From Gammaproteobacteria bacterium (lineage in GTDB: Bacteria > Pseudomonadota > Gammaproteobacteria > Nevskiales > Nevskiaceae), in NCBI GenBank assembly GCA_026398875.1, contig JAPLSB010000017.1, positions 186,001 to 250,000 on the forward strand: a DNA stretch of 64,000 nt, read 5' to 3'. The notes under the pieces were generated by a model that was not told the origin of the DNA, did not search any database, and saw only the letters and a list, made by a program, of their open reading frames with translations. This document shows, piece after piece, positions 1-64,000 of this stretch. The position numbers and the translations under genes are program-made. Each line of letters opens with the position of its first letter. The stretch's first letter is position 1.

Positions 1-2096
1 CCGAACTGGAAGCCGTTCTGGATCGCCGACAGGTTGGTGACTTCGAGGTGGGTGTAGGCACCGGTGATCGCGAGATTGTTGGTGACCACGCCGCGGAACT
101 CGAACTCGTAGCCTTCGGATTCGGTCGTGTTGTTGGTGACCACATCCTGGGCATTCAGATCGGTACGCTGCTGCTTGAAGCGATCAACCGACACGAACAG
201 GCGATCCTTCAGGTAGCTACCCTTGACACCGATTTCCGTCAGCGACGACTTGGCCAGCGCCGTACCGTCCCTGACGCTGCTTGGCGCGACCTGGCCGCCC
301 TGCCCCGCCACCAGCGTCGACTGCGAGGCGCGTGTCAGATAGGGCGTCAGACCGACGACCGGCACGTCATAGCTCAGGCTGATCGTCCACGACGGCTTGT
401 CTTCGCTGCCGCTGAACTTCGCGCCATTGCAGGCCGTGGTGTTCAGCGAGCACTCGGTCGAATCGGTGGTCACCCAGTCCCAGCGGCCGCCGAGCAGCAG
501 GTGCACCGACTTGATGAACGTGTAGTCGGCGAGTGCCGCGACGCCGGTGTCGAGATAGTTGCCGATCGTGCGGCTGGACCACGGTTCGATCTCGGCGCCA
601 TCGCGCGTCGACAGCGTGCGGCGGTCGATCGGCGTACCGGGCTTGGTGATGTCGCGGCGATCGAAGTACTCGAACGCGAAGTTGTCGCCATGCTCGAAAT
701 CCTGATAGCGAACCGAGACGCCGGCCTGGTAGTTCGCCTTCATCCACGACACCGCATCCCAGCTGAACGAGAAGTTCAGCTGGTCTTCGATCGCATAGGT
801 ATCGGCGTACTGCGAAAAGCCGTAGGCGTTCTCGTTGATGTTGTCGAGCGACTCGTAGAACGTCTTGTTGACGACCTTGAAGTTGTCGCTGAACTCGTGA
901 ATGAAATCGAAGTACAGCGTGATGACCTTGCTTTCGAGCCGGTCATCTTCCTGCGTCAGTACCTGCGAGCCCTTCAGCTTGGCCGTGCCGGAATTGTTCA
1001 GCGCCATGTCCGGCCGGTTGGCCAGATCGGCAAGCACCTGTTCCGGCGTCTGTACCGAGGCACCGCCGAAATAGAACAGGCCGAGCGGGTTGCCGAAGCA
1101 GTTGTTGACGGTGTCGAGGCAGCGCGCCGACGTCGATTCTTCGGCCGACATCAGGCCATCACCATTGGCGTCGAGCGAATTCGGACTGCCGGTGATGTAG
1201 GTGCCGTCGTCGATCAGGTCCTGGGTCAGACGATTCCAGCCGGCGACCTGGTTGCCGCGATAGTCCTGATACATGCCGCCGAACTCGATACGCGACTTTT
1301 CAGCCAGCTCGGCATCGAACGCGGCCTGGAAGATGTTCTGGTCGGTGCTGGTGTTCTCGTAGAACGAGCCGGAGCTTTCGCCTTCGGCATACAGGTAGTA
1401 ACCGAACTTCTTGCCGAGCACTTCGCCGGGGCCGCCGACTTCGCCGTGGATGACGTTCTTGGCGTAGCTGCCGCGAGTCACGCCGACTTCACCTGCCGTG
1501 CGCGAGGCATCGGTCTTGTCCTGGGCGCGCTCGGACTTCGGCACGAAGTTCAGGTAGCCGCCGACTTTCGACGGGCCGTAGATCGGCGAAGCCGGGCCGC
1601 GCACGATGTCGATGCGATCGCTGGCGCCGATCGGCGTCGGGTAGTTGCCGGGGTTGTCGATGCGACGCACGCCACGGAAGTAGGTTTCACCGGGCGTGCC
1701 GCGCAAGTCGAGCGAACCGGCCACACCAAAGAACGACTGCGTGAACGAACCGGGGCTCAAGACCACCAGATCATCGATGTTGCCGATGTTCAGCTTGTCC
1801 AGCGTTTCCTTGCTGATCGAAGTGATCGAGCGCGGCGTGTCCTTGATGCTCTTGTCGAAGCCGAACACCGAATCGTTCGCTTCGGTATTCAGGATGTTCA
1901 CGGCGCGGTTGACCGCACGCACTTCGACCGCCTTCAGCTTGGTGACGCCGGCCTCGCTGGCCGGAGGCGCCGTTTCGGCTTTCGCTGCACTGTCTTCGCT
2001 CGTCTGCGCCAGCGCCTGACCGGCGACCGCGAGACTGCTGCCCAGAAAGATCAAGGACACTGCACCGAGACCGCGCGGCGATTTCCTGCGATTCAT
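1..2096 (-). CDS. TonB-dependent outer-membrane receptor, 3' end beyond window
   Basis: The frame is open from the ATG at 2096 to the first base of the window, giving at least 698 residues; the C-terminal barrel lies outside. Residues 1 to about 31 form a signal peptide ending in ALAQ. A plug domain follows, with DTPRSITSISKE, the RGxxGETYFRGVRR stretch and RIDIVRGPASPIYG, and then alternating aromatic beta-strand segments. The plug is of the siderophore-receptor (FhuE/FecA-like) type, so energised uptake across the outer membrane is secure but the ligand is not. Residues 309-320 (DANGDGLMSAEE) match an EF-hand calcium loop at every liganding position. The gene diverges from a nucleoside-type ABC transporter and shares its upstream region with it, which may mean a purine or nucleoside-like ligand; that is inference. 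A G-rich run (ACGGGGG) lies about 8 nt before the ATG. Confidence 0.93.
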   Translation of the reverse strand, partial: MNRRKSPRGLGAVSLIFLGSSLAVAGQALAQTSEDSAAKAETAPPASEAGVTKLKAVEVRAVNRAVNILNTEANDSVFGFDKSIKDTPRSITSISKETLDKLNIGNIDDLVVLSPGSFTQSFFGVAGSLDLRGTPGETYFRGVRRIDNPGNYPTPIGASDRIDIVRGPASPIYGPSKVGGYLNFVPKSERAQDKTDASRTAGEVGVTRGSYAKNVIHGEVGGPGEVLGKKFGYYLYAEGESSGSFYENTSTDQNIFQAAFDAELAEKSRIEFGGMYQDYRGNQVAGWNRLTQDLIDDGTYITGSPNSLDANGDGLMSAEESTSARCLDTVNNCFGNPLGLFYFGGASVQTPEQVLADLANRPDMALNNSGTAKLKGSQVLTQEDDRLESKVITLYFDFIHEFSDNFKVVNKTFYESLDNINENAYGFSQYADTYAIEDQLNFSFSWDAVSWMKANYQAGVSVRYQDFEHGDNFAFEYFDRRDITKPGTPIDRRTLSTRDGAEIEPWSSRTIGNYLDTGVAALADYTFIKSVHLLLGGRWDWVTTDSTECSLNTTACNGAKFSGSEDKPSWTISLSYDVPVVGLTPYLTRASQSTLVAGQGGQVAPSSVRDGTALAKSSLTEIGVKGSYLKDRLFVSVDRFKQQRTDLNAQDVVTNNTTESEGYEFEFRGVVTNNLAITGAYTHLEVTNLSAIQNGFQF

Positions 2097-2608
2097 GAAC
2101 TACCCCCGTGAAATCCAATTGAGAGGTGGACGCGAAGTCCACCGTGTCGGTATCCCGTGCGGCGTCCGTCCAGCCCCCAGGACGCCACCGGGAAATTGCA
2201 TACGTTCCGGAAGTCCCCTGCGCAACGAACATGCCATCGACTTCGGCGTAGTCGCACGCGATGCCGGCAGCACATCAATGGCGTGCTGGCCGATCTCGCA
2301 TGACGATGTTGTTTTTCTGCAGATTCGGATCGAGACAGCCGTACGAGCGAGGCCGCAGGCCACGCACCATCCGGCGTGTGGATCTGTCCGGATTGTCGAC
2401 AATCACCTTGGCGATGCAGGCCGATGCAGGCCCGGACGCGCGGCACGTGGCACGGGCCTTGCGCTCATTCGGTGCATGCCCGCCCTGCACTTCAATCACT
2501 GCGCGTCGCCTCCGCGACCTTGCACCGGCGCGGTCCAGCGCTGCCCGGCACCGGTGCGACGGAGACTCCATTGGCAAGACTGATGCCGTCGAAGGCCCGG
2601 AGGCCGCG
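2097..2608. other. Divergent intergenic region, receptor / ABC operon
   Basis: These 512 bases separate the start of the receptor gene (minus strand) from the start of the ABC operon (plus strand). I see no convincing gene: open frames crossing it have the composition of antisense or read-through frames. It should carry both promoters. The one clear element is the perfect palindrome at 2391-2404. No strong -10/-35 pair stands out on either strand. Confidence 0.6.
2391..2404. promoter_or_regulatory. Palindromic operator candidate for the GntR regulator
   Basis: GATTGTCGACAATC is a perfect 14-bp palindrome. Its core TTGTCGACAA fits the GT-N2-AC layout known for operators of FadR/FCD-type GntR regulators. 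It lies 205 bp before the ATPase start and 295 bp before the receptor start, and a GntR/FCD regulator closes the operon at 6263-7024. Direct observation is the palindrome; binding is inferred. Confidence 0.5.
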
Positions 2609-4153
2609 ATGACCCTCGAAACACCGCAGCCGCCACCGCGTCTGCGCCTGCGTGGCATCACCAAGCGCTATCCCGGTGTGATCGCCAACGAAGCGGTCGA
2701 TCTCGATGTCGGCGTCGGCGAGATCCATGCGCTGCTCGGCGAGAACGGCGCCGGCAAGAGCACGCTGATGAAGATCGTCTACGGCGTGACGCGTCCAGAC
2801 GGTGGCCACATCGAATGGGAAGGCAGCCGCGTCAGCATCGCCAGCCCGGCCGAGGCGCGTCGCCTCGGCATCGGCATGGTGTTCCAGCATTTCGCGCTGT
2901 TCGAGACGCTGACCGTGGCGGAGAACATCGCGCTGGCGATGGACGACCCGCCGAAGCCATCGGCGCTGGCCGCCCGCATTCGCGAGGTGTCGGAGAAATA
3001 CGGCCTGCCGGTCGATCCCGATCGGCTGACGCACAGCATGTCGGTCGGCGAGCGGCAGCGCGTGGAGATCGTCCGCTGCCTGCTGCAGTCGCCACGGCTG
3101 CTGATCATGGACGAGCCGACCTCGGTGCTGACGCCGCAAGCGGTGCTGACGCTGTTCGAGACGCTGCGCCGGCTGGCCGCCGAAGGCATGTCGATTCTCT
3201 ACATCAGCCACAAGCTCGACGAGATCCGCACGCTCTGCGATCGCGCCACCGTGCTGCGCGGCGGCCGCCGCAGCGGCAGCGCGATTCCGCGCGAGGAAAG
3301 CAATGAAAGCCTGGCGCGGCTGATGATCGGCGGCGAACTGCAGGCCTGCCAGCTGACGCCACGAACACCCGGCGAAGTCGAACTGGAGCTGACCCATCTG
3401 TCGCTGCCGACGCGTGATCCGTTCGGCACCGCGCTCGATGACCTCAACCTGCGCGTGCGCCGTGCCGAGATCGTCGGCATCGCCGGGGTTTCCGGCAACG
3501 GCCAGAAGGAACTGCTGGCGGCGCTGTCCGGCGAGACGCCGAGCCCGCACAGCGGCATGGTGCGCATCGGCGGCCAGTCGGCAGGGCTGCTCGATCCGGC
3601 CCAGCGCCGCGCGCTCGGCTTCGGCTTCGTGCCCGAGGAACGACTCGGCCGTGGTGCAGTGCCGGCCATGAGCCTGGCGCAGAACGCACTGCTGACCGGT
3701 GCCCGCGCCGGGATGGTGCGTGGCGGCCTGATTCGCCAGTCGCGAATGGCCGAGTTCGCGCAGCAGACGATCGCCGCGTTCAAGGTCAAGTGCAGCGGCG
3801 ACGCCGCACTCGCCGGCAGCCTGTCCGGCGGCAACCTGCAGAAGTTCATCGTCGGCCGTGAAACGCGGCTGAACCCGAAGGTGCTGGTCGTCGCGCAGCC
3901 GACCTGGGGTGTCGATGTCGGTGCAGCGCAACTGATCCGTCAGGCCTTGATCGATCTGCGCGATCAGGGGGTTGCGCTGCTGGTGATTTCCGAGGAACTG
4001 GATGAGCTGTTCATGATCTGTGACCGCATCGCGGTGATTGCCCAGGGGCGTCTGTCGCCGCCGATGGCAACCGGCACGCTGACTGTGGAGCAGGTCGGCG
4101 TGCTGATGGCCGGCAGCGCCCACGCACCGGAGGCTGCCGATGTCGCAGCCTGA
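2609..4153 (+). CDS. Nucleoside-type ABC transporter, tandem ATP-binding subunit
   Basis: This 514-residue protein has two fused ABC domains and powers import through the two permeases encoded next. Domain 1 has Walker A GENGAGKST (44-52), Q-loop Q93, signature SVGERQ (145-150) and Walker B LLIMDE (164-169). Domain 2 has the degenerate P-loop GVSGNGQKE (about 293-301), signature LSGGN (405-409) and VAQPTWGVDVG, with Gln430 where a catalytic Glu would be. This asymmetry is typical of the YufO/NupO and RbsA-like ATPases for nucleosides and sugars; the permease types favour nucleosides. The ATG at 2609 is chosen because homology begins about 15 residues later. The frame stays open further upstream, but without family-like sequence. 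The end overlaps the next gene by 14 nt, so translation is probably coupled. Confidence 0.93.
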   Translation: MTLETPQPPPRLRLRGITKRYPGVIANEAVDLDVGVGEIHALLGENGAGKSTLMKIVYGVTRPDGGHIEWEGSRVSIASPAEARRLGIGMVFQHFALFETLTVAENIALAMDDPPKPSALAARIREVSEKYGLPVDPDRLTHSMSVGERQRVEIVRCLLQSPRLLIMDEPTSVLTPQAVLTLFETLRRLAAEGMSILYISHKLDEIRTLCDRATVLRGGRRSGSAIPREESNESLARLMIGGELQACQLTPRTPGEVELELTHLSLPTRDPFGTALDDLNLRVRRAEIVGIAGVSGNGQKELLAALSGETPSPHSGMVRIGGQSAGLLDPAQRRALGFGFVPEERLGRGAVPAMSLAQNALLTGARAGMVRGGLIRQSRMAEFAQQTIAAFKVKCSGDAALAGSLSGGNLQKFIVGRETRLNPKVLVVAQPTWGVDVGAAQLIRQALIDLRDQGVALLVISEELDELFMICDRIAVIAQGRLSPPMATGTLTVEQVGVLMAGSAHAPEAADVAA

Positions 4154-5246
4154 TTCGCTGCTGCGCAGGCTCTGGCCGTTTCGCCTGGAGCGCCGCGCAA
4201 CCCCTTCGGCTGCGATGCGGCTGGCCTCGCCGCTGATCGCCGGCGTGGCGATGGCGCTGACCGGGCTGATCGTGTTCCTGATCCTGGGTCAGGACCCGCT
4301 GGTCGCGTTCCGCGTGTTCTTCATTGCGCCGTTCGGCGGCAGCTACGAGATCGGCGAACTGCTGCTGAAGGCCACGCCGCTGATGCTGTGCGCGCTGGGG
4401 CTGGCGATCGGCTTCAAGGCCAATGTCTGGAACATCGGCGCCGAAGGCCAGCTGATCGTCGGCGCCATCGCCGGCAGCGCAGTGGCGCTGTTCGGCAGCG
4501 AATCGCTGGGGGCACTGACCGTGCCGCTGATGATGCTCGCGGGTGCCATCGGCGGCATGGCTTGGGCGGCGATTCCGGCGTTCCTGCGCACCCGCTTCCA
4601 CACCAACGAGATCCTGGTCAGCCTGATGCTGGTCTACATCGCCCAGCAGCTGCTCGGCTATCTGGTGCACGGGCCGTGGAAAGACCCGGCCGGCTACAAC
4701 TTTCCGCAGTCGCGGGCGTTCGCCGAAGCGGCGATCCTGCCGGCGCTGGTTGAAGGCACGCGCGTGACCGGCGCGCTGATCATGGCGCTGGTACTTGCCG
4801 TGCTCGCCTGGCTGTTCACCGCCAAGACCCATGCCGGCTACCGCATGCAGGTCGCCGGGCTGGCGCCGGCGGCGGCGCGCTACGCCGGCTTCAGCGACAC
4901 CCGCAACATCTGGCTGGCGCTGCTGGTCGGCGGCGGCATGGCCGGGCTGGCCGGCATCAGCGAAGTCGCCGGTCCGATCGGCCTGCTGCAGGCGGTGATC
5001 TCGCCGGGCTACGGCTTCGCGGCGATCATCGTCGCCTTCGTGGGCCGGCTGCATCCATTCGGCATCGTGCTGGCTTCGCTGCTGATGTCGCTGCTGTATC
5101 TCGGCGGCGAAGCGGCACAGGTCGAACTGCAGCTGCCGTCGTCGATCACCGGCCTGTTCCAGGGCAGCCTGCTGTTCTACCTGCTGGCGGCCGACCTGTT
5201 CATCGGCTTCCGGCTGCGCCGCATCGTCCGCGCGGTGGCGCCATGA
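4140..5246 (+). CDS. Nucleoside-type ABC transporter permease 1
   Basis: This is a 368-residue inner-membrane protein of the BPD_transp_2 family (YufP/NupP type). A cytoplasmic N-terminus of about 30 residues is followed by eight or more hydrophobic segments. The NVWNIGAEGQLIVGA motif near residue 95 is characteristic of nucleoside and branched-chain-type permeases. It should pair with the second permease to form the channel. The start overlaps the ATPase gene by 14 nt, and the stop overlaps the next start as ATGA, indicating one transcription and translation unit. No substrate-binding (BMP/Med) lipoprotein is encoded in the cluster, which is unusual for this transporter type. Confidence 0.92.
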   Translation: MSQPDSLLRRLWPFRLERRATPSAAMRLASPLIAGVAMALTGLIVFLILGQDPLVAFRVFFIAPFGGSYEIGELLLKATPLMLCALGLAIGFKANVWNIGAEGQLIVGAIAGSAVALFGSESLGALTVPLMMLAGAIGGMAWAAIPAFLRTRFHTNEILVSLMLVYIAQQLLGYLVHGPWKDPAGYNFPQSRAFAEAAILPALVEGTRVTGALIMALVLAVLAWLFTAKTHAGYRMQVAGLAPAAARYAGFSDTRNIWLALLVGGGMAGLAGISEVAGPIGLLQAVISPGYGFAAIIVAFVGRLHPFGIVLASLLMSLLYLGGEAAQVELQLPSSITGLFQGSLLFYLLAADLFIGFRLRRIVRAVAP

Positions 5247-6169
5247 ATCTCGACCATCTGATTCCGATCCTGGTCAGCACGGTGATCGCCGCGACACCGC
5301 TGATCTACGCCGCGCTCGGCGAACTGGTCACCGAGCGTGCCGGCGTGCTGAACCTGGGGGTCGAAGGGATGATGCTGGTCGGCGCAGTCGCCGCGTTCGC
5401 GGCCGGCATTGCCACTGGCAGCCTGAGCATTGCCTTCGTCGCCGGCATGCTGGCGGCCACGGCGCTGTCGCTGCTGTTCGCGTTCCTGACCTTGAGCCTG
5501 CAGACCAATCAGGTCGCGACCGGGCTGGCACTGACGTTGTTCGGCGTCGGCCTGTCGGCATTCGTCGGGCGCGATTACGCCGGCATGCCGATCGAACGGG
5601 TGCCGAAGATCGACATCGCCGGCCTCAGCGACCTGCCGGTGATCGGCCCGCTGCTGCTGAACTACGACCTGCCGGTTTACCTGTCGATCGCGCTGTACTT
5701 CGCGGTCCAGCATTTCCTGACCCGCACCCACACCGGCCTGCGTCTGCGCGCCTGCGGCGAATCGCCAACGGTGGCCCATGCAATCGGTGCACCGGTGATC
5801 GCCATCCGCTACCGCGCGGTGATGTTCGGCGGCGCGATGGCCGGCATCGCCGGTGCCTACCTGTCGACGGCGCTGACGCCGATGTGGGTCGAGGGCCTCA
5901 GCGCCGGACGCGGCTGGATCGCGCTGGCGCTGGTGGTGTTCGCCACCTGGAAACCGCTGCGCGTGCTGCTGGGCGCCTATCTGTTCGGCGGCGTCACGGT
6001 GATGCAGCTGTACGCGCAGGGCTTCGGCGTCGAAGTACCCAGCGAGTTCCTGTCGATGCTGCCGTATGCGGCAACGATCATCGTGCTGGTGATCATCTGC
6101 CGCGATCCGAAGACCATCCTGCTCAATCAGCCGGCATCGCTCGGCAAGAGCTTCCATCCGGATGCCTGA
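5243..6169 (+). CDS. Nucleoside-type ABC transporter permease 2
   Basis: This is a 308-residue inner-membrane protein, the YufQ/NupQ-like partner of permease 1. It is hydrophobic throughout, with the VLNLGVEGMMLVGA motif near residue 36 that parallels the NVWNIGAEGQ motif of its partner. The start overlaps the preceding stop by 4 nt (ATGA). Together the ATPase and the two permeases form a complete inner-membrane translocator. Substrate is assigned by family type only; purine nucleosides or bases are the usual cargo. Confidence 0.92.
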   Translation: MNLDHLIPILVSTVIAATPLIYAALGELVTERAGVLNLGVEGMMLVGAVAAFAAGIATGSLSIAFVAGMLAATALSLLFAFLTLSLQTNQVATGLALTLFGVGLSAFVGRDYAGMPIERVPKIDIAGLSDLPVIGPLLLNYDLPVYLSIALYFAVQHFLTRTHTGLRLRACGESPTVAHAIGAPVIAIRYRAVMFGGAMAGIAGAYLSTALTPMWVEGLSAGRGWIALALVVFATWKPLRVLLGAYLFGGVTVMQLYAQGFGVEVPSEFLSMLPYAATIIVLVIICRDPKTILLNQPASLGKSFHPDA

Positions 6170-6262
6170 TCGACACACGACGGCCTGAATCGGCGAGCAT
6201 CACGGGCCGTGTCGCATGCCAGACCGCAGCGACGCGCAGCCCATCCGATCTTCGTTCAGGAC

Positions 6263-7024
6263 ATGCCGACTGCCACCAAGCCCGCCGCCGCAGCCCCCAG
6301 AAAACGCGCCATGCCAGCGCGACCGATGCCGTCGGATGCCGCGCCAGCGGCCGATGGCGGCGGCGTCGAGCAGGCCTACGAACGTATCTGGGCCGCGATC
6401 ATCGACCACCGCCTGCCGCCCGGCACCCGGCTGGTCGAGGACAAGCTGTGCGAGATCTTTGGCCTTGGCCGAACGCGTATTCGTCAGGTACTGCAGCGGC
6501 TGGCGCACGAGCAGGTGGTGACCCTGATGCCGAACCGCGGTGCCGTCGTGGCGCAGCCGACGGTGCAGGAAGCGCGCGACATCTTCGATGCGCGCGGGCT
6601 GGTCGAAGCCGGCATCGTCACGCGCTTCCTCGAACGCGCCACTCACGCCGACCTGCGTGCCATCCGCCAGCACCTGGCCCGCGAAAAGCAGGCCTGGCGG
6701 CGGCGTGACCGGCGCGCGATGCTGAAGCTGTCCGGCGAGTTCCATCTGATCATCGCCGAGCGCGCCGGCAACCCGACGCTTGCCCGGCTGCTGCGCGAAC
6801 TGGTGTCGCGCTCGTCGCTGATCATCGCGGTGTTCCAGCGCAAGGGCGCCACGCCGTGCCCGCCGGATGCGCACGAAGCGCTGTGCAGCGCGCTGACCTA
6901 CGGCGACCGGGCCGCGATCGAGCTGATGCAGGACCACCTGCGCCACGTGCTGGACGACCTGAATCTGGTCGAGCCGGGCGCTCCCGGCATCGACCTGAAA
7001 GCGGCGCTGGCCGCACTGGCCTGA
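6263..7024 (+). CDS. GntR-family (FCD) transcriptional regulator
   Basis: About 253 residues from the ATG at 6263; an in-frame ATG at 6209 would add 18 residues and neither has a strong ribosome site. A low-complexity Ala/Pro-rich leader precedes a winged helix-turn-helix (IWAAIIDHRLPPGTRLVEDKL, then LGRTRIRQVLQRLAHEQVV), the GntR DNA-binding domain. The C-terminal half is an all-helical FCD ligand domain with ARDIFDARGLVEAGIV and the metal-site-like FHLIIAERAGN and DAHEAL segments. FCD regulators usually bind small carboxylates or purine-pathway intermediates. It starts 93 bp after the last permease gene on the same strand, so local control of the transporter, and possibly of the divergent receptor, is likely. 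The palindrome at 2391-2404 is the candidate site. Confidence 0.88.
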   Translation: MPTATKPAAAAPRKRAMPARPMPSDAAPAADGGGVEQAYERIWAAIIDHRLPPGTRLVEDKLCEIFGLGRTRIRQVLQRLAHEQVVTLMPNRGAVVAQPTVQEARDIFDARGLVEAGIVTRFLERATHADLRAIRQHLAREKQAWRRRDRRAMLKLSGEFHLIIAERAGNPTLARLLRELVSRSSLIIAVFQRKGATPCPPDAHEALCSALTYGDRAAIELMQDHLRHVLDDLNLVEPGAPGIDLKAALAALA

Positions 7025-7041
7025 ACCGGTCGCATGCCGCG

Positions 7042-7809
7042 CTACTGCGCGGTGTAGCCGCCGTCGATCACCAGTTCCGAACCGGTGACGAACTTCGATT
7101 CGTCGCTGGCCAGATACAGCACGCCGAAGGCGACATCCATCGCATCGCCGACATGGCCGATCGGGTGCAGCGCATCGAGCGCGGCGCGGCCTTTGTCGAC
7201 ATCGCCGATCGAGCGGATGTAGTCCTCGACCATCGGCGTCCAGATGTAGCCCGGGTGCACCGAATTGACGCGCACCTTCAGGCCGGCCTTGCCGCAATGC
7301 AGTGCCGCCGACTTGGTGAAGATCCGCACGCCGCCCTTGCTGGCGTTGTACGAAGCCAGATTCGGGTCGGCGATGATGCCTTCGATCGACGAGATGTTGA
7401 TGATCGAACCGTTCTTGCCGGTCATCGCCGGGATCGCGTACTTGGTGCCGAGGAACACGGCGTCCAGATTCACCGCGAGGGTCTTGCGCCAGTCGGCCAG
7501 CGTGCAGTCCACCGCGTTGCCGGGAATGGCGATGCCGGCGTTGTTGACCAGCACGTGCAGCGCGCCGAAACGGGCTTCGGTCGCGGCGATCGTGGCCGGC
7601 CAGCTGGCTTCGTCGGTGACGTCCTGCTGAATGAACTGCGCCTCGCCGCCGTCGGCGACGATCTTCGCCGCGACCGCTTCGCCGGCTGCGCGGTCAAGAT
7701 CGCTGACCACGACCTTCGCCCCTTCCTTCGCCAGCAGCAGCGCGCAGGCTTGACCGATGCCCTTGGCCGCGCCGGTGACCAGCGCGACCTTGCCTTGTAC
7801 TCGACCCAT
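7042..7809 (-). CDS. SDR-family NAD(P)-dependent oxidoreductase
   Basis: This is a 255-residue classical short-chain dehydrogenase. It has the cofactor motif TGAAKGIG (12-19), Asp37 at the end of beta-2 (favouring NAD), NNAG (89-92), and the catalytic Ser141, Tyr154 and Lys158 in SIEG...YNASKGG. The C-terminus ends in VIDGGYTAQ, usual for the family. The ATG at 7809 is preceded by AGGAGAACCCCC on the coding strand, a good ribosome site, and the fold begins four residues later. It converges on the GntR gene 17 bp away. Sequence resembles hydroxysteroid/cyclic-alcohol dehydrogenases, but the substrate cannot be read from the sequence. Confidence 0.9.
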   Translation of the reverse strand: MGRVQGKVALVTGAAKGIGQACALLLAKEGAKVVVSDLDRAAGEAVAAKIVADGGEAQFIQQDVTDEASWPATIAATEARFGALHVLVNNAGIAIPGNAVDCTLADWRKTLAVNLDAVFLGTKYAIPAMTGKNGSIINISSIEGIIADPNLASYNASKGGVRIFTKSAALHCGKAGLKVRVNSVHPGYIWTPMVEDYIRSIGDVDKGRAALDALHPIGHVGDAMDVAFGVLYLASDESKFVTGSELVIDGGYTAQ

Positions 7810-7973
7810 GGGGGTTCTCCTCGACGCAATGCCCGTTGACCGGGCGGTGTGCGGGTTCGGTCGCTGCAGCGCCGACCCGCGTGTGGGCGCGAGGCTAACA
7901 GCGACGAGCGTCCAGCGGTGGCGCCAGCGACCCGCACGGATCGCCGCCGCTTCCGGCAAGGCTATCCACGAGA

Positions 7974-7988
7974 ATGGTAGTGAACCAT
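7974..7988. promoter_or_regulatory. Inverted repeat in AT-rich control region of the SDR / FadL-like pair
   Basis: ATGGT-N5-ACCAT lies in the only AT-rich stretch of the 280-bp gap between the SDR gene (minus) and the FadL-like gene (plus). It is followed by ATACTAAATAT, which offers -10-like sequence. It looks like an operator for a TetR- or GntR-size dimer controlling one or both genes. No regulator gene is adjacent, and the assignment rests on the repeat alone. Confidence 0.35.
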
Positions 7989-8089
7989 ACTAAATATCCC
8001 ATTCATCTCGAACCGACAGCGCCGTGACCGCGACTGTCGGCATGGCCGCCGGCCCGGCGGCCGCCATTGCCAAGGGAAGGAAACGCTCG

Positions 8090-9373
8090 ATGTCCATGCT
8101 GTTGCGACGCACCGTGGCTCTGCTGTGCCTGTCCGCCGCCGGCCTTGCCGGTGCCCCTGCGCGGGCCGGCAACGGCCTGAATGTCACCGGCATTGGCGCA
8201 CAGTCGCTGGGCATGGGCAGCGCCGATCTCGCGGTGCCCGGCTCGACGGCCGCCGTCACCATCAACCCGGCCAATCTGACGCAGATTCCCGGTTCGCGGC
8301 TCGATGCCTCGATCGAGCCGTTCGTCACCAACGGCTTCAGCCACCGCGATGCGCTGAACAGCCGCAAGCGCTCGGACCAGCCGTATGGCGCGCTGCTCAA
8401 TGCCAGCTACGCGCGCAAGCTGTGGCGGCCGGACCTGACGCTCGGCGTCGGCATGTTCGTAGCCGGCGGCTCGGGCTCGGAATACGAGGACCTGAACACC
8501 GCGTTCGGCACCGTCGACGCCTATGCGGTGACGTTCGGCGTCACCCGTCTGGCGACCGGCATCGGCTGGCAGCTGACGCCGCAGCTGAGCCTCGGCGCGG
8601 CATTCAACCTGTCGTACGCCTCGCTGCGCCAGAAGCTGTATCCGAACACCTCCGACGCCGCGTCCGGCTTCAACGGCCTGCGCCTCGATGGCGCCGACGG
8701 CGTCAGCTACAACGGCCGCATCGGCCTGCTGTACCAGCTGACGCCAACCGTCGCGATCGGCGCCAGCTACGCGTCGATCAACAAGCTGAAGCTCGAAGGC
8801 GGTGAGCTGAGCGTCAACTACGGCGCGATCGATCAGGGCGTGGTCCGCTACGGCGAGGCCCGCGTAAAGGGCTTTGCGTTGCCGCAGGAGTTCGGGGTCG
8901 GTGTGGCATGGCGAGCGACGCCGAAGTGGCTGCTGTCGACCGAAGTGACCTGGCTGGACTGGTCCGGCGCGGCGAAATCGGTGCGCCTGAGCGCCCGCGA
9001 TCCGGAAACCGCGAACGCCAATGTGCCGCAGTCGGTGGTGCTTGATCAGGCGCTGGAATTCCGCGATCAGTTCGTGTTTGCGCTCGGCACCGCCTACGAC
9101 CTCACCGACAAGACCCGCCTGATGGCCGGCATCAACTTGGCTCGCAATCCGGTGCCGAGCCGCAATGTCACGCCGACGATCAACGTGACGCAGGAACTGG
9201 AGCTGAACCTCGGTATCCGCCAGGTGCTGTCCGATCGCTGGGAGTTCGCGTCGGCGATCCAGTACCAGCCGACCAAGACCGAAGCGGCGAACAACCCGGC
9301 CCAGCCGTTCACCGATGCCCGCGATGGCTATGGCGTGATTGCCTGGGTGTTCGAGTTCAGCCGCCGCTGGTGA
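8090..9373 (+). CDS. FadL/OmpP1-family outer-membrane transport protein
   Basis: This 427-residue protein starts with a signal peptide (about 1-26, ending in APARA). The mature N-terminus then has the family hallmark of a short helical hatch with GIGAQSLGMGSADLAV and the NPANLT segment, followed by a beta-barrel of amphipathic strands ending in the aromatic WVFEFSRRW. FadL-family barrels let hydrophobic compounds (fatty acids, aromatics, alkanes) pass the outer membrane by lateral diffusion. The ATG at 8090 is preceded by AAGGGAAGGAAA, a strong ribosome site; an upstream in-frame ATG at 8024 would spoil the signal peptide. The 3' end overlaps the convergent malQ gene by 17 bp. Confidence 0.88.
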   Translation: MSMLLRRTVALLCLSAAGLAGAPARAGNGLNVTGIGAQSLGMGSADLAVPGSTAAVTINPANLTQIPGSRLDASIEPFVTNGFSHRDALNSRKRSDQPYGALLNASYARKLWRPDLTLGVGMFVAGGSGSEYEDLNTAFGTVDAYAVTFGVTRLATGIGWQLTPQLSLGAAFNLSYASLRQKLYPNTSDAASGFNGLRLDGADGVSYNGRIGLLYQLTPTVAIGASYASINKLKLEGGELSVNYGAIDQGVVRYGEARVKGFALPQEFGVGVAWRATPKWLLSTEVTWLDWSGAAKSVRLSARDPETANANVPQSVVLDQALEFRDQFVFALGTAYDLTDKTRLMAGINLARNPVPSRNVTPTINVTQELELNLGIRQVLSDRWEFASAIQYQPTKTEAANNPAQPFTDARDGYGVIAWVFEFSRRW

Positions 9374-11437
9374 TCGCGCGCGGCCGGCGCGCGGAGATCG
9401 CGCTGATTCGCGCCATCACCGCATCCGCATCCAGCGTGGTCGCCAGCCGCCGCCGCCAGTTCGGGTGCTCGTCGATGGTGCCCGGCACGTTCGGCTGCTC
9501 GATGACGCCGAACAGGTCTTCGAGCGGCACCAGCGCCAGCGGTGACGGCGTCGCTGCGACGAAAGCGCAGGCGGCATCGACCACCGCTGCCGGCTGATCG
9601 ACCGGCGGCTGCGCGCCGCTGGCGACCCCGGCATGGACGAACGCTGCCCACAGCTTGTCGCGGTCCTCGGCGCGGCTGCGCCGATCCCAGGCTTCGTCCT
9701 GGCCTTCGCCGTACAGCGCAAGCTGCGCGCGCCAGTCGATGTCGCGGCCGGTCCACCAGCCAGCAACGGTCGGCAGATCGTGAGTCGTGGTCATCGCCAC
9801 GACATCGGCCGGCCAGCGCGACGGGTCGACGAACAGGCCCCAGTCGCGCTCGAACCACAGCACGCGCATGCCGAGGATGCCGGCCGGGCTCATCCGCTGG
9901 CGGAAGCCGTCCGGCACCGTGCCCATGTCCTCGCCGATGATCACGGCGCGCTGCCGCCACGACTCCAGCGCAATGAGGCCGAACAGCGCATCGATCGGGT
10001 ATTGCAGGTAAGCGCCTTCGCGCGGCCCGGCGCCGTCCGGGATCAGCCACAAACGGCCGAGGCCGATGACATGATCGATGCGCAGGCCGCCGGCATGGCG
10101 CAGCTGGGCGCGCAGCAGTTCGAGGAACGGCGCATAGGCGGCATCGATCAGCGCCCGCGGCGAATAGGCGGTCAGCCCCCAGCCCTGGCCGAGCGCGTTC
10201 AGCGCATCGGGCGGCGCGCCGACCGACAGCCCCTGCAGGAAATCCTGCGGCCGGCTCCAGCCATGGCTGCCGCCGCCATCGGCGCCGACCGCCAGATCGC
10301 TGATCAGGCCGATCGCCATGCCGCCGGCTTTCGCCGCTGCCTGTGCCTGCTGCAGGCCGCGGTCGGCCAGCCATTGCAGGCGCAGATGGAACGCGACTTC
10401 GTCGGCGTAATCGGCGGCAAAGGCATCGACCGCCGCGCTGCGCGGATCGCGGTACTCGCCCGGCCAGTCGGTCCAGCGCCACAGCGACGGCGACTGCTGC
10501 AGGAAGTGCGCGTGCAGCGCTTCGAAGCGCGCGTGATCGCGAAGTGCTGCACCGCCGGCCTCGACAAACGCGGCGCATTCGGCGCGCAGTTCGTCCGATA
10601 GCTGATCGAAGCCGGCCAGCAGCCGGCGCGCCAGCTTCAGACGCAAGCTCGCGGCGCGTGGCCAGTCGACCAATTCCAGCGATTCCAGTTCAGCGGCGAG
10701 CGCCGCAGCGCCTTCAGCGGCCAGCGCGGCAGCCATGGCATCGGCACCGAACACGTCGGCCAGATCGACATGCAGCGCGTTGACGAACAGTCGGCTCGAT
10801 GGCGAGTAAGGGCTGAAGCGCTCGACGTCGGCGGCGAACAGCGCATGGACCGGGCTGACCGCCAGCGCATCGGCACCCCGTTCGCCAAGCGTTTTTGCAT
10901 GGGCGCCAAGCGCAGCGAACGTGCCGATGCCGCCATCACCTTCCGAGCGCAAGGCGTACAGCTGCGCCGTGCAGCCCCAGCGCCGGCGCGCACCGGCCAG
11001 GTCCTGCACGGTGAACGCACGCGCCGGCACCACGGCCAGCTGCACATGCTGGCCATTGATCGCCAGCCGGTGATAGCCGATCGGCGCGAACAGCGCGATC
11101 CGGCAGAGGCCGTCGTCACCGGCTTCAGCAACGCCGTTGAGCACGGTGCCGTCTTCAAGCGTCAGACGATAAGCGCGCGCAGCCGGATCAGCGATCGGCC
11201 CGACCACGGCCGGCGCCCCGACCGACACCACCAGCATCGGCGGCAGCACGGCGGCGGCGTGTTCGGCCGCCAGCCGCGCCAGCTCGCGTTCGCAGGCCGC
11301 CGTATCGTCGGCGCGGTAGCCGAGGGCATGCAGGATCGCCTGCAGCGTGTCGTCGCGAACTTCGCGATGCACGCCCTGCCAATCGATCCAGCGGGTCGAC
11401 AGGCCGACGGTCGCGGCCAGTTGCTGCAAGGCGGACA

Positions 11438-11438
<1 letters not shown>
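9357..11438 (-). CDS. malQ: 4-alpha-glucanotransferase (amylomaltase)
   Basis: A 693-residue GH77 enzyme, close to the length of the E. coli protein. It transfers segments of alpha-1,4-glucan between chains, releasing glucose, and so works on the linear oligosaccharides left by debranching. Catalytic regions visible are GGLRIDHVIGLGR (nucleophile Asp), IGEDMGTVP (acid/base Glu) and TTHDLPTVAGWW (transition-state Asp). It is the last gene of the glgB-glgX-malQ operon; its ATG overlaps the glgX stop by one base (TGATG). The N-terminal 130 residues form the extra domain seen in bacterial MalQ. Confidence 0.95.
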
Positions 11439-13542
<2,104 letters not shown>

Positions 13543-13546
<4 letters not shown>

Positions 13547-15726
13547 GCGTCGGGCACCAGCCACAGGCTGGCCAGCGGCGGCACCATCAGGCACAGGCTC
13601 GCCGGCTGGCCGTGGCTTCCGATGTCGTCGGCAACGATCACGTCCACGTTTCCGACGGCGCTGCCGCCGTAGATCGCCGCATCGCTGTTGAGGATCTCGC
13701 ACCAGCGACCTGCCACCGGGACGCCAACGCGATAGCGGCCGAGCACCGCCGGCGTGAAGTTGCAGATCACCAGCACCGGCGGGCTGCTGCCGTCCGGATC
13801 GAGCCGCAGCCAGGCGAACGTGCTGTTGGCGGTGTCGTCGACGATCACCCAGCGGAAGCCGCGGCTGTCGCAGTCACCGCGATGCAGCGCCGGGTACTCG
13901 CGATAGAGCCGGTTCAGGTCGCCGACGTAACGCTGCAGCCCAAGCTTCAGCGGTTCATCGAGCCCGAACCAGTCCAGCTCGCGGTCGTGGTTCCACTCGC
14001 GTTCCTGGGCGATCTCACCGCCCATGAACAACAGCTTCTTGCCGGGATAAGCCCACATCAGGCCGTAGTACGCGCGCAGCCCGGCGTGGCGCTGCCAGGC
14101 ATCGCCCGGCAGCTTGGCGACCAAGGCCTTCTTCAGATGCACGACCTCGTCATGCGACAGCGGCAGCACGAAGGCTTCGGCATGGGCGTACATCAGGCCG
14201 AAAGTGATCTCCGCATGGTGATGGCGGCGATGCACCGGATCGCGCGCCATGTACTGCAAGGTGTCGTGCATCCAGCCCATGTTCCACTTGTACGCAAAGC
14301 CCAGGCCGCCGTGTGCGGTGTCAGCGGTGACGCCGGGCCACGACGTCGATTCCTCGGCGATCACGATTGCGCCCGGGCAGCGCTCGGCGATCACCGCGTT
14401 CAGCTCGCGGACGAAGGCGACCGCTTCCAGGTTCTCGCGACCGCCGAAACGGTTCGGCACCCACTCGCCGGCCTTGCGCGAATAATCCCGGTGCAGCATC
14501 GAAGCCACCGCGTCGACCCGCAGGCCGTCGACGCCGTAGTGCTCGATCAGCTGCAGCGCCGCGCCGATCAGGAAGCCGCTGACCTCGGGCCGGCCGTGGT
14601 TGTAGATCAGCGTGTTCCAGTCCGGGTGATAGCCCTCGCGCGGGTCCTCGTGCTCGTACAGCGCAGTGCCGTCATAGCGGCGCAGACCATGGGCATCGGC
14701 CGGGAAATGCGCCGGCACCCAGTCGACGATCACGCCGAGCCCGGCGGCATGCGCCGCCGCGACGAAACGCGCAAAGCCATCCGGCGTGCCATGGCGCGCC
14801 GTCGGCGCATACAGGCCCAGCGGCTGATAGCCCCAGCTGCCGCCGAACGGGTATTCGGCAATCGGCATCAGTTCGATATGGGTGAAGTTCAGGCTGACGA
14901 CGTACGGAATCAGCCGCTCGGCGAGTTGCTCCCAGTTGGGTGAAGCACCGTTGCCGAATTCGTTGCGCTGCCACGATCCGGCATGCACCTCGTAGATCGA
15001 GATCGGCGCGTCGCGGCGCTGCCGCACATCGCGATGCGCAAGTACCGCGACCGGCGGCGACAGCGCAGCGACCACCGAAGCCGTGCCCGGTGGCGCTTCG
15101 GTCTGCCGGGCGAACGGATCGGCCTTCAGACAGCGGTTGCCATCGGCACCGATCAGTTCGAACTGGTAGCGCGCACCGGTCGCAAGCCGCGGCACGAACA
15201 GCTCCCAGATGCCGGCCTCGACGCGACGGCGCATGACATGGCGCCGCCCGTCCCAGAGATTGAAATCGCCAACCACCGACACTCGTCGCGCATTCGGCGC
15301 CCAGACCGCGAAGCGCACGCCGGGCACGCCGTCGATCGCCATCGGCTGCGCGCCCATCATCCGCGCCAGTTCGCGATGCCGGCCTTCGTGAAACAGGTGC
15401 AGGTCAAGTTCACCCAGCAGCAGGCCGTAGCTGTACGGGTCCTCGATGTTCTGGATGGCGTCCAGCCAGTGGATGCGCAGGCGATAGCCGGCCGACACAA
15501 CCAGCGCTGCCTCGAACAGGCCGTCACCGGCGTGGTCGTGCAACGCGCCGAGCACGACATCGGTATCGCTGTCGATCACTTCGACAGCATGCGCACCCGG
15601 CTGGAACGTGCGGATCACCTCGCCATGCCGGCCGAGCACGGCAAAGGCGTCGACCGGCTCGCCGCGCACCAGGGCATCGAGCCGGCAATCGCGCGGCGGC
15701 AGGCGGGCTTCAGGAAGGCGACTCAT
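13543..15726 (-). CDS. glgB: 1,4-alpha-glucan branching enzyme GlgB
   Basis: A 727-residue GH13 enzyme that creates alpha-1,6 branch points in glycogen. Two N-terminal CBM48-like modules are visible; the second has GVRFAVWAPNARRVSVVGDFN. Catalytic segments are GLRVDAVASMLHRDYSR (nucleophile Asp), IVIAEESTSWPGV (Glu) and LSHDEVVHLKK (Asp). The full-length form with the extra N-terminal module matches the E. coli type. The ATG at 15726 is the sensible start: sequence before it is Arg/Pro-rich and unlike the family. First gene of glgB-glgX-malQ, transcribed away from glgC-glgA, with the shared control region at 15727-15934. Confidence 0.96.
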
Positions 15727-15920
15727 GGCAGGGCGCGGTCGCAGGCGGTGAACGATCGTGGGGCATGCACGCCAGTCACCGGCGTGCGCTGGCATCGAAT
15801 TCGCATGCTTCGTGCCGCCGTCCGCACCGGACAGGTGCAGGCCGCAGCAAAACGGACCGGCGGGCGCGACGAGCAGGCAGTGCCGGGCGATCATAGTTCA
15901 AGCTAGACGGGCCAGGCCCT

Positions 15921-15937
15921 GGAGACGCGCAGACGTG
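15921..15937 (+). promoter_or_regulatory. Ribosome site fixing a GTG start for glgC
   Basis: GGAG at 15921-15924 sits 10 nt before GTG 15935-15937. The only upstream in-frame ATG, at 15758, would add 59 residues unlike any GlgC, so the GTG is preferred. Confidence 0.6.
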
Positions 15938-17191
15938 TCGACGCAACCGGAAGGACGTTTTGTCAGCCGCGCCACGCGCGAAACCCTGGCCCTGGTGATG
16001 GCCGGCGGACGCGGCGCTCGGCTGAAGCAGCTGACCGCCAATACCGCGAAGCCGGCGGTGCCGTTCGGCGGCAAGTTCCGGATCATCGATTTCACGCTGT
16101 CGAACTGCATCAACAGCGGCGTGCGCCGCGTCGGCGTGCTGACCCAGTACAAGAGCCACGCGCTGATCCGCCATCTGCAGATGGGCTGGGGCTTCATGCG
16201 CGGCCAGTTCGGCGAATTCGTCGAACTGCTGCCGGCCGAGCAGCGCAGCGAAGGCACCAGCTGGTACACCGGCACCGCAGATGCGGTCTACCAGAACATC
16301 CCGTTCATTCGGCAGCATCAGCCGGCGCATGTGCTGATCCTGGCCGGCGATCACATCTACAAGATGGATTACGGCCCGATGATCGCGCAGCACGTTGCCA
16401 ACAACGCCAAGGTGACGGTCGGCTGTCTCGAAGTGCCGCTGACCGATGCCAGCGAATTCGGCGTGATGACGGTGGACGGCCGCAACCGCGTGGTCGCTTT
16501 CGATGAAAAGCCGAAAGACCCGAAGCCGATGCCCGGCAAGCCCGACGCGGCGCTGGCCAGCATGGGCATCTACGTGTTCGATGCCCGCTTCCTGCTCGAC
16601 ACGCTGTCGAAGGACGCCGGCGTCAGCGAATCGAGCCATGACTTCGGCCACGACATCATCCCCAGGGCGATCGCCGAATCGGATGTGTTCGCCTACCCGT
16701 TCCGCGATCTCTACGACAGCAGCAAGCAAGGCTACTGGCGCGATGTCGGCACGGTGGACGCGTTCTGGAAAGCCAATCTGGAACTGACCGACGTGCTGCC
16801 GGAGCTGAACCTGTACGACGACCGCTGGCCGATCTGGACCCACGCCGCGCAGCTGCCGCCAGCGAAGTTCATTCTCGACAAGCCGGAGGCGCGCGGCTGC
16901 GCGATCGATTCGATGGTCAGCGCCGGCTGCATCATTGCCGGAGCCGAAGTGCGCAATTCGGTGCTGTTCAACAACACGCGGGTCGAGACCGGCAGCCTGA
17001 TTGCGCAGTCGGTGGTGCTGCCCGGCGTCACCATCGGCCGCAACTGCCGGATCAACAAGGCGGTGATCGACGAAGGCTGCGTGATCCCGGACGGCACCGA
17101 GATCGGCGAAGGCACGGCCGGCAATGCCAGCTGGTATCACGTCACCAAGTCCGGGGTCACGCTGGTCACCCCCGAGATGCTGGAAGATTAG
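15935..17191 (+). CDS. glgC: Glucose-1-phosphate adenylyltransferase
   Basis: A 418-residue enzyme making ADP-glucose from ATP and glucose-1-phosphate, the committed step of glycogen synthesis. The nucleotidyltransferase core starts with [28 protein letters not shown], followed by [13 protein letters not shown] and [11 protein letters not shown], and the C-terminal third is a left-handed beta-helix ([20 protein letters not shown]). The Arg/Lys-containing N-terminus is consistent with allosteric control by sugar phosphates, as known for the family. The start is a GTG chosen on homology and spacing. It lies 27 bp before glgA and diverges from glgB. Confidence 0.95.
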
Positions 17192-17218
17192 CGCTCACAT
17201 CTTCCGGATGGCCTGACG

Positions 17219-18655
17219 ATGAAGCTTCTGTTCGCTGCCAGCGAAGCGCTGCCGCTGGTCAAGACCGGTGGTCTTGCCGATGTCGCCGGTGCCCTGCCCG
17301 GTGCGCTGGCCGCACTCGGCGTCGATGTCCGCGTGGTGCTGCCGGCCTATCGCGGCACGCTGGCGCAGCTGCTGGATCCGGTCCGGCTCGGCGAACTGGA
17401 CGTGCGGGGCCAGCGCTTCACCGTCTGGTCCGGCTGTCTGCCCGGCTCGAAGCTGGTGCACTGGCTGATCGACTACCCGTGGCTGTACGCCCGCGATGGC
17501 GATCCGTACCACGACCCGCAGCACCGCCCCTGGAATGACAACGCCTGGCGCTACGGCTGCTTCAGCGAAGCGGTGGCCCGGCTGGCAATGGGCGAAGCCA
17601 GCGGCGGCTGGAAGCCGGATGTCGTGCACTGCCACGACTGGCAGACCGGCCTGGTACCGGCCTGGCTGAAGCTGCGCGATCCGGCACCGCGCTGCGTGTT
17701 CACCATTCACAACCTGGCCTACGGCGGCGTGTTCCCGCGCAGCCAGTTCAACGCGCTGGGCCTGCCGCCCGGCTGGTGGTCGCTCGATGGCCTGGAGTTC
17801 CATGGCCAGATGTCGATGCTGAAGGCCGGCCTGGTGTTCGCCGATGCGATCACCACGGTCAGCCCGACCTACGCTCGGGAAATCCGCACCGCCGCGTTCG
17901 GCCACGGCTTCGAAGGCTTGCTGGAACATCTGTCAGCGCGCCTGAGCGGCATCCTCAACGGCATCGACGATGCGCTGTGGAACCCGGCCAGCGATCCGCA
18001 CCTGGCGCAGACCTACAACGCCGGCAGCCACCGCGCCGGCAAGCACGCCAACCGTCGGGCGATCCAGCAGGAACTCGGGCTGCCGCAGGACGACAGCGCG
18101 GTGCTGGTCGGCATGATCGGCCGGCTGACCGACCAGAAAGGTTTCGATCTGCTGCTGGCCGCGCTGCCGGAACTGCTGAAGCTGCCGATTCAGCTCGCCG
18201 TGCTGGGCAGCGGCGACAAGGCGCTCGAAGCGGCGCTGGCCCGCGAAGTGCTGGCGGCACCGGGCCGGATCGGGCTCAAGCTCGGCTTCGACGAAGGCCT
18301 GGCCCATCGCATCGAAGCCGGCTCGGATCTGTTCCTGATGCCGTCGCGCTTCGAGCCCTGCGGGCTGAACCAGATGTACAGCCAGCGCTACGGTACGGTG
18401 CCGATCGTTCATCGCACCGGCGGCCTGGCCGATACCGTCACCGATGCCACACCGCGCACGCTGAAGCAGGGCACGGCAACCGGCGTGGTGTTCGAGCACG
18501 CCGACGTCGGCGGTGTGGTCTGGGGCGTCACTCGCGGTGTCGAGCTGATCCGCGATGAGGCCAGTCGCCTGAGCCTGATCCACGCCGGCATGAGTCGAGA
18601 CTTTTCATGGTCCGGCTCGGCGAAGCAGTACCTGGCGCTGTATGCCGGAGCCTGA
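17219..18655 (+). CDS. glgA: Glycogen synthase (ADP-glucose, GT5)
   Basis: A 478-residue GT5 glucosyltransferase that extends alpha-1,4-glucan with ADP-glucose. The N-terminal KTGGLADVAGALPGALA (ADP-glucose-binding Lys15) is diagnostic; HDWQTGLVP and the C-terminal LMPSRFEPCGLNQMYSQRYG with the conserved Glu are also present, as is the RLTDQKGFDLL segment. Length equals that of E. coli GlgA (477). Cotranscribed with glgC. With glgB, glgX and malQ the window holds all of glycogen synthesis and debranching; glycogen phosphorylase (glgP) is not here. Confidence 0.96.
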   Translation: MKLLFAASEALPLVKTGGLADVAGALPGALAALGVDVRVVLPAYRGTLAQLLDPVRLGELDVRGQRFTVWSGCLPGSKLVHWLIDYPWLYARDGDPYHDPQHRPWNDNAWRYGCFSEAVARLAMGEASGGWKPDVVHCHDWQTGLVPAWLKLRDPAPRCVFTIHNLAYGGVFPRSQFNALGLPPGWWSLDGLEFHGQMSMLKAGLVFADAITTVSPTYAREIRTAAFGHGFEGLLEHLSARLSGILNGIDDALWNPASDPHLAQTYNAGSHRAGKHANRRAIQQELGLPQDDSAVLVGMIGRLTDQKGFDLLLAALPELLKLPIQLAVLGSGDKALEAALAREVLAAPGRIGLKLGFDEGLAHRIEAGSDLFLMPSRFEPCGLNQMYSQRYGTVPIVHRTGGLADTVTDATPRTLKQGTATGVVFEHADVGGVVWGVTRGVELIRDEASRLSLIHAGMSRDFSWSGSAKQYLALYAGA

Positions 18656-18845
18656 AGCACGCTCAGGCCAGGACGCGAAGCAACGAACAGCTTGAAAAAC
18701 CGGAAATCACCAAACGCCGTTCCTGGCGCCTTTGCGGCTTGGCGTGAGGCCGCGGATCACGTCCGCCAAGTCAGGCGTGCGCCGCACGATCACGCCCGGT
18801 AAAGTCGCGCCGCCCTATTCGTCCCACCCCCGAGGCAGAACCCGC

Positions 18846-19466
18846 ATGACCGAACAGATCGCCACCAACGTCCACTGGCACCACGGCGAGATCAGCCGCG
18901 CCGACCGCTATCGCGTGCTCGGCCAGAAGGGCGCGACGCTGTGGTTCACCGGCTTTTCCGGCAGCGGCAAGAGCACCGTGGCGGTGGCGCTGGAAGCAGA
19001 ACTGCTGAAGCGCGGCCGGATCAGCTACCGGCTCGATGGCGACAACATCCGCCTCGGCATCAACAAGAACCTGGGCTTCTCGGCCGCCGACCGTACCGAG
19101 AACATCCGCCGCATCGGCGAGATCGCGAAACTCTTCACCGACGCCGGCGTGATCGCGCTGTCGAGCTTCATCAGCCCATATCGCGCCGACCGCGATGCGG
19201 TGCGCGCGCTGCACGCCGAAAGCGCCATGGACTTCATCGAGATCTACGTCGACTGCCCGCTGGAAGAAGCCGAGAAGCGCGATCCGAAGGGGCTGTACAA
19301 AAAAGCCCGCGCTGGCCAGATCAAGAACTTCACCGGCATCGACGATCCGTACGAAGCCCCGAACGCGCCGGAACTGGTGCTGAAGACCGCCGAGATGACG
19401 CTGCAGCAGGAAGTCGATGCGGTCATCGCGCTGATGGTGAAGCGCGGACTGATTCTCGACGTCTGA
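18846..19466 (+). CDS. cysC: Adenylylsulfate kinase
   Basis: A 206-residue stand-alone APS kinase that phosphorylates adenylylsulfate to PAPS for sulfate assimilation or sulfation. The Walker A motif GFSGSGKST is at 36-44, followed by [28 protein letters not shown], the APS-binding signature, and later [10 protein letters not shown] and [10 protein letters not shown]. The ATG at 18846 has GAGG upstream and matches the family N-terminus ([14 protein letters not shown]). The sulfate adenylyltransferase genes cysD/cysN that usually accompany cysC are absent, so the gene is solitary here. Confidence 0.94.
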
Positions 19467-19477
19467 GCCGGCACAAC

Positions 19478-19510
19478 GCATCTGCCGGTGCGCAAGGCGC
19501 CGGCAGATGC
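19478..19510 (+). terminator. Hairpin after cysC
   Basis: GCATCTGCCGG pairs perfectly with CCGGCAGATGC (11 bp, 11-nt loop) beginning 12 bp after the cysC stop. There is no T-run after it, so it may protect the mRNA end or act with Rho rather than as a full intrinsic terminator. Confidence 0.45.
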
Positions 19511-19628
19511 TTCAGCGGACGTTGCTGACCGGGACGATCCGCCATCAGCCCGACGTCCGCTGATCAGCCGCTCGAGGCCGCTGCAAGCCTGACGGCAGAA
19601 GCCGGGGTCACAACGAACGGCACTGCCC

Positions 19629-20420
19629 TCAGGCCGCGACCGCAGCGACCTCGCCACGCGCGGACAGCCGATCCACCAGCGCCGGCAAGGTGCGCAGGCT
19701 GGCAAAGTGGTGGTGAATCATTTCCAGCCATTCGCTGCCGAACAGTTCCAGCTTCGCGGCATCCGGCAGACGCTGCAGCGCGTCGCGCTCGACGACCCGC
19801 AGACCGCTCAGCGCGTACTGCGCGCCGTTGTTGGTGCGGATGTTGGCATCGACCGCGACCAGCAGATCGAGTTCGGCCACCTTCCTCGCGAACTGCCGAG
19901 CCAGATCCATCTGCGCCTGATACAGGCTCAGGAACTGCACCATCCGCTCCAGCGTGACGGTGCGCGCGCCGGTGTCGTCGAACAGCGCGGCCCCTTCGGT
20001 TTCGCTGACCGTGTCGGCATCGGGATCGAAAGCCAGCAGGAACTGATCGTCGGCCGCATTGTTGGCCTGCCCCAGTGCGAACGGATAGCAGCGCACGAAG
20101 GCCGGGACATAGCGGCCCTGCCAGTGACCGTCGTCATCGATGAACAGGTTGTCGGCATTGGTCAGTCCGACCAGCGCCACGATATGCAGCCGGTCACCTT
20201 CACCGGCAAACACGATCGGATATTCCTGCGACGCCAGCGGGATCTCGCTGAAGGTCAGCGGGATGGCATTGCTGCCGCGCGCGAAGGCGTGCGAGGCGCG
20301 CGACTTCAATTTCAGATTCCGGTGCAGCAGCGAATCCAGCGCTTCGATCCGCTTGAAGAACAGCGGCAGCCGGGTGTCTGCGGCGGCGGCGCTGGCGGCC
20401 GCGGGTACTGCTTCACTCAT
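19629..20420 (-). CDS. SapC-family protein
   Basis: A 263-residue protein matching the SapC family: LPLFFKRIEALDSLLHRNLKLK near the N-terminus, the YPIVFAGEGDRLHIVALVGLTNADNLFID block and the YVPAFVRCYPFAL block are its hallmarks. The family is named for a Campylobacter fetus S-layer locus, but the biochemical role in Proteobacteria is unclear. The second of two adjacent ATGs is chosen because AGGAG lies 7 nt before it; the first ATG (20423) is 4 nt from AGGAG. I see no signal peptide or membrane segment, so it is probably cytosolic. Neighbours are unrelated and no sap transport genes are near. Confidence 0.85.
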   Translation of the reverse strand: MSEAVPAAASAAAADTRLPLFFKRIEALDSLLHRNLKLKSRASHAFARGSNAIPLTFSEIPLASQEYPIVFAGEGDRLHIVALVGLTNADNLFIDDDGHWQGRYVPAFVRCYPFALGQANNAADDQFLLAFDPDADTVSETEGAALFDDTGARTVTLERMVQFLSLYQAQMDLARQFARKVAELDLLVAVDANIRTNNGAQYALSGLRVVERDALQRLPDAAKLELFGSEWLEMIHHHFASLRTLPALVDRLSARGEVAAVAA

Positions 20421-20579
20421 CATCAAGCTCCTGATCGTCGCCCCGCGTCGCGGGCCGTCACGTGTTGTCCGGAACGATACCGCAAGCGCCGCGACGGTCG
20501 CCGATCAGCCGTTGATCCCGATAGCGCAAGCGTCACGCGCAGCGGTCGAACAGAGTCGTCCTCGTCATGCCGGCGCGCT

Positions 20580-20936
20580 CTACCGCATGGCCAGCAGCGG
20601 CGCGGCGAGGATCAGCAGAATGATGATGGCCAGCAGCCACCCGTACTTGCGGATGCCCGACCATGGCGTCCCAGGCGCTTGCGCGGCCGCGACTGGCAAC
20701 GACATGCCGGCCTTTGCCTCGTTCCGACTGGACAAGGCAGCCGACGATCGACGCGCGGCCTCCGGCAGACCGTCGAGATCAGGGCTACGCGATGCGTTCG
20801 ACACAGAATCGCCGCGCAGACCGGCGAAGACATGACGACGACGCGCGCGATACTCGTCGCGTGGAATCTGACCGAGCCGGTAGGCGTCACCGAGGATCTG
20901 CAGATCATTGTTGGCCGCGCGCTCGCGCTCGTTCAT
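20580..20936 (-). CDS. Small tail-anchored protein with SHOCT-like N-terminus
   Basis: A 118-residue protein of unknown function. The N-terminal part (LQILGDAYRLGQIPRDEYRARRR) resembles the short SHOCT helix-turn motif seen at protein ends. The middle is Ser/Ala-rich and probably disordered. The last 20 or so residues (WLLAIIILLILAAPLLAMR) form one membrane segment, giving a C-terminal anchor. It lies 57 bp after the PP2C phosphatase gene on the same strand and is likely cotranscribed, so it may act with the phosphatase at the membrane; this is inference from position. No clear ribosome site precedes the ATG. Confidence 0.6.
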   Translation of the reverse strand: MNERERAANNDLQILGDAYRLGQIPRDEYRARRRHVFAGLRGDSVSNASRSPDLDGLPEAARRSSAALSSRNEAKAGMSLPVAAAQAPGTPWSGIRKYGWLLAIIILLILAAPLLAMR

Positions 20937-20993
20937 GCCGAGGCTCGGGGCGTGCCACTCGCGATCCCTCGCGTCGTGGTGGGCATGGCAGGC

Positions 20994-21725
20994 TCAGGCG
21001 CCAAGGCGAACAACCACCGCCGAAACGTTGTCGCGTGCGCCGCGCGCCAGCGAGGTGTCGAAGATGTTGTCGATCAGGCTCGGCGGCGATCCGTTCGCAT
21101 GAAACAGCGCCTCGAGTTCACGGTCGGTCATTTCCTTGTTGACGCCATCCGAACAGAGCAGGAACTGCACGCCGGAACGGCTGGGCGCGACCAGCCAATC
21201 GACGAACAGACGCTCTTCGGCGCCGATGGCACGCGTCAGCATCCCGCCACCCGGCTGTGGCGGCGGCTGAGCGTCATCGCGTGCGCGGAGTTGGGCAAAC
21301 GGGTCTTCGATCTGGTGCGCGTGGTCGCGGGTCAGCTGCTGCAGGCGCCCCGCCTCGTAGCAGTAGACGCGGCTGTCGCCGACCCAGCCACAGACCATGT
21401 ACTCGGGGTGATGGACCAGGAGCGCAACCGTCGAAGCGATCAGGTCAACGCCACGCTCGCGGGCCGTTCGGCGCAGCTCGGTGTTGACCGCTTCTAGGCT
21501 GTCCTCGATCACGTCGATGAAGTCATCGACGCTGTCAGGGCGCGTCAGCTCACCCAGGCGCTCGACGATTCGCCGGCTGGCAAGGTCGCCGGCCGAGTGA
21601 CCGCCAAGACCGTCGGCGACGACCCACAGGCCGAGGTCCTCGCGAACCAGCACGGCATCCTCGTTATGACCGCGGACCTTGCCGATTTCGGTTCGGCCAA
21701 ACGATCGGTAGGCAGGCTCGGTCAT
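20994..21725 (-). CDS. PP2C-family Ser/Thr protein phosphatase
   Basis: About 243 residues, a minimal Stp1/PrpC-like metal-dependent phosphatase that removes phosphate from Ser/Thr in proteins. Metal-binding and core motifs are GKVRGHNEDAVLV, VVADGLGGHSAGDLAS, GDSRVYCYEAG, LLCSDGVNKEMTD and GARDNVSAVVV. Starts at 21725 (MTEP) or 21731 (MRMTEP) are both possible and neither has a strong ribosome site. In many bacteria such phosphatases sit beside an FHA or Ser/Thr kinase gene; here the partner is a small membrane protein, and no kinase gene is in the window. Confidence 0.92.
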   Translation of the reverse strand: MTEPAYRSFGRTEIGKVRGHNEDAVLVREDLGLWVVADGLGGHSAGDLASRRIVERLGELTRPDSVDDFIDVIEDSLEAVNTELRRTARERGVDLIASTVALLVHHPEYMVCGWVGDSRVYCYEAGRLQQLTRDHAHQIEDPFAQLRARDDAQPPPQPGGGMLTRAIGAEERLFVDWLVAPSRSGVQFLLCSDGVNKEMTDRELEALFHANGSPPSLIDNIFDTSLARGARDNVSAVVVRLGA

Positions 21726-21731
21726 GCGCAT

Positions 21732-22089
21732 GTCAGGCGACAGGCAACGCGCGCAAATCGCGTCGCCGATCGGCGGAAACCGGCACTGCACCAGTCGAAC
21801 GGGATCCAGACAGGGAGACAGATGATGCGGGCGGCACGGGTTTCGGCATTGCAGGCATCAAACGTCGGTGCTCGTCGGGTTCGTCATCCATCGATATGCA
21901 TTGGAGTGTGCCAGCGCCGGACCGATCGGCGGAAGTCGAAGAAACGTCTGCCACCCGAACAAGGTGTTTACAGACGCGCGAACACCGCTGGCCGAAAAAG
22001 CGCCGGACATGAAAAAGCCCGGATACCTTTTCGGGTACCGGGCTTTGACGTTCTGCTGTTCCGGCAGCAAACGCGGCTGCCGAAGATGT
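21732..22089. other. Intergenic region, PP2C upstream / tRNA downstream
   Basis: This 358-bp gap holds the control region of the phosphatase gene (near 21732) and the terminator downstream of tRNA-Gln (22012-22047). A short inverted repeat (GGTGTT...AACACC) lies near 21964-21987. I see no credible gene; open frames here lack ribosome sites and family sequence. Confidence 0.5.
22012..22047 (-). terminator. Intrinsic terminator after tRNA-Gln
   Basis: On the minus strand a 13-bp stem (AAAGCCCGG-TACC paired with GGTA-CCGGGCTTT, one bulged base) is followed by T5. It lies about 45 bp beyond the tRNA 3' end and should stop transcription of the tRNA and perhaps of rplM-rpsI. Confidence 0.75.
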
Positions 22090-22163
22090 TGGCTGGGAGA
22101 CTAGGACTCGAACCTAGATAAACAGAGTCAGAATCTGTTGTCCTGCCATTAGACGATCTCCCA
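22090..22163 (-). tRNA. tRNA-Gln, anticodon CUG
   Basis: A 74-nt cloverleaf on the minus strand. The 7-bp acceptor stem is TGGGAGA/TCTCCCA, with the U1-A72 pair and G73 that identify glutamine tRNAs. The anticodon stem ACAGA/TCTGT holds the loop TTCTGAC (anticodon CUG), and the T-arm CTAGG-TTCGAGT-CCTAG is perfect. CCA is encoded. It lies 72 bp after rpsI on the same strand. A weak hairpin with A/T tail at 22163-22191 between them could end the ribosomal transcript. Confidence 0.96.
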
Positions 22164-22235
22164 AAAATCGAACGGTCGATGCCTTGACCGTCTTGTCCAG
22201 CGCCGCCAATGCAAGCCGGCGCCAGACGAAGCGAA

Positions 22236-22643
22236 TTAACGCTTCGAGTACTGCGGTGCGCGACGGGCGCCGTGCAGGCCGACCTTCTTGCGCTCGACTT
22301 CGCGAGCGTCGCGAGTGACGAGACCAGCTGCGCGAAGGCCCGGACGCAGCGCTTCGTCATACTTAATCAGCGCGCGGGTCAGACCGTGGCGGATCGCGCC
22401 GGCCTGGCCGTTCGGGCCGCCACCGGCAACCGTCACCTTGATGTCGAAACGGCCGACGCAGTCGGACACTTCGAGTGGCTGGCGAACCAGCATGCGCGAG
22501 GTTTCGCGGCCGAAGTAGGCTTCGACGGTCTTGCCGTTGATCGTGATGTCGCCCTTGCCCGGACGAATGAAGACGCGGGCGGCGGCGGTCTTGCGGCGAC
22601 CGGTGCCGTAATGCTGATCAGCAGGCTGCTTGAGCGTGGCCAT
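22236..22643 (-). CDS. rpsI: 30S ribosomal protein S9
   Basis: A 135-residue S9, a 30S head protein whose C-terminal tail reaches the P-site tRNA. The conserved [18 protein letters not shown] near the start, [19 protein letters not shown], and the C-terminal [17 protein letters not shown] with the terminal Lys-Arg are all intact. It follows rplM by 3 nt, the normal L13-S9 pairing, so translation is probably coupled. Confidence 0.98.
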
Positions 22644-22646
22644 GGA

Positions 22647-23081
22647 TTAACCCTTGAGCGTGAAAGTGACAGGCTGCTGCGCGGTATGCGGGTGCTCGGC
22701 ACCGGCATAAACCTTCAGCTTGCGGTACTGCGCGTAGCCCAGCGGGCCCTTCGGCAGCATGCCCTTGATCGCCTTCTCGATGACGCGCTCCGGGTGCTCG
22801 GCCATCATCTTGCCAAGCGTGGTGAACTTGATGCCACCCGGGTATTCGGTGTGACGCCAGTAGATCTTGCCTTCGGCCTTGTTGCCGGTGGCCTTGATCT
22901 TGGCGGCATTGATGACGATGACGTAGTCACCGGTATCGATGTGCGGAGTGAACTCCGGCTTGTGCTTGCCGCGCAGACGGCGCGCGACTTCCGAGGCGAG
23001 ACGGCCGAGAACAACGCCTTCGGCGTCGATCACTGACCATTCGCGCTTCGCATTCTCGTTGGTTGCGAAATAGGTGCTCAT
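22647..23081 (-). CDS. rplM: 50S ribosomal protein L13
   Basis: A 144-residue L13, an early-assembling 50S protein. Family blocks [44 protein letters not shown] and [19 protein letters not shown] are complete. First gene of rplM-rpsI. A clear sigma-70 promoter lies upstream at 23179-23207, giving a leader of about 90 nt that could host the autoregulation known for this operon in E. coli; I could not identify a defined structure by eye. Confidence 0.98.
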
Positions 23082-23178
23082 GAATCCTGCTCTTGGACCC
23101 CGCGGGCCATGCGGCCGGGAGGCAATTATTGTTCAGTCGACCGATGCAGCAGGGCGACCTCGGGCAAAACGAGCGCGG

Positions 23179-23207
23179 AGTTTAGTGAGCCGAGCCTGCG
23201 CTTGCAA
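23179..23207 (-). promoter_or_regulatory. Sigma-70 promoter of rplM-rpsI
   Basis: On the minus strand: -35 TTGCAA (23207-23202), a 17-nt spacer and -10 TAAACT (23184-23179). Start would fall near 23172, about 90 nt before the rplM ATG. Confidence 0.7.
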
Positions 23208-23240
23208 GGCCACAGCCGCCAAAAAGTTGGCCGGGCTGCG

Positions 23241-23257
23241 AAAAGCCGTTCGACGGC
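23241..23257 (-). terminator. Weak terminator after the pilT/U genes
   Basis: GCCGT-CGA-ACGGC followed by TTTT on the minus strand, directly after the last pil ATPase stop. The stem is only 5 bp, so termination may be partial and some transcripts may read into rplM. Confidence 0.35.
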
Positions 23258-23263
23258 GGAGAC

Positions 23264-24325
23264 TCAGTGACCGAAATTGATCTTGCCTTCGAGATTGCTG
23301 CGCGAGTCGGCATTGGCAAGCGCTTCATCGAGGTCGATGACGCCATCGGCGTGCAGCTTGTACAAGGCCTGGTCGAAGCTCTGCATGCCGCGATCCGATG
23401 ACTGCGCCATCGCGTCGCGGAGTTCGTCGATGCGACCGGCGACGATCAGGTCCTGAACGAACGGCGTGTTGATCAGCACCTCGACTGCGGCCACGCGCCG
23501 GCCATCCTTCTTGCGCACCAGTCGCTGCGAGATGATCGCCCGCAGGGTCAGCGACAGATCGAGGTACAGCTGCGGCCGCTGGCTGTCCGGGTACAGGTTG
23601 ACGATCCGCTGCAACGCCTGCCACGCGTTGTTGGCGTGCAAGGTCGAGATCGCCAGGTGGCCGGTGTTGGCCAGTTGCAGGCAGGCGTCCATGGTTTCGC
23701 GCGCGCGCACCTCGCCGATCAGGATGACGTCCGGTGCTTCGCGCAGGCTCGACTGCAACGCCCGTTCGTAGCTGACCGTGTCGGTACCGACCTCGCGCTG
23801 GTTGACGATCGAACGCTTGTTGCCATGGACGAACTCGATCGGGTCCTCGATCGTCAGGATGTGACCGGCCGCATGCTCGTTGCGGTGATCGACCATCGCC
23901 GCCAGCGTCGTCGACTTGCCGGAACCGGTGGCACCCACCATCAGGATCAGGCCGCGCTTCTGCATCACCAGTTCGCGCAGCACCTCGGGCATGTTCAGTT
24001 CGGCGAGCCGTGGCAACGTGGTGCGCACATGGCGCAGCACCATCGCCACGCTGCCGCGCTGCGTGAACACGTTGACGCGGAACCTGCCGAGTCCGCCGGC
24101 ATCGGTGGCGATGTCCAGTTCGCGTTCAGCATGCAGTCTTGCCTGCTGTTCATCGGTCAGGATCGACAGCGCCAGTTCGCGCACGTAGTCGCTGGTCAGC
24201 AGGCTGCGACCGACCGGGCGCATCTCGCCTTCGATGCGCAGCATCGGCGTGGCGCCGGCACTGAAGTACAGGTCCGACGCGCCTTGCTCGATGCACAGCT
24301 TCAGGTACGGAATGATCTTCTGCAC
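23264..24325 (-). CDS. PilT/PilU-family ATPase, third copy
   Basis: A 353-residue hexameric-type secretion ATPase. Motifs: SDLYFSAGATPMLRIEGEM (N-terminal PAS-like domain), Walker A GATGSGKSTTLAAM, the Asp box TIEDPIEFVH, Walker B DVILIGEVRARETM and the His box HLAISTLHANN. It resembles PilU more than PilT in TLHANNA, RAIISQRLV and QSFDQALYKL. The start is GTG with AGGA 10 nt upstream. It is the last of three tandem pil ATPases, 32 bp after pilU. It probably helps type IV pilus retraction, but which role differs from PilU is unknown. Confidence 0.9.
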   Translation of the reverse strand: MQKIIPYLKLCIEQGASDLYFSAGATPMLRIEGEMRPVGRSLLTSDYVRELALSILTDEQQARLHAERELDIATDAGGLGRFRVNVFTQRGSVAMVLRHVRTTLPRLAELNMPEVLRELVMQKRGLILMVGATGSGKSTTLAAMVDHRNEHAAGHILTIEDPIEFVHGNKRSIVNQREVGTDTVSYERALQSSLREAPDVILIGEVRARETMDACLQLANTGHLAISTLHANNAWQALQRIVNLYPDSQRPQLYLDLSLTLRAIISQRLVRKKDGRRVAAVEVLINTPFVQDLIVAGRIDELRDAMAQSSDRGMQSFDQALYKLHADGVIDLDEALANADSRSNLEGKINFGH

Positions 24326-24357
24326 GGGCGCGCTTTCCTGGAACCGGACACGCCGCC

Positions 24358-25524
24358 TCAGCGGCGCAGGACCTGACCGGCGTCTTCTTCCTTCATTCGC
24401 AGGCCTTTCACCGCCGGATCATCGTGCAGGTTCTCGCGCATGCGTCGCGATTCCAGCTTGATCTTCAGCCGCAGTTCGTTCTGCGAATCGGCATTGCGGA
24501 TCGCTTCGTCGTAGCCGATCTGGCCCTGTTCGAAGAGGCCGAACAGATACTGGTCGAAGGTCACCATGCCCTGCTCGTTCGAGCGGCCCATGACCTCCTT
24601 GATGCCGGCCACTTCGCCCTTGAAGATCAAGTCGGCGATCAGCGGCGAGTTCAGCATGATCTCGACTGCCGGCACGCGGCCGCCGCCTTCCTTGCGGATC
24701 AGGCGCTGGGAAATGATCGCCCGCAGGTTCAGGCTCAGGTCCATCAGCACCTGTTCGCGCTTTTCCTCGCCGAAGAAATTGATGATGCGATCGAGCGCCT
24801 GATTGGCGCTGTTGGCATGCAGCGTCGACAGCACCAGATGCCCGGTCTCGGCAAAGTTGATCGCGTACTCCATCGTTTCCCGCGTGCGGATCTCGCCGAT
24901 CTGGATCACGTCCGGCGCCTGGCGCAGCGTGTTCTTCAGTGCCGCTTCCCAGCTCAGCGTGTCGGAACCGACTTCGCGCTGGGTGACCATGCAGCCGCGG
25001 TGCGGATGCACGAATTCGACCGGATCCTCGATGGTGATGATGTGGCCTCTGGAATGGGCGTTGCGATGACCGAGCATCGCGGCAAGCGAAGTCGACTTGC
25101 CGGAACCGGTCGCGCCGACCATCAGGATCAGCCCGCGCTTGGCCATCACCACATCCTTCAGGCTGGTCGGCAACGCGATCTGCTCGAAGCTCGGAATCTC
25201 GGTGGTGATCGTGCGCAGCACGCCGCCGACCTGCCCCATCTGCACGAAGGCGCTGACCCGGAAGCGGCCGATGCCGGGCGGATTAATGGCGAAGTTGCAC
25301 TCGTTGCTGGCTTCAAACTCCTTGAGCTGGCGATCGCTCATCAGCGCGCGCATCAGCAGCGCGGAGTTCTGCCCGGACAGCGGCTTGTCGCCGACCGGCG
25401 TCATCTGGCCATCAAGCTTGATAGCCGGCGGGAAGCCGGCCGTGATGAACAGATCCGATGCGCCGCGCGCCTTCATCGCGGTCAGCAGCTGCTGGATCAG
25501 CTTGATCGCCTCATCGCGTTCCAT
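24358..25524 (-). CDS. pilU: Type IV pilus retraction ATPase PilU
   Basis: A 388-residue ATPase close to Pseudomonas PilU: ASDLFITAGFPPAIKLDGQM, ECNFAINPPGIGRFRVSAF, Walker A GATGSGKSTSLAAMLG, VTQREVGSDTLSWEAALKNTLRQAPDV (shown in parts), and TLHANSANQALDRIINFF. PilU is an auxiliary retraction motor that works with PilT at the inner-membrane base of the pilus. GGAGG lies 6 nt before the ATG. The C-terminal 25 residues extend beyond the conserved core. It lies 19 bp after pilT, in one operon. Confidence 0.94.
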   Translation of the reverse strand: MERDEAIKLIQQLLTAMKARGASDLFITAGFPPAIKLDGQMTPVGDKPLSGQNSALLMRALMSDRQLKEFEASNECNFAINPPGIGRFRVSAFVQMGQVGGVLRTITTEIPSFEQIALPTSLKDVVMAKRGLILMVGATGSGKSTSLAAMLGHRNAHSRGHIITIEDPVEFVHPHRGCMVTQREVGSDTLSWEAALKNTLRQAPDVIQIGEIRTRETMEYAINFAETGHLVLSTLHANSANQALDRIINFFGEEKREQVLMDLSLNLRAIISQRLIRKEGGGRVPAVEIMLNSPLIADLIFKGEVAGIKEVMGRSNEQGMVTFDQYLFGLFEQGQIGYDEAIRNADSQNELRLKIKLESRRMRENLHDDPAVKGLRMKEEDAGQVLRR

Positions 25525-25543
25525 GTCCTGCCTCCGGCGCCGT

Positions 25544-26584
25544 TCAGGCCGCGAAATCGGTCTTGTTTTCGGCCTTGGTCCGCGCTTCGGCGGCAGTGAC
25601 GATGTTCCTGCGCACCAGATCCTTCAGGCACTGATCAAGCGTCTGCATGCCGTCCTTGGAGCCGGTCTGGATCGCCGAATACATCTGCGCGATCTTGTTT
25701 TCCTTGATCAGCGAGCGCACTGCCGGCGTGCCGATCAGGATCTCGTGCGCAGCCACCCGGCCGCCGGTCGCCCGCTTCAGCAGGGTCTGGGCGATCACTG
25801 CGCGCAGACCGGTCGACAGCATGGCCCGCACCATGTCCTTTTCCGCTGCCGGAAACACGTCGACAACGCGATCGATGGTCTTCGCCGCGGATGTCGTGTG
25901 CAGCGTGCCGAACACCAGATGCCCGGTTTCGGCGGCGGTCAGCGCCAGGCGAATCGTTTCCAGATCGCGCATCTCGCCGACCAGGATCACGTCGGGGTCC
26001 TCGCGCAGTGCGGAACGAAGTGCTTCGTTGAAGCCCAGCGTGTCGCGGTGCACTTCGCGCTGGTTGATCAGGCATTTCTTCGACGGATGAACGAACTCGA
26101 TCGGGTCCTCGACGGTCAGGATGTGGCCGTAATCGTTCTCGTTGATGTGATTGATGATCGCCGCCAGCGTCGTCGACTTGCCGGAGCCGGTCGGCCCGGT
26201 CACCAGCACCAGGCCACGCGGGGTTTCGGCGATGTCCTTGAAGATCGGCGGACAGCTCAGGTCTTCCAGCGACAGGATCTTCGACGGAATGGTGCGGAAC
26301 ACGCCGCCGGCGCCGCGCGACTGCGTGAAGGCGTTGACACGAAAGCGCGCCAGCCCTGGAATCTCGAACGAGAAGTCGGTTTCCAGGAACTCGTCCCAGG
26401 CTTTCCGCTGCTTGTCGTTCATGATGTCGTACAGCATCGCGTGCACCTGCTTGTGCTCCAGCGCCGGCAGGTTGATCCGCTTCATGTCGCCATCGACGCG
26501 AATCATCGGCTCGACACCGGCCGACAGGTGCAGGTCGGACGCGCCCTGCTTCACGGCGAAGGTCAACAGTTGCGCGATATCCAA
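25544..26584 (-). CDS. pilT: Type IV pilus retraction ATPase PilT
   Basis: A 346-residue PilT, almost the usual length of 344-345. It depolymerises pili, driving twitching motility and DNA uptake. Seen: SDLHLSAGVEPMIRVDGDM, Walker A GPTGSGKSTTLAAI, Asp box EDPIEFVH, Walker B DVILVGEMRDLETI, His box HLVFGTLHTTSAAKTIDR, and the retraction motif region GTPAVRSLIKENKIAQM. The start is TTG at 26584: the family N-terminus (DIAQLLTFAVKQGASD) begins right there, and GGGGAG lies 7 nt upstream. Diverges from yggS across about 98 bp. Confidence 0.95.
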   Translation of the reverse strand: MDIAQLLTFAVKQGASDLHLSAGVEPMIRVDGDMKRINLPALEHKQVHAMLYDIMNDKQRKAWDEFLETDFSFEIPGLARFRVNAFTQSRGAGGVFRTIPSKILSLEDLSCPPIFKDIAETPRGLVLVTGPTGSGKSTTLAAIINHINENDYGHILTVEDPIEFVHPSKKCLINQREVHRDTLGFNEALRSALREDPDVILVGEMRDLETIRLALTAAETGHLVFGTLHTTSAAKTIDRVVDVFPAAEKDMVRAMLSTGLRAVIAQTLLKRATGGRVAAHEILIGTPAVRSLIKENKIAQMYSAIQTGSKDGMQTLDQCLKDLVRRNIVTAAEARTKAENKTDFAA

Positions 26585-26597
26585 GCCGGCTCTCCCC
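26582..26597 (-). promoter_or_regulatory. Ribosome site fixing a TTG start for pilT
   Basis: GGGGAG (26597-26592) then 7 nt then TTG (26584-26582) on the minus strand. No ATG is available nearby in frame, and homology to PilT starts at the next codon. Confidence 0.75.
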
Positions 26598-26682
26598 AGG
26601 TGCTCGTGACACTGCCAACCGCGCACAGGTGGCGGTCGTTGCGGGCACGTTACCGATCTATCAGACCCTACTTCAACCACGC

Positions 26683-27390
26683 ATGAATACCGTTTCCGAC
26701 CGGCTGACGGATATCCGCCGACGACTGGCTGCCGCCTGCATCCGTGCCGGCCGGCCGCTCGACGATGTCCAGCTGATCGCCGTGTCCAAGACCTTCGATG
26801 CCGATGCCGTCGCCGAGGTCGTCGAGCTGGGACAGTTCGCGTTCGGCGAAAGCTACATGCGCGAGGCGCTCGACAAGATCGGGCTGGCCGAAACGCTGTG
26901 CGGCGAGCGGCTGGTCTGGCACTTCATCGGCCCGATCCAGGGCAACAAGTGCCGGGCACTGGCCGGCGCGTTCGCCTGGGCACACGGGGTCGATCGACTG
27001 AAGATCGCCGAGCGGCTGTCGGAGTTGCGCGCAGACGATCTGCCGCCGCTGGACATCTGCGTGCAGGTCAATGTCTCCGGCGAAGCCAGCAAGGGCGGCG
27101 TGGCGCCGCAGGAAGCGGCGGCACTGTGCGCCGAGATTGCCGGACTGCCGCGGCTGCGGCTGCGCGGCCTGATGTGCATCCCGGCGCCGGTCGACGATCC
27201 GGATGAGGCGCGGCCGGCCTTTCGGATGCTGCGCGAACTGCGTGACGTGATCCGCAGCGCCGGCGCGGTCGACGCTGCGCTGTTCGATCAGCTGTCGATG
27301 GGCATGTCGGACGATTTCGAAGTCGCGATCGAGGAAGGCGCAACGATGGTCCGGGTCGGTTCGGCACTGTTCGGCGCTCGCCCGCGCTGA
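26683..27390 (+). CDS. yggS: PLP-homeostasis protein, YggS/PROSC family
   Basis: A 235-residue alanine-racemase-like barrel protein that binds pyridoxal phosphate and buffers its level. The PLP lysine falls at Lys36 in LIAVSKTF, the same number as in E. coli. GESYMREALDKI, HFIGPIQGNK, SMGMSDDFEVAIEEGATMVRVGSALFG are the remaining family blocks. The ATG at 26683 gives this register. It diverges from pilT, a layout seen in pseudomonads, but the usual downstream proC is replaced by rpiA. Confidence 0.95.
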   Translation: MNTVSDRLTDIRRRLAAACIRAGRPLDDVQLIAVSKTFDADAVAEVVELGQFAFGESYMREALDKIGLAETLCGERLVWHFIGPIQGNKCRALAGAFAWAHGVDRLKIAERLSELRADDLPPLDICVQVNVSGEASKGGVAPQEAAALCAEIAGLPRLRLRGLMCIPAPVDDPDEARPAFRMLRELRDVIRSAGAVDAALFDQLSMGMSDDFEVAIEEGATMVRVGSALFGARPR

Positions 27391-27462
27391 CGGCAGCATG
27401 CGGATTGCGCGGCGCTGATTCACACTTCGCGCCCGCACAATTCTTTCTGCAAGTACCCGACC

Positions 27463-28125
27463 ATGGACCAGAATCAAGCCAAGCAAGCGGCTGCCCGCGC
27501 TGCACTGAAATATCTCGTGCCGGGCGAACTGCTCGGCGTCGGTACCGGTTCCACCGTGAACTTCTTCATCGACGCGCTTGCCGAGCATCGCGCCGACATT
27601 CCAGGCGCCGTGTCGTCGTCGAATGCGTCGACCGAGCGCTTGAAGAAGGTCGGCATCCCGGTCGTCGAACTGAACGACGCCGGCACGCTTTCGATCTACG
27701 TGGATGGCGCCGACGAGGCCGACCACCATCTGCGGCTGGTCAAGGGCGGTGGCGGCGCGCTGACGCGCGAAAAGATCGTCGCGGCCGCCTCGCGCAAGTT
27801 CGTCTGCATCGCCGACGAATCGAAGCTGGTGCCGGTGCTGGGCACGTTCCCGCTGCCCGTCGAAGTGATTCCGATGGCGCGCTCTTACGTCGCGCGCGAG
27901 CTGGTACGCCTCGGCGGCATGCCGAAGCTGCGCGCCGGCTTCGTCACCGATAACGGCGGCGAGATCCTTGATGTCTCCGGCCTGTCGATCACCGACCCGA
28001 CGTCGCTGGAAACCACCATCGGCATGCTCGCCGGCGTGATCAGCTGCGGCCTGTTCGCGCGCCGCGGTGCCGACGTGCTGCTGCTGGGCGGCCCGAACGG
28101 CGTGCGCGAGATCCTGCCGGCCTGA
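27463..28125 (+). CDS. rpiA: Ribose-5-phosphate isomerase A
   Basis: A 220-residue RpiA that interconverts ribose-5-phosphate and ribulose-5-phosphate in the pentose phosphate pathway. Substrate and catalytic segments [58 protein letters not shown] (in parts) and NGGEILDV are present. It lies 72 bp after yggS and 4 bp before the DUF2007 gene. Confidence 0.97.
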
Positions 28126-28129
28126 GGCC

Positions 28130-28408
28130 ATGACCGCCGCCGCGGACGACTGGCTGACGGTGGCCCGCCTGCACGATGCGGTCGAGGCGCAGCTGTTGCT
28201 GGGCCGCCTGCACGCCGACGGCATCGAAGCCCAGCTGGCCGACCAGAACCACGTGCAGGCCGATCCGCTGATCGCGCTGGCGCTGGGTGGCGTTCGCGTA
28301 CAGGTACGTCAGCGCGACCGCTGGCTGGCGCAGTCGGTGATCGACCGCCTGGCCTCCGGCGACTACGCGCTTGACGACGACTTCGATCCGGGCCCGAGCG
28401 TCGACTGA
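28130..28408 (+). CDS. DUF2007-family small protein
   Basis: A 92-residue acidic protein. The pattern VARLHDAVEAQLLLGRLHADGIEAQLADQN, followed by GGVRVQVRQRDRWLAQSVIDRL (described here in short stretches of the family), matches DUF2007, called a putative signal-transducing domain, whose function is not known. The start ATG is 4 nt after the rpiA stop, with GAGG overlapping the stop codon, so it is probably translated with rpiA. The C-terminal tail is Asp-rich. Confidence 0.75.
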   Translation: MTAAADDWLTVARLHDAVEAQLLLGRLHADGIEAQLADQNHVQADPLIALALGGVRVQVRQRDRWLAQSVIDRLASGDYALDDDFDPGPSVD

Positions 28409-28435
28409 GCCGTGACGTGCGCGGTCACGGCCATG

Positions 28436-28468
28436 AAAAAGCCCGCGACACCTTGCGGTGGCGCGGGC
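28436..28468 (-). terminator. Intrinsic terminator after the RRM gene
   Basis: A 12-position stem GCCCGCG-CACC / GGTG-CGCGGGC with TTGC/GCAA-type loop is followed on the minus strand by T5. It ends the rhlE/RRM transcript and lies 19 bp beyond the RRM stop. On the plus strand there is no T-run. Confidence 0.75.
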
Positions 28469-28486
28469 TCGGGTACCGCCGGAGAC

Positions 28487-28765
28487 TTAGCGGCGAGCGC
28501 CCGGACGGCCGCCCTTCTTGTCGTCGCGCGGCTTTTCTTCGTTGACGCGCAGCAGGTTGCCGCGCAGTTCCTTGCCATTCAGGCCGGCGATCGCGGCGCG
28601 CGCTTCGTGGCCTTCCATCTCGATGAAACCAAAGCCGCGGCACTTGCCCGAAAAGACGTCGTGCGCAAGCTTGATCGAGCGAACCTTGCCGTGCGTCGAG
28701 AACAGCTCGGTCAGTTCCTTTTCCGTCGTGTCGGTCGGCAGGTTGCCGGCGTAGATGCGCTTCAT
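28487..28765 (-). CDS. RRM-domain RNA-binding protein
   Basis: A 92-residue protein that is one RNA-recognition motif: RNP2 is RIYAGNLP at the N-terminus and RNP1 is KCRGFGFIEM near residue 41. A short basic Lys/Arg/Gly tail follows. Such one-domain proteins occur in cyanobacteria and many Proteobacteria and are often cold-induced RNA chaperones. AAGGAG lies 7 nt before the ATG. It follows rhlE by 68 bp on the same strand and shares its terminator, which suggests a joint role in RNA unfolding. Confidence 0.92.
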   Translation of the reverse strand: MKRIYAGNLPTDTTEKELTELFSTHGKVRSIKLAHDVFSGKCRGFGFIEMEGHEARAAIAGLNGKELRGNLLRVNEEKPRDDKKGGRPGARR

Positions 28766-28833
28766 CCAGTGACTCCTTCTTCTCGGTTAATCGGTTGAAT
28801 CAATACGTGTCGTGTGTCGGGTGATGCCTTGAA

Positions 28834-30234
<1,401 letters not shown>

Positions 30235-30443
30235 TATTCGACTGACTCCTGAAGCCGCCACACCATGAACAGCCTGGGTCAGGCTGCACGGCACCGGTTC
30301 AGGCAGTGGAAAAAGGTTTCGAAGAGCGCCGGATGGCGCGTCGAGGGTTTGCTACCGGAAGCTCTTGATAACGGCACCAGGGCGGCGACCGGAGAGGGAC
30401 TTCAAGCAGGGGCGCAACCGGAGCGCCTCACCAAACGGGGCGG

Positions 30444-30449
30444 AGTATA
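30444..30449 (-). promoter_or_regulatory. -10 element of the rhlE promoter
   Basis: TATACT on the minus strand, in an otherwise GC-rich stretch. The -35 region is poor. Transcription from here would give a leader of about 200 nt before the rhlE ATG. Confidence 0.4.
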
Positions 30450-30689
30450 CGCCATCGGCCGACACCACGTCCGCTCCGCAACGACCGCCGTTTCTGGTGC
30501 ACCCCCGGCTCCTCGGCGCACGCCGTGAACCGCCGGCGCGCGTCGCCGCCACTGTCGATCGCGAAGCGGTCTGTCGCGAAAGACCCGCATCGTGACGCTT
30601 GAGTAAAGACCGTTCATCCGCTGATCGGGACGGCTCGGCGGTTCGCCGGCAGGCCGTTATCGCAGGCCCCGCACCGTTCATCGAATCAC

Positions 30690-30719
30690 TTCAACAACAG
30701 CGTTTTTCGATTCCATAAT
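30690..30719 (+). promoter_or_regulatory. Promoter-like pair for the paired hydrolase genes
   Basis: TTCAAC, 18 nt, CATAAT within a locally AT-rich run (CGTTTTTCGATTCCATAATC). It would start transcripts near 30726, ahead of the hydrolase gene start at 30780. Confidence 0.4.
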
Positions 30720-30779
30720 CCGGGCGAACCGCCAGTCACCTTCCTCCACGTTCGTGCCGTCCACTGCTCGCTGTTCCCG

Positions 30780-31613
30780 ATGGCGGCGCCATCATCGTGC
30801 CCGGGTCGCCAGTGGCCACCCATCCGTCCGACTCCGTCATTTCGGTCCTTGAACAACCCGATTTATTTCGGCTCGGCCAGCCAACCGCTGTTCGGCATGC
30901 TGCACCGCCCGCAGGGCGCGGCGCGGCGTACCGGCATCGTGCTTTGCGCGAGCTGGGGGACGGAAGGGCTGCGCAGCCATCGCGGCCTGCGCCAGCTGGC
31001 GCAGACACTCAGCCAGAGCGGCTTCCCTGTGCTGCGCTTCGACTACCGCGGCACCGGCGATTCCGGTGGCGATGGCCGGCAGATCCGCTTGTCGCACTGG
31101 CTCGATGACGTCCGCGAAGCCGTTGCCGTGCTGCGCGCCGAAACCGGCGCCGCCGACCTGTGTCTGATCGGCCTGCGCTTCGGCGCCTTGCTGGCCCAGG
31201 AAGCCGTGGCCAGCGGGATCGTCCATGCTCAGGCCGTGGCTTTGTGGGATTCGCCGCCGAGCGGCGAGGTCTTCGTCGCCAACCTGCAGCAGATGGATCA
31301 GGCGTTCAACGAGAAATGTGCGCAGCGGCGCAAGCTCCAGTCCCAGCTGGCTGCACCGGCGCGCGACGAACTGCTTGGCCACGACTGGCCTGACGGCCTC
31401 GGCGCCGACATCGGGCGCCTGCCGGGGCTGCGCAAGGATCTGCCGGGGCGCGTGATCTTTGTCAGCCGCGATCGCATTCCGCCGGACAGCGTCGAGTCGA
31501 TCCGCCTGCCCGACGCCGGACACTGGAGCGATGTCGACCGGATTCACGCACCGTGGCTGCCGGTTGCCTCGTTCCGGATCGTCACCGAACGGCTTGCGGA
31601 CGGCTTGCCGTGA
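30780..31613 (+). CDS. Alpha/beta-hydrolase-fold protein without canonical nucleophile (first of pair)
   Basis: 277 residues from the ATG at 30780; a TTG at 30849, just before NNPIYFGSASQPLFG where the fold begins, is an alternative start and neither has a clear ribosome site. The fold is seen in IVLCASWGTEGLRSHRGLR, LRFDYRGTGDSGG and LCLIGLRFGALLAQEA. The nucleophile elbow reads GLRFG, with Arg where GxSxG has Ser; the late His is present in PDAGHWSD. It resembles the hydrolase pairs found with exosortase or NRPS-like clusters, where a GLRxG elbow also occurs in my recollection. Its stop overlaps the next start (GTGA). Enzyme activity is doubtful; function unknown. Confidence 0.82.
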   Translation: MAAPSSCPGRQWPPIRPTPSFRSLNNPIYFGSASQPLFGMLHRPQGAARRTGIVLCASWGTEGLRSHRGLRQLAQTLSQSGFPVLRFDYRGTGDSGGDGRQIRLSHWLDDVREAVAVLRAETGAADLCLIGLRFGALLAQEAVASGIVHAQAVALWDSPPSGEVFVANLQQMDQAFNEKCAQRRKLQSQLAAPARDELLGHDWPDGLGADIGRLPGLRKDLPGRVIFVSRDRIPPDSVESIRLPDAGHWSDVDRIHAPWLPVASFRIVTERLADGLP

Positions 31614-32443
31614 ACGAGCGGGCCATTTCCTTCGGCGAAAGCGGCGCGCTGTTCGGCATCCTCGGCGCGCCGGAGATCCCCGACCCTGCCCGCCCCGCCG
31701 TGCTGATCCCGAATACCGGGGTGACGCATCGCGTCGGGCCCGGCCGCATGCATGTCGAACTGGCAAGGGCACTTGCGGCCGCCGGCGTGGTGTCGCTGCG
31801 CCTCGACAACGCCGGCCTCGGCGACAGCGAGACCGTGCCCGGACGGCGTCACGACACCGCATCGCTCGACCTGTGCGCGGCGATGGACGCACTCGACGCC
31901 CGCAACATCTCCAGCGGCTATGTGGTGCTCGGCAGCCATACCGGCGCTCACGATGCCCATCAGGCCGCGCGCATCGATCCGCGCATCGTCGGCGCCGTCT
32001 TTCTGGACGGCTATGTGCATTCCACGCCCCGCGCCTGGCTGAATCGGGTGCTGGCGAGATTCGCCGACCGCCAGCGCGGCACGGAAGGCGAACCCGGCGG
32101 CCAGCACCTGACTCCGCGCTCCGGCGACGCGCTGCACGATGCCAGCGACGCCGAGATCCACTGGTTCGACACGCCCACGGCGGCGCGGATGGAGGCGGAT
32201 CTGGTGGAGTTCATGCGCCGCCAGCTGGCGCTGATGTACATCTACACCGGCGATGTCGAGCGTGAGTACCACTACGCGGCGCAACTGGTCGATGCGTTTC
32301 CGCTGCTGCGCAGCTATCGGCGCCTGACCGTCCGCCATATCCCGGAGGCCGATCACCGCTACAGCCGGCGCAGCACCCGGGAATCGATGATCGACGTGCT
32401 GGTCGACTGGACGCTGAGCGTCAGCGGCCGGCCAGCAGGCTGA
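31610..32443 (+). CDS. Alpha/beta-hydrolase-fold protein without canonical nucleophile (second of pair)
   Basis: 277 residues from a GTG at 31610 that overlaps the previous stop (GTGA), so the two proteins are made together. AVLIPNTGVTHRVGPGRMHVELAR, LRLDNAGLGDSE and VVLGSHTGAHDAHQAA mark the fold. The elbow is GSHTG, with His in place of the nucleophile; relatives I recall carry GLCSG here. A late His is kept in PEADHRYS. A heterodimer with the first protein is a reasonable guess. The 3' end overlaps the convergent phosphopantetheinyl transferase gene by 23 bp. Confidence 0.82.
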   Translation: MNERAISFGESGALFGILGAPEIPDPARPAVLIPNTGVTHRVGPGRMHVELARALAAAGVVSLRLDNAGLGDSETVPGRRHDTASLDLCAAMDALDARNISSGYVVLGSHTGAHDAHQAARIDPRIVGAVFLDGYVHSTPRAWLNRVLARFADRQRGTEGEPGGQHLTPRSGDALHDASDAEIHWFDTPTAARMEADLVEFMRRQLALMYIYTGDVEREYHYAAQLVDAFPLLRSYRRLTVRHIPEADHRYSRRSTRESMIDVLVDWTLSVSGRPAG

Positions 32444-33089
32444 ACAGCACGCCGTCGCTGCGCCGCAGCTCGCCGAACCACTGATGCCCGGCCAGCGCTG
32501 TCCGCGCACGCGCCGATTGCGGTTCGACGACAAAGCAGGTGATCGCCTCGGCGTCGGTCGCGCACTCGAAACGGATCGCGACCTCGTCAAACGCCAGATA
32601 CGCGCCGCTCAGCGGGTGCACGCACTTGTGCACGCACTCCTTCGCGGCAAATGCCGGAAGCGCCCAGCGCGCCAGCCCGCCCGGAAGATCGGCGAGGCGC
32701 TGTCGTTCCTCCGCCGTCAGCACGTAATGCGCTGCGTCATCGGCCAGGGCCCGGTCGGTCTCGACATCGATTCCCAGTGCCGCCCAGCGCCGGCCATCGG
32801 CGGCTATCGCCACCGCCGCATCCGGGCAATGCGCGATGCTGCCGACCACACCGGCGGGCCACAGCGGCGCCCCGTCGACGCTGCGCAGCACGGCATCGAT
32901 ATCGCGACCCAGCATGGCAAGCACCGCATGCGCGCAGCGGCGCCCGGCGGCGAAATGCGCGCGGCGACGCGGCGCGACATCGGCAATCAGTTCGCTTTCC
33001 AGCACATCCAGCGCCGCTTCCGCAGACGGCTGCGGCAGCGGCATCCAGATGCAATGTGTTTCAGGCAGCCATGGCAGGACGCGCAGCAT
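32421..33089 (-). CDS. 4'-phosphopantetheinyl transferase, EntD-like
   Basis: A 222-residue enzyme that moves phosphopantetheine from CoA to a carrier-protein Ser. The signature blocks are VGSIAHCPDAAVAIA, GIDVETDRAL (magnesium-binding Asp and Glu) and FAAKECVHKCVHPL (the WxxKEA-type block, with Phe-Ala-Ala). This is the EntD/Sfp subfamily used for NRPS, PKS or special carriers; none is in the window. The ATG at 33089 is taken, with a TTG at 33107 overlapping the previous stop as an option. It lies 14 bp after the epoxide-hydrolase-like gene. Confidence 0.88.
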   Translation of the reverse strand: MLRVLPWLPETHCIWMPLPQPSAEAALDVLESELIADVAPRRRAHFAAGRRCAHAVLAMLGRDIDAVLRSVDGAPLWPAGVVGSIAHCPDAAVAIAADGRRWAALGIDVETDRALADDAAHYVLTAEERQRLADLPGGLARWALPAFAAKECVHKCVHPLSGAYLAFDEVAIRFECATDAEAITCFVVEPQSARARTALAGHQWFGELRRSDGVLFSLLAGR

Positions 33090-33103
33090 GGCGTCTGCCG
33101 TGC

Positions 33104-34012
33104 TCAATGGCGCTTCAGGAAATCGAGCACGGCGTCGGCGAAGCGTTCTGGCGCTTCCAGATTCATGAAATGGCCGACATCGGCCAGCTGAACCAGCTCG
33201 TAGCCAGCGCTGTACAGGTGCTCGGAATCCGTGAACGTCTGCGCCAGGATGCAACCGTCATTGGCGCCATGGATCACGCGCGCCGGAACCGCGATCGGCT
33301 GCAGCAGGAACTGCCAGGCCACGCGCGAGAACAGCACCCGCGGCAGCGCCCGGTAGTACTCGATCGCCGCCTTCAGCCGCTCGGGCTCGGCGAAGTTCGC
33401 CTTCAGCGGCACGAGGTAGTCGTCGCCGGGAATCCAGCCGGGCGACCAGCTGCGGGCGAGGTCGACCAGCCAGGCGAAATCGTCTTCGCGGATCTTGCGT
33501 TCCGGCCAGATCGGCAGCTGGAACTTGAAGATGTAATGCGAGGCGGCGAGCTGCGCGCGCGACGGCCGCAGCAGGAAGCGCCGCAGATGCGGCACGGCGG
33601 CCGTGACGATCGCGCGGATGCGGTCGGGCCGAAGCGCAGCAGCCGCAAGGGTCGCGACCGCCCCCCAGTCGTGGCCGACGACGAACGCCCGATCGGCACC
33701 GAAGTGCTCGATCAGCGCCAGCACGTCCTGGCCGAGGGTGGGGACAGAATAGTCGCCGTCATCCGGCACCTCGCTGGGCGCATAGCCACGCATCGACGGC
33801 GCCACTGCGCGATAGCCGGCTGCAGCCAGCCGGTTCAGCAGGTCAACGAAGCTCCAGGCCGTGTCCGGAAAACCATGGAGCACCAGCACCAGCGGCGCAT
33901 TTTCGGGATCGACGGCTGGCAGCGCCTCGAGATAGGCGAACTCAATGCCATTAGCCCGGATGTAGCGGGGCGTCGGCGTCGACATCGGCGCGGGAACAAG
34001 GTCTGCAGTCAT
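33104..34012 (-). CDS. Alpha/beta hydrolase, epoxide hydrolase-like
   Basis: A 302-residue hydrolase. The oxyanion motif HGFPDTAW, the nucleophile elbow VVGHDWGAVA (Asp as in epoxide hydrolases and haloalkane dehalogenases), and the C-terminal ADVGHFMNLEAPERF with the catalytic His are seen. The cap domain lies between about 140 and 225. Asp nucleophile plus HGFP favours an epoxide or haloalkane substrate, but many relatives act otherwise. A start at residue 10 (MSTPTPRY) is possible. Probably cotranscribed with the phosphopantetheinyl transferase. Confidence 0.86.
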   Translation of the reverse strand: MTADLVPAPMSTPTPRYIRANGIEFAYLEALPAVDPENAPLVLVLHGFPDTAWSFVDLLNRLAAAGYRAVAPSMRGYAPSEVPDDGDYSVPTLGQDVLALIEHFGADRAFVVGHDWGAVATLAAAALRPDRIRAIVTAAVPHLRRFLLRPSRAQLAASHYIFKFQLPIWPERKIREDDFAWLVDLARSWSPGWIPGDDYLVPLKANFAEPERLKAAIEYYRALPRVLFSRVAWQFLLQPIAVPARVIHGANDGCILAQTFTDSEHLYSAGYELVQLADVGHFMNLEAPERFADAVLDFLKRH

Positions 34013-34085
34013 ATGTCGCGAATCGGCTCTGAACGGTACTGATCAAGCCTCTAAACTACCTGATCACGTGCAAGGCAGGTGCATC

Positions 34086-34955
34086 ATGGAATTGACGCTG
34101 GAAAAACTCAGATCGCCCGAGCACTGGCTGGCGGTCGGCGTGCCGGTACTGCTGAAGGTCGTGGTCGCGATCCTGATCTTCTACTTCGGCCGCTATGTCG
34201 TGCGCGCGGCCGTTGGCGTGCTGCGCAACGTCATGCAGCGCAGCAAGGCCGATCCGACCTTGACCGGTTTCCTGTGCAACGTCGCCTACGGCGTCGGCTA
34301 CGCGCTGGTGGTGATCTCGGCACTCGGCCAGATCGGCATCAACACCAACTCGATGGCTGCCGTGGTCGGCGGCGCTGCACTGGCGGTGGGCCTGGCCTTG
34401 CAGGGCCAGCTCAGTTCGTTCGCGGCAGGGGTGCTGCTGATCCTGTTCCGGCCGTTCAAGGTCGGCGATTTCGTCGAGGCCGGCGGCATCAAGGGCACGG
34501 TGGAGGAAATCAAGATCATCCACACGGTGCTGCGCACGGCGGACAACCAGGAAGTGATCGTGCCGAACAATGCGATCACCACGATGACCATCACCAACCA
34601 TACGGCGCGCAGCACGCGGCGCCTCGACATCACCATCGGCATCGACTACGAAGCCGATCTGAAGCTCGCCAAGTCGATTCTCGAAGACCTGCTGCGCAAT
34701 CACCCGCGGGTGCTGAAGGATCCGGCGCCGGTCGTGCAGGTGCGCGCACTCGGCGCCAGCTCGGTGGATTTCGCGGTCTGGCCATGGGCAGCAACCAGCG
34801 ACTGGTACACGGTGCAATGCGACCTGCTGGAGCAGATCAAGCTGCGTTTCGACGAGGCGGGCATCGCCATCCCGTATCCGCAGATGGACCTGCACCTGCG
34901 CGATACCCGCAGCGACGGCGACAAGACCACCCTGCAGGTCGAAAGCCGGATCTGA
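34086..34955 (+). CDS. mscS: Small-conductance mechanosensitive channel MscS
   Basis: A 289-residue channel protein, about the E. coli length (286). Three membrane helices; the pore helix TM3 is the Gly/Ala-rich GGAALAVGLALQGQLSSFAAGV, followed by the beta domain (LLILFRPFKVGDFVEAGG, NQEVIVPNNAI) and the cytoplasmic cage. It opens under membrane tension to release solutes on osmotic downshock. The ATG at 34086 has GGCAGGTG upstream; an in-frame GTG at 34068 is less likely. Stands alone, near the osmotic-glucan genes downstream. Confidence 0.94.
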   Translation: MELTLEKLRSPEHWLAVGVPVLLKVVVAILIFYFGRYVVRAAVGVLRNVMQRSKADPTLTGFLCNVAYGVGYALVVISALGQIGINTNSMAAVVGGAALAVGLALQGQLSSFAAGVLLILFRPFKVGDFVEAGGIKGTVEEIKIIHTVLRTADNQEVIVPNNAITTMTITNHTARSTRRLDITIGIDYEADLKLAKSILEDLLRNHPRVLKDPAPVVQVRALGASSVDFAVWPWAATSDWYTVQCDLLEQIKLRFDEAGIAIPYPQMDLHLRDTRSDGDKTTLQVESRI

Positions 34956-35049
34956 CGCGCCGCCGTTCACAGCGCCGCCTCTGAAGCGCATCGGCGGCAG
35001 CAGCGCGCGTGATATCAATGCGGCTCATTCCCCAAGCGAAGGAGCGCGC

Positions 35050-36462
35050 ATGTCCAACACTGCCAGCAAGTGGGTCGCCGGCCTCTTCATCGTCGGCGCG
35101 CTGGGCGTCGGCGTGCCGTGGTCCATCGGTCAGAAAGTCGAATCCGACTTCCGCGCCGCGATTGCAGCCGCGCCGGATCACTACCCGTATCCGGTGAGCC
35201 TGCTGCGCTACGAGCGCGGGCTGTTCTCGTCGGTCGCCGAGACGCAGCAGATGTTCGATATCGGCCCTGATCCGGACGACATCACCATCGACGATGACGG
35301 CAATCCGGTGATGCCCCCGAGCCGCCTCGTGCCGCTGACCCTGCACCACGCGATCAGTCACGGGCCGCGGCTCGATGGCATCCGGCTGGCGCGCTTCGTC
35401 AACACGCTGAAACTGGAGGACAAGTTGCAGAAGGCCGTCAGCCGCGTGTTCGGCACGGCCGAGCCGGTGACGCTGACCGTCGATATCGGCTTCGGTGGCG
35501 GCGCCAGCGGCGCGCTGGTGTCCCCGGCCGTCGATACCACCTTGCCTGCCGACGGCGACGCCAAGGCCAGCCACATCCTGTGGTCCGGACTCACTGGGCG
35601 GTTCAGCATGAACGGCGATCATCTGGTCGCCAGCCTCGATGCTCCGGGCCTGAAGATCGACGACAACGCGTTCGTGATCGGGCCCGTGACGATGAAGACC
35701 GACCTGACGGCGGTTGCTGACACCGTCTGGACCGGCACCTTCGGCAGCACGTTCGCCTCATTCAGCGCCAATGGGGCTGCGGGCGCGGTATCACTCAGTG
35801 ACCTGCATGTTGATTCCGACACCACCGATACCAGCGGCATCCTCCATTCGGGAGCCACCGTCACGTTCAAGGAGATGCGTTTCAACGAGGTCAGCGTCAG
35901 TGACAGCCGGCTGAGGCTGATGCTGGACAGGATCGGCACGCAGGCGCTGGCCGAGCTGAGCCGAACCCTGAACCGCTACACCGCCCAGCAGGCCGGCAAG
36001 ACGCCCGACGCCACCGACCTTCAGCGGATGTTCGACGCAATGAAGCCCTCGCTGGCCGCCCTTGCCACCCGCCAGCCGATCTTTGCGGTCGAGGACCTGT
36101 CATTCACGTCGCCGCAGGGCAAGGTGCAGTTCAGCGGGCAGGTGCAGTATCTCGGCGACGGCAATTTCGAGGACTTTGCAGTCGGCACCGATGTCGCCGC
36201 CGGCGCGAGACTCGCCGCACCGCTCGCGCTGATCGACCTGATGCTGCAGATGCGGGCCTCGAAAGCGGTGATTCCCGGGCCGGACGGCGAGCCGATCCAG
36301 CTCAGCGCCGAGCAGATTGCCGCGTCGGCACAGGCCAGCCTCGACGGTGCCATCGCCCAAGGCCTGCTGACCGTCGATGGCGACCGCGCCAGCACGGTCA
36401 TCGAGTTCAAGGGCGGCGCCCTGACGGTCAACGGCAAGCCGCTCGGCGCGCAACCGATCTGA
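35050..36462 (+). CDS. YdgA-family (DUF945) protein
   Basis: A 470-residue protein with one N-terminal membrane anchor (WVAGLFIVGALGVGVPWSIG), then a long beta-rich periplasmic region: YPVSLLRYERGLFSSVAET near residue 48 is the DUF945/YdgA hallmark. AAGGAG lies 7 nt before the ATG. The biochemical role of the family is not known; in E. coli YdgA is an inner-membrane protein. Flanked by mscS and followed by a strong bidirectional terminator. Confidence 0.85.
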   Translation: MSNTASKWVAGLFIVGALGVGVPWSIGQKVESDFRAAIAAAPDHYPYPVSLLRYERGLFSSVAETQQMFDIGPDPDDITIDDDGNPVMPPSRLVPLTLHHAISHGPRLDGIRLARFVNTLKLEDKLQKAVSRVFGTAEPVTLTVDIGFGGGASGALVSPAVDTTLPADGDAKASHILWSGLTGRFSMNGDHLVASLDAPGLKIDDNAFVIGPVTMKTDLTAVADTVWTGTFGSTFASFSANGAAGAVSLSDLHVDSDTTDTSGILHSGATVTFKEMRFNEVSVSDSRLRLMLDRIGTQALAELSRTLNRYTAQQAGKTPDATDLQRMFDAMKPSLAALATRQPIFAVEDLSFTSPQGKVQFSGQVQYLGDGNFEDFAVGTDVAAGARLAAPLALIDLMLQMRASKAVIPGPDGEPIQLSAEQIAASAQASLDGAIAQGLLTVDGDRASTVIEFKGGALTVNGKPLGAQPI

Positions 36463-36475
36463 GCGGCCGCGCGTG

Positions 36476-36513
36476 AAAAAGCCCCGGTGCGATCACTCGC
36501 ACCGGGGCTTTTT
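36476..36513. terminator. Bidirectional intrinsic terminator
   Basis: A perfect stem AAAAAGCCCCGGTGCGA / TCGCACCGGGGCTTTTT with a TCAC loop. T-runs exist on both strands, so it stops the YdgA-like gene (plus) and the small lysine-rich gene (minus). Confidence 0.92.
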
Positions 36514-36531
36514 CGTGGCGTCGGCGAAGGC

Positions 36532-36633
36532 TTACTTCGCCTTCTTCTTCGCCTGCTTTTCCGCCTTCTTTTCCTTCATCGTCTTCAGCGGCGCCTTCTT
36601 CTCGTTCTTCTTGCTGTCCATGCCTTTGGCCAT
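36532..36633 (-). CDS. 33-residue lysine-rich protein
   Basis: ATG at 36633 to TAA at 36532, 33 residues, of which 14 are Lys; it begins MAKGMDSKKNEKKAP and ends KQAKKKAK. The signals are good: GGAG lies 8 nt before the ATG on the minus strand, and a strong terminator stands 19 bp after the stop. The repeated KTMKEKKAEK pattern suggests one basic helix. The composition fits an RNA- or DNA-binding or ribosome-associated peptide, but that is inference. I believe similar tiny Lys-rich genes occur in other Proteobacteria but could not check. Confidence 0.7.
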   Translation of the reverse strand: MAKGMDSKKNEKKAPLKTMKEKKAEKQAKKKAK

Positions 36634-36677
36634 GGTCGTGCTCCGGTGGTTGCGTGGTGGTTGGAATCTAGTTCAAG

Positions 36678-36736
36678 TCAGCGTGCGTCGCGGTTGGAAC
36701 CGGCCCTGAGGCCACACCGTTCAGGCGAATGAAGCG
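36678..36736 (-). repeat. Degenerate copy of the argG 3' end
   Basis: Positions 36678-36735 align with 36830-36888, the last 19 codons and stop of argG, in the same orientation with 47 of 59 matching columns and one single-base gap. On the minus strand it still reads FIRLNG, then after the frameshift GLRAGSNRDAR and stop, against [18 protein letters not shown] in argG. It lies about 95 bp after the real argG stop. Confidence 0.7.
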
Positions 36737-36822
36737 GCAGTGCGAGCCCTCTGGCGAGGGGCCCATCGCGTTTTTCGATGGGATCGCCAGCAAGGCGAGC
36801 GCTGCCAGAGGGCTTCATTCGC
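36725..36822. repeat. Nested palindrome between the two argG tails
   Basis: Three nested inverted repeats: outer GCGAATGAAGC (36725-36735) with GCTTCATTCGC (36812-36822), middle GCCCTCTGGC (36746-36755) with GCCAGAGGGC (36804-36813), inner CCCATCG (36762-36768) with CGATGGG (36776-36782). The whole could fold as a long hairpin or cruciform. It lacks a flanking T-run, so it is not a standard terminator. Confidence 0.7.
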
Positions 36823-36829
36823 GCCGGCC

Positions 36830-38047
36830 TCAGCGCGCGTCGCGGTTGGCGCCGGTCCGCAGGCGCAGACCATTGAGGCGGATAAAGCCCTCGGCATCCT
36901 TCTGGTTGTACGCGCCGCGATCGTCCTCGAAGGTCGACAGCGTGGCGTCGAACAGCGAATCCTTCGAACGGCGACCGAGGTTGTAGACAGCGCCCTTGTA
37001 CAGCTTCAGGCGCACGTCGCCGTTGACGCGCTGCTGCGAATCGTCGATCAGCGCCTGCAGCATGCGGCGCTCCGGGCTCCACCAGTAGCCGTTGTAGATC
37101 AGGCTGGCGTACTTCGGCATCAGCTCGTCCTTCAGGTGCGCCTGTTCACGGTCGAGGCACAGCGATTCGATCGCGCGATGCGCCTTAAGCAGGATCGAGC
37201 CGCCCGGGGTTTCGTAGCAGCCGCGCGACTTCATGCCGACGTAGCGGTTCTCGACCAGATCCAGCCGACCGATGCCGTGCTTGCCACCGAGCGCGTTCAA
37301 GCGATCAAGAATCTGGAACGGTGTGCCGGCCACGCCATTGATGGCGACCGCATCACCCTTTTCGAAGCTGACGGTGATCTCCTCGGCTTCGTTCGGTGCC
37401 TCCTCCGGGTTCTTGGTCCAGCGCCAGATGTCATCCGGCGGGCACCACCACGGATCTTCCAGACCGCCGCCTTCGTACGAGATGTGCAGCGCGTTGGCGT
37501 CCATCGAATACGGACTGCCGCCGCCCGGCTTCTTGGCAATCGGAATCTCGTGCTTCGCCGCGTAGGCCAGCAGCGACTCGCGCGAGTTCAGATCCCACTC
37601 GCGCCACGGTGCGATGACCTTCACCCCCGGCCACAGCGCGTAGGCGCCGAGCTCGAAGCGAACCTGGTCATTGCCCTTGCCGGTGGCACCGTGGCTGATC
37701 GCGTCACAACCGGTCTGGCGCGCAATCTCGACCAGCCGCTTGGCGATCAGCGGGCGGGCGATCGACGTGCCGAGCAGGTATTCGCCTTCGTAGACGGCGT
37801 TGGCGCGGAACATCGGGAACACGAAGTCGCGAGCGAATTCCTCGCGCAGGTCGTCGATGAAGATTTCCTTGACGCCCAGCTGCTGCGCCTTCGGCCGCAC
37901 ATGGTCAAGTTCCTCGCCCTGGCCGATGTCGGCGGTGAAGGTCACGACCTCGCAGCCATAGGTGTCCTGCAACCACTTGAGGATGACGGAGGTGTCGAGG
38001 CCGCCGGAATAGGCGAGCGCGACTTTGCGGACCTGGGTTTTGCTCAT
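36830..38047 (-). CDS. argG: Argininosuccinate synthase
   Basis: A 405-residue enzyme that joins citrulline and aspartate with ATP in arginine synthesis. The ATP-pyrophosphatase P-loop [14 protein letters not shown] (12-25), [36 protein letters not shown] and the citrulline-binding YGCEV and [13 protein letters not shown] segments are intact. The length and start are normal. A TATAAT -10 lies about 42 bp upstream. The gene stands alone, facing away from rnt, and its 3' end has been partly copied downstream. Confidence 0.97.
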
Positions 38048-38088
38048 GGAGATGAAAAGACTCGGTTCGGGGGCGTTGAAGGCGGCGA

Positions 38089-38094
38089 ATTATA
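38089..38094 (-). promoter_or_regulatory. -10 element of argG promoter
   Basis: TATAAT on the minus strand, 42 bp before the argG ATG; the -35 region is GC-rich and poor, so an activator may be used. Confidence 0.5.
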
Positions 38095-38193
38095 GCGATG
38101 GGTGCCGATCCCCTGCCGCCTGCGCGTTCCTGACCCGGGCAAAGGGAAATCCCCCATCGGCTATAGTGCCGGCGTTCTTTCTTTCGCCCGCTC

Positions 38194-38868
38194 ATGGAAC
38201 TCCCCACCGCCCTGCTCGAGGCTTTCAAGCCTGCGCCTCGCATTGGCCAGCGTTTCCGAGGTTTCCTGCCAGTGGTCGTCGATGTCGAGACCGGCGGCTT
38301 CAACAGCCAGTCCGACGCGCTGCTGGAAATCGCGGCGGTGCTGCTGAAGTTCGACCGGGACGGCAACCTGGTGCGCGATGAAACCCATCACGCCCACGTC
38401 GAGCCGTTCAAGGGCGCGAACATCGAAAAGGCGTCGCTGGAAGTCAACGGCATCGACCCGACCAATCCGCTGCGAGGCGCGATCATCGAACGGGACGCAT
38501 TGGCGAAGGTGTTCAAGCCGATCCGTCAGGCGGTGTCCGACCACGGCTGTACCCGCGCCATCCTGGTCGGCCACAACGCGCACTTCGATCTCGGCTTCCT
38601 GAATGCGGCGGTCGCCCGCTGCGACATCAAGCGCAATCCGTTTCATCCGTTCTCGGCGTTCGACACGGCAACGCTGGGTGGCGCCGTGCTCGGCCAGACG
38701 GTGCTGGCGCGGGCGCTGGAAGCCGCCGGCCTGCCGTACAGCAACAAGGAAGCGCACTCGGCGGTCTACGACGCCGAGCGCACCGCCGACCTGTTCTGCC
38801 TGCTGATCAATCGCCTGCGCGGTGTGCATGAATCGTTCGCCGCTGCTCATGCAGCTCCGGCCGCCTGA
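38194..38868 (+). CDS. rnt: Ribonuclease T
   Basis: A 224-residue DEDDh 3'-5' exonuclease that trims the 3' ends of tRNA and other stable RNAs. Exo[22 protein letters not shown], Exo[18 protein letters not shown] and Exo[17 protein letters not shown] hold the four acidic residues and the His. RNase T specific blocks [20 protein letters not shown] and [16 protein letters not shown] are present. A TATAGT at 38162-38167 could be the -10 of its promoter. It diverges from argG. Confidence 0.96.
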
Positions 38869-38954
38869 GCCCTCCCGGATGTCCTGCCGTCGCCGCGAGT
38901 CAGCACAGGGCTTCGCGTAAAATGCTGCGACTCCGATTGCCGAAGCCTCCCCTG

Positions 38955-40505
38955 ATGACCTCGATTGACCGACGGCACTTCCGGCGGCCTGCCCGGCCGC
39001 GCTTCTGGGCGCAGGTGCTGCTGTGCTGCGCGGCCATGCTGCCGGCACTGGCGCAGGCGTTCGATCTCGACGATGTCGTGGTCAAGGCGCGGCAGCTCGC
39101 CGCCCAGCCGTTCCAGAAACCGGAAGGCCGGCAGCCGAAGGCACTGCAGCAGATCGGCTACGACCGTTATCGCGATATCCGCTACAAGGCCGATCGGGCC
39201 GTGTGGCGCGCCGAAAAGCTGCCGTTCGAACTGCAGTTCTTCCACCAGGGGCTGTACTACGACCGCCCGGTGCGGATCAGCGAGATCAACGGTCGCGCGA
39301 TTCGCGAACTGAAGTTTTCGCCGGATGACTTCGATTACGGCGACAACAAGGTCGACGCCGAATCGTTCCGTGATCTCGGCTTCGCCGGCTTCCGTGTCCA
39401 TTTCGCCGTCAACACGCCGAAGTACAAGGACGAGGTGCTGGTGTTCCTCGGCGCCAGCTATCTGCGCGCGCTCGGCAAGGGCCAGCGCTACGGCCTGTCG
39501 GCCAGAGGCCTGGCGATCGATACCGGGCTGATCTCCGGCGAGGAGTTCCCGCGCTTCACCGATTTCTGGATCGTCAAGCCGACCGCGAACGCGAAGGAAC
39601 TGGTGATCTACGCGCTGCTCAATTCGCGCCGCGCCACCGGGGCCTACCGATTCGTGCTGAAACCGGGCACCGATACGGTGATCGACACCCGATCGCGCGT
39701 GTTCCTGCGCGAAAACGTCTCCAAGCTCGGCGTCGCACCGCTGACCAGCATGTACTACTTCGGCGAGAACCAGCCGGCGGATCACGAGGACTATCGGCCC
39801 GAAGTCCATGACTCCGACGGTCTGTCGATCGCCTCGGGCACCGGCGAGTGGATCTGGCGCCCGCTGGTCAACCCGAAGCGCTTGCTGGTCACCTCGTTCT
39901 CGATGACCAATCCGCAGGGCTTCGGCCTGATGCAGCGCGACCGCAAGTTCGAGCGCTTCGAAGATCTTGAGGTGCGGCATGAGCTGCGCCCGAGCCTGTG
40001 GATCGAACCGAAAGGCAGCTGGGGCGCCGGGCGTCTGGAACTGGTGCAGATTCCGACGCCGGACGAGACCAACGACAACATCGTCGCCTACTGGGTACCG
40101 GACAAGATGCCGGCCGCCACCGAGCCACTGGCGCTCGACTACCTGCAGCACTGGCAGATGGAAAGCGAAACCCGGCCGCCACTGGCCTGGGTCGACCAGA
40201 CCCGCCGAGGCCGCGGCGGCTATGGCCGCAATGACGACGGCAGCATCGGTCTGGTGGTCGATTTTGTCGGCCCGGCGCTGACCAAGCTCGCCGCCGACGC
40301 CAAGGTGGAAGGCGTGGTATCGGTCGATGGCAATGGCGAACTGCTGGAGCGCACCACCTACCGCAACGAAGTCACCGGCGGCTGGCGTGTCAGCCTGCGC
40401 CTGAAGCGGGTGGACGATGGCCGGCCGGTCGAACTGCGCGCTTATCTGAAGGGCGACAACAACACCTTGTCGGAAACCTGGAGCTATGTGCTGCCGCCGG
40501 GCTGA
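38955..40505 (+). CDS. opgG: Periplasmic glucan biosynthesis protein OpgG
   Basis: About 516 residues. A signal peptide (with DRRHFRR before the hydrophobic stretch, cut near ALAQA) precedes the MdoG domain: FDLDDVVVKARQLAAQPF, YRDIRYKADRAVWR, LPFELQFFHQGLYYDRPV and the Ig-like C-terminal domain. OpgG shapes or branches osmoregulated periplasmic glucans made by OpgH. The Arg-rich leader recalls the Tat signal of the paralogue OpgD, but no full RRxFLK is present. The ATG at 38922 would add 11 residues. The gene is followed by opgH after 18 bp. Confidence 0.93.
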   Translation: MTSIDRRHFRRPARPRFWAQVLLCCAAMLPALAQAFDLDDVVVKARQLAAQPFQKPEGRQPKALQQIGYDRYRDIRYKADRAVWRAEKLPFELQFFHQGLYYDRPVRISEINGRAIRELKFSPDDFDYGDNKVDAESFRDLGFAGFRVHFAVNTPKYKDEVLVFLGASYLRALGKGQRYGLSARGLAIDTGLISGEEFPRFTDFWIVKPTANAKELVIYALLNSRRATGAYRFVLKPGTDTVIDTRSRVFLRENVSKLGVAPLTSMYYFGENQPADHEDYRPEVHDSDGLSIASGTGEWIWRPLVNPKRLLVTSFSMTNPQGFGLMQRDRKFERFEDLEVRHELRPSLWIEPKGSWGAGRLELVQIPTPDETNDNIVAYWVPDKMPAATEPLALDYLQHWQMESETRPPLAWVDQTRRGRGGYGRNDDGSIGLVVDFVGPALTKLAADAKVEGVVSVDGNGELLERTTYRNEVTGGWRVSLRLKRVDDGRPVELRAYLKGDNNTLSETWSYVLPPG

Positions 40506-40523
40506 TCCGGGCTGCCGCTGCCG

Positions 40524-43022
40524 ATGACCATGTCCCCCGCCCTGTCCGCTGCCGAAGCCTACTGCGCACGCCTGCGCCTGCCCGACGACGTGCGCGCCGC
40601 GCTGCTCGCCGCTGCCGCTGGCAGCGACAAGCCGATCGCGGAAATCCACCGCCAGCTCGACGCCGAAGGCTTCGATCCGGCCAACCCGGCGTTCGGCTCG
40701 ATCGCGCCACGACTGCGGATGGCGCTCGATGGCGCCACGCGGCGCGGCAATTCGCTGGAACAGCAGGCGTTCACCGAAGACGTGCAGGGCCGTGTGCGGC
40801 TGGCGTCGATGCCGCCGCTGAAGCGGGCGTCGTTCACCTCGCGCCCGTGGTCGAGCAATCCGCTGCGCGCGCTGCTGCGCTCGATCGGCAGGCTGCTGCT
40901 GGGCAATCGCGGTCAGGCATCCGGTGCCATTGGTGACCCTGGCCTGCCGACACCGGACGCGCCGGAGCCCGCCGGTCCGTGGCATGTCGCGGCCTCGGTA
41001 CGCCGTTTCACGCTGGTGTTCCTGGTGATCGCCCAGACCGTGGTTGCCACCTACTACATGACCGCCGTGCTGCCGTACCACGGTCACCATGCGCTGGAAG
41101 TGGCGATGCTGATCCTCTACGCGGTGCTGTTCGGCTGGGTGTCGGCCGGCTTCTGGACCGCGATGATGGGCTTCCTGCAACTGCTGATCGGCCAGGATCG
41201 CTATTCGATCAATTCGAAGCGGGTGCCGGATACGCGGCTGCCGGAGTCGGCGCGCACGGCGATCCTGATGCCGATCTGCAACGAGAACACCGCCCGAGTG
41301 TTCGCCGGCCTGCGGGCGACTTATGACTCGGTGATGCGCAGCGGTCAGGGCCACGCGTTCGACTTCTACATCCTCAGCGACACCTCGGATCCGGACATCC
41401 GCGTCGCCGAACTCGAAGCCTGGCTGCAGCTGTGCCGCGAGGTCGGCGGCTTCGGCCGCATTCACTATCGCCGCCGCCGGCACCGGATCAAGCGCAAGAG
41501 CGGCAACATCGCCGACTTCTGCCGGCGTTGGGGTTCGGGCTTCAAGTACATGGTGATTCTCGACGCCGACTCGGTGATGAGCGGCGCCTGTCTGGTCCGT
41601 CTGGCCCAGCTGATGGAAGCCAATCCAAGCGCCGGCATCATCCAGACTGCGCCGCGCGCCGCCGGCCGCGACACGCTGTACTCGCGCATCCAGCAGTTCG
41701 CGACTCGCGTCTACGGCCCGCTGTTCACTGCCGGTCTGCACTTCTGGCAGCTTGGCGAAAGCCACTACTGGGGCCACAACGCGATCATCCGCATGGCGCC
41801 ATTCCTGGCCCATTGCTCGCTGCCCCGGCTTCCGGGCCGCGGCGCGCTATCCGGCGAGATCCTCAGCCACGACTTCGTCGAAGCCGCGCTGATGCGCCGC
41901 GCCGGCTGGGCGGTATGGATCGCCTATGACCTCGACGGCTCGTACGAGGAAATGCCGCCGAATCTGCTCGACGAACTCAAGCGCGATCGCCGCTGGTGTC
42001 AAGGCAACCTGATGAACTTCCGGCTGTTTCTGACGTCCGGCTTGCATCCGGCGCACCGTGCGGTATTCATGACCGGCGTCATGGCTTACCTGTCGGCGCC
42101 GCTGTGGTTCGTGTCGCTGCTGCTGTCGACGGCGCTGCTGGCGACCCAGACATTCGCCGTGCCGCAGTACTTCACCGAACCGAACCAGCTGTATCCGTCA
42201 TGGCCGGAATGGCATCCGGAGTGGGCCATCGCCCTGTTCTCGGCGACCGCCACCCTGCTGTTCCTGCCAAAGATCCTGGCGGTGATCGTGATCCTCGCCA
42301 AGGGCACACGGAACTTCGGCGGCGGCGTGATCCTGACCCTGAGCATGCTGATGGAACTGCTGTTCTCGGCGATGCTGGCACCGGTGCGGATGCTGTTTCA
42401 TGCCCACTTCGTCACCGCCGCACTGCTCGGCATCGGCATCGTCTGGAAGTCGCCGCCGCGCGAGGATTCGCAGACACCGTGGTCGGAAGCGATCGCCCGC
42501 CACGGCTTCGGCACCGTGCTCGGTCTGGCCTGGGCGGCCCTGGTCTATTTCCTCGAACCGGCATTCCTGTGGTGGCTGCTGCCGGTGGTCGGCGCGCTGA
42601 TGCTGGCGATTCCGCTGTCGGTGTGGTCGAGCAAGGTGACGCTGGGCCGTCTGTTCAAGCGCGGCCGCTTCTTCCTGATTCCCGAGGAAGCGGTGCCGCC
42701 GCGGGAACTGCGCTGGACGGCGCTCGGTTTCAAGCGAGCGCCGGAATACGGCGATTTCAAGGCCGCTGTCGTCGATCCAGTGGCCAATGCGCTGGTCTGC
42801 GCCGCCGGCACGGCACGTCTGTACCACTCTGCAGCAACGCAGACCGAACGGCTGGCGCTGGTCCAGAGCGCCCTGCTGCACGGCCCGACCAAGCTCGACT
42901 CGGCGCAGAAGAACATGCTGCTGACCGACTCCGTGGCGCTGTCCCGATTGCACCTGCTGGTCTGGTCCGCACCGGATGTGCACGGTGACTGGGGCACTAA
43001 ACCGACTCCGGCGCTGTCATGA
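40524..43022 (+). CDS. opgH: Glucan beta-1,2-glucosyltransferase OpgH
   Basis: An 832-residue inner-membrane GT2 enzyme that makes the glucan backbone from UDP-glucose. Long cytoplasmic N-terminus; membrane helices around residues 155-175 and 190-225; the GT2 core with [21 protein letters not shown] (DxD-type metal site), [19 protein letters not shown] and the RDRRWCQGN (QxxRW-like) block; then several helices ([16 protein letters not shown] and others). OPGs respond to low osmolarity. Cotranscribed with opgG, and no clear ribosome site is seen before the ATG, so coupling is likely. Confidence 0.95.
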
Positions 43023-43096
43023 AAGCATCAAGACGCCGTCATAAACCTTGCACGCGCCGTTCATAGAGTGGCAGCACACGACCTCCGGAGCGTTCG

Positions 43097-43891
43097 ATGT
43101 CTGAAGCTGATGTGACCCGTCCGATTGCCACCGCGCCACGCTTCGAGGCCGGATTCGCAACCACGCCGCAAGCCATCGCTGAAACGCAGGCCCTTCGCTA
43201 CCGCATCTTCGCCGGCGAAATGGGCGCCGAGATCGACGGCGGCGAAGCCGGTCTGGATGTCGACCACTACGACGCCTATTGCCAGCACCTGACGGTGCGC
43301 GAGACCGCGACCGGCCGCCTCGTGGCCTGCACGCGCATCCTCACCGATGACAAGGCGCAGCGCGCCGGCGGCTTCTACTCGGCAGGCGAATTCGACCTGA
43401 AGATGATCGATTCGCTGCCCGGCCGGGTGATGGAAGTCGGTCGGACCTGCGTCGACGCCGAATTCCGCAACGGCGCTGTGATTGCCGTGCTTTGGCAGGC
43501 ACTGGCCGAGTTCATCATCCGCAACGGCTTCGATTACCTGTTCGGCTGCGCGTCGATCGGGCTCGAGGACGGCGGCGCCAACGCCCACGCGATCCTCAAT
43601 CAGATTCAGCAGAAGTACATGGCAGAAAGCTGGCAGCAGGTGCGCCCGCTGAATCCGCTGCCGGTCGCCGACGCGCGTCCGGCCGACAAGGCCCCGCGCC
43701 TGCCGCCGCTGCTGAAGGCTTATTTCAGCCTGGGCGCCAAGGCCTGCGGCGAGCCGTACTGGGATCGCGAGTTCAACTGTGCCGACGTGTTCGTGCTGCT
43801 GAACGTCACCGACCTGCACCCGCGCTATGCCCGCCACTTCCTGGATCGTTCGAAGATCGAGGAGAAGACGATTGTTGCGGGTCACGCTTAA
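43097..43891 (+). CDS. olsB: L-ornithine N-alpha-acyltransferase OlsB
   Basis: A 264-residue GNAT-fold enzyme that acylates ornithine with a 3-hydroxyacyl-ACP, first step of ornithine lipid synthesis. ALRYRIFAGEMGA, LDVDHYDAYCQHLTVRE, CTRILTDDKA and VMEVGRTCVDAEFRNGAVIAVLW, then YLFGCASIGLEDGG, are family blocks. GGAG lies 6 nt before the ATG. It overlaps the downstream acyltransferase gene by 20 nt, and the pair matches the olsB-olsA operon type. Ornithine lipids commonly rise when phosphate is scarce; no Pho box was found by eye. Confidence 0.92.
   Translation: MSEADVTRPIATAPRFEAGFATTPQAIAETQALRYRIFAGEMGAEIDGGEAGLDVDHYDAYCQHLTVRETATGRLVACTRILTDDKAQRAGGFYSAGEFDLKMIDSLPGRVMEVGRTCVDAEFRNGAVIAVLWQALAEFIIRNGFDYLFGCASIGLEDGGANAHAILNQIQQKYMAESWQQVRPLNPLPVADARPADKAPRLPPLLKAYFSLGAKACGEPYWDREFNCADVFVLLNVTDLHPRYARHFLDRSKIEEKTIVAGHA
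43861..43877 (+). promoter_or_regulatory. Ribosome site fixing a TTG start for olsA
   Basis: GGAG at 43861-43864 within olsB, 7 nt before TTG 43872. A second TTG follows directly. The only upstream in-frame ATG, at 43827, adds an Arg-rich leader unlike the family. Confidence 0.65.
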
Positions 43892-44642
43892 AGGCCTGCG
43901 CGTCATTTCCCACCTGCTGGTGGGACTGCTGCTGGCGGTGTTCGTTGCCGTCCACGGCAAGGGCCGGTTTTCGCGCGAGAACCTTGGCACCTGGTGGAAC
44001 AAGGTGCTGCTGCGCATCCTCGATGTGAAACTGGTCGTGCGCGGCGAACGCCTGCCCGGCACCCGGGTCATGGTCTGCAATCACATCTCGTGGCTCGACA
44101 TTCCGGTGGTCGGAGCCTGCGAGCCGACGCGCTTCGTGTCGAAGGCGGAAGTCGGCGAATGGCCGGTGATCGGCTGGCTGGCCGACGCGGCCGGCACGTT
44201 CTACCTGCGGCGCGGTTCCGGCGGTACCAAGCAGCTGATCGAATCGATCGACCAGCACCTCGGCCATGACTCGGTGGTGTTCTTCCCGGAAGGCACGACC
44301 ACCGATGGCTCGATCGTGCTGAAGTTCCAGCCGCGCCTGTTCGCCACCGCGATCGAGACTCGGCGGCCGGTGCAGCCGATCGCACTGCGTTTCTCGAAGG
44401 CAGCGGACGGCACCGCGACCGCGCCCTACATCGGCGACGACGTGCTGGTCGACAACATCGTGCGGCTGCTCAGGCACGGATCGATCACCGCGGAGCTGAC
44501 CTACTGCTCGCCGATCGACCCGGAAGGTCACGACCGCGCCAGCCTCGCCTTGGCCGCCCATACCGCGATCTGCGCGGTGGTGGCGCCGGATTCGATCCGG
44601 ACACCGCCGGCGCGGCAGCCGCGCAACGCCATCGCGGCGTAA
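43872..44642 (+). CDS. olsA: Lyso-ornithine lipid acyltransferase OlsA
   Basis: A 256-residue PlsC-like O-acyltransferase that adds the second acyl chain to lyso-ornithine lipid. The N-terminal helix HLLVGLLLAVFVAVHG anchors it; then motif I VCNHISWLDIPV (HxxxxD), motif II LADAAGTFYLRRG, and motif III VVFFPEGTTTDGS. TTG start inferred from spacing. Co-translated with olsB. The neighbouring function makes OlsA more likely than general lysophosphatidate acylation. Confidence 0.88.
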   Translation: MLRVTLKGLRVISHLLVGLLLAVFVAVHGKGRFSRENLGTWWNKVLLRILDVKLVVRGERLPGTRVMVCNHISWLDIPVVGACEPTRFVSKAEVGEWPVIGWLADAAGTFYLRRGSGGTKQLIESIDQHLGHDSVVFFPEGTTTDGSIVLKFQPRLFATAIETRRPVQPIALRFSKAADGTATAPYIGDDVLVDNIVRLLRHGSITAELTYCSPIDPEGHDRASLALAAHTAICAVVAPDSIRTPPARQPRNAIAA

Positions 44643-44714
44643 ACGCGGGCTTCGCGCCGTGAAGCGCTGCGCAGCGGCGTAAACTTTACGGCAGTTCCGC
44701 GTGAGATCGTCCCC

Positions 44715-45710
44715 GTGTCCGAGCAGCCTCCCGTAGCGCCCCCTGCCCCGCTGGTTGCCGGCGTGAAGCTGCGCGCCGCCGACAAGATGGCGCGCATTCC
44801 GGTCAAGGTGGAACCGACGGTCAACCCGCTGCGCAAGCCGACCTGGATCCGCGCCAAGCTCGGCGAATCCGCCGAGGTCGCCAAGGTCAAGGCTGCGCTG
44901 CGCAGCAACGGCCTGCACACGGTCTGCGAGGAAGCCAGTTGCCCGAACCTGTCGGAGTGCTTCGGCAAGGGCACGGCGACGTTCATGATCATGGGCGACA
45001 TCTGCACTCGCCGCTGCCCGTTCTGCGATGTCGCCCACGGTCGGCCGAAGCCGCTCGACAGCGACGAACCGGCGAAGCTGGCCCGGACGATCGCCGACAT
45101 GGGCCTGCGCTATGTGGTGATCACCAGTGTCGACCGCGACGACCTGCGCGACGGCGGTGCGGCCCACTTCGCGGCCTGCATCACCGCGTCGCGCCGCGCG
45201 TCACCGAAACTGACCATCGAAGTGCTGGTGCCGGATTTCCGCGGCCGCATGGACCCGGCACTGGCGATCTTCAAGGACGCCCCACCGGACGTCTTCAACC
45301 ACAACCTGGAAACCGTGCCGCGCCTCTACAAGCAGGCCCGTCCGGGGTCCGATTACGAGTGGTCGCTGGACCTGCTCGAACGCTTCAAGGGCCTGCATCC
45401 GGCCGTTCCGACCAAGTCCGGCCTGATGCTCGGCCTTGGCGAGGAAATCGAGGAAATCGAGCAGGTGATGCGCGACCTGCGCGCCCACGGCGTCAACATG
45501 CTGACCCTGGGTCAGTACCTGCAGCCATCGAAGCACCATCTGCCGGTATCACGTTACGTGCACCCGGACGAGTTCGAGCGCCTGCGCGTGCTCGGCCTCG
45601 AAATGGGCTTCGATCATGTCGCCAGCGGGCCGATGGTGCGCTCGTCATACCACGCCGACCAGCAGGCGCATGGCGTGCTCGCCGAATCTGCGGCGACCCC
45701 GCAGGCCTGA
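44715..45710 (+). CDS. lipA: Lipoyl synthase
   Basis: A 331-residue radical SAM enzyme that inserts two sulfurs into octanoyl chains on lipoyl domains. The auxiliary cluster motif [12 protein letters not shown] (CX4CX5C) and the radical SAM motif CTRRCPFC (CX3CX2C) are intact; [18 protein letters not shown] and [11 protein letters not shown] follow, with a C-terminal [10 protein letters not shown] (conserved RSSYxA). GTG start. The octanoyltransferase gene lipB is not in the window. It converges with osmC 9 bp away. Confidence 0.97.
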
Positions 45711-45719
45711 GGCCGACGC

Positions 45720-47826
<2,107 letters not shown>

Positions 47827-47925
47827 GTGCGGATCGGAGTCGGTCGGGTGCGAAGGCGCATAGCCTAAGAGTGCGCCCGGACATTTGCACCGCAGTCGAG
47901 CCAAACCCATACTTCGGCCGCTTTC

Positions 47926-47942
47926 AAGGACCTCCCCGCTTG
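47926..47942 (+). promoter_or_regulatory. Ribosome site fixing a TTG start for lptD
   Basis: AAGGA at 47926-47930, 9 nt before TTG 47940-47942. The signal peptide begins within a few codons of this TTG, and upstream in-frame ATG at 47727 lies inside amgK coding sequence. Confidence 0.75.
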
Positions 47943-50162
47943 CAACTTCCGAACTCCAGACTGCTGCGCGTCTGCGCAGCGCTTGTGGTGCTGTGCAGCC
48001 TGCCTGCGCGTGCCGAGCCGGCCTCCTGCCCGCAGCTCGATTTCACTCGCGAACTGCCCCCGATCCCGGTCGACCCGAAGCTGACTCTGACTGCCGACCG
48101 CGCCGATCTCGCCGAAGGCGGGCTTTCGAGCCTGAGCGGCTCGGTGCGGGTCAGCCAGAACGGCCGCGAGTTCGCGGCCGAGCAGGTCAACTACAGCGAA
48201 GTCGAACAGCGCGTGCGTACCGATTCGCAGACGCTGTTCCGCGATGCCAACTACGCGATCCGCAGCGGCAAGACCGATTACGACCTGAATCTCGGCAGCG
48301 GCGTGTTCCTCGACAACAGCTTCACGCTGCGCTCGATCGGCGGCCGCGGCGAAGCCGACCGCATCACCGTGCGCGAGGACGGCAGGGCGCGTCTGGATGG
48401 CGTGCGCTTCACCACCTGCGCACCGGGCAACGAGGCCTGGACACTGTCGGCATCGACGATCAAGTTCGATGAGGACAGCGGCCGCGGAGAAGCGACCAAC
48501 GCGCTGCTGCGTTTCCAGCACGTGCCGATCTTCTACCTGCCGTGGTTCCAGTTCCCGATCGACGGGCTGCGTCATTCCGGCTTCCTGTTCCCGATCGTCG
48601 GCAACAACCAGAACACCGGCTTCGACATTCGCTGGCCGGTGTACCTGAATCTGGGTCCGAATTACGACATGACGCTGATCCCGCGCTACCTGTCGGAGCG
48701 CGGCACGCAGATCGGTGGCCAGTTCCGCTATCTGCTCGACAATCACAGCGGCGATCTGTTCGGCGAGTTCCTGCCCAGCGATCAGCGTCTCGACAACCGG
48801 AGCCGCAGCTATCTCGACTTCCGCCACGTCGGCGCCTTGAGCAGCCGTGTCGGCCTCGAAGCGAAGTACGGCGGGGTCAGCGACCGCGATTACTTCACGA
48901 CCTTCGGCGGCGGTGTCGATCTGACTTCGACCCCGTTCCTGGAACGCGGCGCGCGGCTGACCTATCAGGCGCCGACGACCTTCCGCGTCGAAGCGCTGGT
49001 GCAGGATTACCAGACGCTGTCGCAAGTGCAAACCGCATCGGCGCTTGGCGTTGCCGATCCGTATCAGCGGCTGCCGCAGGTTCGGGTCGACGCCGCTTCG
49101 AAGAACAGTTTCCTCGGCGCGCGCGCCGGCTTCTTCGGCGAATTCACCAACTTCGCACGCGCGAACTCGGTCGAAGGTCAGCGCGTCATCGCCCAGCCCT
49201 ACATTCGCTGGGAACGCGATCAGCTGTTCTGGTACGCCAATGCCCAGGCCGATCTGTCGTACACCGCCTACAACCTGACCAATGTTGCCGACGGCGGCGC
49301 CGATGCGCCGCGCCGCACGCTGCCGCAGTTCAGCGCCGAAAGCGGTCTGCGCTTCGAACGGCTGACCGATGGCGGCAACGTGCAGACGCTCGAACCGCGG
49401 CTGTTCTACCTGTACACCCCGTTCCGCGAGCAGGACGAACTGCCGCTGTTCGACTCCGGCCTGCCGGACTTCGACCTCCCGCAGCTGTTCGCGCGCAACC
49501 GCTATTCAGGCTATGACCGCGTCTCCGACGCCAACCAGCTGACCACGGCCGTGACCTCGCGCCTGATCGAGTCCGACTCCGGCATCGCCCGGCTCAGCGC
49601 CACGCTCGGCCAGATCTACTATTTCCGTGGCCCGCGGGTCGATCTTCCGGGCTTCGCGACGCCAAGCGAGGGCAGTTCGAACTTCCTCGGCAACATCGAC
49701 TACGCGCTGTCGATGAACTGGTCGGCCGTGGCCACCACGGAGGTGTCGTCCATGTTCGACAAGGTCGTGCGCAGCTCGGTGGCGCTGCGCTACCGCGATG
49801 GGCTTGCCGACAGCGGCCGCCGCTTCGATCTTGCCTATCGCTACCGTCGCACCTTGCTCGAACAGGCCGACGCCAGCTTCTCATCGCCGATTGCCGACGC
49901 CTGGCGGCTGGCGGCGCGACTGCGCTACAGCCTGCGCGACTCGACGACGCTTGAATCGTTCGCCGGCCTCGAATACTCGACCTGCTGCTGGGCGGTCAGC
50001 GGCACCTATCGGCGCTATCTGGTCGGTGGCATCGATCGTTTCAACAACGGTTTCTACGTCCAGCTTGAACTGAAGGGCCTCAGCAAGATCGGCAACGGCT
50101 TCGAACGCCTGCTGCCCAGCGACGACTTCGCCGCCGACAAACGCAGCGCCAACGGCCGCTGA
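47940..50162 (+). CDS. lptD: LPS-assembly outer-membrane protein LptD
   Basis: A 740-residue protein that, with LptE, places lipopolysaccharide in the outer leaflet. Signal peptide 1-25 (cut after ARA); an OstA/LptA-like beta-jellyroll (LTLTADRADLAEGG to about 230); then the large barrel. The mature protein has exactly four conserved Cys: Cys30, Cys160 and the adjacent Cys682-Cys683 (STCCW), matching the disulfide pattern of E. coli LptD (31, 173, 724, 725). The start is TTG. It heads lptD-surA-pdxA-rsmA. Confidence 0.95.
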   Translation: MQLPNSRLLRVCAALVVLCSLPARAEPASCPQLDFTRELPPIPVDPKLTLTADRADLAEGGLSSLSGSVRVSQNGREFAAEQVNYSEVEQRVRTDSQTLFRDANYAIRSGKTDYDLNLGSGVFLDNSFTLRSIGGRGEADRITVREDGRARLDGVRFTTCAPGNEAWTLSASTIKFDEDSGRGEATNALLRFQHVPIFYLPWFQFPIDGLRHSGFLFPIVGNNQNTGFDIRWPVYLNLGPNYDMTLIPRYLSERGTQIGGQFRYLLDNHSGDLFGEFLPSDQRLDNRSRSYLDFRHVGALSSRVGLEAKYGGVSDRDYFTTFGGGVDLTSTPFLERGARLTYQAPTTFRVEALVQDYQTLSQVQTASALGVADPYQRLPQVRVDAASKNSFLGARAGFFGEFTNFARANSVEGQRVIAQPYIRWERDQLFWYANAQADLSYTAYNLTNVADGGADAPRRTLPQFSAESGLRFERLTDGGNVQTLEPRLFYLYTPFREQDELPLFDSGLPDFDLPQLFARNRYSGYDRVSDANQLTTAVTSRLIESDSGIARLSATLGQIYYFRGPRVDLPGFATPSEGSSNFLGNIDYALSMNWSAVATTEVSSMFDKVVRSSVALRYRDGLADSGRRFDLAYRYRRTLLEQADASFSSPIADAWRLAARLRYSLRDSTTLESFAGLEYSTCCWAVSGTYRRYLVGGIDRFNNGFYVQLELKGLSKIGNGFERLLPSDDFAADKRSANGR

Positions 50163-50219
50163 AGCGGCGCCGGAGCGCGTGATAACCTTGCCGCTTCCGC
50201 CGTCCTGATCGCGCTCGTG

Positions 50220-51536
50220 ATGCTGCCCAAGCCCTTGAAATTGCTCGCTGTCGTGTTCGCTGCCGGATGCAGCGTCGGCGTCGTCCAGGCTGCCGAGACC
50301 ATCGACCGGATCATCGCCGTCGTCAACGATGGCGTGGTGCTGGACAGCGAAATGGACCGCTCGATGAAGCTCGCCGAAGCACAGCTGCGCGAGCGCAACA
50401 TCGCGATGCCGCCGGCTGGCGTGCTGGAAACCCAGGTGCTGGAGCGGCTGATCGTTACCCGCCTGCAGACCCAGCGGGCACAGGAAGCCGGTATCCGCAT
50501 CGACGATCGCGAACTGAACGAGGTGCTGGCCTCGGTCGCCGCGCAGAACAAGCTGAGCCTGCAGCAGTTCATCGACGTGGTGAAGAAAGACGGGTTGGAC
50601 TATCCGTCGATCCGCGAGCAGATCCGCGATGAAGTGCTGACCCAGCGCGTGCGCCAGAAGGAAGTCGGTTCACGCGTGCAGGTCACCGAGCAGGACGTCG
50701 ATCTGGCACTCGCCAACGCGAGCGCGGACGACACCACCGAGTACCGCCTGTCGCACATCCTGGTGTCGGTGCCGGACGGCGCGACCACCGAAGCGCGGGA
50801 AGGCGCGCGTGCCAAGGCCGCTGCACTGCTCAAGCGTGCCCGCGACGGCGAAGACTTTGCTCAGCTGGCGATTGCCAATTCCGATGGCCAGCAGGCGCTG
50901 TCGGGCGGCGATCTGGACTGGCGCAAGGCTTCCAACCTGCCGACGGCGTTCGCACTCGCGGCGCCGAAGCTGAAGGTCGGCGACGTTGCCGATGTCATCG
51001 AATCCGGCAGCGGCTTCAACATCGTCAAGCTCACCGACCTGCGCGACGCCGGTGAGAAGGCGATGATCAGCGAGACCAAATCGCAACACATCCTGCTGAT
51101 GAACAATCAGCTGCGCGACGAGGCGGCCACGCAGGCGCAGATCCGGGAAATCCGCGATCGCCTCGACAAGAACGAGGACTTCGCGGCGCTGGCCAAGAAG
51201 TATTCGGACGACCCTGGTTCGAAAAACGCCGGCGGCGACCTCGGCTGGCAGCCACCCGGCGTGTTCGCGCCGGAGTTTCAGGCAGCGCTCGACGCGCTCG
51301 AACCGGGCCAGACCAGCCAGCCGTTCCACACCCAGTTCGGCTGGCACATCGCGCGCGTGCTCGAGCGCCGCACTCGCGATGCCACCGTCGATGCCCGCCG
51401 TGGCCGCGCCCGCCAGTCGATCCAGGTCCGCAAGGAAGCCGAGGAATACGAAGCCTGGATGCGCCGTCTGCGTGAAGAAGCCTACGTCGAGTACCGGCTG
51501 ACGCCGACCGACAAGGCTGCCAAGCCAGCCGGCTAG
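50220..51536 (+). CDS. surA: Periplasmic chaperone / peptidyl-prolyl isomerase SurA
   Basis: A 438-residue protein that escorts outer-membrane proteins, LptD among them, through the periplasm. Signal peptide to about VVQAAE; the N-domain begins [19 protein letters not shown]; two parvulin domains follow ([16 protein letters not shown] and SQHILLMNN...), then the C-terminal helix. Start is ATG at 50220, with GTG directly before it; no strong ribosome site. Lies 57 bp after lptD and 10 bp before pdxA. Confidence 0.95.
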
Positions 51537-51546
51537 GACATTCCGC

Positions 51547-52533
51547 ATGCGTCCGCCGCTGCCCCGGCTGATCCTGACGCCGGGCGAACCGGCGGGAATC
51601 GGACCTGATCTGGCTGTTGTCCTTGCCCAGTCGCCGCTGGCGGCGCAACTGGCGGTGGTTGCCGATCCCGATGTGCTCATGGCCCGCGCGGCCCTGCTCG
51701 GCCTGCCGCTGCACTTGCTGCCGGCGAGCGCCGCAGCCCACGTGCCGGGCAGCCTGCAGGTCCATCCGGTCGAAACTTCGGCACCGGTCAACCCCGGCCA
51801 TCTCGACCCCGCCAACGCCGGCTATGTGCTGCATACGCTGCGCGTCGCCGCCCGTGCCTGCCTGAACGGCGATGCCGACGCGATGGTGACCGCGCCGGTG
51901 CACAAGGGCGTGATCAACGATGCCGGTGTGCCGTTTTCAGGCCATACCGAATTCCTTGCCGAACTGTGCGGCAGCCCGCTACCGGTGATGCTGCTGGCGG
52001 CACCGAAGCTGCGCGTGGCACTGGCCACCACGCATCTGCCGTTGTCGGCAGTACCGGCCGCAATCACGGCCGAGGGCCTGAGCGCCGTGCTGCGCATCCT
52101 GTCGGCGGACCTGCAATCGAAGTTCGGCATCGCCCGGCCGCGCATCCTGGTCTGCGGCCTGAACCCGCATGCCGGTGAAGGCGGGCATCTGGGGCGCGAG
52201 GAAATCGAGGTGATTGCGCCGACCTTGCAGCGCCTCCGCGACGAAGGCCTCGATCTGGTTGGCCCGCTGCCGGCCGATACGCTGTTCACGCCGCGCGGAC
52301 TCGCCGGCGCCGATGCCGTGCTGGCGATGTACCACGATCAGGGTCTGCCAGTGCTCAAGTCCAGCGGGTTCGGCGAAGCGGTCAACATCACGCTTGGCCT
52401 GCCGATCATCCGTACCTCGGTCGATCACGGCACGGCGCTGGAACTCGCTGGCACCGGCCGCGCCGATCCCGGCAGCCTGAAGGCGGCCGTCGACGCCGCG
52501 ATCGACCTCGTCAACCGTCGGAGTGCCGCATGA
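51547..52533 (+). CDS. pdxA: 4-hydroxythreonine-4-phosphate dehydrogenase
   Basis: A 328-residue enzyme of pyridoxal phosphate synthesis. [13 protein letters not shown] at the start, the metal-binding [13 protein letters not shown] (His), [15 protein letters not shown] and [14 protein letters not shown] (His), and [20 protein letters not shown] are the family blocks. AGGA lies 8 nt before the ATG. Its end overlaps rsmA by 4 nt (ATGA). Confidence 0.96.
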
Positions 52534-53345
52534 GTGGTGGGCCCAAGAAGCGCTTCGGTCAGCACTTCCTGCACGATCAGGCGGTGCTTGAAAGGATCGT
52601 ACGGACCGTCAACCCGAAGCCCGACGATCTGCTGATCGAGATCGGCCCGGGACGCGGCGCGCTGAGCCGCCTGCTGCTGGCAAAACTGAACCGGCTGCGT
52701 GTGGTCGAGATCGATCGCGACGTGATCGGCCCGTTGCGCGCCGCCTGCGGGCAGTCGGACAAGCTGGAAATCCATATGGCCGACGCCCTGGCTTTCGATT
52801 TCGGCCAGTTCGCCGATGTCGGGCAGCCGCTGCGGCTGGTCGGCAATCTGCCCTACAACATTTCGACGCCGCTGCTGTTCCACCTGCTTGGCATTGCCGG
52901 CCAGGTGCGCGACATGCACTTCATGCTGCAGAAGGAAGTGGTCGACCGCATCTGCGCCGAACCCGGCAGCGACGATTACGGACGGCTGACAGTATCGATG
53001 GCGGCGCGCGCGGAATCGGTCAGCCTGTTCGATGTCGGCCCCGAGGCCTTTCATCCGCCACCGAAAGTCGATTCGGCGGTGGTCCGCATTCGCCCACGCG
53101 CCGCGCCGTTTCCGCTGCACGACATCGACGCCTACGACCGGCTGGTCGCCGCGGCTTTCAACCAGCGGCGCAAGACCTTGTCCAACGGCTTGAAGGGCCT
53201 GCTGACGGCGGCCCAGATCGAAGCGGTCGGTATCGCACCCGGCATCCGCGCCGAACAACTTCCGCCGGAGGCCTTCGCCCGACTGGCGGACGCCTGGAGT
53301 CGCCTGCAGCAGGGCGCTGGACGCGGCGACGGTTCCCGAGCCTGA
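52530..53345 (+). CDS. rsmA: 16S rRNA dimethyladenosine transferase RsmA
   Basis: A 271-residue methyltransferase (KsgA) that dimethylates two adjacent adenines in the 3'-end hairpin of 16S rRNA, a late 30S check. [14 protein letters not shown], the SAM site [11 protein letters not shown], and the catalytic NLPYNIST are intact. In most gammaproteobacteria apaG and apaH follow directly; here the next genes are the convergent Tad operon, and apaH appears 9.4 kb later. Confidence 0.96.
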
Positions 53346-53350
53346 AACGC

Positions 53351-53385
53351 AAAAGCCCCGGCGCTTGCATGGCAAGCGCCGGGGC
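53351..53385 (-). terminator. Terminator of the Tad operon
   Basis: A perfect 14-bp stem GCCCCGGCGCTTGC / GCAAGCGCCGGGGC with a 3-nt loop, followed by TTTT on the minus strand. It lies between the rsmA stop and the last Tad gene; on the plus strand there is no T-run. Confidence 0.8.
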
Positions 53386-53405
53386 CTCGGGATCGCTGCC
53401 TCGCC

Positions 53406-53798
53406 TCAGTTGCCCGAGTCGTCGGCCGAGAACGATTCCCGCTTGAATGATTCCGGAATCGGCTGCTTGAAGCTGTTGGCGTAGCGCTCGTAGGCGTTGC
53501 TGGCGGCGTCACCCGGCAGCGGCCGCGCGGTGACCGACGCAGCACTGCCGCTGGCCTGCAGATCGACCCAGCTGCGCGAACTTGCCCCGAAGCCGGTCTT
53601 GCTGGGCGCAGATGCAGCGCCCGCCGGCGCGAGGGTCACGACCTTTTCCGGCTCCGGTGCGGCACCGAGGTCGATCGTCGATGTCTCGGCACACGGACAG
53701 GCCGCGGCGGTGCTTGCCGACGTTGACGAATCCGCTGGGGACTCTGCGTGGCTGGCGCCGGCGATCAGCATGGCCGTCAGCAATATCGTTGCGCGCAT
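53406..53798 (-). CDS. DUF3613-like secreted protein at the end of the Tad operon
   Basis: A 130-residue protein with a signal peptide (MRATILLTAMLIAGASHA). The mature part is Ala/Ser/Thr-rich with two Cys (ACPCAE), then a conserved-looking block: SRSWVDLQASGSAAS, PLPGDAASNAYERYANSF and IPESF. This fits DUF3613, which I know from Tad loci of other Proteobacteria. AGGAG lies 8 nt before the ATG. Role unknown; a periplasmic pilus accessory is the likely guess. Confidence 0.75.
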   Translation of the reverse strand: MRATILLTAMLIAGASHAESPADSSTSASTAAACPCAETSTIDLGAAPEPEKVVTLAPAGAASAPSKTGFGASSRSWVDLQASGSAASVTARPLPGDAASNAYERYANSFKQPIPESFKRESFSADDSGN

Positions 53799-53866
53799 CT
53801 TGCTTCTCCTGTGTGGCAGATGGCTTGCCGCCACCTGTCGGTGAGTCGTGTCTGGGGCGGGCGGGT

Positions 53867-54565
53867 TCAGGCCGGCGTTCGTCCGCTGCGGGCCTGCTGC
53901 TGGCTGCGGATCGCCTGCGCCTGATTGCGCAACTGTTTCACGGTTTCCGGCGTCGCGCCGGCCTGTTTCGCCATCCGGTCGGCACCCGCCTGATTACCGG
54001 TCAGCAGCATCAGGATGATCAGGTTGTTGCGGCTCTTCAGTTGTGACGGTGCAAGCTCGGCTGCCGTCGACAGTTCCGGCAGTGCCTCGCTGTAGCGACC
54101 GGCTTCCATCAGCGCGTAGCCAAGGTCGTTGCGAATCTCGACATCGGTCGGAAGCTTGCTCGAGGCATTACGCAATGCGCGGATGGCTCCGCCGAGATCA
54201 CTGCTGGCAGTCAGCAGACCCAGACCATGCCAGGCCTTGCCTTCGAGCGGTCCGCCGAGCAGGCGTTTGTAGAGCGCATCGGCTTGCTCGCGCTGCTGCA
54301 GGTGTCGACGGGCTTCCGCTTCCAGATAGATGACCTCCGGGCTGTCCGGAATCGCCTGCTTCTGCGCTTCGATGTGGGCAAGGGCCGCGTAGTACTGGCC
54401 CTGGTCGAGCAGCGCCCGCACCGCGTCGCTCTTGATCTGCTGGACCTTGGCCGGGTCAGCGGCGGCAACATCGTAGTTGTCAGCCGACAGCGGCCGGGAC
54501 GGCTGGCTCTTGCAAGCCGTCAACCCGAGCAGGCAGCCCACGACGAATGCCGAGGTGCGGATCAC
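53867..54565 (-). CDS. tadD: Tad pilus TPR lipoprotein TadD
   Basis: A 232-residue lipoprotein: signal peptide ending in the lipobox LTAC (Cys18), then three or more tetratricopeptide repeats (YYAALAHIEAQKQ, EVRNDLGYALMEAGRYSEAL region). TadD is thought to help outer-membrane assembly of the Tad secretin. Overlaps the tadC stop as ATGA, so it is translated with tadC. Confidence 0.88.
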   Translation of the reverse strand: MIRTSAFVVGCLLGLTACKSQPSRPLSADNYDVAAADPAKVQQIKSDAVRALLDQGQYYAALAHIEAQKQAIPDSPEVIYLEAEARRHLQQREQADALYKRLLGGPLEGKAWHGLGLLTASSDLGGAIRALRNASSKLPTDVEIRNDLGYALMEAGRYSEALPELSTAAELAPSQLKSRNNLIILMLLTGNQAGADRMAKQAGATPETVKQLRNQAQAIRSQQQARSGRTPA

Positions 54566-55509
54566 TTCGCACCGCCACCAGCAACCGAGCCGAGCGTGCT
54601 CATGATCGACAGCGCTGCCGGGCCGGCCACGAAGATCAGCAAGGCCGGGAAGAAGAACAGGACCATCGCCACGGTCATCTTTCCCGAGATCGCGTTGACC
54701 TTCTCGCGCAAATCCATGCCGCGCCGCTCTTCGATCAGCTTCATCATGTCGAGCAGCGGCTCGCGGACTTCACCGCCGTAGCGGTCGACCTGCCGCAGCA
54801 CGCCGAGCACGCTGGTCAGATCATCGACTTCCATCACTTCGCCAAGCTGGCGCAGCACGCTGCTGGTATCGGCACCGGCATCGAACTGGCGCACGCAGGA
54901 ATCCAGTTCGCGGCCCAGCTCCGGCAGCACGCCACGGCCTTCGCGCACGATCGAACCGAGCGCCTGGCGCGTCGACAGGCCGGCTTCGAACAGCAGCACC
55001 AGCAGATGTAGGAACAGCGGCACTTCGCTGCGCATCCGCGCGCGGCGGTTGGACGCGGCTCGGCGCAGCACCCAGCGCGGCAGCAGGATCGACAGGATCA
55101 GCGCGCCGACAATCATTAGCACCAGCGACAGGCCCTGGAACAGCTTGCCGCCGAGCGTGACCCCGGCCAGCACGCCGAAGCCAAGCAGGATCGGCACCAG
55201 GCCCTGCAGCGCGTAGAACAGCAGCCGCGCTTCCGGTCCGCGCCAGCCGGCCTGCGCGAGCAGACGCGGCGTCTCGCCTTCCTTGTCGACCAGCTTTTCC
55301 AGCGACTGTCCCTGACGGGCAAAACCTTCGAGCAGTTGCCGGTGATCGGCGCCCTCGAAGTCCTCGGTGTCCTCGCCGCTAAGGCCGAGGCGACGACGCA
55401 GGCGTCGTGCGGTGCGGGCTTCCAGCGCCATGTAGATCAGCAGGCCCACGGTCGCGATTCCGAACAGGATCGCGAACGCCACCACGAACTGGAAAATGGT
55501 CGGACTCAT
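54562..55509 (-). CDS. tadC: Tad pilus inner-membrane protein TadC
   Basis: A 315-residue membrane protein with a T2SSF/GspF-like domain: N-terminal helix VVAFAILFGIATVGLLIYMAL, two middle helices, the cytoplasmic helical domain (LFLHLLVLLFEAGLSTRQAL, REPLLDMMKLIEERRGMDLREK) and a C-terminal helix. With TadB it forms the platform on which TadA works. The ATG at 55509 overlaps tadB's stop as ATGA. Confidence 0.92.
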   Translation of the reverse strand: MSPTIFQFVVAFAILFGIATVGLLIYMALEARTARRLRRRLGLSGEDTEDFEGADHRQLLEGFARQGQSLEKLVDKEGETPRLLAQAGWRGPEARLLFYALQGLVPILLGFGVLAGVTLGGKLFQGLSLVLMIVGALILSILLPRWVLRRAASNRRARMRSEVPLFLHLLVLLFEAGLSTRQALGSIVREGRGVLPELGRELDSCVRQFDAGADTSSVLRQLGEVMEVDDLTSVLGVLRQVDRYGGEVREPLLDMMKLIEERRGMDLREKVNAISGKMTVAMVLFFFPALLIFVAGPAALSIMSTLGSVAGGGAK

Positions 55510-56432
55510 GCTTCGCCCTCGTCGATGCCCTTGAGCATCCACCACAGCGCGATGAAACCGAGGAACAGCATCGAACCCGAGCCGATCAGCAGCAGACCGC
55601 CCTTCGGATCGGCCAGCATCTTGTCGTAGTACTTGGGGTTGCTCACGTACATGTAGACGAACAGGATGACGTTGATGACGGCCAGCATCTTGGCCGAGAA
55701 GCGCGTTTCCGCCGTCAGGGCCCGCAGTTCCTGCGCAGCGCTGGCACGCTGGCGGATCAGCACGATCAGGCTCTTCAGCACGCCACGCATGCTGCCGCCG
55801 TACTTGCGATTGATGCTCGCCGCCATCGCCATGACCTTCAGGTCACGCAGGCGGTGGATGTCTCCGGCCTCCGACAGCACCTGCTCCAGCAGTGCGCCAA
55901 GGCGCACCTGACGGCTGATCGAGATGAACAGCGGCTGGATCGGATTCGGCGCTTCGCGAGCCGCCTGGCTGAGCGCCTCGTCCAGCGTGTTGCCGGCCGC
56001 CAGCACGCGGATCACGTTTTCCAGGTAGCTCGGCAGCTGTTCGACGATCTTGCGGCGGCGCCAGACCGACTGCTGCACCAGCACGATGTAGAAGCTCAGC
56101 AGGAACACGCCCAGCAGCGGCAGCGTGTACACCGGCCCGATGGTCAGCATCGACACCAGTGCGACCGCGGCAACGATCAGCATCAGCCGCACCACGGCAT
56201 CCGGCCGGATATCCGAACCGGTACGCCAGAACAGGTGGCAGACCGCGCGCAGGAAGCGGCTTTTGATGACCGCGCTGCCCTGCCCGACCGCGACTTCGTC
56301 GACGCCGGACACCCGAAGCCTGAGCTTCAGATCGGCATCGGTATCGCGCTCGCGGGCCTGCAGGAACAGCCAGACTGCTCCGCCGAACAGCAGCAATGCC
56401 GCCAGCACGAACATCAGCACGACGAAGTTCAT
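55506..56432 (-). CDS. tadB: Tad pilus inner-membrane protein TadB
   Basis: A 308-residue partner of TadC with the same layout: N-terminal helix, two helices near residues 80-120, the T2SSF domain (LPSYLENVIRVLAAGNTLDEAL, RKYGGSMRGVLKSLIVLIRQR) and terminal helices. Overlaps the tadA stop by 4 nt (ATGA). The start is ATG at 56432. Confidence 0.92.
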   Translation of the reverse strand: MNFVVLMFVLAALLLFGGAVWLFLQARERDTDADLKLRLRVSGVDEVAVGQGSAVIKSRFLRAVCHLFWRTGSDIRPDAVVRLMLIVAAVALVSMLTIGPVYTLPLLGVFLLSFYIVLVQQSVWRRRKIVEQLPSYLENVIRVLAAGNTLDEALSQAAREAPNPIQPLFISISRQVRLGALLEQVLSEAGDIHRLRDLKVMAMAASINRKYGGSMRGVLKSLIVLIRQRASAAQELRALTAETRFSAKMLAVINVILFVYMYVSNPKYYDKMLADPKGGLLLIGSGSMLFLGFIALWWMLKGIDEGEA

Positions 56433-57643
56433 GCGACCTCCCGAGGCACGACCAGACCGGTATCGGGTTCGTAACGGAAGACATCATGCAGCGCCAGCTC
56501 GCGCCCCTGCAGGCCGCGCAATTCGGTGATCGACATGACGCGCCGCTGGCCGCTTGGAAGACGCGCAACCTGAACCAGCAACTGGATCGCCGCCGCGATC
56601 TGGCCGCGCAGCGTCAGTTCACCGCCGCTGTAACCGGCGAAGCCGGCCAGCAGCTCGATGCGGTGCATCGCATCGCGGACATTGTTGGCGTGCAGCGTGG
56701 TCATCGAGCCATCGTGGCCGGTGTTCATTGCCTGAAGCATGTCGAGCACCTCGTCGCCGCGCACCTCACCGACGATGATCCGGTCCGGGCGCATGCGCAG
56801 CGCGTTGCGCACCAGGTCACGTGCCGTGATCGCGCGCTGACCTTCGAGGTTCGGCGGCCGAGTTTCCAGCCGCACGACATGGTTGTGGCGCAGCCGCAGC
56901 TCGGCTGCATCCTCGACCGTCACGATGCGCTCGCCCTCCGGAATCCAGCCGCTCAGCATGTTCAGGAAGGTGGTCTTGCCCGAGCCGGTGCCGCCGACGA
57001 CGATCAGGTTCGCGCGATTTTCGACGCGATGCCGAAGGTAGGCGATCTCCTGCTCGGTGATGCTGCCGCTGCGAACGAGGTCTTCTGAAGTCAGCGGGGT
57101 CTTGCGGAACTTGCGGATCGACAGACAGGGGCCATCGAGCGCAATCGGCGGAATGATCGCGTTGATGCGCGAGCCATCCGGCAAGCGCGCGTCGACCATC
57201 GGCGTCGATTCATCGACACGCCGGCCGAGCGGCGCCAGGATCCGCTGGATCACGCGGATGACATGGTTGTCGTCGTTGAAGCGCACCGGTGCCGAGTACA
57301 GGCGGCCGGCACGCTCGATGAAGATGTTGTTCGGCCCGTTGACGACGATGTCGTTGACCGTGTCGTCGTCGACCAGACTCTGGATCGGACCGAAACCGAG
57401 CAGTTCGTTGCGCGCATCCTCGATCAGCGCCTCGGATTCGCGCTGATTGACCGGCAGCCGCTGCTCCAGCACGTAGCGGCGCACTTGCTCGGCAACGAAG
57501 CGCTCGACCTTTTCCGCCGACCAGGTGTAGATGTCGAGCTTGCGGTCCTCGATCTGCGCGATCAGGTGCCGATGGACGCTGCTCTTCAGCGTCTGGTACT
57601 GGTCCGACAGGCGGAAACGTTCGACCAGGTCAGCAGCGGCCAT
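56429..57643 (-). CDS. tadA: Tad pilus motor ATPase TadA/CpaF
   Basis: A 404-residue secretion ATPase of the CpaF family that drives both extension and retraction of Flp pili. Walker A GGTGSGKTTFLNML, VTVEDAAELRL (Asp box), RPDRIIVGEVRGDEVLDML (Walker B) and MTTLHANNVRDAMHRIE (His box). The N-terminal domain (YVLEQRLPVNQRE and DDDTVNDIVVNGP) is complete. It starts 6 bp after tadZ. Confidence 0.95.
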   Translation of the reverse strand: MAAADLVERFRLSDQYQTLKSSVHRHLIAQIEDRKLDIYTWSAEKVERFVAEQVRRYVLEQRLPVNQRESEALIEDARNELLGFGPIQSLVDDDTVNDIVVNGPNNIFIERAGRLYSAPVRFNDDNHVIRVIQRILAPLGRRVDESTPMVDARLPDGSRINAIIPPIALDGPCLSIRKFRKTPLTSEDLVRSGSITEQEIAYLRHRVENRANLIVVGGTGSGKTTFLNMLSGWIPEGERIVTVEDAAELRLRHNHVVRLETRPPNLEGQRAITARDLVRNALRMRPDRIIVGEVRGDEVLDMLQAMNTGHDGSMTTLHANNVRDAMHRIELLAGFAGYSGGELTLRGQIAAAIQLLVQVARLPSGQRRVMSITELRGLQGRELALHDVFRYEPDTGLVVPREVA

Positions 57644-57649
57644 GATCGA

Positions 57650-58846
57650 TCAACCGAGCAGACGGTCGAGGAAGCCCTGCTGCTGGGCCACCGGCTTCAG
57701 GTCACCCGACAGCAGCGTCGCCGCCAGGTCGCGCACGTCGGTGCAGTACGGATCCTTCTTGGCCAGCGTGTACAGCGGCTCGCCCGAGTTCATCGACAGC
57801 AGGCGATTGAAGCTTTCGGTGTGCAGGGCGGTCAGCAGCGGCAGTTCGAACAGCTCGGCCAGATTGCGCGGTTCAAGCCCCAGCCGCCGGCGGTAGTTGT
57901 CGACCACCAGCGCCGCGCGTTCCAGCGAGCAATCCTGCGCCCGCAGCGCGCGCAGCAGGTACTTGTTGTGCCGCGACTTCAGGATCGACTGGTCCGACAG
58001 CAGCAGGCTGCGATCGGCCATGTCGACAAGGCCGGCCACCGCCGCGATCGGCGCGTGACCATCGATGGCGACCACGGTCGATGCAAACAGGCCGCGCAAC
58101 ACCTGCATCAGCTTCAGCAGCTGCTCGGGATCGAAGCTGATGCGTCCCAGCAGATCCTCCGGCAGGCTCAGCACGTACACGCCGCTGCTGTGCTTCGGGA
58201 ACGCCGTGTCGATCAGCGTCTGATCGCAGCGATGCGCGTCGTTGATCGCATCGAGGACGTTGTACGTCGGATTCAGGTTCAGGAAGATCGCCGCCGCGCC
58301 CGACGGCGTGGCGAGATCAACGAGCAGCACCTTGTCGCCCGGCGATTGCTTCTCGGCGATCGCCAGCGCCAGGTGCTCGGCGAAAAAGGCGATCGACTCG
58401 TGCGGATGCCCGGAAACGGTCAGGAAGATCTGCCCGGTCCGACCCGGTGTCGCAGCAGCCGCCGTCGACGCCGCGCTGCGCTTCAGCAGCCGGCCGATCT
58501 GGTTGCCGAGATTGGCATCGTCACGGCCGCGGACGAGGAAATCACGGGCCCCGGCGCGCATCGCCGCCAGCAGGCATTCGGCGTTCTCGCCGTTGCCGAG
58601 GCCGACCACCGGAATCTGCCAGTGCCGTTCGTGAAACTGCTCGACGAACGAAGCTCGCAGCATCGCGTTGGCCGGCGTGAACTCGCAGAACACCATGTCG
58701 TAGCGGGACTGCGCGGCAACGGCCTGCAGCAGTTGCGAAGGCTCGACGCCGCGAATCAGGACGGCGTCCAGATTCGCGCCATCGGCCGATTCCAGCCAAT
58801 GCTCGAAGCCGGAATCATCGGCAACGACCAATACTTTCGTTTTCAT
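57650..58846 (-). CDS. tadZ: Tad pilus localisation protein TadZ/CpaE, degenerate P-loop
   Basis: A 398-residue protein: N-terminal receiver-like domain (VLVVADDSGFEHWLESA to ARDFLVRGRDD) and a C-terminal MinD/ParA-like domain (VLLVDLATPSGAAAIFLNL). Where MinD relatives have a KGGVGTT P-loop, this one has VSGHPHESIAFF: no Lys and no Gly-Thr-Thr. Atypical Walker A boxes are known in some TadZ proteins, which place the apparatus at a cell pole. ATP hydrolysis here is doubtful. The ATG at 58846 starts MKTKVLVV; longer frames add unlike sequence. Confidence 0.88.
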   Translation of the reverse strand: MKTKVLVVADDSGFEHWLESADGANLDAVLIRGVEPSQLLQAVAAQSRYDMVFCEFTPANAMLRASFVEQFHERHWQIPVVGLGNGENAECLLAAMRAGARDFLVRGRDDANLGNQIGRLLKRSAASTAAAATPGRTGQIFLTVSGHPHESIAFFAEHLALAIAEKQSPGDKVLLVDLATPSGAAAIFLNLNPTYNVLDAINDAHRCDQTLIDTAFPKHSSGVYVLSLPEDLLGRISFDPEQLLKLMQVLRGLFASTVVAIDGHAPIAAVAGLVDMADRSLLLSDQSILKSRHNKYLLRALRAQDCSLERAALVVDNYRRRLGLEPRNLAELFELPLLTALHTESFNRLLSMNSGEPLYTLAKKDPYCTDVRDLAATLLSGDLKPVAQQQGFLDRLLG

Positions 58847-58889
58847 GAGCGGGTGATCGACATCCGGGGCCTTGTTATCGGTTCCAGAC

Positions 58890-60260
58890 TTACTTGCTGT
58901 AGCCGGTTTCGGCGTCCTGACCGTAATCGCCGGTTTCGAGGAACATGGTCTCGGCGAAGTTCGGGCGATAGTTGTCGAGACCGGCACCCGGCAGCGCCGG
59001 CGTCTGCGCGCCGCGCGCCAGCGGCCGCACCAGATGCGGCGTGATGATCATGATCAGTTCCTTCTCGGTGCGATTGATGCTGGTCGTGCGGAAGAACGCA
59101 CCGAGCACAGGGATATCGCCGAGCCACGGCACCTTGTCGACATTGTTGGTCAGGTTGTTGCTGACCAGGCCGGACAGCACGAAGGTCTCGCCATCACCGA
59201 GTTCGACCGTGGTGTCGGTACGGCGAATGATGATGCCGGGCACCGTCGTACCCTGGATCGTCACCGCGTTGGTGAAGTCGAGATCGCTGACTTCCGGCGC
59301 CACCTTGACCGCGATGCGGTTGTTGGAAAGTACGGTCGGCGTCAGGTTCAGGCGAACGCCGAACTCGCGGAACTGCACGGTGATCGCACCGCCGCCGGCC
59401 GCGCTGCCCTGCGGCACTGGGTACGGGAACTCGCCACCGGCGAGGAAGCTGGCGGTCTGGCCGCTGAGCGCGGTCAGGCTCGGTTCGGCGAGCGTGCGGG
59501 CCAGCCCCTTGCGCTCCAGCACGCTGAGGATGCCGGTGTAGCCGTTGTTGCCGAACACGATGTTGAAGGCATCGCCGATCGGCAGGAAGCCGGTGGCGCT
59601 GAGAAAGCCGCTGCCGAGCGAGTTGCTCGCCGACTGGCCCGCCTGCGAAACGGTACCCGGGTTGCCGATACCGCCGATGGTGTTGTTGCCGAGCTTGAAC
59701 AGATTGATGCCGTACTGCTGCAGCGTCGTGCGGTTCACCTCGACGATCTTGACCTGGCTCATCACCTGGGTCTCGCCGCCCGCAAAGCTGCGATCGGCCG
59801 GTGGCGGCGCATCCTTGTCGCGCGGGCTGGTCGACAGCTTGGCCTTGCGATGGGCCAGCAGGCTCGGCGTGGTGCCGTCGAGCGAGCCGCCGGGCTGGAT
59901 GTTAAGGCCCGACAGCTCCGGGTCCGGCGCAACCACCGACGCCACCGCGATCCGGTACTCGGCGGCGCTGCTGCCGCGGGTCCAGACCAGCAGGCTGGTG
60001 ACGCCACCGGACTTGCCATTGATCAGCACTTCGCGGCCATTGATGACGTTGACATCGGCCACCTTGGGGTCGCCGACCGCAACGCGCGACACCGCGCCCT
60101 TCATCCGGATCAGCTTGTGAGTGCCGGGCTCGACGCTGATGTTTCTCACCGTTGCCGTCGCGCCAGCAGCCGCAGCCTCGGGGACTTGCGTCAGCAGCGC
60201 CGCTGCGACGACTGCAATGCCGAGTGCACGGGAAAACTGTCTGCCGATGGAAAAGCGCAT
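58890..60260 (-). CDS. rcpA: Tad pilus secretin RcpA/CpaC
   Basis: A 456-residue outer-membrane secretin. Signal peptide (ALGIAVVAAALLTQVPEAAAAG); N-terminal pilus/T2SS domain (HKLIRMKGAVSRVAVGDPKVADV, EVLINGKSGGVTSLLVW); then the secretin core with ILSVLERKGLARTLAEPSLTALSGQTASFLAGGEFP and VPWLGDIPVLGAFFR. The ATG at 60260 has AAGGA 7 nt upstream and starts the signal peptide. A longer frame to 60350 overlaps the preceding stop as ATGA but buries the signal peptide. Confidence 0.94.
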   Translation of the reverse strand: MRFSIGRQFSRALGIAVVAAALLTQVPEAAAAGATATVRNISVEPGTHKLIRMKGAVSRVAVGDPKVADVNVINGREVLINGKSGGVTSLLVWTRGSSAAEYRIAVASVVAPDPELSGLNIQPGGSLDGTTPSLLAHRKAKLSTSPRDKDAPPPADRSFAGGETQVMSQVKIVEVNRTTLQQYGINLFKLGNNTIGGIGNPGTVSQAGQSASNSLGSGFLSATGFLPIGDAFNIVFGNNGYTGILSVLERKGLARTLAEPSLTALSGQTASFLAGGEFPYPVPQGSAAGGGAITVQFREFGVRLNLTPTVLSNNRIAVKVAPEVSDLDFTNAVTIQGTTVPGIIIRRTDTTVELGDGETFVLSGLVSNNLTNNVDKVPWLGDIPVLGAFFRTTSINRTEKELIMIITPHLVRPLARGAQTPALPGAGLDNYRPNFAETMFLETGDYGQDAETGYSK

Positions 60261-60346
60261 GCCGGAATCCTTGCTGCCTGAGAGCGGCGATCGGGACAAC
60301 GCCCGACCGTGATGGAAGCGTGAGCGAACGGTTGCCGGTTCCGCGC

Positions 60347-61405
60347 TCATGGCGACACCGCCCGGAGATCAGTGCCGCGGATGATCTCGACCGGCGGCGG
60401 CCGCGACGACTCGAGGCGCACAGGAATCTTCCTTTTTTCCTTCGGCACCATCTTGGTCAGCTCGGTCGCCGTGATGATCTGTTCGGCCGCCAATGCCGCC
60501 GCAGCGGCCTCGGCCTCGGCTTTCGCCTTTTCCGCTGCCGTCAGCGGCTTGGCTGGTGCAGCAGCCTCCGTCGAGACCGCAGAGATCGCCGGAGCGTCGC
60601 TTGGCGTCGTCGCGGCTGGATCAGCTGCGCCGGGCGCCGGCTCGGCCGCTGCGCCATGCAAGGCCAGACGCAGCTCGCCGTAGGCTGCGCCGAGCAGCAC
60701 GCGCGTCACCTGCGCTTCCGGAATCGCCAGCACGGCCGTCCGTTCGCGACGCTGCGGCGATGCGTTCTTGTTCTTGTCCTTGGATTCCTCGAGACCCTTC
60801 GGCGGCTCGACCAGATGATCCTCGTACGACAGAACCTTGATGTCACGAATCAGCACGCGAGCCTGGGTCGGGATGTCCTTCGTCTCGTCTTCGCGTGCCT
60901 GATCTTCGCCGGTCGGCGTGTCGTTGATCGACTTGATGTAGACCAGTACATCGACGGTATCGCCGGGGCGGACAAAGCCACCGACACCGACCACGTCATC
61001 GACCTTCAGCGACAACGCACGGTGGCCGTCCGGGACGCCGCGGGCAATCAGGTTGCTGTCCTTGAAAAAGCGCGGCACGACTGGCGCACCGGCGTCGATA
61101 TCGATCAGCGGCGTGCGGCCGATCGCATCGTTGACGTTGGCGAAGTACTCGGTCGGGGCGATGGTCACCGGAGCGAGGACGACATCGCTGTCCTTGATCG
61201 GCACATTGGCCGCCAGCGGATGAGTTGCCACGACGACCTTGATCTGCGGAACGGCCGGAGTCGCCGGGGCGACCTGCGCTTCAGCTTGTGCACGTGCAGC
61301 GCTTTCGGCAAAGCCCCGACTCATTCGCCAGCCGATGATCACGAGCACGATCGCGATCAGCCCAAGCACGATCGCGATGACTCGAATCGCGTTGCTGTTG
61401 TTCAT
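60347..61405 (-). CDS. rcpC: Tad pilus assembly protein RcpC/CpaB
   Basis: A 352-residue protein with an N-terminal membrane helix (VIAIVLGLIAIVLVIIGW), then a SAF domain (VVVATHPLAANVPIKDSDVVLAPV, GAPVVPRFF) and the RcpC/CpaB domain (VGGFVRPGDTVDVLVYIK, VLIRDIKVLSYEDHL). An Ala/Pro/Lys-rich insert lies around residues 250-310. It is thought to work with the secretin in the periplasm. Last residues are just before rcpA. Confidence 0.9.
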   Translation of the reverse strand: MNNSNAIRVIAIVLGLIAIVLVIIGWRMSRGFAESAARAQAEAQVAPATPAVPQIKVVVATHPLAANVPIKDSDVVLAPVTIAPTEYFANVNDAIGRTPLIDIDAGAPVVPRFFKDSNLIARGVPDGHRALSLKVDDVVGVGGFVRPGDTVDVLVYIKSINDTPTGEDQAREDETKDIPTQARVLIRDIKVLSYEDHLVEPPKGLEESKDKNKNASPQRRERTAVLAIPEAQVTRVLLGAAYGELRLALHGAAAEPAPGAADPAATTPSDAPAISAVSTEAAAPAKPLTAAEKAKAEAEAAAAALAAEQIITATELTKMVPKEKRKIPVRLESSRPPPVEIIRGTDLRAVSP

Positions 61406-61505
61406 GCGCTACCGCTCCCTTCTTTTGGTGTTTGCTGCTGTTTACGGCAGCTTAAACGATCTATCTGCACGGGCTTCAGTTTGACGCCAGCGTCACCTGC
61501 AGGCG

Positions 61506-61976
61506 CTACGAAAGCCGCCCAGCGGCGGTCGCCGTGAGCACCGGCGGCAGCGGCGGAACCGCGCCCACCAGCGGAATCACCACGGTGGGGAACAGCGTCG
61601 GCGCCGTCAGGCTGTAAGTGATCACGGCCACCAGCGTGTCGCCTGCAGAACCATCGTCCTGCAGCGCATAGGACACGGTGAGCCCGGGCGGAACCGTGAC
61701 TCCGGCACCGGTGAAGTTGCGCTCGATGGCCAGGTTTCCCTGCGCCTGAGCAGCGGCCAGATAAGCACCGGCGTTGTCGCCAGGCGCAACCGCAATCGCG
61801 GCGCGCACCGCTTCCTGCGCAAGGAAGTTGATGCGCTGCTGAAGAAAGTAGATGTAGCCGTAGCAGATGCCGCCATAGACGATCGCGAAAACGATCGGAA
61901 AGATCAGCGCGAATTCGACGGCGGAAGCGCCGGCGAGCCGGCGCGGCAGTCGGCGGACGAGGCGATCAGAAGCCAT
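61506..61976 (-). CDS. tadE: TadE-like pseudopilin
   Basis: A 156-residue protein with a short basic N-terminus and the TadE motif ASAVEFALIFPIVFAIVYGGICYGY as one hydrophobic helix, with Glu five residues into the processed form, as in pseudopilins. The rest is periplasmic. It overlaps the prepilin peptidase gene by 11 bp. No separate TadF or TadG is in the locus. Confidence 0.85.
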   Translation of the reverse strand: MASDRLVRRLPRRLAGASAVEFALIFPIVFAIVYGGICYGYIYFLQQRINFLAQEAVRAAIAVAPGDNAGAYLAAAQAQGNLAIERNFTGAGVTVPPGLTVSYALQDDGSAGDTLVAVITYSLTAPTLFPTVVIPLVGAVPPLPPVLTATAAGRLS

Positions 61977-62430
61977 GGTCGAGTTTTCCGGACAAGATCA
62001 GAAACAGCAGGAAACCCGATGACAGTGCAATCGCGGCCGGTATTCGGCCAGGCTTGCGTTGCTTCATCCGGGCGTACAACACCAGCACTGCGGCCATCAG
62101 GCCAAGCATCAATGCCGACGCCAACACTATCGCAATGATGCCGGCGGGACCGCAAAGCAGTCCAAGCACTGCCATGTACTTCACGTCACCGGCGCCGAAC
62201 TGGCGAATGACATAGCCCGGCAAGCCGAGCAGCAGGCCGATGCCAAAGCCGATCACAGCGGCTGTCGGACTCTGTCCCAGCAGACCGGAACCGTTGATGA
62301 ACTGCACCAGCAGTGCCGGCACCAGTACCAGCAGCAGCAATGAATTGGGCACCCGCAGCTGCCGGAAATCGGTTCCGGCAATCACGAGTGCCCAGAGGGA
62401 CAGCAGTCCGGTGACCAGTGCGATCGGCAC
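61966..62430 (-). CDS. tadV: Prepilin peptidase TadV/CpaA
   Basis: A 154-residue aspartyl peptidase of the short CpaA type, with four to five membrane helices. The two catalytic Asp are in IAGTDFRQLRVPN and FGAGDVKYMAVLG (GxGD). It cleaves and may methylate Flp prepilin and the TadE-like pseudopilin. The GTG start at 62430 has only a weak ribosome site. Confidence 0.9.
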   Translation of the reverse strand: MPIALVTGLLSLWALVIAGTDFRQLRVPNSLLLLVLVPALLVQFINGSGLLGQSPTAAVIGFGIGLLLGLPGYVIRQFGAGDVKYMAVLGLLCGPAGIIAIVLASALMLGLMAAVLVLYARMKQRKPGRIPAAIALSSGFLLFLILSGKLDHGF

Positions 62431-62454
62431 CTGCCGGACGGTATCCAGGCTGGA

Positions 62455-62634
62455 TCAGCCGCCAGCAGCGCTCGACAGGGCGCCCGAGATACCGGTGAAC
62501 AGCGTCAGCAGGCTCTGGCCCGAGGTGATCAGTACGCTGACGATGACCACGGCGATCAGGCCGACGATCAGACCGTATTCGACGGCGCTCGCGCCTTCTT
62601 CACGAGTCAGGAAATTCTGGATTTTCTTCAGCAT
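62455..62634 (-). CDS. flp: Flp-family type IVb prepilin
   Basis: A 59-residue prepilin, the major Tad pilus subunit. The leader MLKKIQNFLTREEG is cut before ASAVEYGLIVGLIAVVIV; Glu5 and Tyr6 of the mature form match the Flp motif. GGAG lies 8 nt before the ATG at 62634. First gene of the Tad operon, with its control region at 62635-62797 facing apaH. One copy only. Confidence 0.93.
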   Translation of the reverse strand: MLKKIQNFLTREEGASAVEYGLIVGLIAVVIVSVLITSGQSLLTLFTGISGALSSAAGG

Positions 62635-62797
62635 GGCTAACACTCCGGTTGACGCGATTTCGGGGGCGGTACGGGCTGGTACTGCCCGTGACGAAACCTT
62701 ATGACAGGGGGTAGGGGGAGTCAAAGCAGCTGGTTCCGGCAAGTTCTACCGCTCATCGGTTATGGTTAAAGTCGATTCCAGAAGCGACTTTTCCTCC

Positions 62798-63637
62798 GTG
62801 GCGACCTACGCGATCGGCGATGTCCAGGGCTGTTGCGACGCCCTCCTGCAGCTGCTCGATGCGCTGAATTTCGATCCTGCTGCCGACCGCCTCTGGCTGG
62901 CCGGCGACCTGGTCAATCGCGGTCCGCAATCGGCTGCGACCTTGCGGCTGGTCCGCTCGCTGGGAGACCGCGCCGTGGCCGTGCTCGGCAACCACGATCT
63001 GCATCTGCTGGCGGTGGCCAGCGGCGGCAAGCGCGGCCGCCGCGACACACTCGACGACCTGCTGCAGGCACCGGACCGCGACGAGCTGCTCGACTGGCTG
63101 CGCCACCGGCCGCTGATGCACACCAGCGATGACGGCCGCTGGCACATGGTGCATGCCGGGCTGCCGCTGCAATGGACGGTCGATGCCGCGGCCGGGTACG
63201 CGCGTGAAGTCGAAGCGGCACTTCAGGGTCCGGATGCGAACGAGCTGCTGCGCCGCATGTACGGCGACCAGCCGGATCGCTGGGACCCCGCCCTGCCCCA
63301 TTGGCCGCGGCTGCGTTTCATCATCAATTGCTTCACGCGGCTTCGGTACTGCACGGCGGACGGCCAGATCGCTGCCGAACCGAAGGGCACGCCCGGCAGC
63401 CAGCCCGGTGGCCTGCTGCCGTGGTTCGCGATACCCGGGCGACGCAGTGCTGGAAGCCGGATCGTGTTCGGCCACTGGTCGACGCTGGGCCAGATCCACT
63501 GGCCGGAAGCCCAGGTCTGGGGACTCGACACCGGCTGCGTCTGGGGCGGTCGCCTGAGCGCGCTGCGTCTCGACGACGAAGCCGTGACCAGCATCGACTG
63601 CGCTGGCTACCGCACGCCGGGCAGCGAAGGTGACTGA
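62798..63637 (+). CDS. apaH: Diadenosine tetraphosphatase (symmetrical)
   Basis: A 279-residue metallophosphatase that splits Ap4A into two ADP, limiting alarmone levels and RNA Np4 caps. YAIGDVQGC, WLAGDLVNRGP, LGNHDLHLL and HWSTLG hold the metal-binding Asp/His/Asn set. GTG at 62798 gives MATYAIGD, as in E. coli; an ATG at 62762 would add 12 residues. It normally follows rsmA-apaG; here the Tad operon lies between. Confidence 0.93.
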   Translation: MATYAIGDVQGCCDALLQLLDALNFDPAADRLWLAGDLVNRGPQSAATLRLVRSLGDRAVAVLGNHDLHLLAVASGGKRGRRDTLDDLLQAPDRDELLDWLRHRPLMHTSDDGRWHMVHAGLPLQWTVDAAAGYAREVEAALQGPDANELLRRMYGDQPDRWDPALPHWPRLRFIINCFTRLRYCTADGQIAAEPKGTPGSQPGGLLPWFAIPGRRSAGSRIVFGHWSTLGQIHWPEAQVWGLDTGCVWGGRLSALRLDDEAVTSIDCAGYRTPGSEGD

Positions 63638-63656
63638 AGCCCGGTCCGGCACCGCA

Positions 63657-64000
63657 TCAGCCGCGCTGGCCCGAAGCGTCGGAACGCGTCAGCAGCAGGC
63701 TGGCGAAAGTTGGCAGCAGCAACAGCCCGGACACCGCGATCACCGACCAGCCGATCGAAAGCAGCTTGCCGATGCCACGCTGGGCTGGGTAAGCAGCCGC
63801 GATCCAGACCGCGAAGCCGGCCGCCATCGCCAGCGCCACCAGCAAGACCCGGCCGTGCATCACCAGCCCGACCCGCAGCGCCGCCGCCAGCGGATGACCG
63901 GCGAGCAGCCCCAGGTGCAGCTGACGCACGATCAGCAAATGGCCCATCAGTCCGGCGGCCAGGCACATCAGCCATAACGACAGCGTCAGCTGCGTCAGTG
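63657..64000 (-). CDS. Membrane protein, 5' part beyond window
   Basis: The frame is open to the last base of the window, so the visible 113 or so residues are a C-terminal part. Three hydrophobic helices are seen (LTLSLWLMCLAAGLMGHLL, VLLVALAMAAGFAVWIAAA, SVIAVSGLLLLPTFASLLL), ending in a short tail. An internal ATG at 63968 could suggest a 103-residue protein, but the open frame upstream makes truncation by the window more likely. I do not recognise the family. Confidence 0.6.
   Translation of the reverse strand, partial: LTQLTLSLWLMCLAAGLMGHLLIVRQLHLGLLAGHPLAAALRVGLVMHGRVLLVALAMAAGFAVWIAAAYPAQRGIGKLLSIGWSVIAVSGLLLLPTFASLLLTRSDASGQRG

Follow-up and report, generated by a model that had tools for sequence, protein, structure and literature searches.

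The window analysed here, a stretch of DNA of 64,000 nt, holds a small lysine-rich protein gene on its minus strand at 36532..36633 (read from 36633 down to 36532, ATG to TAA with the stop included), and its 33-residue product is MAKGMDSKKNEKKAPLKTMKEKKAEKQAKKKAK, of which 14 residues are lysine. Its upstream neighbour on the same strand is argG, encoding argininosuccinate synthase (36830..38047, minus strand), and a DUF945 gene (35050..36462, plus strand) converges on it from the other side. The Shine-Dalgarno sequence GGAG (36641..36644, minus strand) stands 7 nt before the ATG, within a block upstream of the start codon, CCACCGGAGC, that is identical in all nine argG-linked copies aligned from the same genus. 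Beyond the stop lies an intrinsic-terminator-like hairpin (36475..36514, minus strand) with an 18-bp stem, a 4-nt loop and a T run on both strands; since it is placed between two converging genes, the DUF945 gene probably uses it as well. When folded, the 69 nt of the terminator region reach -40.7 kcal/mol (z -7.15, with none of 200 shuffles as good), and by eye the stem is kept in the same-genus copies despite base changes. A consensus scan near the gene listed no sigma-70-like promoter, and this hairpin was not listed by the same scan. The original prediction of an open reading frame with ATG, GGAG and TAA, of fourteen lysines in 33 residues and of a strong terminator was therefore borne out in each of these elements, the strand being minus.

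The end of argG has features of its own. Its 3' end is partly duplicated at 36678-36864 (35 nt, 83%, spacing 152), the duplication flanks an imperfect palindrome of ~100 nt (121-nt fold, -66.7 kcal/mol, z -5.05), and in two of the copies, L002 and L009, the argG frame stops 46-47 nt before the peptide gene; taken together, these point to a REP- or MITE-like element that may have been inserted at the argG 3' end.

Coding evidence

Selection was measured on the nine copies that keep argG as a neighbour (L002-L010, the window copy being L003), excluding five same-genus copies that are more divergent and located elsewhere (L014, L017-L019, L021). The pooled pN/pS in frame is 0.10, the other two sense frames give 3.35 and 4.56 (4.01 for one of them with stops handled otherwise) and hold 18 and 5 stops across the nine copies, and the variable columns fall 4/2/12 on codon positions 1/2/3. 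All three antisense frames are open in the nine copies, with pN/pS of 1.77, 0.22 and 4.09; the frame at 0.22 is the sole one not well separated from the coding frame, and distant relatives were traced for the sense frame only. Across the seven other loci where the DUF945 protein was found, that protein is 36-62% identical and the peptide 91-100%.

One could argue from the open antisense frames, and from sub-threshold Rfam sRNA matches around the terminator, that the frame is a chance one over a terminator-bearing intergenic region, or that the region encodes an sRNA. The in-frame pN/pS and the persistence of the same reading frame across phyla make this barely credible, and the sRNA candidates were rejected: Xoo2, sX6, ncS01 and the other Rfam matches fall below the gathering score, and 20 related loci searched at that score gave only a cobalamin riboswitch, elsewhere, and nothing near the gene. 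This is very probably a real gene, usually in single copy, and we infer that it is translated. Purifying selection in frame, distant relatives in the same frame, their Shine-Dalgarno cores and the lack of a Pfam or NCBIfam family, though not amounting to direct proof, strongly support the suggestion that a short gene had been overlooked here and is really made; conservation of the frame in related genomes, on which the gene had been left to stand or fall, was examined and found, so that the claim is not refuted.

Family features and distribution

Membership of the family was taken to require a short open reading frame with the core motif, together with purifying selection, and the window protein has both (selection over the nine same-genus loci). 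It very probably belongs to an uncatalogued family of lysine-rich proteins of ~29-47 residues with the core KKxxKKxPxKTxKEKxxxK. Neither Pfam nor NCBIfam holds a family that the window protein or 37 relatives match above cut-off (the weak Pfam matches among the 37 members are HTH_33 at E 0.082 and SseC at E 0.98, in one member each), none of 112 members matches PHROGs at E <= 0.1, which leaves no phage protein family, and a tblastn search against plasmids and phages gave no match, under a low-complexity filter that may hide such a query. The main texts of a literature with few subscription papers, searched by core fragments of 8-13 residues or by topic, contained nothing on the family; one paper on Xanthomonas (PMC5559785) reports 30 new proteins, 25-820 aa in length, and the lysine-rich protein may be one of them.

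In an alignment of 37 members assembled free of any pattern, M1, K12, K13, E21, K22 and K26 are invariant, and K3, K9, P15, T18 and K29 occur in at least 90% of members; in loci picked by the pattern, which itself fixes K9, K12, K13, P15, K17, T18, K20, E21 and K22, constancy at those positions is uninformative. Over 112 members the median length is 34, the net charge +10 and the lysine content 38%, with no Cys or Trp, and 111 of the 112 have S, A, G or T at position 2, a small residue from which one may conclude that the initiator Met is probably removed. AlphaFold, on 62 sequences, predicts helices at 3-13 and 19-32 (mean pLDDT 81.5, pTM 0.32), a pTM that defines no packing of the two helices, and in this predicted fold T18-x-x-E21, following P15, can be read as a helix capping box. 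S takes the place of T18 in L209 and L217, and N does so in L210, L218 and the weak Actinomycetota matches; since S and N are good N-cap residues, these substitutions fit a capping box. A divergent subgroup (L217-L226), drawn from several families of the class, starts with a stretch like MSKEQKSNKE and carries PxLT or PxLN as its core.

Composition of this kind also invites the reading that the peptide is a nucleoid or general polyanion binder, similar to a short histone-H1 tail, which would compact DNA, RNA or polyphosphate and have no specific ribosomal role. Bacterial histone-H1-like lysine tails of the HctB and AlgP type are rich in Lys, Pro, Ala and Thr, as is the family, the stretch KKKPAKT resembles such tails, and a net charge of +10 with 38% Lys would suit a polyanion binder, as would neighbours that change between loci. 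However, H1-like tails are repetitive, whereas the family has one non-repetitive core and a nearly fixed length, with P15, T18 and E21 fixed in the pattern-free sequences; beyond the two weak matches above, the 37 members give no Pfam match at E <= 1, and none to H1-like tails; and RNA and ribosome genes are found among the neighbours. We consider this reading unlikely, if worth weighing.

With regard to distribution, the genome of the window is counted in the tally of every draw that includes it. The single-sequence query matched 28/61 genomes at E <= 0.01, an 18-member profile matched 41/274 genomes of the class and 12/200 of the phylum draw, and a 112-member profile matched 45/85 genomes of the order, 44/252 of the class, 39/247 of Bacteroidota and 18/96 of Verrucomicrobiota, with one copy in most carrier genomes; two copies occur in G143, G170, G213, G697 and G778. 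Of 119 Actinomycetota genomes 13 match, the best at 1e-9, the next at 3e-6 and eleven at 4e-5 to 5e-4, some of them different in form. A decoy profile of 44 reversed members, which has fewer rows than the real profile and for which no genome is known to match, found 0/252 class genomes against 44/252 for the real one. The family is patchy even at close range, 4 of 17 other same-genus genomes being without a copy. If the reading proposed here is true, proteins present in roughly one genome in six, over draws from one class and two phyla, have been missed by the family catalogues, presumably because of their length of ~34 residues.

A scan of named genomes with the degenerate DNA pattern KxxKKxPxKTxKEK, which yields a sample and not a count, gave at least 118 loci in at least 18 phylum-level groups as judged from titles and ranks, Bacteroidota (43) and Pseudomonadota (42) leading among the matches listed; the relatives that had been expected in Proteobacteria do exist there, but they extend to other phyla too. 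Twelve of the groups hold a single locus and three loci are unplaced among the 118 matches listed, and because many loci come from MAGs the single-locus phyla may be binning errors. Under a start-codon rule that prefers ATG, a Shine-Dalgarno sequence and nearness, and is thus biased to short products and Shine-Dalgarno sites, the chosen starts give 29-47 residues in 117 of the 118 matches listed (L114 is cut by the locus edge), and a Shine-Dalgarno core precedes 39/40 Pseudomonadota, 1/43 Bacteroidota and 23/32 other copies among them; Bacteroidota genes usually lack Shine-Dalgarno sites. From stop to stop, 92 of these 118 frames are shorter than 60 codons and 106 shorter than 100, and longer products are possible in the 12 of 100 codons or more. 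Terminator-like hairpins follow 40/112 copies, compared with 14/112 in an upstream control stretch. A tree of 115 of the short proteins is poorly resolved with phyla mixed, and transfer is neither shown nor excluded by it.

Neighbouring genes and the RIO1 kinase

The neighbourhood survey covered 163 loci, that is, 186 less 7 that failed the motif rule and 16 near-duplicates, with 147 upstream and 146 downstream neighbours called by an ORF composition score and not by a gene finder. The peptide gene mostly sits alone; a same-strand upstream neighbour exists at 94 loci, at a median gap of 155 nt and within 40 nt at only 3. Pfam counts upstream include ABC_tran_Xtn 3, S4 3, DEAD 2 and CSD 2 (177 families seen), those downstream include RIO1 6 and SelO 4 (200 families seen), and a Peptidase_M20 count of 8 is Flavobacterium synteny; in a distal control, which at 105 genes is smaller than the near set of 293, RIO1, SelO, ABC_tran_Xtn, S4, CSD and DEAD each number fewer than 2 and tRNA_bind numbers 2. 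An ABC-F-like gene is present no more than 1.3 kb away in L046, L091, L130, L149, L160 and L183, four of these loci being Lysobacterales, and an S4-domain protein gene lies within 1.4 kb in L089, L104, L106, L111 and L159, all Lysobacterales. The gene of the protein adenylyltransferase SelO adjoins the peptide gene or is found within 1 kb of it in L066, L091, L114, L149 and L160, of which four are Lysobacteraceae, in Lysobacterales, and one is another genome. With the S4, SelO and most ABC-F cases coming from Lysobacterales, these associations are partly inherited gene order. A functional link to argG was also considered and rejected: argG adjoins 9/28 single-sequence-match loci, all in the window's genus, and in L017 and L019, of the same genus, the peptide gene follows a purA-like gene instead.

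Cold-shock genes adjoin the peptide gene in L033, L035 and L154, and these neighbours, together with the composition and the patchy distribution, could be taken to mean that the peptide is a hydrophilic protectant against cold, desiccation or osmotic stress, disordered in solution and with no single partner. Its positional conservation is sharp, hydrophilic stress protectants being usually less conserved by position, and we regard the idea as distinctly improbable.

The RIO1-type kinase gene is the immediate neighbour at 7 of the 163 loci, in four lineages in all: L015, L023, L024 and L029 belong to the window's order, L098 is a Burkholderiales MAG, L081 is titled Deltaproteobacteria and ranked Myxococcota, and L138 is a Deferrisomatales MAG ranked Thermodesulfobacteriota. 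RIO1 also lies 0.9-2.4 kb away in L104, L108, L111 and L159, all Lysobacterales. The three kinases tested (L081, L098, L138) are assigned above the NCBIfam cut-off to the PA4780 family of RIO1-like kinases, and the helicase of L081 to DbpA. In L081 the DbpA, peptide and kinase genes adjoin; in L098 a gap of 4 nt separates the peptide gene from the kinase gene, both on the same strand, and diverging from the two is a DbpA-like gene, cut by the locus end, that shares 68% identity over 161 residues with the DbpA of L081; and in L210 a DEAD-box gene, the peptide gene and RIO1 stand in a row. DbpA-like and RIO1-like genes are close together in L216 (G264:C137) as well, ~12 kb from the peptide gene, so that DbpA and RIO1 may also be paired in the peptide's absence.

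Co-location was examined in 80 hand-picked carriers with a RIO1 threshold of E <= 1e-10, at which RIO1 is present, in one copy each, in 46 and absent in 34. Both genes are no more than 1 kb apart in 14 of the 46, namely 12 genomes of the window's order plus G546 and G552; these two had been chosen because the link was already known, and are excluded from the remaining 44, where 12 cases compare with 0.036 expected from random placement. All 12 fall among the 19 genomes of the window's order, against 0 of the 25 outside it (the two known cases uncounted, and G264 having the genes 12 kb apart), and 4 of the 12 were known beforehand (G018, G021, G026, G045) and 8 are new. Of the order's carriers outside the genus, 18/31 entered the test; no RIO1 was seen within at most 1.5 kb on each side in 8 of the 13 left out (L012, L013, L016, L020, L022, L025, L026, L028), nor at the 14 same-genus loci over the same distance, and the window genome carries RIO1 and the peptide gene on different contigs. 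Within the order, where the two share a strand, RIO1 follows the peptide gene at 16-104 nt or precedes it at 119-202 nt, and elsewhere it is divergent or convergent; this variety suggests rearrangement while the link to the peptide gene was kept. Among the 101 pattern-picked loci outside Lysobacterales in the matches listed, RIO1 is within 1 kb at 3, with 0.079 expected if every genome has one (Poisson P 8e-5); given that RIO1 was picked after viewing ~377 family rows (177 + 200), a fair P is nearer 0.03. The RIO1 link is far above chance, yet it is confined to part of the order and its cases are not independent.

It is tempting to tie the peptide simply to the PA4780-type RIO1 kinase, as its cofactor, its inhibitor or its substrate, considering that it adjoins RIO1 in several lineages and orientations, at 4 nt in L098, and that T18 is surrounded by basic residues. 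However, 34 of the 80 carriers have no RIO1, and a substrate role has to contend with the change of T18 to N, which is not phosphorylatable, in L210, L218 and the weak Actinomycetota matches; this reading, too, seems to us quite unlikely. A literature search that took in few subscription papers returned no paper on the role of the PA4780-type or any bacterial RIO1-like kinase.

A possible role at the ribosome

The charge, the predicted fold and the neighbours lead us to propose an accessory peptide that binds RNA in ribosome assembly or in translation, a reading for which the evidence is in our judgement about evenly poised. In such a mechanism a flexible and strongly basic N-terminal arm would contact rRNA, and a short K/E-rich helix, begun at T18 by the predicted T-x-x-E capping box after P15, would dock along RNA or a ribosomal subunit; the peptide, mostly made from a transcript of its own, would act in trans and might work at a step shared with the PA4780-type RIO1 kinase, the DbpA helicase, the S4-domain protein, the ABC-F ATPase or the cold-shock protein. 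Binding to RNA or the ribosome and a part in assembly are thus putative, and the helix and its capping box predicted. The original prediction had offered an RNA- or ribosome-binding peptide, and the charge, the predicted helix and neighbours of the RIO1-type kinase, DbpA, ABC-F, S4-domain and cold-shock kinds lend it support that is circumstantial. Counting against an assembly role are the many genomes without the gene and the RIO1-less 34 of 80 carriers, and the frequent absence of the gene makes a place among the core structural proteins of the ribosome seem unlikely. PDB profile searches, over solved species that are not necessarily carriers, returned a single chain, an S19 that matched across 13-16 residues at E 0.74 and 1.5, and since no relative appears there the peptide has not been modelled in any ribosome, which also weighs against assembly.

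In archaea and eukaryotes a step of subunit maturation depends on RIO1. One could go further, tentatively and with more doubt than conviction, and imagine that this uncatalogued gene of ~100 nt encodes a widespread, unnamed bacterial ribosome-assembly peptide working with DbpA and the PA4780-type RIO1 kinase, a counterpart in working principle of that RIO1-dependent maturation. If this were true, bacterial RIO1-like kinases would gain a candidate partner, and a role in maturing ribosomes would become directly testable in laboratory species that are harmless; carriers of this sort include Janthinobacterium lividum (L128), Rhodanobacter panaciterrae (L111) and Shewanella atlantica (L175).

Among known kinds, the small basic peptides of the ribosome, bS22 and bL37 among them, come nearest, although by sequence the peptide belongs to neither. 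According to the available portions of PMC10085706, bS22 and bL37 occur in Cutibacterium acnes and mycobacteria and bS22 also in the Flavobacterium johnsoniae ribosome. The bS22/mS38/eL41-type peptide, noticed through unassigned cryo-EM density and 33 aa long in C. acnes in the same portions of that source (PMC10085706), has the size of the window peptide and is likewise helical, in our case by prediction, and strongly basic. The accessible text further describes growth inhibition of three tested species by added bS22 and of the two Gram-positive ones among them by added bL37 (PMC10085706), which can be counted in favour of a small toxin or of a cationic peptide that is secreted or antimicrobial, as can the shortness and positive charge of the window peptide. 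The sequences inspected by eye have no hydrophobic leader and a single partner gene across lineages is absent, leaving an antimicrobial or toxin role very improbable.

Returning to the comparison with ribosomal peptides, bS22/mS38 (AURKAIP1/COX24 domain) gave no sequence match to the family, either in Pfam with 37 members or in PDB profiles at E <= 10, and the family differs in being Lys/Glu-rich with a P15, T18, E21 core. The binding site of bS22/mS38 lies between the neck of the 30S subunit and helix H67. The likeness to bL37 is that of a tiny peptide which, in the portions of PMC10085706 at hand, occurs in some bacterial ribosomes and is absent from others; PDB profile searches gave no match to the solved bL37 chains, and the same portions report bL37 from C. 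acnes and mycobacteria, whereas the clear matches of the window family are in Pseudomonadota, Bacteroidota, Verrucomicrobiota and others.
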